35,518 nucleotides of DNA, from the NCBI GenBank assembly GCA_020253595.1, contig JADCBH010000079.1, forward strand, positions 1 through 35,518. Reading direction: 5' to 3'. Source of the stretch: Brevundimonas sp. Lineage in GTDB: Bacteria; Pseudomonadota; Alphaproteobacteria; Caulobacterales; Caulobacteraceae. Every line of letters begins with the position of its first letter. Positions within the stretch are counted from its first letter, which is position 1. The notes beneath the pieces were generated by a model. It was not told the origin of the DNA. It ran no database searches and saw only the letters and a program-made list of their open reading frames with translations. A program made the translations under genes and the position numbers. Positions 1 through 35,518 of this stretch are shown here, piece after piece.

Positions 1-35
1 AAAGGGAGTGAGGAAGGGTTGGGTCAATCCGCCCC

Positions 36-908
36 TTAGCCGAACGTCACGTAGACGAACGCGAACAGGAACAGCCAGACCACGTCCACGAAGTGCCAGT
101 ACCAGGCCGCAGCCTCGAAGCCGAAGTGCTTCTCGGGTCGCATCTGGCCGGCCATCAACCGGATCAGGCAGACGGCGAGGAAGATGGTGCCGACCAGCAC
201 ATGGAAGCCGTGGAAGCCGGTGGCCATGAAGAAGACCGAGCCGTACAGGCCCGAGCTGGAGGCCTCTTCGTTGAAGAAGAGGTTGTCGTGCAGGATATGC
301 TCGTACTCATAGATCTGCACGCCGGTGAACAGGATGCCGAGCGCCACGGTGATGATCAGGCCCAGTCGCGCACCGCTGCGATCTCCGACCTGCAGCGCGT
401 GGTGAGCCCAGGTCACGGTCGTGCCGGACAGCAGCAGGATCACGGTGTTCAGCAGAGGCAGCTGCCAGGGATCGAGCGTCTCGATGCCGCGCGGAGGCCA
501 GGTCGACCATGCGGCGGCGGTCTCCGCCCAGCTGGATATCTCGGGGATGTGCGTGCGCGCCTCGTTGAAGAGGGCCATCTCGAAGAACATCCAGAAGAAG
601 GCCGCGAAGAACATGATCTCCGAGGCGATAAACAGCGTCATGCCGTAGCGCAGGCCGATCGAGACGACCGGCGTATGGTCGCCCTTCTGGCCTTCGCGGA
701 TGACGTCCCACCACCAGGCCCCCATGGCGTAGAGGGTTCCGGCGAGGCCCGCGAAGAAGAGGATGGCGTTGCCCTCCTCGATGCCGAACAGGCCCTTCAT
801 CCAGGCAACCGCGCCGATCATCATCACGGTCACAGTGATCGAGGAGATCAGCGGATAGGGGCTGGGATCGACCAGGTGATAGTCGTGATGCGGAGCGGCG
901 TGGGCCAT
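36..908 (-). CDS. ctaE: cytochrome c oxidase subunit III
   Basis: Protein MAHAAPHHDYHLVDPSPYPLISSITV...AAWYWHFVDVVWLFLFAFVYVTFG is classic COX3, including the conserved WHFVDVVWLFLF C-terminus. Confidence 0.98.
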   Translation of the reverse strand: MAHAAPHHDYHLVDPSPYPLISSITVTVMMIGAVAWMKGLFGIEEGNAILFFAGLAGTLYAMGAWWWDVIREGQKGDHTPVVSIGLRYGMTLFIASEIMFFAAFFWMFFEMALFNEARTHIPEISSWAETAAAWSTWPPRGIETLDPWQLPLLNTVILLLSGTTVTWAHHALQVGDRSGARLGLIITVALGILFTGVQIYEYEHILHDNLFFNEEASSSGLYGSVFFMATGFHGFHVLVGTIFLAVCLIRLMAGQMRPEKHFGFEAAAWYWHFVDVVWLFLFAFVYVTFG

Positions 909-962
909 GGGGTCTCTACGTCAGGCGAATGCGGAATCTGCGGAAGGCTATAGCGTCGGCTC

Positions 963-1529
963 TCAGCCCGCGCCAGTGGCCGGTGCGTCTTCCGCCGAAG
1001 GATAGAAGGTGTAGCTGAGCGTGATCTCATCAACGCCGTCGGTCTCGGCGTTTTCGGCGAGCTTGGGATCGACGTAGTACTGGACCGGGAACTGGATGGT
1101 CTGGCCCGGCTCGATGGTCTGATCATCGAAGCAGAAGCACTGCAGCTTCTGGAAATACTGGCCCGTCTGCACGGGCACGACGTTGTAGCTCGCGCGCGCC
1201 GCGATCGGCTGGTCCGAGGTGTTGGTGACGTCGAAATAGGCCAGCCCGGTCTCGCCGATGCGCACCGTCTGGGTCACCTGTTCCGCCCTGAAGGTCATCG
1301 GCAGGTTGCGGACGTTGGTGTCGAAGCGAACCTTGATGGTGCGGTCCAGAACGACGTCAGAGGGCCTGTCCGCCCGCATGGTCGTGCCGCCGAAGCCGGT
1401 GACCTGGCAGAACAGCTGATAGAGCGGAACGGCCGCGAAGGCCGCACCGGTCATGGTCAGCACGACGCCGGCACAGGCCAGGGCCACGGCCCGTGTCGAC
1501 CAACGGGTCTTGCGCTCGGGCGCACTCAT
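963..1529 (-). CDS. ctaG: cytochrome c oxidase assembly protein CtaG/Cox11
   Basis: N-terminal TM anchor, then VPLYQLFCQVTGFGGTT and the copper-binding CFCFDDQ motif typical of Cox11/CtaG. Confidence 0.97.
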   Translation of the reverse strand: MSAPERKTRWSTRAVALACAGVVLTMTGAAFAAVPLYQLFCQVTGFGGTTMRADRPSDVVLDRTIKVRFDTNVRNLPMTFRAEQVTQTVRIGETGLAYFDVTNTSDQPIAARASYNVVPVQTGQYFQKLQCFCFDDQTIEPGQTIQFPVQYYVDPKLAENAETDGVDEITLSYTFYPSAEDAPATGAG

Positions 1530-1696
1530 CGGGAAGCCTCCGCCACGGCCGCGTTCATGGCCTTTCGCTCCGTCAGGTTGGACTGCATGCGCAGGAAGGT
1601 GGTCAGGAAGATCAGGACGATGAAGCCAACCAGGCCCAACGCGATCCAGAGGCTGCGGCGGTTGCGGGCCTGGAGCTGTTCGGGAGTAAGGCGCAT
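1526..1696 (-). CDS. small single-TM protein of the cox operon (CoxF-like), 56 aa
   Basis: Hand translation: MRLTPEQLQARNRRSLWIALGLVGFIVLIFLTTFLRMQSNLTERKAMNAAVAEASR*. The stop overlaps the ctaG start (ATGA). Below the ORF-track length cutoff. Confidence 0.88.
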   Translation of the reverse strand: MRLTPEQLQARNRRSLWIALGLVGFIVLIFLTTFLRMQSNLTERKAMNAAVAEASR

Positions 1697-1713
1697 CGGT
1701 TTTTACAGGTCCG

Positions 1714-2667
1714 TCAGAGGGCGAAGCGTTCGACCAGCAGGGCTGCGAACAGGGCCATCAGATACAGGATCGAGAAGGCGAAGAGGTTGCGTGCCGGTTT
1801 GGCCTCAGTGCGCACATCATACAATGCGGCCTCTCGCCCCACGGCCTCGGCCTTGTCCGGCTGGTCGCCCGCGCGCGATCGCCAAAGCCGCACAGCGAGC
1901 GCCAGGAACATCAGGCCGCCGGCGATCGAGACCACGAGGTAGATCGGTCCACCCAGGCCGGTCAGACCGGGCGCGATCGCCACGGGCACGAACACCAGGG
2001 AGTAGAGCAGGATCTGCAGGCGTGTGGACTTCGCGCCCCGCGCCACCGGCATCATGGGAATGCCCGCCTTGGCGTAGTCGCCGGTCGAATACAGGGCCAG
2101 CGCCCAGCTGTGCGGCGGTGTCCACAGGAAGATGATCAGGAACAGAAGCCAGGCCTGCCAGGGGGCCTCGCCCGTCGCTGCCGCCCAGCCGATGACCGGC
2201 GGAAACGCGCCCGCTGCCCCGCCGATGACGATGTTCTGGGGCGTTCGACGCTTCAGCATCAGGGTGTAGAAGACGGCATAGTAGACGATGGTCAGCAGCA
2301 GCAGACCCGCCGCCATCCAGTTCGTGTTCATGCCCAGCAGCATGACCGAGAAGATCGACAGAACGACCCCGAAGATCAGGGCGTCGTTGGGCTTCAGCCG
2401 CCCCGCCGCGACCGGGCGGCCCCGCGTGCGCCGCATCAGGGCGTCGGTCTCGCCCTCCAGCGCCATGTTGAGCGCACCCGCCGCGCCCGCGCCGACCGCG
2501 ATGCACAGGATGGCGATGGCCGCCACCAGGGGATTGATGTCGGCACCTGCCACGACCAGTCCGGTCGCGGCGGTGAAGATCACCAGCGACATAACGCGCG
2601 GCTTCAGCAGCTGAAAGAAGTCTTCCGGCTGGGCCGTCGACAGGGCGGGGGTTGCGGACTGGGTCAT
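1714..2667 (-). CDS. ctaB: protoheme IX farnesyltransferase (heme O synthase)
   Basis: UbiA-family sequence with LKPRVMSLVIFTAATG, NMALEGETDALMRRTRGRPVAAGRL and WTPPHSWALAL motifs. Confidence 0.98.
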   Translation of the reverse strand: MTQSATPALSTAQPEDFFQLLKPRVMSLVIFTAATGLVVAGADINPLVAAIAILCIAVGAGAAGALNMALEGETDALMRRTRGRPVAAGRLKPNDALIFGVVLSIFSVMLLGMNTNWMAAGLLLLTIVYYAVFYTLMLKRRTPQNIVIGGAAGAFPPVIGWAAATGEAPWQAWLLFLIIFLWTPPHSWALALYSTGDYAKAGIPMMPVARGAKSTRLQILLYSLVFVPVAIAPGLTGLGGPIYLVVSIAGGLMFLALAVRLWRSRAGDQPDKAEAVGREAALYDVRTEAKPARNLFAFSILYLMALFAALLVERFAL

Positions 2668-2668
2668 T

Positions 2669-2711
2669 CAAAAAAGCGAGGGGCCGCCTCCCGGGTCGGA
2701 AGGCGGCCCTC
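2669..2711 (-). terminator. intrinsic terminator/attenuator between ctaD and ctaB
   Basis: Minus strand GAGGGCCGCCTTCC-gaccc-GGGAGGCGGCCCCTC-GC-TTTTTT: about 14-bp GC-rich stem with one bulge and a T6 tract. Confidence 0.85.
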
Positions 2712-2733
2712 ATCCTGGCATGGGGTGGAAGGG

Positions 2734-4413
2734 TTAGTGCTTGTCGGCCTTCACCACCGGCAATTCGTTGAACTGATGGTGGGGCGGCGGGCTGGACAGG
2801 GTCCATTCCAGGGTCGTGGCACCTTCGCCCCAGGGGTTGGGGACCCCGGCGCGACGACGCACGGCCGCCTCGATCAGCACGATCAGGAAGACGACCACGC
2901 CGACCGCCGTGATGGCGTAACCCCACGACGAGACCTGGTTCCACAGGGTGTAGGCCTCTGGGTAGTCGATGTAACGACGCGGCATGCCCTGCAGACCCAG
3001 GAAGTGCTGCGGGAAGAAGATCACGTTCACGCCGACGAACATGATCCAGAAGTGCAGTGCGCCCAGGAACTCGTTGTACTTCACGCCGAACATCTTCTCG
3101 AACCAGTAGTAGAAGCCCGCGAAGATGGCGAACACGGCACCGAGCGAAAGCACGTAGTGGAAGTGCGCCACGACGTAGTAGGTATCGTGCAGGCTGTAAT
3201 CGATACCGGCATTGGACAGCACCACGCCGGTCACGCCGCCGACGGTGAACAGGAAGATGAAACCGATCGCCCAAAGCATGGGGGTCTTGAAGCTGATCGA
3301 GCCGCCCCACATCGTGGCGATCCAGCTGAAGATCTTCACGCCTGTCGGCACCGCGATGATCATGGTCGCGGCGATGAAGTAGGCGCGCAGGTTCACGCTC
3401 ATGCCGACCGTGTACATGTGGTGGGCCCAAACGATGAAGCCGACGAAGCCGATCGCCACCATGGCGTAGGCCATGGCCAGGTATCCGAACACCGGCTTCT
3501 TGGAGAAGGTCGAGACGATATGGCTGATGATGCCGAAGCCCGGCAGGATCAGGATGTACACCTCGGGGTGACCGAAGAACCAGAACAGGTGCTGGAACAT
3601 CACCGGATCACCGCCGCCGGCCGGATCGAAGAACGACGTGCCGAAGTTGCGATCGGTCAGCAGCATGGTGATGGCACCCGCCAGAACCGGCAGCGACAAC
3701 AGCAGCAGGAAGGCGGTGACCAGCACCGACCAGGCGAACAGCGGCATGCGGTGGAGCGTCATACCCGGTGCGCGCATGTTGAAGATGGTGGTGATGAAGT
3801 TAATGGCGCCGAGGATCGACGAGGCACCCGCAACGTGCAGCGAGAAGATCGCAAGATCCATCGCGGGCCCGGTGTGACCAGACGTCGAAAGCGGCGGATA
3901 GATGGTCCAGCCGCCGCCGAAGCCGCGCCCCGGCCCGCCGTCAACGAACATCGACAGACAGAGCAGCACCCAGGCCGAAACGAGCAGCCAGAACGACACG
4001 TTGTTCATGCGCGGGAAGGCCATGTCCGGCGCGCCGATCATGATCGGCACGAACCAGTTGCCGAAGCCGCCGATCATCGCGGGCATGACCATGAAGAAGA
4101 TCATGATCAGGGCGTGGGCCGTGACGGTGACGTTGTAGCCGTGCTTGGAGGCCTCGACGATGCCGAGCTGCTCGATGAGGCCGCCCTCGACGAACCACTG
4201 GATACCCGGTTCGGCCAACTCCAGGCGGATGAAGCCGGACAGAACACCGCCGACGATGCCCGCCATGATGGCGAACAGCAGGTACAGCGTCCCGATGTCC
4301 TTGTGATTGGTGGACAGGAACCAGCGGGTGAAGAAGCCCGGCTTGTGATCGTGCTCTGCATGGGCGTCGTGCCCGGGCGAAGCGTGGGTGTCGGCGGTGA
4401 TGTCGGTGGCCAT
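2734..4413 (-). CDS. ctaD: cytochrome c oxidase subunit I
   Basis: Contains [19 protein letters not shown] and [20 protein letters not shown] heme-copper oxidase signatures. Confidence 0.99.
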
Positions 4414-4433
4414 GATCGTTTTCAGTCTGACGA

Positions 4434-5408
4434 TTACTGCGCGGGAGCGGCGGCGGCGTCTGCCGGAGCGGCGGGAACAGAAGCTTCTGCAGCGGCCGGC
4501 TGGGCCGCGTCGGCGGCCGCCGGAGCGGCGACCTGGGCGGCGGTTCCGCCCGGGGCTTCAGCGGCCGTGGCCGGGGTCATGGAACCGCCTCTGGAGGCGA
4601 CCCAGGCGGCGAACTCGGCCTCCGACACCACATTGATCTGGATCGGCATGAAGGCGTGGTCGACGCCGCAAAGCTCGGAGCACTGGCCGTAGAAGACGCC
4701 TTCGCGCTCGGCCCGGAACCAGGTTTCATTGACGCGGCCCGGGATGGCGTCGGTCTTCAAACCAAAGGCCGGCAGGGCGAAGGCGTGGATCACGTCGGAC
4801 GCGGTGACCAGAACGCGCACCGTCTTGCCGACGGGCACAACAATGGGCTCGTCCACGGCCAGGCGGAAGGGAACGCCCTGAGCCTGAGCCTCGTCCTCGG
4901 GCAGCATGTTGGAAATGTATTCCGGCACGCCCTGGTCCGGGTACTCATAGGCCCAGTTCCACTGGTTGCCAGTGGCCTTCACGGTCAGGTCCGGGGTCGG
5001 CATGTCGTGGTAGGCGAACAGCAGGCGGAACGAGAACAGCGAGATGCCGACCAGAATCATGACGGGCAGGACCGTCCAGACGATCTCCACCAGAGTGTTG
5101 TGGCTCCACTTGGCCGGGGTAGGATTGGCCTTCTTGTTGTAGCGGATCGCCACCCAGATCAGCAGGCCCAGCACCAACAGGCTGATCCCGGTGATGATCG
5201 GCATCAGGACGACGTCGTGGAAGAAATGCGCCTGGTGCTTCAGCGGCGAGGCGGCCGGCTGGAGGCCGATTCCGCCCGGCGTGGGCTGGCCCATCAGGTC
5301 CTGCGCCCATGCGGGCGCGGCGAAGAAGACGGCGAGCGAGGTCGTGGCGATGCCGCCTACGATCCCGTTCAGGGCGCGCTTGCCCAGACGCATGCGATTG
5401 TTCCTCAT
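4434..5408 (-). CDS. ctaC: cytochrome c oxidase subunit II
   Basis: Signal peptide (...[11 protein letters not shown]), [16 protein letters not shown] and CuA motif [14 protein letters not shown]. Start reassigned to 5408 ([15 protein letters not shown]) rather than the ORF-track 5519. Confidence 0.95.
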
Positions 5409-5570
5409 CCTGCTCAGTAAACCGGTCTCGACGACGGAGCGCCGATCCGACGTGACCCCTGAAATGTCAGGGCTCGACGATTTCAGCCGGTCCTTATCGG
5501 TCGGGACCCGCCTTGCCAAGCGATGGGACGCCTCAATGGCGATTTGGCGCAGCCGCAGGCTGACGTTAGG

Positions 5571-6554
5571 TCAGCAATCCGGGCAATCCGGAAGCGCGCC
5601 CGTCTCGAGCTGGAACGTCGTGTGCGAAATGCCGAACCGGGTCTTCGACAGCGTCTGGGCCTCGGCCAGAAGCCCCTTGGGGTCGCTGCGTCCGTGGACC
5701 AGATGGGCGGTGAGGGCCGTCTTGGTGGTCGAAAGCCCCCAGACGTGCAGGTCATGGACGGCCGTTACGCCCGGCAGTTCGGTGAGCGCCGTCCGAACGG
5801 CGGCCACGTCGATCGAGGTCGGGGCGGCGTCGAGCGCCAGGTTCAATGATTCCCGGAACAGGCCCCAGGTCCCCAGCACGATCACCGCCACGATCACCAG
5901 ACTGACCGCCGGATCGATGACGCTCCAGCCCGTCAGGAGAATCAACCCGCCCGACACAACCACGCCCAGGGAAACGCCGGCGTCGGCCAACATGTGCAGA
6001 TAGGCGCCCCGTGCGTTGAGATCCTTGTGATCGTTCATGAACAGCAAGGCCGTTCCCAGGTTGATCACGAAGCCGATGCCGGCCACCGCCATGATCAGGA
6101 CGGACTCGACCGGCGCGGGGTCAGCGATGCGGCGAACCGCCTCGAATGTGATTGCCCCGCAGGTGAAGATGAGCAGGACGGCATTGGCCAGCGCCGCCAG
6201 AACCGTGGCCTTGCCGAATCCATAGGTGCGGCTGGGGCCCGCAGCGCGTCGCGCCAGAACCGCTGCCCCGCCCGCCATGGCAAGCCCCAGGACGTCGGAC
6301 AGATTATGACCGGCGTCGGCCAGCAGTGCCGTGGAACCCGAGAGAACGCCCGCGATGGCTTCGCAAACCACGAAGGCCAGATTGACCACCAGGCCGACCC
6401 CATAACGCCAGTCGCCGGTATTGACCGGCCCGTGGCTGTGCCCATGCCCGTGGTGATGGTGATGGTGATGGCCGTGGTGCGCGTGATCGTGGCCATGACC
6501 GTGATGATCATGGTCGTGATGCGTATGGTCCGCGTGGGAATGGCCGCCTGACAT
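5571..6554 (-). CDS. cation diffusion facilitator (CDF) family transporter with long His-rich N-terminus
   Basis: CDF signatures ALLADAGHNLSDVLGLAMAGGA and HMLADAGVSLGVVVSGG. N-terminus MSGGHSHADHTHHDHDHHGHGHDHAHHGHHHHHHHGHGHSHGP. Confidence 0.95.
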   Translation of the reverse strand: MSGGHSHADHTHHDHDHHGHGHDHAHHGHHHHHHHGHGHSHGPVNTGDWRYGVGLVVNLAFVVCEAIAGVLSGSTALLADAGHNLSDVLGLAMAGGAAVLARRAAGPSRTYGFGKATVLAALANAVLLIFTCGAITFEAVRRIADPAPVESVLIMAVAGIGFVINLGTALLFMNDHKDLNARGAYLHMLADAGVSLGVVVSGGLILLTGWSVIDPAVSLVIVAVIVLGTWGLFRESLNLALDAAPTSIDVAAVRTALTELPGVTAVHDLHVWGLSTTKTALTAHLVHGRSDPKGLLAEAQTLSKTRFGISHTTFQLETGALPDCPDC

Positions 6555-6563
6555 GACACCAGC

Positions 6564-7223
6564 CTAGTGCTGGTGGGTCACGATAAGAAGGCCGATCACG
6601 ATCAGGGCCAGACCCAGCACGGCACCCTCGTAACGCGCCCATCGTTCCAGCCTAAGGATCGAGGCCCCGGCGCGCGCCAGAAGGGTGAAGACCGTCATGC
6701 CCAACACCGTGCCCAGTGCGAACGCGAGGGTCAGCAGGGCCAGCACGCCGGCCCCCTCGCCCGCGGCCGACATATAGATCGGCAGGAGCACCTCGCCCGG
6801 TGACAGGGCCATGATGCCGACCAGACCCCAGAAGGCGGCCGCGTGCGACACGCTCGGTTCGGCCAGCTCCATGCCCGGCCCACCCGCCACGACTGGCCGC
6901 CGCACGATCGCCCGGATCAGATAGAAGCCACCGAAGACGAACAGGAGGCCCGCCGATAGCCAGGGCAGAAGCCCAGACACCACGGTGTCGAGCACCATCC
7001 CGGCCGCCACGATCAGACTACCGACAAAGACGGTCGAGGCCACATGGGCCAGACCGGCGGCCGTCACCGCTGCGAGATTGCGGGTCAGGGTCCACTGCTG
7101 GGCCCGACCGACCAGCACGAACGGCAGCCAGTGTGTCGGCAGTGCCGCGTGCAGGAAGGCCGCAGCGAACCCGCCCCCGACAAGGGAGAGCAGGATCGGA
7201 TGTTCAAGGTCGGAGGGCGACAT
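6564..7223 (-). CDS. NicO/UreH-like polytopic membrane protein (putative metal transport)
   Basis: HAALPTHWLPFVLVGRAQQWTLTRNLAAVTAAGLAHV resembles the His-containing first helices of NicO/RcnA-type proteins. Lies 9 bp upstream of the CDF start on the same strand. Confidence 0.7.
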   Translation of the reverse strand: MSPSDLEHPILLSLVGGGFAAAFLHAALPTHWLPFVLVGRAQQWTLTRNLAAVTAAGLAHVASTVFVGSLIVAAGMVLDTVVSGLLPWLSAGLLFVFGGFYLIRAIVRRPVVAGGPGMELAEPSVSHAAAFWGLVGIMALSPGEVLLPIYMSAAGEGAGVLALLTLAFALGTVLGMTVFTLLARAGASILRLERWARYEGAVLGLALIVIGLLIVTHQH

Positions 7224-7239
7224 CGCCGACCCTATAGCG

Positions 7240-7254
7240 TGTTACTTTATAACG
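7240..7254. promoter_or_regulatory. candidate Zur-like operator TGTTACTTTATAACG
   Basis: AT-rich inverted repeat GTTA-N5-TAAC, 17 bp upstream of the NicO-like start codon. Resembles the alphaproteobacterial Zur box as I recall it (GTTATANTATAAC). Confidence 0.45.
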
Positions 7255-7279
7255 GTCGAGGGGTTTGTCACTGGGCGAA

Positions 7280-7807
7280 CTACCGAAAGGTCCAGGTCGT
7301 CAGCAAGGCGATTGCGTTGACTAGCGCATGCAAGGTCACGACCACGAAGTAGCCGCCAAGACCGTCGCCGCGACGGGTCCAGTTCAACTGGATTGTAGCC
7401 ATGAGGGCGAAGAAGGGTGCCACGAGGAGAGAACCGAGCACGAGGCCGTGAAGGGGAACGCTAAGCACCACGACCGCCGACACGGCGATCCAGCCGGGCC
7501 AGCGGAGCCGGACCGAGACGAGCCATACGATAAAGGCCACGAGCGCGCTCTCGATCAGGGGAGCAAAGACGAGCGCAGACAGAATACGGACGGCGTCGAT
7601 GTCCCCGATCGCGCCGCTGAAGCCCTCGAGCGGATCGTTGTTCATGACGTCCGTTGTCAAGGCAAAGAGGACGAGAAGCGGGATGATCGACAGGCGGGCG
7701 AAGATCACGCCGTAAACGATGGTAAGTCCCCAGCGGTGCGAGCGACCGGTTAGGTCGCGCCAGACTCCGCGCCAACCCTTGGCCGTGTCGTTCGCGCTAT
7801 CGCTCAC
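7280..7807 (-). CDS. polytopic membrane protein, possibly degenerate CPBP-type intramembrane protease
   Basis: Several hydrophobic segments with APLIES, LHGL and HALVNA motifs resembling CPBP. Overlaps the CFA synthase start by 4 nt. Confidence 0.55.
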   Translation of the reverse strand: MSDSANDTAKGWRGVWRDLTGRSHRWGLTIVYGVIFARLSIIPLLVLFALTTDVMNNDPLEGFSGAIGDIDAVRILSALVFAPLIESALVAFIVWLVSVRLRWPGWIAVSAVVVLSVPLHGLVLGSLLVAPFFALMATIQLNWTRRGDGLGGYFVVVTLHALVNAIALLTTWTFR

Positions 7808-9117
7808 GAATACAGACTGGCCCGATCCAGTGGGATGCCACTAGGCCCCGCACGCCGACGTTGGGCGACCGTCTGATAGACGAGGATGGACCCGCGCTCG
7901 AAGCCTTTGGCGCACATGGCGAAGAAGATCAGCCACAGCCGCGTCCGCTCCTCTCCGACCATCGCCACCGCCTCGTCGTGCCGGGCCATGAGGCGGCGCG
8001 ACCATTCCGCCGTTGTCCGCTGGAAGTGTTCGCGCAGATCCTCAACGTCCAGAACCTCGAAGCCCAGCCGGCCGAGGTTGGTCACCGTCATGCCGATGGT
8101 GTCCAGTTCTCCGCCCGGGAAGATGAACCGGCTGATCGCCCGCGTCGCATGGGTCTGGGGCGCGATATTGGCCGGATCGCTGCCGCCCCGCCGCACCGAC
8201 GCCTGGTGGAAATACAGGCCCCCGGGCTTCAGCAGGCGTTTCATCTCCAGAAAGTGCCGGTCGTGGTTGGCGAAGCCGACATGCTCGAACATCTCGACCT
8301 GGCTGATGGCGTCGAAGTGCTCGGTCATGTCGAGGTCGCGGTAGTCGCGCAGTTCCAGCGTGATCTTGTCCGTCAGGCCCTGCCGCTCGACCTTGGCCCG
8401 CGCAAACGCCAGCTGCTCTTCGGACAAGGTCACACCGTGAACCGTAACGCCGTAGTGCTGCGCCGCCCAGCATGACAGCCCGCCCCAGCCGCATCCGACA
8501 TCGAGCAGTTTCTGCCCCGGCTTGAGGTGCAGCTTCCGGCAAATCAGGTCCAGCTTCTGGATCTGGGCCTCTTCCAGCGAGGTCCCGTCGTCCGCGTAGT
8601 AGGCGCTGGAATAGACCATCTCGGGATCGAGAAAGAGCCCGTAGAAGTCGTTGCCGACGTCGTAGTGGAAGGAGATGAAGTCTTTGTCCCGACGCGCAGC
8701 CTTGTCCTGGCGCTGCCCGGCCATTCCCTCGACGTCATAAGCGGCGTCGACGCTGCGGGTCTTTCCGCCCATCAGGAAGGGGATCAACTCGCGCGCGATC
8801 AGGCTCTTGTCTACGCGGCGGGGCAGGTGAACAGCGCGGCCGTGGTCCCAGCGACCGGACGCCTCCAGCGGACTGCCGCCCTCGATGCGCACGTCACCGG
8901 CTCCATAAAGCTCGAACAGCGTCATCAGGCTGGGCTTGAGCAGAAGCCGCCGCACCGCGCCCGGGTCTGTCAGGACAATGCGGATGTCGTCCCTTGCGCC
9001 GGGCCCCAGCGGCAGGACCTCGCCGGTCCAGAGCTGGAGCGACAGATCGGCCTGCAAATGCTTGGCGACATGCGAAGCGATCCGTCGCGCGGCCTGGACC
9101 CTGCGGTCTTCGGTCAT
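7804..9117 (-). CDS. cfa: cyclopropane-fatty-acyl-phospholipid synthase family protein
   Basis: SAM-binding LLDVGCGWGGLSCWAA, HYDVGNDFYGLFLDPEMVYSSAYY and SQVEMFEHVG motifs. Confidence 0.95.
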   Translation of the reverse strand: MTEDRRVQAARRIASHVAKHLQADLSLQLWTGEVLPLGPGARDDIRIVLTDPGAVRRLLLKPSLMTLFELYGAGDVRIEGGSPLEASGRWDHGRAVHLPRRVDKSLIARELIPFLMGGKTRSVDAAYDVEGMAGQRQDKAARRDKDFISFHYDVGNDFYGLFLDPEMVYSSAYYADDGTSLEEAQIQKLDLICRKLHLKPGQKLLDVGCGWGGLSCWAAQHYGVTVHGVTLSEEQLAFARAKVERQGLTDKITLELRDYRDLDMTEHFDAISQVEMFEHVGFANHDRHFLEMKRLLKPGGLYFHQASVRRGGSDPANIAPQTHATRAISRFIFPGGELDTIGMTVTNLGRLGFEVLDVEDLREHFQRTTAEWSRRLMARHDEAVAMVGEERTRLWLIFFAMCAKGFERGSILVYQTVAQRRRAGPSGIPLDRASLYS

Positions 9118-9124
9118 GCCGGGC

Positions 9125-9763
9125 TCAATCCTCGGGTTCAGCCAGCGAGCGGCGAGCGGTGTCGAAATACTGCCAGCCGGTCCAGACCGTGGCGATGGCG
9201 GCGAACCAGATCAGGGTGTCCGCGAACAGCTGGAACCAGGGCAGGTAATCGAACTCCAGCCCGAAGCCGTCCCAGTTTCGCGCGAACAGCTGGGCACCCA
9301 GCGCCACCAACTGGACTGTCGTCTTCCACTTGGCCAGCGTCGTGACTTCCAGGGTTACCCGCCCGGCGACGGTTTCGCGCAGCGCTGAGACAGCGAACTC
9401 CCGGAACAGGATCAGGCCGCAAGGAATGGCGATCTGCGGCACGCTGCCGGACGTCAGGACGCCCAGAATAGCCCCGGTCACCAGCACCTTGTCGGCGATG
9501 GGGTCCAGAATCGCGCCCCAGCGGGTCGTGGCGTTCCATCGCCGCGCCAGATAGCCGTCGATCCAGTCCGTCGAGGCAGCCACGACGAAGATATAGAAGG
9601 CTGCACGATACAGGCCGAACTGATCTTCGGGGCTCAGATAGGACGACAGGATCGGTACCCCGCCAGTCGCTCCCGCCAGGATCAGGAACATCACCACCCC
9701 GGCGATCAGACGCAGACCGGTCAGGATGTTGGGGATCGGATTGGCGCGGTGGGCGTGGGACAT
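9125..9763 (-). CDS. pgsA: CDP-diacylglycerol-glycerol-3-phosphate 3-phosphatidyltransferase
   Basis: CDP-alcohol phosphotransferase motif DWIDGYLARRWNATTRWGAILDPIADKV. Start placed at MSHAHRANPIPN. Confidence 0.93.
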   Translation of the reverse strand: MSHAHRANPIPNILTGLRLIAGVVMFLILAGATGGVPILSSYLSPEDQFGLYRAAFYIFVVAASTDWIDGYLARRWNATTRWGAILDPIADKVLVTGAILGVLTSGSVPQIAIPCGLILFREFAVSALRETVAGRVTLEVTTLAKWKTTVQLVALGAQLFARNWDGFGLEFDYLPWFQLFADTLIWFAAIATVWTGWQYFDTARRSLAEPED

Positions 9764-9826
9764 GGGGGCCTTCAGGACTGTCAGGATGGCAAATGCCATG
9801 CTTTGCCGCGCGAGGCGAACGCCAGA

Positions 9827-10453
9827 TCAGTCAAGGGTTTCGAAACGGGGCTCTTCGGTCAACACCCGCAGCACGCCGTCGGCGATTCCAAAATGGACGC
9901 CGCTCAGGGCCAGGGCTCCTGCGGCCTCGCGCTCAGCAATCCAGGGGAAGGTGCGCAGGTTCTCCAGCGAAAGGCGGACGACTGCCTCCTCAGTCAGCTG
10001 CTCCACCTCTTCCGGCGCGCAGGCCTCAGCGACGCGCCGCACGACTGGCGCGCCCTGCTGAACCCACGGCGCGACAAAATCCTGACAGTTGGCCGGCGCG
10101 CCGTGGACCATGGCGCTAACTCCCCCGCACTGGGCATGGCCCATCACCATGATGCGACGGACGCCCAGCACCTTCACTCCGAACTCCAGCGCCGCCGAGA
10201 CGCCATGCAGTTGCCCGTCCGGCTGATAGGGCGGGACCAGATTGGCGACATTTCGCACCACGAACAGCTGTCCGGGCGCGGTATCGAAGATCAGTGCCGG
10301 GTCGGCGCGGCTGTCTGAACAGGCGACGACCAGGGTGTGGGGCTTCTGGCCCTCGACGGCCAGCGCCTCGTACTGGGCCCGGGCTTCGGGCCAGTGACCT
10401 TCACGAAAGCGCCGATATCCGGCGAGCAGGGCAGCTTGGGAGTGTTGGGGCAT
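9827..10453 (-). CDS. beta-class carbonic anhydrase
   Basis: Zn-ligand motifs ACSDSRADP and MGHAQCGGVSAM. Confidence 0.95.
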   Translation of the reverse strand: MPQHSQAALLAGYRRFREGHWPEARAQYEALAVEGQKPHTLVVACSDSRADPALIFDTAPGQLFVVRNVANLVPPYQPDGQLHGVSAALEFGVKVLGVRRIMVMGHAQCGGVSAMVHGAPANCQDFVAPWVQQGAPVVRRVAEACAPEEVEQLTEEAVVRLSLENLRTFPWIAEREAAGALALSGVHFGIADGVLRVLTEEPRFETLD

Positions 10454-10462
10454 GGGCGGTTG

Positions 10463-10771
10463 CTACCGACTGTGGCCCTTCCCATCAATCAAAACGGCTT
10501 GCTGCCAGCGACCGGGGGCTTTGTCCGTGCGGTGAATGCAGCCCGGCCAGCAGCACGGCCGGGTCTTGCCCTCGCGCAGCTCCTCCAACGCCCGTTCAAT
10601 GCGCCGCTCTCGGGTCGCGGCCCGCTTGGCGTCCTCGATCCAGCAGATGAACTCGTTCCGGCCCAGCGGTGTCAGGCCTTGCCAGAGGCCGAGACCACCG
10701 GCGTCCGAGCGCAGGGCGAGCTCAAGATCCGCAGGCACCGCATGAACCACGCCTTGCGCCAGCTCAGTCAT
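10463..10771 (-). CDS. YdeI/OmpD-associated (OmdA-like) family protein
   Basis: VPADLELALRSDAG...W..LTPLGRNEFICWIEDAKRAATRERRIERALEELREGKTRPCCWPG matches the general form of this family. Confidence 0.7.
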   Translation of the reverse strand: MTELAQGVVHAVPADLELALRSDAGGLGLWQGLTPLGRNEFICWIEDAKRAATRERRIERALEELREGKTRPCCWPGCIHRTDKAPGRWQQAVLIDGKGHSR

Positions 10772-10807
10772 CCCATGCCTCCGGGCACCAGGCCGTCCGC
10801 CGACATC

Positions 10808-12721
10808 CTAACTCCGTATTGCGGGACGGAAGAAGCCATGAATGCGCTCGGCCAGCGCCTGGTTCACGCCTTCGACCTTGATCAGGTCCGCGACAGAGGC
10901 CCGCGACACCCCCTTGGCCGAGCCGAAGGCGTGCAGCAAGGCGCGTTTGCGGCCCGGTCCCACGCCCTCGATCTCGTCGAGCGGGTTCTTCTTGATGTCC
11001 ATGGCCCGGCGTTTGGCGTGGGCCCCGTTGGCGAAGCGGTGTGCCTCGTCGCGCAGTCGCTGGATGTAGTAGAGGGCCGGTGATTTCAGCGGCAGCATGA
11101 ACGGCGGCTTGCCCGACACGAAGAACCGCTCCAGCCCGGCGTCCCTGTCAGGCCCCTTGGCCACCCCGACCGCCAGGATGTCCTCCAGCCCGAGATCAGC
11201 CAGCACGGCCTGAACTTCCGCAAGCTGACCGGCCCCACCGTCGATCAACAAAAGGTCGGGCCGCACGACCTCCTCGGTCCCCTCCTCTTCGTCCTTGACC
11301 AGACGCGAGAAGCGGCGGCGCATGACCTCGCGCATCATTCCGTAGTCGTCGCCGGGGGTCAGGTCCGTGCCCTTGATGTTGAACTTGCGGTACTGCGATT
11401 TCTGGAACCCCTCGGGGCCAGCGACAATCATGCCGCCCACGGCGTTCGAACCCTGGATGTGGGCGTTGTCATAGACCTCGATGCGCTCGGGTCGGCTCTC
11501 CAGCCCCAGGGCCTCGCAGACCTCATCAAGGATCTTTGACTGAGCCGAGCTCTCGGCCAGTTTCCTGCCCAGCGCCTCGCGCGCGTTGGTCAGGGCGTGG
11601 TCGACCAGGCCCTTGCGGTCGCCGCGCATCGGCCGCTCGATAGAGACGACGCGGCGGCCGTCCACCGTCCGGGCCTTCATCGAGAAGGCCTCTTCCAGCA
11701 GTTCCTTCTCGAACGGCACGACATTGGACAGGATCAGGCGCGGGACCGGCTTGTCCTCATAGAACTGCCCCAGGAACGCCGACAGGATCTCCGGATCGGA
11801 GTCCGATTTGTCCACGCGCGGGAAATAGGCCCGCCCGCCCCAGTTCTGGCCGCTTCGATAGAAGAACACCTGCACGCAGGCCTGACCACCCTGCGAGAAA
11901 AGGGCGAAAACGTCGGCCTCGGCGACACCGTCGGCGTTGACCGAGGACTCCATCGAAATTGCAGACAGCGCCCGAATCCTATCCCGGACCCGGGCCGCCT
12001 GTTCGAAGTCCATGCGCTCAGCCGCCTCGGTCATCTCCTTGGATAGCCGACCGATGACGGCGCGAGACTTTCCCCTCAGGAACAGCGACGCCTCTTCGAC
12101 CAGGTCGCCGTAGTCCTGCAGCGAGATCAGGCCAGTGCAGGGGGCAGAGCACCGCTTGATCTGGTGCAGCATGCAGGGGCGGGTGCGGGTCTCGTAGACA
12201 CTGTCCGAGCAGGATCGCAGAAGAAACGCCTTCTGCAGCGTCGTCAGCGTCCGGTTGACCGCCCAGGTCGAAGCGAAGGGCCCGAAATAGTCGCCGGGCG
12301 TCGTATGAGCTCCGCGATGCTTCCTGACCTGGGGCGCGCGATGGTCCTTGCGGATCATCAGCTCGGCGAAGGACTTGTCGTCCCTCAGCACCACGTTGAA
12401 GCGCGGCTTCAGCTTCTTGATGAAGTTGGATTCCAGCAGCAGGGCCTCGGTCTCCGAGGCCGTGACCACCAGCTCCATCGCGCGCGTCAGCGAGACCATC
12501 AGGCCGATGCGCTGGGTGTGGAACCGCCCCTGGGCGTACTGCAGGATGCGCTTCTTCAGGGACTTGGCCTTGCCGACGTAAAGGCAGGTCCCATCCTCGC
12601 CATACATGCGATAGACGCCCGGCTTGTCGGGCGCACGCTTCGCCTCGTCGCGGATCAGGTCGGCGGCGACCAGCGTGGCGTCCGGTTCGAGGATGGGCGT
12701 GTCGGAAGGCATCAGGGGCAA
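10808..12721 (-). CDS. uvrC: excinuclease ABC subunit C
   Basis: GIY-YIG-like KPGVYRMYGEDGTCLYVGKAKSLKKR; UvrC core DLLLIDGGAGQLAEVQAVL; C-terminal HhH LDEIEGVGPGRKRALLHAFGSAKG. Confidence 0.98.
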   Translation of the reverse strand: MPLMPSDTPILEPDATLVAADLIRDEAKRAPDKPGVYRMYGEDGTCLYVGKAKSLKKRILQYAQGRFHTQRIGLMVSLTRAMELVVTASETEALLLESNFIKKLKPRFNVVLRDDKSFAELMIRKDHRAPQVRKHRGAHTTPGDYFGPFASTWAVNRTLTTLQKAFLLRSCSDSVYETRTRPCMLHQIKRCSAPCTGLISLQDYGDLVEEASLFLRGKSRAVIGRLSKEMTEAAERMDFEQAARVRDRIRALSAISMESSVNADGVAEADVFALFSQGGQACVQVFFYRSGQNWGGRAYFPRVDKSDSDPEILSAFLGQFYEDKPVPRLILSNVVPFEKELLEEAFSMKARTVDGRRVVSIERPMRGDRKGLVDHALTNAREALGRKLAESSAQSKILDEVCEALGLESRPERIEVYDNAHIQGSNAVGGMIVAGPEGFQKSQYRKFNIKGTDLTPGDDYGMMREVMRRRFSRLVKDEEEGTEEVVRPDLLLIDGGAGQLAEVQAVLADLGLEDILAVGVAKGPDRDAGLERFFVSGKPPFMLPLKSPALYYIQRLRDEAHRFANGAHAKRRAMDIKKNPLDEIEGVGPGRKRALLHAFGSAKGVSRASVADLIKVEGVNQALAERIHGFFRPAIRS

Positions 12722-12771
12722 TATAGGGGTAGTCGAAGCCGCGTCACGGCCCCGAAACCGGGCCTTTCGCG

Positions 12772-12800
12772 TTGACTCTGTCCCGCCTCTTGTCTATGTC
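12772..12800 (+). promoter_or_regulatory. candidate housekeeping promoter for rplU
   Basis: TTGACT at 12772-12777 and CTATGTC at 12794-12800. Resembles the Caulobacter-type TTGAC...GCTANAWC consensus, and 17 bp separates TTGACT from TATGTC. Confidence 0.5.
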
Positions 12801-12809
12801 GCCGCTCTT

Positions 12810-12845
12810 CGCCCGCGGGGGGTCCTCCGGCGGGCGCATTCTTTT
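12810..12845 (+). promoter_or_regulatory. rplU 5' leader hairpin with T-run (possible attenuator)
   Basis: CGCCCGC(12810-12816)...GCGGGCG(12830-12836), then CATTCTTTTT, upstream of the rplU start. Confidence 0.5.
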
Positions 12846-12868
12846 TCGCGTTAAGCCGAGGCCTCAAC

Positions 12869-13372
12869 ATGTACGCGGTGATCAAAACCGGCGGCAAGCA
12901 GTACCGGGTTCAACCGGGCGACACCATCGTGGTCGAGAAGCTCGACGGCGAGGCCGGCGAGGCCGTGAACTTCGGCGAAGTCCTGATGCTGGGCGGCGAC
13001 AAGGGCGTCACCGTCGGTGCGCCGCTGATCGACGGTGCCGCAGTGGCCGCCACCCTGATCGAGACCCGCAAGGGCGAGAAGGTCAAGATCTTCAAGAAAA
13101 CCCGCCGTCAGGGCTACCGCCGCACGCGCGGTCATCGCCAGATGGAATCGGTCCTGCGCATCACTGGCATCGAAGGTGCCGGCGAGAAGGCCAAGTGGGA
13201 CGGCAAGGTCGAACTGCTGACCAAGGCTGAAATCAACGCCCGCGCCCGTGGCCTTGCTCCCCGCGTGGAAGCCGCCCCGGCCGAAGAGGCTCCGAAGGCC
13301 GTCGCCAAGAAGGCTCCGGCCAAGAAGGCTGCCGCCAAGACCGAAACCGCCGCTTCGTCCGACGAAGCCTAA
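12869..13372 (+). CDS. rplU: 50S ribosomal protein L21 with Ala/Lys-rich C-terminal extension
   Basis: [30 protein letters not shown]...[16 protein letters not shown] is L21. The tail [25 protein letters not shown] is an extension. Confidence 0.98.
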
Positions 13373-13399
13373 GCACTGAAGACGTAAGGGAGCGCTCCC

Positions 13400-13684
13400 A
13401 TGGCACACAAGAAATCCGGCGGTTCGTCGCGCAACGGTCGCGACTCAGAATCCAAGCGCCTTGGCGTGAAGAAGTTCGGCGGCGAGCGCGTGCTGGCCGG
13501 CAACATCCTCGTGCGTCAGCGCGGCACCAAGTTCCACCCGGGCACGAACGTCGGCCTGGGTCGTGACCACACCCTGTTCGCCACGGCGACCGGCGCGGTG
13601 CAGTTCCAGACCAAACGTGGCGGCCGCTGTTACGTATCGATCATTCCGGCGAACGACGACCAGCAGGCGCTCGCCGCCGAGTAA
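13400..13684 (+). CDS. rpmA: 50S ribosomal protein L27
   Basis: [48 protein letters not shown] is canonical L27. Confidence 0.98.
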
Positions 13685-13757
13685 CGCGAAACCGGCCTTC
13701 GGATCGCGTTGCTCTCCTCCAGAAAGCAGCCGATCCGGACCAAGGGAAGTATTCCGC

Positions 13758-13794
13758 GGGGAGTCTGGATCACCAGGCTCCCCGTTTGCGTTCC
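13758..13794 (+). terminator. intrinsic terminator-like hairpin after rpmA
   Basis: GGGGAGTCTGG-ATCA-CCAGGCTCCCC (11-bp stem with one U.G pair) followed by GTTTGCGTT. Confidence 0.6.
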
Positions 13795-13859
13795 CCGCCT
13801 CGAAGTCCGCCCGAGCCCTTCCCCAAGGAGGCAGACACGTCATCAGGCGAGGACGGTCC

Positions 13860-14408
13860 ATGTGCGTCATTGAAACCTCTCCGGTCGTGGAGACCCGGCG
13901 GCTGCTGCTGCGGTCGCCCGGCCCCCAGGACATTCCCGCGATCGCGCGGTTGGCCAACGATCCCGACATCGCGCGCATGACCTGCCGCATGCCTCACCCC
14001 TTCGGTCAGGGGGATGCGGAGGACTTCGTCGTCCAGGTCGCCGCCCAGGACCCGGCCCGCGCCGCCACCTTCCTAATCGAGCACGAGGACCAAGGCCCTG
14101 TGGGCGTTCTAGGCATGTTCGAGGACGCGGCCAATCCGTTGGGAGAGGGCGCTCCGGAGACCGGGTACTGGATCGGCCGTCAGTTCTGGGGCCGGGGCTT
14201 CGCCACCGAGGCTCTAGAAGGCGCACTCGTCTGGGCCGGCAAGCGGTGGAAGCGTCGTGCCCTGCTCGCCGGTCACTTCGCCGACAATCCGGCCTCGGGC
14301 CGGGTGCTGGAAAAGGCGGGCTTTCTCTACACTGGCGAGACGCGCAAACGCTTCAGCCGGGCCCGCAGCACGCCGGTCGACACGCGGATGATGGTCTGGC
14401 TGGCGTAA
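13860..14408 (+). CDS. GNAT family N-acetyltransferase (RimJ/RimL-like)
   Basis: VETRRLLLRSPGPQDIPAIARLANDPDIARM...GYWIGRQFWGRGFATEAL...NPASGRVLEKAGFLYTGE. Start placed at MCVIETSP. Confidence 0.92.
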   Translation: MCVIETSPVVETRRLLLRSPGPQDIPAIARLANDPDIARMTCRMPHPFGQGDAEDFVVQVAAQDPARAATFLIEHEDQGPVGVLGMFEDAANPLGEGAPETGYWIGRQFWGRGFATEALEGALVWAGKRWKRRALLAGHFADNPASGRVLEKAGFLYTGETRKRFSRARSTPVDTRMMVWLA

Positions 14409-14414
14409 TGCCCG

Positions 14415-15728
14415 TCAGGCCCCGCCGCTCTCCAGGAACCGAAGCGCGCTCAGCACATGGGCGCGCACCCCGACCACCAGCACGTCCTCATTGACGTCGA
14501 ACTGGGGCGAGTGGTTCGGGGCCGCCGTCGCCGGGGCCACGCCATTGGCAGTGCCGCCCAGGTGATAGAAGACGCCCGGGACCTCGGACTGGAAGTAGGA
14601 GAAGTCCTCCGCCACCGTCGTCGGCGGCGTCGCCGGATTGACGTTGCCCTCGCCAGCCGCCTCCTCCAGCACCGGTGCCAGCCAGGCCGACAGCGGCGGA
14701 TCGTTGAACACGAGGGCGGCGTTTTCACGGATCGAGAAATCGGCCGTCGCGCCATAGGCGGCCGCGATGTGATCAATGGCGGCCTCGGCCCGATCGACCA
14801 GAGCCTGACGTTGCGCGCGGTCGAAGGTGCGCAGCGTACCCGACATCGTCGCGGTATCGGGGATGATGTTGTAGCGCACGCCGGCGTCCACCGTGGCGAT
14901 AGTGAACACCGTGGGCGTCGTCGTGGGGTCTACGGTGCGCGCGGTCAGGGTGTTGACGGTCTGGATGACGTTCGCGGCCACGGCGATCACGTCGATGCCT
15001 CGCCACGGCCAGGCCCCGTGGGTCTGACGCCCGGTCAGGGTGATGTCGACCCGGTCCGACGCCGCCATAAAGCCCTGGGGCCGATAGAAGATCGTTCCCG
15101 GCCGTCCCGGCACGACATGCAAACCGAAGATGGCCTCGACCTCGGGGTTCTCCAGCGCCCCAGCTTCAATCATCAGTCGCGCCCCGCCCAGGGGCTCGCC
15201 GGGCGGCACGCCTTCCTCGGCCGGCTGGAACAGGAAGACGATGGTCCCCGAGAACCGATCCCTCATCTCGCTCAGCACCTCGGCGGCCCCAAGCAGCATG
15301 GCGACATGGGCGTCATGGCCGCAGGCATGGGCGACCGGCACGGTCGCGCCTTGATAGGTCCCAGTCGCGGTCGAGGCGAAGGGCAAGCCCGTGGCCTCCT
15401 GCACCGGCAGGGCATCCATGTCGGCCCTCAGCGCCACGACCCGCTCAGGCCCATCTCCGGTGCCGCGCAGGATACCGACCACACCGGTTCGACCCACGCC
15501 CTCGCGCACCTCGTCCAGTCCAAAGCCACGTAGACGCTCGGCCACGAAGGCGGCGGTCTGCACCTCCGCCAGTCCCAGTTCCGGGTTCTGGTGCAGGTGG
15601 CGACGCCAGGCGACCACGTCAGCATTGACGCCGTCAGCGGCTGTCCGGACCTCTGCGGCGGTGACCTGCGCAAAGGCGGGCACGGTGGCCAGCGTGAGCA
15701 GGGCGGCGAGGGTTGCGGTGCGGATCAT
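14415..15728 (-). CDS. M20 family metallopeptidase/amidohydrolase with signal peptide
   Basis: RRHLHQNPELGLAEVQTAAFV, ALRADMDALPVQE, HACGHDAHVAMLLGAA and FLFQPAEEG; N-terminal signal ...ATVPAFAQ. Confidence 0.94.
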   Translation of the reverse strand: MIRTATLAALLTLATVPAFAQVTAAEVRTAADGVNADVVAWRRHLHQNPELGLAEVQTAAFVAERLRGFGLDEVREGVGRTGVVGILRGTGDGPERVVALRADMDALPVQEATGLPFASTATGTYQGATVPVAHACGHDAHVAMLLGAAEVLSEMRDRFSGTIVFLFQPAEEGVPPGEPLGGARLMIEAGALENPEVEAIFGLHVVPGRPGTIFYRPQGFMAASDRVDITLTGRQTHGAWPWRGIDVIAVAANVIQTVNTLTARTVDPTTTPTVFTIATVDAGVRYNIIPDTATMSGTLRTFDRAQRQALVDRAEAAIDHIAAAYGATADFSIRENAALVFNDPPLSAWLAPVLEEAAGEGNVNPATPPTTVAEDFSYFQSEVPGVFYHLGGTANGVAPATAAPNHSPQFDVNEDVLVVGVRAHVLSALRFLESGGA

Positions 15729-15824
15729 GGGACGGCCTCTGGAAGTGAGGCATAATGATGGGCAGAGCCTTCATGCGCACGCAAGCGCCTTGCGGATCGC
15801 CCCGACGCAGCCGATGTCTCGGTC

Positions 15825-16172
15825 ATGGCCATCAAGACGACCAAGACCCGATGGAAGGACGTCGTCCTCGTCTGCAAGAAGTGCCAGAAGAAACTCGACG
15901 GCGGCTTCGGGCCCGATGGCGACAAATCCCTGAAAAAGGCCCTGAAGAAGTATCTCCGACCCGGCGACGGCAAGGGCCGCAAGGCCGAGCTGGCCGTGAT
16001 CCAGACCGGCTGTTTCGACATCTGTCCCAAGAATGCCGTCGTAGCGATCAACGCCGCCAATCCCAAGCAGCTGCTCATCGTGCCGGCCGGAGGCGACCTG
16101 TTCGAGGTCAAGGCGCGGCTGGGGCTGGATGACGGGCGCCGGCTGAAGCCGACGCTGAAGGTGGTGGATTAA
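15825..16172 (+). CDS. thioredoxin-like (2Fe-2S) ferredoxin-type protein
   Basis: VVLVCKKCQKKLDGGFGPDG...AVIQTGCFDICPKNAVVAIN carries paired Cys motifs of the ferredoxin-like family. Confidence 0.65.
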   Translation: MAIKTTKTRWKDVVLVCKKCQKKLDGGFGPDGDKSLKKALKKYLRPGDGKGRKAELAVIQTGCFDICPKNAVVAINAANPKQLLIVPAGGDLFEVKARLGLDDGRRLKPTLKVVD

Positions 16173-16567
16173 GGCTGCGCTTCCATAGAGGCTTTGATGG
16201 CGTCGATGCCGGCGTTCATCATGGCTGTGATGCGATCTTTCGGATCATCGGGCAGGAAATCGACGATCCAGACGAAGCGGCAGCGATCGTCACCCTCGGG
16301 CACGACGGCGTTCGAGGCGCTGTGGTGTTCGAAAATGTCTGCCAGGATGCTGTAGACGATCCGTCGGCGCTCATCGTCGATCGCGATCAATCGCTCCCGC
16401 AGCACCAGACCGCCGTCGAACGTCACTGTGCGGATGTCGCCCTCGACCACGGTGTCGATGATGAATCCGGGCGCGGTTTTCGTGTGCAGCGCGCCGAAGT
16501 CCCTGAGGGCCTCCCAGACCTGGTCCGCCGGGGCGTTGATGATGCGTTCGACGTGGATGGTCGCCAT
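16169..16567 (-). CDS. SRPBCC family protein
   Basis: MATIHVERIINAPADQVWEALRDFGALHTKTAPGF is a typical START/SRPBCC (PYR-like) N-terminus. Start reset to 16567. Confidence 0.82.
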   Translation of the reverse strand: MATIHVERIINAPADQVWEALRDFGALHTKTAPGFIIDTVVEGDIRTVTFDGGLVLRERLIAIDDERRRIVYSILADIFEHHSASNAVVPEGDDRCRFVWIVDFLPDDPKDRITAMMNAGIDAIKASMEAQP

Positions 16568-16688
16568 TTTTCGCCTCGCGTTTTCTGCACGATGAGACTG
16601 CACCGGAACGGTTCGCAAGTCTGGCGGCTATCGGACTGGATCAACTCCGTCGCGTGACCTGTCGTCAGGTCGGGGCTATGGCGGTGCG

Positions 16689-17981
16689 ATGTCCCCCACC
16701 TCGCCCGCCTTTGTGATCCTCTTCGTCGTCAGCCTGATCGCGGCGGCCGGGAACATGGGGCTGCAGTCGGTGCTGCCCAACATCGGTCGGACCTTCGGGC
16801 TGGCAGACACCCTGGTCGCCGCCGCCTTCGCCATCTCGGCGCTGATGTGGACCGTGGCCTCGCCCTTCTGGGCGCGACTTTCGGACCGGGCCGGACGGAA
16901 GAACGTCATCCTGATCGGCCTGACCGGCTTTGTCGTGTCGATGGCCGGGTTCGGGTTGGGGGCCACCTTCGGGCTTGAGGGGTGGCTCGCGCCGGTGACC
17001 GCCTTCGTCCTCATGGCGATTGCGCGCACGGTCTACGGTGTTCTGGGATCGGCCGCCCCGATCGCGTCCCAGGCCTATGTCGCGGACCGGACCAGCCCCG
17101 AGGAGCGGACCCAGGCCATGTCGCTCCTGGCCTCGGCGCAAGGGTTGGGGACCGTGATCGGGCCCGTCCTGTCTCCGTTCCTCGTCCTGCCCGTAATCGG
17201 CCTTGCCGGGCCCATGTACGCCTTTGCCTTGATCGGTCTGGTCGTCCTGTTCGTCGTCTGGAAGCGGCTGCCGTCCGGCGAGGTGGTGCGCCAGCCCACG
17301 ATACGGCTTAAGGCCGGTGAAGGCAGCGGCCTGTGGCGGGACCCCAGGGTGCGCGACTTCCTGCTCTATGGGTTGCTGGTCACCAGCGCCCAGGCAGTGA
17401 ACATCGCGGTTCTGGGCTTTCACATCATCGACGAGATGGCCCAGACCGGACTGCCCGCCACGCACGCCCAAGGTTTCATCAGCGTGGCCTTTTTTGCCGG
17501 CGCGGCCGCCACCCTGATGGTTCAGTGGGGCCTGATCCCGCTGCTGAAGATGCAGCCGCTCGCTCTCATGCGTTGGGGGGGCAGCCTGGCGCTCGCGGGC
17601 AATCTGCTCAGCATGGTCGCGCCCGGCTATTTCGGGGTGGTCGTCGGCTATGCCGTGGTGTCGATGGGCGTCGGCTTCGCGCGACCGGGCTTCACCGCCG
17701 GATCTTCGCTGGCGGTCAGTGCCCATGAGCAGGGTGCGGTGGCGGGTCTGATGATGTCGCTGGCGGGCCTCAGCTTTCTCGTTCCGCCCGTCGCGGGCGT
17801 GGCGCTGTATGGTCTGGGCGAGGCGGCTCCGTTCGGGGCAAACGCAGTGCTTCTTGCGATCGCCACGGTCATGGCCCTGATGAGCCCCACCCTGCGCCGC
17901 GATCCTCACCCGGATCTGGTCGACACGCCTTCGTCCGGCGCTCCGCCCGCCTCCCAGCCCGGACCGGAGGGCAATCGCTAA
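16689..17981 (+). CDS. MFS transporter
   Basis: Twelve-TM-like profile with the MFS motif FWARLSDRAGRKNVILIGL after TM2. Confidence 0.93.
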   Translation: MSPTSPAFVILFVVSLIAAAGNMGLQSVLPNIGRTFGLADTLVAAAFAISALMWTVASPFWARLSDRAGRKNVILIGLTGFVVSMAGFGLGATFGLEGWLAPVTAFVLMAIARTVYGVLGSAAPIASQAYVADRTSPEERTQAMSLLASAQGLGTVIGPVLSPFLVLPVIGLAGPMYAFALIGLVVLFVVWKRLPSGEVVRQPTIRLKAGEGSGLWRDPRVRDFLLYGLLVTSAQAVNIAVLGFHIIDEMAQTGLPATHAQGFISVAFFAGAAATLMVQWGLIPLLKMQPLALMRWGGSLALAGNLLSMVAPGYFGVVVGYAVVSMGVGFARPGFTAGSSLAVSAHEQGAVAGLMMSLAGLSFLVPPVAGVALYGLGEAAPFGANAVLLAIATVMALMSPTLRRDPHPDLVDTPSSGAPPASQPGPEGNR

Positions 17982-18037
17982 AGGCGCGACGAACGCCCGC
18001 GCTTGCGTCTGGCCCCCGCGCTTGCGACATCGCGACC

Positions 18038-18472
18038 ATGAACCCGTTCAAGATCGAAAAGCGCATCGGCGTCCAGGCGGACGCGGACCGCATCTGGGCC
18101 CTGATCGCCGAGCTTTCGGAGTGGGACCGCTGGAATCCCGTGGAAACCCAGGTCGAGGGCCGGATCGGTTTCGGCGGCAGCCTGACCTTGGTCGAGACTC
18201 TTCCAGAGCTTGGCGAGCGGCGCGCCACCCTCGGCGTGGCGGAGTGGATCCCCGGGGGGCAATTGGTCCTGACCGAGAAGCGCGGTTTCCTGTTCAAGGT
18301 CGTGCGATACTTCGAGATCGAACAGCTCCAGCCGAGGAGCTGCATAGTCTCTAACGGCTTCATCTTCTCGGGCTTTCGCGGTGAGGGCTTCCACGACAGG
18401 CACCGCCGCCATTTCAAGGTCGCCTGCGAAGCGGTCTGCGAGGGCCTGAAGGTCCACGCCGAGGCCGACTGA
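18038..18472 (+). CDS. SRPBCC domain-containing protein
   Basis: IEKRIGVQADADRIWALIAELSEWDRWNPVETQVEGRIGFGGSLTL. Confidence 0.85.
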   Translation: MNPFKIEKRIGVQADADRIWALIAELSEWDRWNPVETQVEGRIGFGGSLTLVETLPELGERRATLGVAEWIPGGQLVLTEKRGFLFKVVRYFEIEQLQPRSCIVSNGFIFSGFRGEGFHDRHRRHFKVACEAVCEGLKVHAEAD

Positions 18473-18476
18473 TCGG

Positions 18477-19484
18477 TTATTCGGTCTGGGGTGCCGTCGC
18501 CTGCTGGCCGTCGCGGCTCTTCATCTGGTCCTGGATCTGGATGATGGCCGGGCCGAGGATGACCACGAACAGCACCGGCAGGAAGAACAGGATCATCGGC
18601 ACGGTCAGCTGGGCCGGAAGCGCCGCCGCCTTCTTTTCTGCCGCTGATAGACGCAGCTCGCGATTTTCCTTGGCCATGGTCCGCAGGGCGGTGGCCAGCG
18701 GCGTGCCGTACTGTTCGGCTTGCACCATGGCGGTCGCCACGGCGCGCACGCCCGGATGGTTCGTCCGCTTGGCCAGGCCGTCATAGGCCATGCGCCGGTC
18801 GGGCAGATAGCTGAGCTCGGCCGACAGCAGGGCCAATTCCTCCGCCAGTTCGACCGAGGTGGTGCCGATCTCTTGGCTGACCTTCACGATCGCGGATTCG
18901 ATCGACATGCCGGCTTCCACGCAGATCAGCAGCAGATCCAACGCGTCGGGGAAGCCCTGCATGATCGACTGCCGACGGTTGTCGATACGGTTCTTCAGAT
19001 AGACGTTGGGTCCATAAAAGCCGAGCACGGTCGCGCCCATGATCATCGGCAGCTTGGTGATCGGCGGAAGACCGAAGTCGTTGACGAAGAACAGGTAAAA
19101 GGCGCTGAACAGCAGAAAGAAAATCGGGGTCGCAAAGCGGAAGAAGTAGAAGGTCGTAACCGGCCGAGGCCCGCGGAAGCCCGCCTGGATCATCTGCTCG
19201 GCGACCTTGGGGTCCTCGAGCAGCTTGGACAGGTTCAACTGCTCGACGATCTTCTTCTTGAAGCCGTCGTCGGTGTGGCGCAGCCCACCCTGACCGCTGG
19301 CGATGGCGGCGCGTGACTTGCGCTTGAGTTCGTCGCGGCGAGTCGAGACCGCCTGCATGCGCTTGTCCAGCTGGACCCCGCCGGTCATGGAACCGAGCAG
19401 GGTCACCATGGTGGCGAAAACCAGAACGGCGACGCCAATGCTGAGCAGGTTCCTGGGTTCGACGATGGCTTCAAGCATGCCCAT
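18477..19484 (-). CDS. tadC: Tad pilus inner membrane protein TadC (type II secretion F family)
   Basis: GFPDALDLLLICVEAGMSIESAIVKVSQEIGTTSVELAEEL...QAEQYGTPLATALRTMAKENRELR. Confidence 0.95.
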   Translation of the reverse strand: MGMLEAIVEPRNLLSIGVAVLVFATMVTLLGSMTGGVQLDKRMQAVSTRRDELKRKSRAAIASGQGGLRHTDDGFKKKIVEQLNLSKLLEDPKVAEQMIQAGFRGPRPVTTFYFFRFATPIFFLLFSAFYLFFVNDFGLPPITKLPMIMGATVLGFYGPNVYLKNRIDNRRQSIMQGFPDALDLLLICVEAGMSIESAIVKVSQEIGTTSVELAEELALLSAELSYLPDRRMAYDGLAKRTNHPGVRAVATAMVQAEQYGTPLATALRTMAKENRELRLSAAEKKAAALPAQLTVPMILFFLPVLFVVILGPAIIQIQDQMKSRDGQQATAPQTE

Positions 19485-19493
19485 GGTCGGCCC

Positions 19494-20474
19494 CTAGATC
19501 TTGAACGAGATCATGCGCTTCATCACGAAGATGCCGCAGCCCATCCAGATGGCCGAACCCAGCAGCATGATCTGCCCCCGGAGTTCGGTGAACATCAGGG
19601 CCATGTAGGCCGGGGTCGTCAGACCCACGAGCGTCATCACCACCGGCGGCAGGGCACCGATGATGCCGGCCGACGCCAGGGCCTCGGACGACAGGGCCTT
19701 GACCTTCTCACGCATCATCCTCCGGGCCCGGAGCACATGCGACAGGTTGCCGAGCGCCTCGGCCAGGTTGCCGCCGGTCTTCTGCTGAATGGCAATGACG
19801 ATGCCGAAGAATTTCAGCTCCGGCGTGGGGATGCGCTCATACATCTTCTCCAGCGCCTGTGGCAGGGTTAGGCCAACGCCCAGCCCTTCGACCAGGGTCT
19901 GGAACTCCGGCCCCAAGGGCGCGGGGCTCTCCTTGCCGATGATCTTGAAGCAGTCGTGGACCGGCAGGCCGGACTTGATGCCCCGCACGATGACGTCCAC
20001 CGCGTTAGGAAACTCCAGCCCGAATTTCTTCAACCGACTCGTCGCGACGAAACCGACGACCCAGCGCGGCAAACCCAGCCCAGCGGCGATACCGGCCCCC
20101 AGAGCGACAAGGATGTGGAGACCAAACACCAGCGCAACCAGGGTCGCCACGACACCGAGACCGGCGCTGATCAGCCAGAAGGTCCGGACACTTAGCCCCA
20201 GTCCGGCGTGCTTCAGGCGGGCCGCGATGGTCATGCGGGCCTTGCGTTCTTTGCGCTCGGCATCCTTCAGCTGGACCTCGATCGCCTTGCGGCGGGCTTC
20301 GGGCGTGTTGGCCTCGGCCTTGGCGGCCTTGAGCCGGGCGGCCTTGGTCTGGCCCATGCCCATGGCTTCGGCGCGCTTGACGGCTTGTGCCGAGGAATCT
20401 TCTCCGCCGACCAGCGCCCAGCCCAGGCCACCGACGGTGATGAAGGCCAGAAGTCCGGCGAGGAGCATCAGCAT
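19494..20474 (-). CDS. tadB: Tad pilus inner membrane protein TadB (type II secretion F family)
   Basis: FPNAVDVIVRGIKSGLPVHDCFKIIGKESPAPLGPEF...AIQQKTGGNLAEALGNLSHVLRARRMMREKVKALSSEA. Start reset to MLMLLAGLLAF. Confidence 0.95.
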   Translation of the reverse strand: MLMLLAGLLAFITVGGLGWALVGGEDSSAQAVKRAEAMGMGQTKAARLKAAKAEANTPEARRKAIEVQLKDAERKERKARMTIAARLKHAGLGLSVRTFWLISAGLGVVATLVALVFGLHILVALGAGIAAGLGLPRWVVGFVATSRLKKFGLEFPNAVDVIVRGIKSGLPVHDCFKIIGKESPAPLGPEFQTLVEGLGVGLTLPQALEKMYERIPTPELKFFGIVIAIQQKTGGNLAEALGNLSHVLRARRMMREKVKALSSEALASAGIIGALPPVVMTLVGLTTPAYMALMFTELRGQIMLLGSAIWMGCGIFVMKRMISFKI

Positions 20475-20479
20475 GACCG

Positions 20480-22108
<1,629 letters not shown>

Positions 22109-22111
22109 GGA

Positions 22112-23656
22112 TCAGGTCTTCTTCTTGAACAGGCCCGCGAACAGGGACTTGGATTCGCCCTTGGGGGCCTTGCCGGGGGCCGCCAGCGCGGGCAACTCGC
22201 GACGCGAGACGATCTGGGCCAGCAGCTGGAAAGCCTCGGCCGCCTTGGACTTGGCGCCCATGTCCAGGATCATCTGGCCGTTGTTGGCGGCGGCACCAAA
22301 CAGCTTGGCGTCGAAGGGGATCGACAGGCTGGGATGAACCCCCAGCGCCGCGCCGAAATCCTTGGCCGAGATTTCCGGCCGGCCGGGCACGCCCACCTGG
22401 TTGAGCACCAGGCGCGGCGGCGCATCGTTCAGACGACCCGAACGGATCAGGTCGATCATGTTCTTGGCGTTCCGCAGCGAGGCGAGATCGGGCGTCGCCA
22501 CAACCACCACCTCGTCGGCAGCGATCAGGGTGCGTCGCATCCAGCCCGACCAGATGTGCGGCAGGTCCAGCACCACGAACGGTGCCGTGCCCCGGATCTG
22601 GGTCGTGACCTCCTCGAACGCCTCAGCGCTGATTTCCCAGTCATTGTCCAGGGTGGCCGGGGCCGCGAACAGGCTCAGCTTGTCGGTGCAGCGGACCATC
22701 ATCCGGTCCAGCAGGACCGGGTCCAGACGATCGGGCTGACCCAGCGCATCGGCGACGCCGTTCAGGGGGTCCTGGTTGAAATCGAGGCCCGCGGTGCCGA
22801 ACGGCAGATCGTAATCGACGATGACGGTGTTCGCGCCGATCTTTTCGGACATCGCATAGGCGGTGTTGTGCGCCACCGAAGAGGAGCCTGATCCGCCTCT
22901 TGCTCCCACGAAGGCGATGGAGCGGCCGACGAAGGGCTGGGCCGGATCGGAGAACAGTCCGCCGATCGCGGCGATCAATTGCAAGGGCTGGATCGGGGCG
23001 ACCAGATATTCGCTGACGCCCCGCTTCATCAATTCCCGGAACAGGATGATGTCGTTGGTTGCGCCGATGACGACAACTTTGGTTCCAGCGTCGCAGACCT
23101 CGGCCAGACGGTCGACCTGCCACAGCAGGGCACCCGGGTCCTGCATGCACTCGACGATGACCAGGGGCGGCGTCGGCTCCTGATTATAGGCGTCGACGGC
23201 GGCCGGAATGCCGCCGACCCGGATCTGGGTGGTGGCGCGAGCCATGCGGCGGTCCTGTCCGGCGCGCTCGGCAGCCGCCAGGGTGTCCTGCCGCTCGGCG
23301 AAGACGTGGATGGCGATGCGCGGAATCGTGACTTCGTTTTGCAGCCCAGCCGACACCGCTTGAGGCGCGATCGCGGCCGACGCACCGGCGACGAGGTCGC
23401 CCACGGGGTTATAGCCAGCTGCGGCGGGCAGTCCACCCTGGGTCGCCGGCAGACCAGCCGGATGGGCCACGACCGCGCCGCCGGGCGCGACGGGAGCATT
23501 GGCGTCGTAACCGCCCGGCGCGGTGAACTGCAGCGGCTCGCGCGGATTGATGTCCCCGGCCGCTACAGGCGAGGCAGCCTGCGGCGCGACGTCCAGTTCG
23601 GCATCGAACTCGTCGTCCAGGGGATCATAGGGACGCGAAGCAAACGCATTGGTCAT
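22112..23656 (-). CDS. cpaE: pilus assembly protein CpaE (TadZ-like, receiver-like plus MinD-like ATPase)
   Basis: SIAFVGARGGSGSSSVAHNTAYAMSEKIGANTVIVDYDLPFGTAGLDFNQDP. Confidence 0.95.
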   Translation of the reverse strand: MTNAFASRPYDPLDDEFDAELDVAPQAASPVAAGDINPREPLQFTAPGGYDANAPVAPGGAVVAHPAGLPATQGGLPAAAGYNPVGDLVAGASAAIAPQAVSAGLQNEVTIPRIAIHVFAERQDTLAAAERAGQDRRMARATTQIRVGGIPAAVDAYNQEPTPPLVIVECMQDPGALLWQVDRLAEVCDAGTKVVVIGATNDIILFRELMKRGVSEYLVAPIQPLQLIAAIGGLFSDPAQPFVGRSIAFVGARGGSGSSSVAHNTAYAMSEKIGANTVIVDYDLPFGTAGLDFNQDPLNGVADALGQPDRLDPVLLDRMMVRCTDKLSLFAAPATLDNDWEISAEAFEEVTTQIRGTAPFVVLDLPHIWSGWMRRTLIAADEVVVVATPDLASLRNAKNMIDLIRSGRLNDAPPRLVLNQVGVPGRPEISAKDFGAALGVHPSLSIPFDAKLFGAAANNGQMILDMGAKSKAAEAFQLLAQIVSRRELPALAAPGKAPKGESKSLFAGLFKKKT

Positions 23657-23662
23657 CGACCG

Positions 23663-24334
23663 TCAGTCCACGGCATCCGAAACCTGGCCGTTCTCGAGCA
23701 GGGTTTCGATGGCGGCCGCCGTTTGTTCTCCACGGCGGTATCTATCCAGCACGACCGCCCGGCGACCGGCATCGGGCGGAGTCATGGTGCGCGGCGTAAC
23801 GATGTCGCGCGGATTGGCGATCTGGGCCGCCAGATTGGCGTTGACGGCGCAGCCGAAGTTGGCGCTGCCGGCATTCGAACCGGTCCGCGCCAGATTGGTC
23901 CAGGTGGTGCCGCAGCGAGGAACCGCCGCCCGGACTGTATCGAAACCGACCAGCACCGGCGCACGCGGATCGGGCGCGATGTAGGTCACGACCTGCACCT
24001 GGTGACCCGGCACGCCCAGCGATTCCAGGGCGTTCCTGACGCTCCAGGCCATTTCGCCCGACACGGTATCGTCGCCTGACGGCACCTCGACCCTCAGGAC
24101 CGGAGCTCCCTCGGCCGAGAAGCGATAGGCGAACTCCTGAAGCGCACGGCTCTGGTTGGCCGAAGGACCGGTTTCGTGAATCGCCAGGGCGATGCGCTCG
24201 ACGCCCGGCTCCACCGCCAGGGCATAGCGGGACGTGGGCGTCAGCGGCACCGGTCCGGTGCCCTCGGCGGGCAGCCCTACGCATGCCGACAGGGTCAGGA
24301 CAGAGGCGACGGCGATGGACAGGGTGCGGATCAT
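23663..24334 (-). CDS. cpaD: pilus assembly lipoprotein CpaD
   Basis: Lipobox LTLSAC; C-terminal NFGCAVNANLAAQIANPRDIVTPRTMTPPDAGRRAVVLDRYRRGEQT typical of CpaD. Confidence 0.95.
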   Translation of the reverse strand: MIRTLSIAVASVLTLSACVGLPAEGTGPVPLTPTSRYALAVEPGVERIALAIHETGPSANQSRALQEFAYRFSAEGAPVLRVEVPSGDDTVSGEMAWSVRNALESLGVPGHQVQVVTYIAPDPRAPVLVGFDTVRAAVPRCGTTWTNLARTGSNAGSANFGCAVNANLAAQIANPRDIVTPRTMTPPDAGRRAVVLDRYRRGEQTAAAIETLLENGQVSDAVD

Positions 24335-24342
24335 CGGGGCGC

Positions 24343-26145
24343 TCACTCGATCACATAACCGACCGGGCCCGACCACGCCGGGGCGGTGGATGCTCCCGGA
24401 GCGGGCGAGCCGTAGGCCTGGTTCAGCTGGCCGAAGAAGATGGTCTGGGCGTCGCTGGCGATGCGTAGACCGTCAGCGGGGGTCTGCATCATGCCTGGCG
24501 AGACGGGATTGACGATGAAGGGCTCGACCATGACGACCAGCTCAGTCTCGCCCGACAAGTAGTCGCGCGAGCGGAATAGCTGGCCCAGTACCGGTAGGCC
24601 AGCAAGACCGGGCAGGCTGTCCACGGCCTGACGGCTGGTGTCCAGCAACAGGCCCGCAATCATCATGGAGCCCCCCGAAGGGATCTCGACGGTGTTCTGC
24701 ACGCGCCGGACGCTTAGGCCCGCGATGGCCAGGGAACCGACGCTCCCAGCGCCGAGTGTAATGCCGCCCGTCTGGGTCAGCTCCGACACCTCGGCCGAGA
24801 TCTGCAGGTTGATGCGCCCTTCGGACAGAACCACCGGCCTGAAGGCCAGGCTGACGCCGTAGGGCTTGAACTCGATGGTGACGTTGCCGTCGCGGTCACG
24901 GCCGGTCGGCACGGGGTATTCCCCGCCCGCCAGGAAGCTGGCGCTCTCGCCATTCACGCTGGTCAGGTTCGGCTCGGCCAGGGTGCGGACCAGACCGACC
25001 CGCTCGAACGCCTGCAGACAGGCGCTGGCGTTGGTCCCTGTCACCGCGCGATAGGCGCTGGAAACCACGTTCTCGACCACGTTGGACAAGGCATTGCCTG
25101 ACTGGGTCTGCAGCAGCGACGTCACCGTGTTGACGAAGTTGTTGACCGCGTTGGTGCCCGAGATGGTCTCGAGGTTGAAGCTTTCGGGCTCGGTGATGGT
25201 CGTCCCGGTCAGGGTCGTGGTGTTGCCGCTGAAGTCGGTCACCGTGACCGAGCCGGGAGTGGCCGAAGAGAAGGAGATCCGCCGGCCGTCGAGCGTGGTG
25301 ATGGTCGTGCCCGTCTCGGTCGTTGTCACGCCGGTGACGGTGTTCCCGAGGTTGGAGCTTGATGTCGTCGTGTTTCCGGTCGTGGTCCGGGTCAGGTTGT
25401 CCGTCGCGATCCCGCGGTTCTCGTTGTAGCAGGCGCCGGCTCCACCCAGCGCCGAGCCGTTGACGCTATAGGTGTTGTCACGGCCAAACCCGACCGACTG
25501 CAGTCCGTTGTTGAACACGACGTCCGACGACAGACCCAGCTGCTTGATGGCGTTACGCTGGACCTCGATGATCCGAACCCGGAGCGTCACCTGATCCGAC
25601 GCCGCGATGGTGGTCAGGTTCAATACCTTTTCCGGGGCGGAGACGAAGGCCCGGGCGACCGAGGCAACACGTTCGGATTCGGCGGCGCTGGTTACCATGC
25701 CGGTCAGGATGATGCTGTCGTTGACGGCTTCCGCCCGCACCTGGGACCCCGGCGCGACCCGGCTCAGCGTGTCCTGCAACGCCGAGACCCCGGCATCCAC
25801 CCGCACACGCAACGTCAGGATGGCGCGGCCGGCGGCATCCAGGAACACCGCATCGGTCTCGCCCGGCGCGATGCCGATGACCGTGATCCGACGCGGCGAA
25901 TGGACATTGGCTTCGGCGACCGCCGGATTGGACACGATCACGTCGCGCGCATCGGCAGGCAGGTCGACTGCGAAGGAGGTGCCGCGCGGCAGGTTGATCA
26001 GGCGCGGTCCGGACCCGGCCGAGACCGTCTGGCTTGCGCCATAGCTCTGGGCCAGAGCCGGGGTGGCGATCGGAGCTGCCGCCGTCACCACCGCGCAGGT
26101 CAGCGCGACGAGGGGCTTCATGGAAATGGACATGGGTGCCCTCAT
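24343..26145 (-). CDS. cpaC: pilus secretin CpaC (RcpA)
   Basis: N-terminal pilN/BON-like region, then LAEPNLTSVNGESASFLAGGEYPVP and SLPGLAGLPVLGQLFRSRDYLSGETELVVMVEPFIV secretin signatures. Confidence 0.96.
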   Translation of the reverse strand: MRAPMSISMKPLVALTCAVVTAAAPIATPALAQSYGASQTVSAGSGPRLINLPRGTSFAVDLPADARDVIVSNPAVAEANVHSPRRITVIGIAPGETDAVFLDAAGRAILTLRVRVDAGVSALQDTLSRVAPGSQVRAEAVNDSIILTGMVTSAAESERVASVARAFVSAPEKVLNLTTIAASDQVTLRVRIIEVQRNAIKQLGLSSDVVFNNGLQSVGFGRDNTYSVNGSALGGAGACYNENRGIATDNLTRTTTGNTTTSSSNLGNTVTGVTTTETGTTITTLDGRRISFSSATPGSVTVTDFSGNTTTLTGTTITEPESFNLETISGTNAVNNFVNTVTSLLQTQSGNALSNVVENVVSSAYRAVTGTNASACLQAFERVGLVRTLAEPNLTSVNGESASFLAGGEYPVPTGRDRDGNVTIEFKPYGVSLAFRPVVLSEGRINLQISAEVSELTQTGGITLGAGSVGSLAIAGLSVRRVQNTVEIPSGGSMMIAGLLLDTSRQAVDSLPGLAGLPVLGQLFRSRDYLSGETELVVMVEPFIVNPVSPGMMQTPADGLRIASDAQTIFFGQLNQAYGSPAPGASTAPAWSGPVGYVIE

Positions 26146-27074
26146 TGGACGGTCACCGTTTCTGCTTCGCCGCCCCGGTAGACCCGGATCGAGGTGGTCT
26201 GGGGCGTGGCGCGTGCGCGGGGCTGGTTCTGGACGCGGCCCGAGGGGCCCGCCGTGTCGGCATAGGAGCGCAGAACCAGCGACAGGGTGCCGGCCGCCTT
26301 GGCCAGGGCCAGGGCCTCGGCGTCGGTGGGGGCCAGTTCCAGGGTTGCGGTGGCACCGACCACCGCCTGCTGGTCGTCCTCGGCGCGGGTCGACTGATCG
26401 ACGGCCAGGACCTTCACATTCTGCAGGACGGTGGAGCTGGCATAGCGGGTCTGGCCGCCGCCCTCGCCATTGTCCGCCAGTTCCACGGTGACCAGAACGT
26501 CGACGCGGTCACCCGGCAGGATGAAGCCCCCGGCGGCGGTTTCTACCGACACGCCGATCGACATGGCCCGCATGCCGGGCTCCAGATAGGCGGCCATGTA
26601 GCCGCTGTCCCCGGCGCGGACGATCTTGCGTGCCACGATCGGCTCTCCGGCCAGAATGGGTTCGCGCACGACCGAGCCGAAGTAGTCGGCCTCGGCACCG
26701 CCGGTAGCCAGTTCCGTCGCGGCCCGGGCGACGCGAGCGACCGCGCCTTGGCCCTCGGCCGTTTCCTCGTTGGCCTCTTCCTCGGCACCTTCGTCTTCGG
26801 CGGGTTGGGGGACGGGAACGGTCCCGTCCGTGATGAATGCCGGATTGACCTCTGCGGCGGGCCAGTCCTTCCACTCCAGGTCCGCGTCGGTCAGGCGCTG
26901 ACCGGGCGCGAGGTCACGCGCGGCGACCAGAACCTTGGCCATCGGCGCGGCCGGCGCGGCCGAAGCGGTGGCCACAGCTTCGCCCGAGGACGAGCCCATG
27001 GCGCGCACAACCAGCGCCAGGCCAATGGCCGAGACGGCGGCGATACAGATGACGGCGATCCGTGCGGGCTTCAT
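26142..27074 (-). CDS. cpaB: Flp pilus assembly protein CpaB (RcpC)
   Basis: SAF-like VLVAARDLAPGQRLTDADLEWKDWP and MRAMSIGVSVETAAGGFILPGDRVDVLVT. Start reset to MKPARIAVICIAAV. Confidence 0.95.
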   Translation of the reverse strand: MKPARIAVICIAAVSAIGLALVVRAMGSSSGEAVATASAAPAAPMAKVLVAARDLAPGQRLTDADLEWKDWPAAEVNPAFITDGTVPVPQPAEDEGAEEEANEETAEGQGAVARVARAATELATGGAEADYFGSVVREPILAGEPIVARKIVRAGDSGYMAAYLEPGMRAMSIGVSVETAAGGFILPGDRVDVLVTVELADNGEGGGQTRYASSTVLQNVKVLAVDQSTRAEDDQQAVVGATATLELAPTDAEALALAKAAGTLSLVLRSYADTAGPSGRVQNQPRARATPQTTSIRVYRGGEAETVTVQ

Positions 27075-27224
27075 CGTGGGTCTCCGGCGCGACCGGACGC
27101 ACGACTCAGGGTGCGGGCGGTCTACCGTTAACGACAATGCCGGGGCCGGGTTAACGGGGACCTAAGCGTCGCAGGGCGTTCAGGGACGCGGGACCGTGCC
27201 GTTAGGCCTGCCACCCAGGAGCGT

Positions 27225-27737
27225 TCAGGCCCCGAAGGCGCGGGCGATCAGCAGGCTGGACGGATAGGCCATTAGCACGCCGCCACAGATGGCGACGCCA
27301 TAGGGAATATCGCCCTTGGGCTGGAACAGGGTCGAGACCCAGGCCGGAGCACCCGCGATATAGGGCTGGGCCAGGCTACGCCCCAGAATCAGCACCAGGC
27401 TGAAGGCTCCGCCCAGGATGGCGGTCCAGATCAGGAAAGGCATCAGGGCCGAAGCTCCCAGCCACATACCGGCGGCCGCCATCAGCTTGGCGTCACCTCC
27501 GCCGACGACCCGCAGCGCGAACAGCGCCATGCCCGCGATCAGCACCAGAACGCCAACGCCGAAGTGCATGCCGACCTCGATCGGCGACAGGCCGGCCGCG
27601 AAGGCCGCCGGGAAGAAGGCGACGATCAACAACGCCGATATCCAGTTCGGAATCTTCATCCGCGTCAGATCCGTCAGGGCCGCGATCACGACCAGAACGG
27701 GAAAGGGGGCGAGCAGCAGCGACGTCAGCATGTCCAT
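27225..27737 (-). CDS. cpaA: prepilin peptidase CpaA (TadV), A24 family
   Basis: AALTDLTRMKIPNWISALL and GGGDAKLMAAAGMWLG aspartyl prepilin peptidase motifs. Confidence 0.95.
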   Translation of the reverse strand: MDMLTSLLLAPFPVLVVIAALTDLTRMKIPNWISALLIVAFFPAAFAAGLSPIEVGMHFGVGVLVLIAGMALFALRVVGGGDAKLMAAAGMWLGASALMPFLIWTAILGGAFSLVLILGRSLAQPYIAGAPAWVSTLFQPKGDIPYGVAICGGVLMAYPSSLLIARAFGA

Positions 27738-27872
27738 GGGCGAAACCTGCCACAGCGTTGGTTAAAACGAGGTTCGCCACGTCCTTGCGTCAGACCCGCG
27801 ACCCGGGCGGTCGCGCACCAACCGTGCGCTCAAGCAGCGAGCGACCGCGTCGCGAGCGATAGCGCTACTAGA

Positions 27873-27909
27873 TAAGCAAAAGGGGCCGGAGCGTTTCCGC
27901 TCCGGCCCC
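27873..27909 (-). terminator. strong intrinsic terminator downstream of pilA
   Basis: Minus strand GGGGCCGGAGCG-GAAA-CGCTCCGGCCCC-TTTTGCTT: perfect 12-bp stem with GNRA loop. Confidence 0.9.
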
Positions 27910-27933
27910 CAAGGCTTCAGACGATCAGGTCGC

Positions 27934-28101
27934 TTAGAGCGCCAGACCATCCGCGATGGCGTCGAACACGGCCTCAAGGCGCGTGCCGACCAGGCCGACG
28001 GCGGTGATGATCAGGACCGCGATAAGGGCGGCGATCAGGCCGTACTCGATGGCGGTGGCGCCCGACTCGTCTTTGACGAACTTCTTGATGAACTGGGTCA
28101 T
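27934..28101 (-). CDS. pilA: Flp/Fap family type IVb pilin
   Basis: MTQFIKKFVKDESGATAIEYGLIAALIAVLIITAVGLVGTRLEAVFDAIADGLAL; GAGGAAG Shine-Dalgarno just upstream. Confidence 0.97.
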   Translation of the reverse strand: MTQFIKKFVKDESGATAIEYGLIAALIAVLIITAVGLVGTRLEAVFDAIADGLAL

Positions 28102-28340
28102 ATGACTTCCTCTCAGGTAAAATGGCTTAGCGAGCAACGATGGCTGGGAGGCTCCGGTCGCCCGCTTGTCCCCCAAACGCAGGGTGACCATGCACGCCTA
28201 TCGGTTAAGGTCACGTCAGAGGGCATGGTTACCGCGCTGTTCGCCTTGAAAAGTTTGAAGATCGATCCCGTCGACAAATGGACACCTTATACAGAGACCG
28301 AAAACCTGGCGCGTTGTGACAGTATTCGCGAAATGAATGC

Positions 28341-28355
28341 TTCACCGCACGTTAA
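28341..28355. promoter_or_regulatory. candidate CtrA-like box
   Basis: Minus strand TTAA-CGTGCGG-TGAA matches TTAA-N7-TTAA in 7 of 8 positions. Lies in the divergent pilA / TadE-arm intergenic region. Confidence 0.35.
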
Positions 28356-28467
28356 CCGGCGTTGACGACCTGTTGTCAGCCACGCCGGGTTTCAGGATTT
28401 GTAGAGGTTTCCACCCGATCCTTCCGGCTCGTCTCGCGCGCCTGCGAGAAAGACCAAGGATCTGCTC

Positions 28468-28872
28468 ATGGCTGGATTTCCCGCCCGCACCCTTTCCACC
28501 CTGGCGGCGGCCGCCCTGCTGGCTGTTGCCGGCGTGGCCCAGGCCCAGTCCCTCAACGTCGAGATCGACCGCTCCAGCCGCATCAGCCTGCGGGGTCCGG
28601 CGGCCTCGGTGATCGTCGGCAACCCGGACATCGCCGACGTCACGGTCGTGGACGCAACCACCCTGTTCGTCACGGGCAAGGGTTACGGCGTTACCGAAGT
28701 AGTCGCTGTCGATGCGCTCGGCCGCACTCTCTACCAGGGCGAGGTCATCGTGACCGGCGGCTCGACCGGCTCGGTCCGCGTCTGGCGCGGTGCCCAGGCG
28801 ACGGAGATGGCCTGCGCCTCCTCCTGCTCGCCGTCGGTACGCAACGGCAACGCCGCCTCCCCGACACCCTGA
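28468..28872 (+). CDS. stand-alone pilus-assembly N-terminal (CpaC N-domain-like) periplasmic protein
   Basis: Signal peptide ...GVAQAQ, then ISLRGPAASVIVGNPDIADVTVVDATTLFVTGKGYGVTEVVAVDALGR, similar to the N-domain of CpaC in the same window. Confidence 0.88.
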   Translation: MAGFPARTLSTLAAAALLAVAGVAQAQSLNVEIDRSSRISLRGPAASVIVGNPDIADVTVVDATTLFVTGKGYGVTEVVAVDALGRTLYQGEVIVTGGSTGSVRVWRGAQATEMACASSCSPSVRNGNAASPTP

Positions 28873-28883
28873 GGCGGCACCCG

Positions 28884-29417
28884 ATGGCCCTGCGCATGCG
28901 CACTCCCGGCCTGTTCCGTCGCCGCCCTCGTCGTGAAGGCGCGGCTGCGGTCGAGTTCGCCATCGTTTCCGTGCCCTTCTTCTTCGTGATCTTCGCGGTG
29001 CTGGAGCTCGGCGTGATCTTCCTGGTGGACTCGACGCTTGAGGCGGCGGTCCAGCAAGCCACCCGACTTGTGCGCACCGGCCAGGCCCAGGGCGGGGCCA
29101 TGACGCCCGCCCAGTTTCGTACCGCCATGTGTGGCGCGATGAATGTGTTCGAGGGCGACTGCCAGGCGCGCGCGGTGATCGACGTGCGTCCGATCCCCCA
29201 GTTCCGGAACCCCAATCCGCCCAATCCCATCGTCGACGGCGAGTTCGATCCGGATCAGACGGATTTCGATCCCGGGGCGGCCGGCGACCTGATGCTGGTT
29301 CGGGTCTGGTACCAGCAACCCGTGGTCACGCCCATGCTGTCGAACGCCCTGACGCGGCTCGAATCCGGCGACGCCCTGATCACCGTCACCACCGCCTTCC
29401 GCAACGAGCCCTTCTGA
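28884..29417 (+). CDS. tadE: TadE family pilus assembly protein
   Basis: RREGAAAVEFAIVSVPFFFVIFAVLELGVIFLVDSTLEAAVQQATRLVRTGQAQ. Confidence 0.92.
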   Translation: MALRMRTPGLFRRRPRREGAAAVEFAIVSVPFFFVIFAVLELGVIFLVDSTLEAAVQQATRLVRTGQAQGGAMTPAQFRTAMCGAMNVFEGDCQARAVIDVRPIPQFRNPNPPNPIVDGEFDPDQTDFDPGAAGDLMLVRVWYQQPVVTPMLSNALTRLESGDALITVTTAFRNEPF

Positions 29418-29968
29418 TGATGCGCTCGCCTTCCAGTAGGATCCGGTCCTTCGCGGCGCGCTTCACACGCAATGCCGACGGCGTCGCCGCGGTGGAGTTC
29501 GCCCTCGTCGTCCCGGTATTGATCGTCTGCTACTTCGGTCTTGCCGAGTTCTGTCAGGCCTACATGGCCCAGAAGCGCGCCCAGCACACCACGTCCCAGA
29601 TCGCGGACATGATCGCTCGGACTCCCGACACTACGCTGGCCGAGCTCGACGCCATCTTCGATGTCGGCTCCCTGATCATGCAACCGTTTCCGGAGGCCGC
29701 CCTGTCGATCCGGGTCACCAGCATCACGCGCGACACCGACGGCGTCGCCCGCGTCGACTGGAGCCGTGGCCGGGGCATGACCGGTCTATCCGGGGTTCAG
29801 ACCGTGCCGGCGGGTCTGATTGCCAACGGCGAGACCATCATCATGAGCGAGACGCGCTACGCGTTCGACTCGTCCATGGATCGTCTGCTGCCTGGCCTGA
29901 CGAACTTCAACAGCAGATACTACCTGCGCCCGCGACTGTCCGATCGCCTGCCCTGCACAGACTGCTAG
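29417..29968 (+). CDS. TadE/TadG-like pseudopilin family protein
   Basis: NADGVAAVEFALVVPVLIVCYFGLAEFCQAYMAQKRAQHTTSQIADMIAR. Start overlaps the upstream stop (TGATG). Confidence 0.9.
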   Translation: MMRSPSSRIRSFAARFTRNADGVAAVEFALVVPVLIVCYFGLAEFCQAYMAQKRAQHTTSQIADMIARTPDTTLAELDAIFDVGSLIMQPFPEAALSIRVTSITRDTDGVARVDWSRGRGMTGLSGVQTVPAGLIANGETIIMSETRYAFDSSMDRLLPGLTNFNSRYYLRPRLSDRLPCTDC

Positions 29969-31221
29969 CCGACCAACGCACGGCGGATCGCCCCGATCTT
30001 GGCCTCGGTCTCGTCCAGTTCCGCCTGCAGATCGCTGCCGGCCGTGATCCCCGCCCCCGCCTGGGTGCGGAACCTCCAGCGGGTGTCCTCGCGCCACAGG
30101 GCGACGGTCCGGATCAGGACCGAGGCGGTCATCTGCCCCCTGCCGTCGATGTGGACCAGACTTCCGCACCAGGCCCCCCTCGGCGGCTCATGGTCGGCGA
30201 TCACCTTCATGGCCTGATGCTTGGGCGCGCCGGTGATCGAGCCCGGCGGAAAGGTGGCTTCCAGAATGGCTCCGGGGCAGGCTTGCGCCTTCGCACGTGC
30301 CGTGACGGTCGAGACCAGATGATGCACCGTGGCGAAGCTCTCCAACTGGAACAGCCGCTCGACCGACACACTGCCGATGTCTGACACTCGCGCCAGATCG
30401 TTGCGCATCAGATCGACGATCATCAGGTTTTCAGCCCGATCCTTCTCGCTGGCCACCAGCTCGTCGGCGCGGGCCGCGTCCTCGACAGGGTCCACAGATC
30501 GCGGCCGCGTGCCCTTGATCGGTCGTGTCTCGATCCGATGGCTCGCCGGATCGAATGTCAGGAACAGCTCGGGCGAGTTCGACACCAGCGCCCGCTCGCC
30601 CAGCCGCCAGAAGGCCCCGTAGGGCGCAGGCCCCGCCGCCAGCCTGATGAACAGATCAAACGGATCGGCGGCCTCGGTCAGCGTCCCGGACCAGCCCCGG
30701 GCGATATTGGCCTGAAACAGGTCTCCCTGACCGATCCGGCCAACCACATCGGCGACGGCGGCGCGATAATGGCCGTCGTCTTCATCCGGTCTGAAGCCCT
30801 CCGCCGGTGGTTTGGGCATATTGGGCGCAAGGGCACCGTCCAGCCATATCGCCGCCGTCGCCGCGTCCCCGACGACGCTGACTGTCCGTCTCGCATGATC
30901 GAACACCAGCACCGTGCGATAGACGGCCGTCATCAGATCGGGCCAGACCGGCTCGCGCACACCCGTCGCCGGTCGCGCGCCCCAGTCATAGGCGACCAGA
31001 CCAATGCCATGACAACCGGCCGGGACGACCAGGGCTTCACTCAGGCCGTCCGGGTCGAGCGGGCCCGCAAAGGTCCTTTCGGGATCGGCAGCGACGTAGG
31101 AGAACCGCCCGGCAGGCCCCCCGTCCGACAGCAGGCAGACCAGACCGTCACGATCCTTCAGGCCCGCCGCGACCGCCAGCGGCTCGACCCAGGGCCAGAC
31201 GCCGTCTTCGGGTCCGTTCAC
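29965..31221 (-). CDS. pabB: aminodeoxychorismate synthase component I
   Basis: Chorismate-binding motifs ETRPIKGTRPR, ENLMIVDLMRNDLARV and FPPGSITGAPKHQAMKVI. Confidence 0.95.
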   Translation of the reverse strand: MNGPEDGVWPWVEPLAVAAGLKDRDGLVCLLSDGGPAGRFSYVAADPERTFAGPLDPDGLSEALVVPAGCHGIGLVAYDWGARPATGVREPVWPDLMTAVYRTVLVFDHARRTVSVVGDAATAAIWLDGALAPNMPKPPAEGFRPDEDDGHYRAAVADVVGRIGQGDLFQANIARGWSGTLTEAADPFDLFIRLAAGPAPYGAFWRLGERALVSNSPELFLTFDPASHRIETRPIKGTRPRSVDPVEDAARADELVASEKDRAENLMIVDLMRNDLARVSDIGSVSVERLFQLESFATVHHLVSTVTARAKAQACPGAILEATFPPGSITGAPKHQAMKVIADHEPPRGAWCGSLVHIDGRGQMTASVLIRTVALWREDTRWRFRTQAGAGITAGSDLQAELDETEAKIGAIRRALVG

Positions 31222-31997
31222 GCCGCCAGTCGCTCCAGGATCCGGTCGCGCAAAACCGCGTCGATGCCCAGCGCCTGCTCGAGATAGGCGTCGATCGAGC
31301 CGTGCCGCGTCTCCATGGCCTGGATGGCGGAATGCAGATAGGCGGCCTCCACCCCCATGAAGGCGACGACCGCGTCGTGGGAGGCGGTCCGGCCGGTAAA
31401 GGCCTTCAACTGCTCGGCGATGCCGGGCGCGCGCGCCTCCAGGTCCACCGCCCGGTTGGTCAGCAGATAGTCCTCCATCAGGTCGTCGTGCGAAACGCCG
31501 AGCAGATGGTGTGTCAGGGCGGCCAGCATCCCCGTGCGGTCCTTGCCCGCTGCGCAGTGGATCAGGACCGGCCGGTCGCTGTCGGCCACGGCGCGAAAGT
31601 AGCGCGAGAACAGATCCAGATGCGCCGGCGCGAAGGGCAGGACACGATAGGTGTCGGTCATGAACCGCCGACCGCTGTCCGGCGTGAGGTCTGCGGTCTT
31701 CAGGAAGGTGATGTGCGGGGCCTCGCCCGCCTCATCCAGATCGCTCTCGATGACCACGCCGGTAAAGTTGGCGGCGCGCTTGGAGGGTTGGCGGCGGCGC
31801 TCGACCGGTCGGCGCAAGTCGATGACCACACCGAAGTCGATCGCCGCCAGCCGTTCCAGATCCGCCTCGGTCACGCCCGCGTGGTGCGCCGAACGGAACA
31901 GGGCCCCTATACGGACATGCCCCCCTGCCGCGGTGGCGTAGTCGCCGTAGTCCCGAAAGTTGTCGAGAGCGTCAAAGACATGGATGCGGCTGGCCAT
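31218..31997 (-). CDS. tyrosine-protein phosphatase (Y_phosphatase3 type)
   Basis: FRDYGDYATAAGGHVRIGALFRSAH and P-loop HCAAGKDRTGMLAAL. Confidence 0.92.
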   Translation of the reverse strand: MASRIHVFDALDNFRDYGDYATAAGGHVRIGALFRSAHHAGVTEADLERLAAIDFGVVIDLRRPVERRRQPSKRAANFTGVVIESDLDEAGEAPHITFLKTADLTPDSGRRFMTDTYRVLPFAPAHLDLFSRYFRAVADSDRPVLIHCAAGKDRTGMLAALTHHLLGVSHDDLMEDYLLTNRAVDLEARAPGIAEQLKAFTGRTASHDAVVAFMGVEAAYLHSAIQAMETRHGSIDAYLEQALGIDAVLRDRILERLAA

Positions 31998-32042
31998 GCC
32001 CTCCCTATAGGGGCGGCGCGCCCGGCGGGCGAGGGGGACCGT

Positions 32043-32345
32043 TCAGCGCGGTTGAACCAGTCCCGCCATGGCGTCAAGGTAGGCGACGAAGGCCTTGCGC
32101 CCTGTGTCGGTCATCGAGGCCTCAGTCAGGGGCTTTCGTCCCACGAACCGCTTGGTCACGGTAACGAACCCGGCTTCTTCCAGCTTTCTCAGGTGGACCG
32201 AGAGATTGCCGTCCGTGGCCTGGAGCCGCGCCTTTAGGGTGGTGAAGTCCGCGCTCTCCACACCCGACAGGGCCGCCATGATGCCTAGCCGCATCCGTCC
32301 GTGGATGACGTCGTCGATGCGGGCGATGTCGAAATCGTCCGGCAT
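32043..32345 (-). CDS. winged-helix transcriptional regulator (HTH_34-like)
   Basis: IDDVIHGRMRLGIMAALSGVESADFTTLKARLQATDGNLSVHLRKLEEAGFVTVTKRFVGRKPLTEASMTDTGRKAF. Confidence 0.92.
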   Translation of the reverse strand: MPDDFDIARIDDVIHGRMRLGIMAALSGVESADFTTLKARLQATDGNLSVHLRKLEEAGFVTVTKRFVGRKPLTEASMTDTGRKAFVAYLDAMAGLVQPR

Positions 32346-32347
32346 GG

Positions 32348-32968
32348 TCAGGCCTTCGCCGCTCGCATGAGCAGGAAACCCGGCAGGGCCATCAGACCGA
32401 ACAGCGCTACGGCGTAGGCCAGATACTGCCAGCTCGTGCCGGACAGGACCGCAAGCGCGGGTGCTGCCGCGAAGGACGCCAGCGCCAGGGTCCACAGAGA
32501 CTTCGAGCGCGTCATTGTGGCCGTGACGGCCCAGCCCACGCCATAGAAGGCCATGATGATCGAAGGGATCACCAGGGACCACTCCGCGACATCGGACTGC
32601 CCCGCCCGGGTCAGGTCGCTGGCGATCAGCGACGTGAACAGGCTGAAGATCCCCCATCCCAGCGCCGACCAGACGATGCCGAAGGCGCGCGTCGCGGCGG
32701 TCTCGACTCCGCCTTCCCGCTTCAGACGTCCGATCAGCACCACGAGTGTCACCAGGAAGACGACGGTTGTGACGCCCCAGATCGCGCCATAGGCGGCCGG
32801 TGACACGGCCAGAATCCCTGCCGTGGTCAGTCCATGGACCAGGCTGCCCGTGCCGAAAATCAGCCCGGCCGCGAACAGGATGGAGCCACCCCGGACGGGC
32901 GCCTTGGTGCCCTCTTCGGCCAGGCCCTTCAGCCAGGCGATGTCGGTCAGTTCGTCGTGGTTGGTCAT
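32348..32968 (-). CDS. polytopic membrane protein of unknown function, paralogue of 32986-33555
   Basis: Hydrophobic segments; C-terminal YGVGWAVTATMTRSKSLWTLALASFAAAPALAVLSGTSWQYLAYAVALFGLMALPGFLLM. Confidence 0.8.
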   Translation of the reverse strand: MTNHDELTDIAWLKGLAEEGTKAPVRGGSILFAAGLIFGTGSLVHGLTTAGILAVSPAAYGAIWGVTTVVFLVTLVVLIGRLKREGGVETAATRAFGIVWSALGWGIFSLFTSLIASDLTRAGQSDVAEWSLVIPSIIMAFYGVGWAVTATMTRSKSLWTLALASFAAAPALAVLSGTSWQYLAYAVALFGLMALPGFLLMRAAKA

Positions 32969-32985
32969 GCGTGTGTGTCCTTGGG

Positions 32986-33555
32986 TCAACGGTCACGCCC
33001 GGACATCAGGATCAGACCTGGCGTCAGGGCGAAGGCGAAAAGAGACAGGCCATAGGCCAGATACTGGGCGGGCGTGCCGAGCAGCAGGGAGATGGCTGCG
33101 CTTGCGCCGAGGCAACCGACGGCGAGCCCGGCGGTCCACAGCGTCCGGGTGCGAACCGCGGCGATGATCCAGGCCACGCCATAAAGAGCCATGCCGACGG
33201 CGGACATCGCCCGCATGATCGTCCAGTCCTTCAGGACAATGGACAGACCCAGCAGAACCAGGGCCCCTCCGATCTGCCCGGCCAGGGTGAAGCGCGACCA
33301 GGCTGCGGCGCGCCGCACCGTCGCGAAGGGCGAGCGGCGCAGGCGGAACAGCACGGTCAGGAAGCCCGCGACCGCCAGCGGCCAGCTGAGGCTCAGCACG
33401 GCCGGGTGCAGATGAAGCAGCCCGCTGAGCACACCGAACTGGAACAGGTTGGCGGTGCCGAACACCGCGCCGGCCAGAACCAGAAACCGCCCGACTGCGG
33501 CCGAAAGCGACGGTTCCGGCGAGGTGGTCGGGAAAGAAACAGCAGCAGCGGTCAT
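32986..33555 (-). CDS. polytopic membrane protein of unknown function, paralogue of 32348-32968
   Basis: C-terminal YGVAWIIAAVRTRTLWTAGLAVGCLGASAAISLLLGTPAQYLAYGLSLFAFALTPGLILM aligns with its neighbour. Start MTAAAVSFPTT. Confidence 0.78.
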   Translation of the reverse strand: MTAAAVSFPTTSPEPSLSAAVGRFLVLAGAVFGTANLFQFGVLSGLLHLHPAVLSLSWPLAVAGFLTVLFRLRRSPFATVRRAAAWSRFTLAGQIGGALVLLGLSIVLKDWTIMRAMSAVGMALYGVAWIIAAVRTRTLWTAGLAVGCLGASAAISLLLGTPAQYLAYGLSLFAFALTPGLILMSGRDR

Positions 33556-33581
33556 GGGTGCCTCCGGGATGACCAACCACT

Positions 33582-33618
33582 AGCGAAATAACTTTGTGTT
33601 GTAAAGCACTTTTTCGCT
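33582..33618. promoter_or_regulatory. nested inverted repeat at head of the paralogue/HTH operon (candidate operator)
   Basis: AGCGAAA(33582-33588)...TTTCGCT(33612-33618) enclosing CTTT-N7-AAAG (33592-33606). AT-rich against a GC-rich background. Confidence 0.45.
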
Positions 33619-33650
33619 GCGCCGGATCGAAGGGCCGTTACAACCGACGG

Positions 33651-34397
33651 ATGGCCCCGGACTACCATCACATCGCCTACCTCGGCGTCGACATCGCCAA
33701 CCCCGTGACGATCGAGGCTGTGCTCGCCATGGCGGACCGCAGCGGCCTTCCCGCCGGGGCCAAGGTGCTGGACATCGGCGCGGGCACGGGCGGCGTTTCG
33801 GCGGCGCTGGCGCGGCGTTTCCGCTACCAGGTCCACGCCATTGAGCGGGATCCCGTCATGGTCTCGCACATCGCCGACAGGGTCGAGCGCGATGGCCTGG
33901 CCGACCGCGTCACCCTGGTTCGCGGCGTCGCTCCACAAGCGCTCGACGTCCTCGCTCCGGCGGACATGATGGTGGCGTTGGGCAGCAGCCGCATCGGCGG
34001 GTCTGACGTCACCACCGCCGCCGGCATGTTTCAGGTCCTGGCGGACCTTCTCGCCAGCCCCGGCTACATCCTGTGGGGCGACCTCACCTGGATCGCCACC
34101 CCCCCGGAGCCCCTGCGCCAGATCGTCAGCCTGTCCAGCATCTATGAGAGCGACGACGGCTGGAAGGCCGCGGCAGAGGCGGCCGGCATGACGTGCGTCT
34201 CGGCCGAACTCTCGCCTCAGGCAGTCTGGGACGATTTTTTCGGCACCGCCGATCGCCGCGTGCGCGACTGGCTCGAGGCCAATCCCGGGGTCGAAGGCCG
34301 GGAGTCGCTCCAGGCTCGCGCCGACCAGATCAGGGCCACGTTCGATTTCGGGCGGCCCTACCTCGGTTTCGGCCTTTATCTGTTCCGAAAGCCCTGA
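33651..34397 (+). CDS. class I SAM-dependent methyltransferase
   Basis: AGAKVLDIGAGTGGVSAALARRFRYQVHAIERDPVMV is methyltransferase motif I plus post-I. Start placed at MAPDYHH. Confidence 0.88.
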   Translation: MAPDYHHIAYLGVDIANPVTIEAVLAMADRSGLPAGAKVLDIGAGTGGVSAALARRFRYQVHAIERDPVMVSHIADRVERDGLADRVTLVRGVAPQALDVLAPADMMVALGSSRIGGSDVTTAAGMFQVLADLLASPGYILWGDLTWIATPPEPLRQIVSLSSIYESDDGWKAAAEAAGMTCVSAELSPQAVWDDFFGTADRRVRDWLEANPGVEGRESLQARADQIRATFDFGRPYLGFGLYLFRKP

Positions 34398-34510
34398 CCG
34401 GTCAGATACAGGCCCCAGAGGGGGCCAGACGCTGCGGAGCGACGGGGCTGGCCCGCTCCATGCAGGGGACCGCGCGAGGGGGACAGTTCGTCCCATTCAG
34501 GACGACCCGT

Positions 34511-35518
34511 ATGCCGTTTTCCATCAGGCCGGTTCAGGAGGGCGATACCGCCCACCTGATGGCGTTGCACGCTTCCGTCGGATGGCCTCGCCGCAGCGAG
34601 GCCGGCTGGCGCTGGCTCATCAACCATCCCGCACGTCTGGAAGCCGGTGCCCCGGCCGGCTGGCTTCTGATCGACGCCAACGGAACGCCGCGCGGCCATA
34701 CCGGCAACTTCGTCCAGACGTTCTGGCGCGGCGACACGATCCTGCACGGAACCAGTGGCTATTCCATCCTGGTCGAACCGGCGGCGCGCGGGCGCAGTCC
34801 CATGCTGCTCAAGCCCTTTGCCGAGCAGCCCGGAGTGTTCGCCCGCTACACCTTCAACGCCAATCCGAAATCCAGCCCCCTGTTCCAACGATACGGACTG
34901 ACGGCCTGGCCTACCACGACCCACGCCCTGAAGCTGGCCTGGCGGCTGGACACCCTGACGTGCGGCGCAGGACGGATCTGGCGCGAGATCGACAGCCGGG
35001 CCCCCCAGTGGGTCGATCCGGACCACGAGTGGTTTCTGAACCGTCGCCTTGCCCACCCCGGTCCACTTGTCCTGCCTGCCGACGTCCGTGTCCTCTGCGA
35101 TCTGGCCGACCACTCCTCGTTTGCCGCCTTCTGGACCGCGCTCAGGGGCGAGGGGCGGCTGATCGCGGACCGTAGCCCGGCGACCCTGCGCTGGCGCCTG
35201 TCGGATCCCGACCAGACGATCGCTCCGCTGCTACTCGCCTTCCATCGCGGGACCGAGATCCGGGGCTACGCCATGGCCATGATGGCCAAGGCCAACAGCA
35301 TCGACCCTCCGGTTCTGGAAATCCTCGACCTCATGGCCCTGCGCGACGAACCTCGCGCCATCCCGGCGCTGATGCAGGCGCTGCTGGCCAATGCCCGCTC
35401 CCTCGGCGCGGCCAAGGTCCGCATCCAGGTCGTCAACGAGACGCTGCTGCGCCAGCTGGGCTCGCTGGCAGCCTCAGCCCGGCGCGAGGGCGGTTGGGGT
35501 CACTGTCACGTGCGCTTC
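34511..35518 (+). CDS. GNAT-like acetyltransferase, truncated by the window edge
   Basis: Hand translation from ATG 34511 gives MPFSIRPVQEGDTAHLMALHASVGWPRRSEAGWRWLINHP... Frame appears open for 336 codons to the window end. Not in the ORF track, presumably because it lacks a stop. Confidence 0.82.
   Translation, partial: MPFSIRPVQEGDTAHLMALHASVGWPRRSEAGWRWLINHPARLEAGAPAGWLLIDANGTPRGHTGNFVQTFWRGDTILHGTSGYSILVEPAARGRSPMLLKPFAEQPGVFARYTFNANPKSSPLFQRYGLTAWPTTTHALKLAWRLDTLTCGAGRIWREIDSRAPQWVDPDHEWFLNRRLAHPGPLVLPADVRVLCDLADHSSFAAFWTALRGEGRLIADRSPATLRWRLSDPDQTIAPLLLAFHRGTEIRGYAMAMMAKANSIDPPVLEILDLMALRDEPRAIPALMQALLANARSLGAAKVRIQVVNETLLRQLGSLAASARREGGWGHCHVRF

Follow-up and report, generated by a model that had tools for sequence, protein, structure and literature searches.

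An HTH_34 regulator and a six-helix membrane protein of Caulobacteraceae as a candidate membrane-coupled one-component switch

Introduction

A compact operon of Brevundimonas sp. encodes two membrane proteins and a small winged-helix regulator, and raises the question of what the regulator controls and how it would itself be controlled. The operon lies in the window, by which we mean the whole 35,518-nucleotide stretch of DNA analyzed here. Its three genes, M1, M2 and the HTH_34 gene, follow one another on the minus strand, separated by 17 and 2 nt. A preliminary description, made from the letters of the window, had proposed tandem paralogous membrane proteins upstream of an HTH_34 regulator, possibly forming a heteromeric complex and autoregulated through a nested palindrome. 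The three genes and both palindrome arm pairs are found exactly where it placed them. The features of the locus are as follows.

31218..31997, minus strand: tyrosine phosphatase (Y_phosphatase3; PF13350, E 6.1e-60), downstream of the operon
32043..32345, minus strand: HTH_34 winged-helix regulator, 100 aa (Pfam PF13601, E 5.5e-28), predicted autorepressor
32348..32968, minus strand: M2, six-helix membrane protein (AlphaFold2), universal partner of the regulator, putative sensor/anti-repressor
32986..33555, minus strand: M1, M2 paralogue without the N-terminal helix (BLASTP, AlphaFold2), accessory, in a minority of loci
33577..33605, minus strand: predicted promoter, TTTACA (33605-33600), 17-bp spacer, -10-like TAGTGG with conserved A
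33591..33607, minus strand: operator GCTTTACAACACAAAGT (consensus ACTTTACnnnnnAAAGT), conserved in relatives
33582..33618, no strand: outer arms AGCGAAA/TTTCGCT, present in the window, not conserved
33651..34397, plus strand: divergent SAM-dependent methyltransferase (PF13649, E 2.2e-9)

The start of the regulator was taken as the ATG at 32345; the open reading frame as called opens far upstream. In the palindrome, AGCGAAA (33582-33588) and TTTCGCT (33612-33618) flank N23, within which CTTT (33592-33595) and AAAG (33603-33606) are separated by N7.

Results

M1 and M2 are paralogous membrane proteins

The C-terminal pattern common to the two membrane proteins, already remarked on in the preliminary description, reflects true paralogy, since in a BLASTP alignment of 179 columns M1 and M2 are 34% identical (E 2e-18). 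AlphaFold2 modeled M2 (pLDDT 90.7) as a helix at residues 6-21 plus six long helices, and M1 (pLDDT 91.0) as six helices, the first from residue 17. The additional M2 helix precedes the first membrane helix and is absent from M1. For this N-terminus we claim a helix only, because its hydrophobic moment is low in the window (0.09, versus 0.41 in one relative), and the designation "amphipathic" was rejected. The charges of M2 fit the positive-inside rule for a protein that would have both termini inside (N-in, C-in).

Neither M1 nor M2 matched a Pfam or NCBIfam family above cut-off, and a Pfam scan of 35 M2 family members returned one sub-threshold match each to DUF6249 and DUF6637 and nothing else. 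Foldseek comparison of both models with the PDB gave no match with E≤0.001, and a sequence search of the PDB with M2 gave no match either. On these results we rejected the reading that M2 is an already known transporter or has a fold represented in the PDB.

The regulator is a stand-alone HTH_34 protein

The regulator belongs to the HTH_34 family, scoring 97.4 bits against PF13601, where the Pfam cut-off is 27. Its 100 residues include no cysteine, no second domain and no sensor domain. Membership of the ArsR/SmtB metalloregulators was rejected on a score of 29.8 bits against an NCBIfam cut-off of 55, together with the missing cysteine. PadR was absent from the Pfam families matching the regulator at E≤1, among which HTH_34 was the best match. 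The nearest solved structure by sequence, detected with the regulator profile (E 3e-13), is PH1061 (PDB 1ub9), which differs in being an archaeal stand-alone protein of unknown function.

M2 and the regulator form the conserved core

M2 relatives were found in 55 of the 99 genomes of the family and in few genomes of the class beyond it; in every family locus retrieved, the HTH gene directly follows an M gene. A set of 80 loci was defined as matches of the HTH profile in named genomes, chosen by HTH similarity and not by M similarity, and spans Brevundimonas, Caulobacter, Phenylobacterium, Asticcacaulis, Glycocaulis, Maricaulis and others. An M gene lies immediately upstream of the regulator in 80/80, and in the loci examined the regulator was never seen to lack a membrane partner.

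The three-gene order of the preliminary description therefore holds in relatives for its M2-HTH part (80/80), but M1 is present in only 15 of the 80, a count that leaves out a sixteenth two-match locus, L164, with a split M2. In L164, M2 occupies two frames, which may reflect a frameshift or an error of sequencing. M2 and the HTH protein are thus the core and M1 is accessory. A heteromeric M1-M2 membrane complex cannot be general, because most relatives carry one M gene only. In a maximum-likelihood tree the M1 sequences form one clade with support of 100/99, which bears out the tandem duplication. Since this clade includes both Brevundimonas and Asticcacaulis, M1 reads as a single ancient duplicate that has been unevenly kept.

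The flanking genes are less constant. The divergent methyltransferase gene adjoins the operon in 26/80 relatives, and, sharing the intergenic operator region with it, is a possible extra target. A tyrosine phosphatase gene is nearby in 47/80 loci, as a conserved neighbor mainly in Brevundimonas, and is probably outside the switch. In the region 27934-31221, a chorismate-binding (PabB-like) gene overlaps the phosphatase gene by 4 bp, and a small pilin-like protein is encoded at 27934-28191, with TadE/G-like proteins nearby (all identified by eye only). Three contigs labeled Bordetella, Pseudanabaena and Singulisphaera (L133, L154 and L179) bear typical Caulobacterales-like versions of the operon, and these assemblies are likely mis-binned or contaminated.

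A conserved operator overlaps the predicted promoter

The inner element of the palindrome is conserved upstream of the orthologous operons. CTTTACnnnnnAAAG stands upstream of the first M gene in 36 of 37 family loci, and the remaining locus (L038) has a one-base variant; among the 80 named loci, ACTTTACnnnnnAAAGT is ahead of the operon in 71, with one site per locus. A search for the exact 17-mer ACTTTACnnnnnAAAGT returned 61 rows in 61 genomes of the genus, versus 3 for the reversed control, and 52 rows versus 9 in the 99 family genomes. The operator was present in 43/55 genomes with a strict M match versus 1/44 M-negative genomes (p 8e-16), a comparison that is partly circular in that most sites counted belong to the operon itself. 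The one M-negative genome with the operator (G008) seems to have a divergent M+HTH locus of its own, located on the contig of L188.

The outer 7-bp arm pair, by comparison, recurs in only 2/71 loci and was rejected as a functional element. The outer arms are incidental, and because they are unconserved, the "nested" palindrome of the preliminary description is partly a coincidence.

The possibility that this is an ordinary conserved hypothetical operon, whose palindrome and duplication serve no common function, draws on the fact that most members are unannotated. With an operator enrichment far above control and M-HTH gene adjacency in 80/80 loci, we regard it as very improbable.

The operator overlaps TTTACA, which resembles a -35 element, and 17 bp on there is a conserved -10 A; this A, at operator position +25, is found in 68/71 operons and in 15/15 of the hydrolase sites described below. 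By the general pattern of sigma-70-type promoters, TTTACA and the conserved A would represent the -35 and -10 elements, and the -35 would lie within the operator, as is usual for repressors. Autorepression of the operon by the HTH_34 regulator is thus likely from the sequences, and the conservation of the operator together with its overlap with the promoter gives good support to the proposal that the operon is autoregulated through the palindrome.

The operator defines a small regulon

The genome of the window has a single further perfect operator copy, which precedes a signal-peptide-bearing alpha/beta-hydrolase gene (contig C298; Abhydrolase_1, E 4.5e-17). Among 30 hydrolase orthologues, own genome included, the operator was found in 15, with ≤2 mismatches and always in identical orientation; the reversed pattern gave 0/30 and shuffled patterns 0.05 per 30. 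The hydrolases belong to a secreted His-rich family (own C298, L229:3900-4832 region; L280-L309) with as many as three paralogues listed for a single Brevundimonas genome. The operator is present in half of the closest orthologues and has been lost from close relatives, a rapid turnover of the regulon; a different methyltransferase gene comes after the regulated hydrolase gene.

Inspection of 66 operator-site loci assigned 41 to the M operon, 14 to the hydrolase, one to a contig edge with an HTH gene and 10 to other positions, 9 of which adjoin genes for secreted or membrane proteins. These neighbors include BAAT_C hydrolases (three times), DUF2141 proteins (in three loci, two of them orthologous), a DUF2306 protein (once) and one unclassified secreted family (twice). 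With sites ahead of the hydrolase gene and of a handful of further genes for secreted or membrane proteins, the operator serves a small regulon, and since 9/10 other sites adjoin such genes, the recurring targets are envelope or periplasmic proteins. This reach of the regulon, and the sole relevance of the inner palindrome, were missed by the preliminary description. A literature search for DUF2141/DUF2306 regulons found nothing relevant, nor did one for the operator sequence.

The sites at the BAAT_C, DUF2141 and DUF2306 genes are mostly in reverse orientation, and the -35 overlap does not hold there, which weakens a simple promoter-occlusion picture at those genes. Such sites, like the divergent methyltransferase, would tolerate an activator. 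The HTH protein could accordingly be an activator, or another factor could bind the site, with the operon under general stress or growth-state control. We consider this improbable, as the operator sits on the -35 with a fixed 17-bp spacing to the -10 A, a repressor-like position, and the sites vanish in genomes without the M/HTH operon.

The M proteins could alternatively be effectors, acting in efflux, immunity or protection of the membrane, with direct sensing of a small molecule by the HTH protein in a MarR or LadR-type manner. Efflux control classically has an autorepressor encoded beside a membrane protein, and the hydrolases of the regulon could detoxify a compound. Nevertheless, M1 and M2 lack a transporter or PDB fold match, the regulator lacks a ligand domain or cysteine, and loci for which no further target was found still have M2; a role as effectors seems to us less likely than the switch proposed below.

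Other HTH_34 genes also accompany membrane-protein genes

The window's own genome contains a second M+HTH_34 pair (C403:5523-6437, L002), which forms its own clade with relatives in the tree and is conserved in Brevundimonas. An acyltransferase-like gene comes right before it, in an operon other than that of the window, and a folP-like gene follows it; an operator was looked for at this type of pair and none was found. A third HTH_34 gene (C272, L228) comes after an unrelated small membrane-protein gene, which suggests a wider theme of HTH_34 plus membrane protein.

Outside the family, 7 of 11 strong HTH_34 matches across the phylum directly follow a gene for a multi-helix protein, a lead rather than a survey, as helices were counted by a simple hydropathy scan. 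These proteins do not match the M profile. Comparison of M2 with eight other HTH_34-linked membrane proteins gave no HMM support for homology, which was rejected; the highest hhalign probability, obtained with one of the eight over the N-terminal helix, was a weak 16.8%. A literature search for HTH_34 paired with membrane proteins found no paper, and one for PF13601/HTH_34 by name yielded nothing on the family among the matches listed.

Discussion

We propose, with a probability of roughly 0.55, that the operon encodes a membrane-coupled one-component switch in which an HTH_34 repressor is released via M2. The HTH_34 protein would bind ACTTTACnnnnnAAAGT over the -35 region and repress the M2-HTH operon, with M1 where present, plus a small regulon that includes the secreted alpha/beta-hydrolase. 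The six-helix M2 would read a signal, either envelope perturbation or the arrival of a ligand, and contact the HTH protein, binding or sequestering it at the inner membrane, whereupon the operon and envelope-directed enzymes would be derepressed. M1 would be a later accessory subunit that has lost the N-terminal helix.

In this mechanism the reading of the signal is assigned to M2, since the regulator consists of a DNA-binding winged helix and nothing more. Control of the repressor by M2 is plausible, and sensing by M2 would be the most economical reading, because the regulator has no sensor domain, is accompanied by a membrane partner in every locus examined and is very probably self-controlling. 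The occurrence of HTH_34 genes after unrelated membrane-protein genes, elsewhere in the phylum (7/11) and in the own genome, counts in its favor; the C403 pair without operator and the reverse-oriented sites count against it.

Several known systems offer parallels. In Bacillus subtilis, SdpI sequesters SdpR at the membrane when its ligand is present (PMC1626106). The locus here likewise has a small regulator, a predicted autorepressor, encoded beside a polytopic membrane protein, and the conserved site over the -35 in relatives would fit self-repression of the SdpR kind; however, M2 has no SdpI match in Pfam or NCBIfam, no toxin gene is linked, the membrane protein gene comes first and a secreted hydrolase is among the targets. 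HAAS-PadR-like wHTH dyads (DUF1700 family), in which a membrane protein with an N-terminal helical part is always encoded beside a stand-alone winged-helix repressor, have been proposed as an alternative to two-component systems for envelope stress (PMC11237479). The same obligate neighborhood is seen in our 80/80 loci, but the regulator is HTH_34 rather than PadR, and none of the 35 M2 relatives scanned matches a HAAS, DUF1700, DUF1129 or DUF1048 Pfam model. The Listeria PadR repressor LltR (Lmo0599) mainly controls its own operon, with the two hypothetical transmembrane proteins Lmo0600/Lmo0601, and is thought to respond to envelope-active compounds (PMC6624303). Here too a predicted repressor would act mainly on its own operon with two transmembrane proteins, whereas LltR belongs to PadR and to the Firmicutes.

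The system thus resembles SdpI/SdpR, HAAS-PadR and LltR in its working as far as this is visible, yet is none of them by membership, because M2 matches neither SdpI nor HAAS models and the regulator falls outside the PadR family. M2 has no family in common with SdpI or with HAAS proteins, and its sensor role is proposed by analogy. The system appears to be a form, so far undescribed, of the membrane-linked repressor pairs of other bacteria. Tentatively, and less probably than the switch itself, HTH_34 proteins together with varied multi-helix membrane proteins that are unrelated to one another may constitute a widespread class of membrane-coupled one-component switches, in parallel to the HAAS-PadR dyads, of which the Caulobacteraceae version would have the best-documented regulon and a previously undescribed six-helix sensor family.

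The signals to which HTH_34 regulators respond seem to be undescribed in the literature, and the system described here supplies an operator open to testing, a minimal switch of two proteins and a set of named target genes. Should M2 control the regulator, it would represent a new membrane sensor family in bacterial envelope signaling, and the regulon would help to find out what several conserved but uncharacterized periplasmic proteins do, such as DUF2141 proteins and BAAT_C-like hydrolases.
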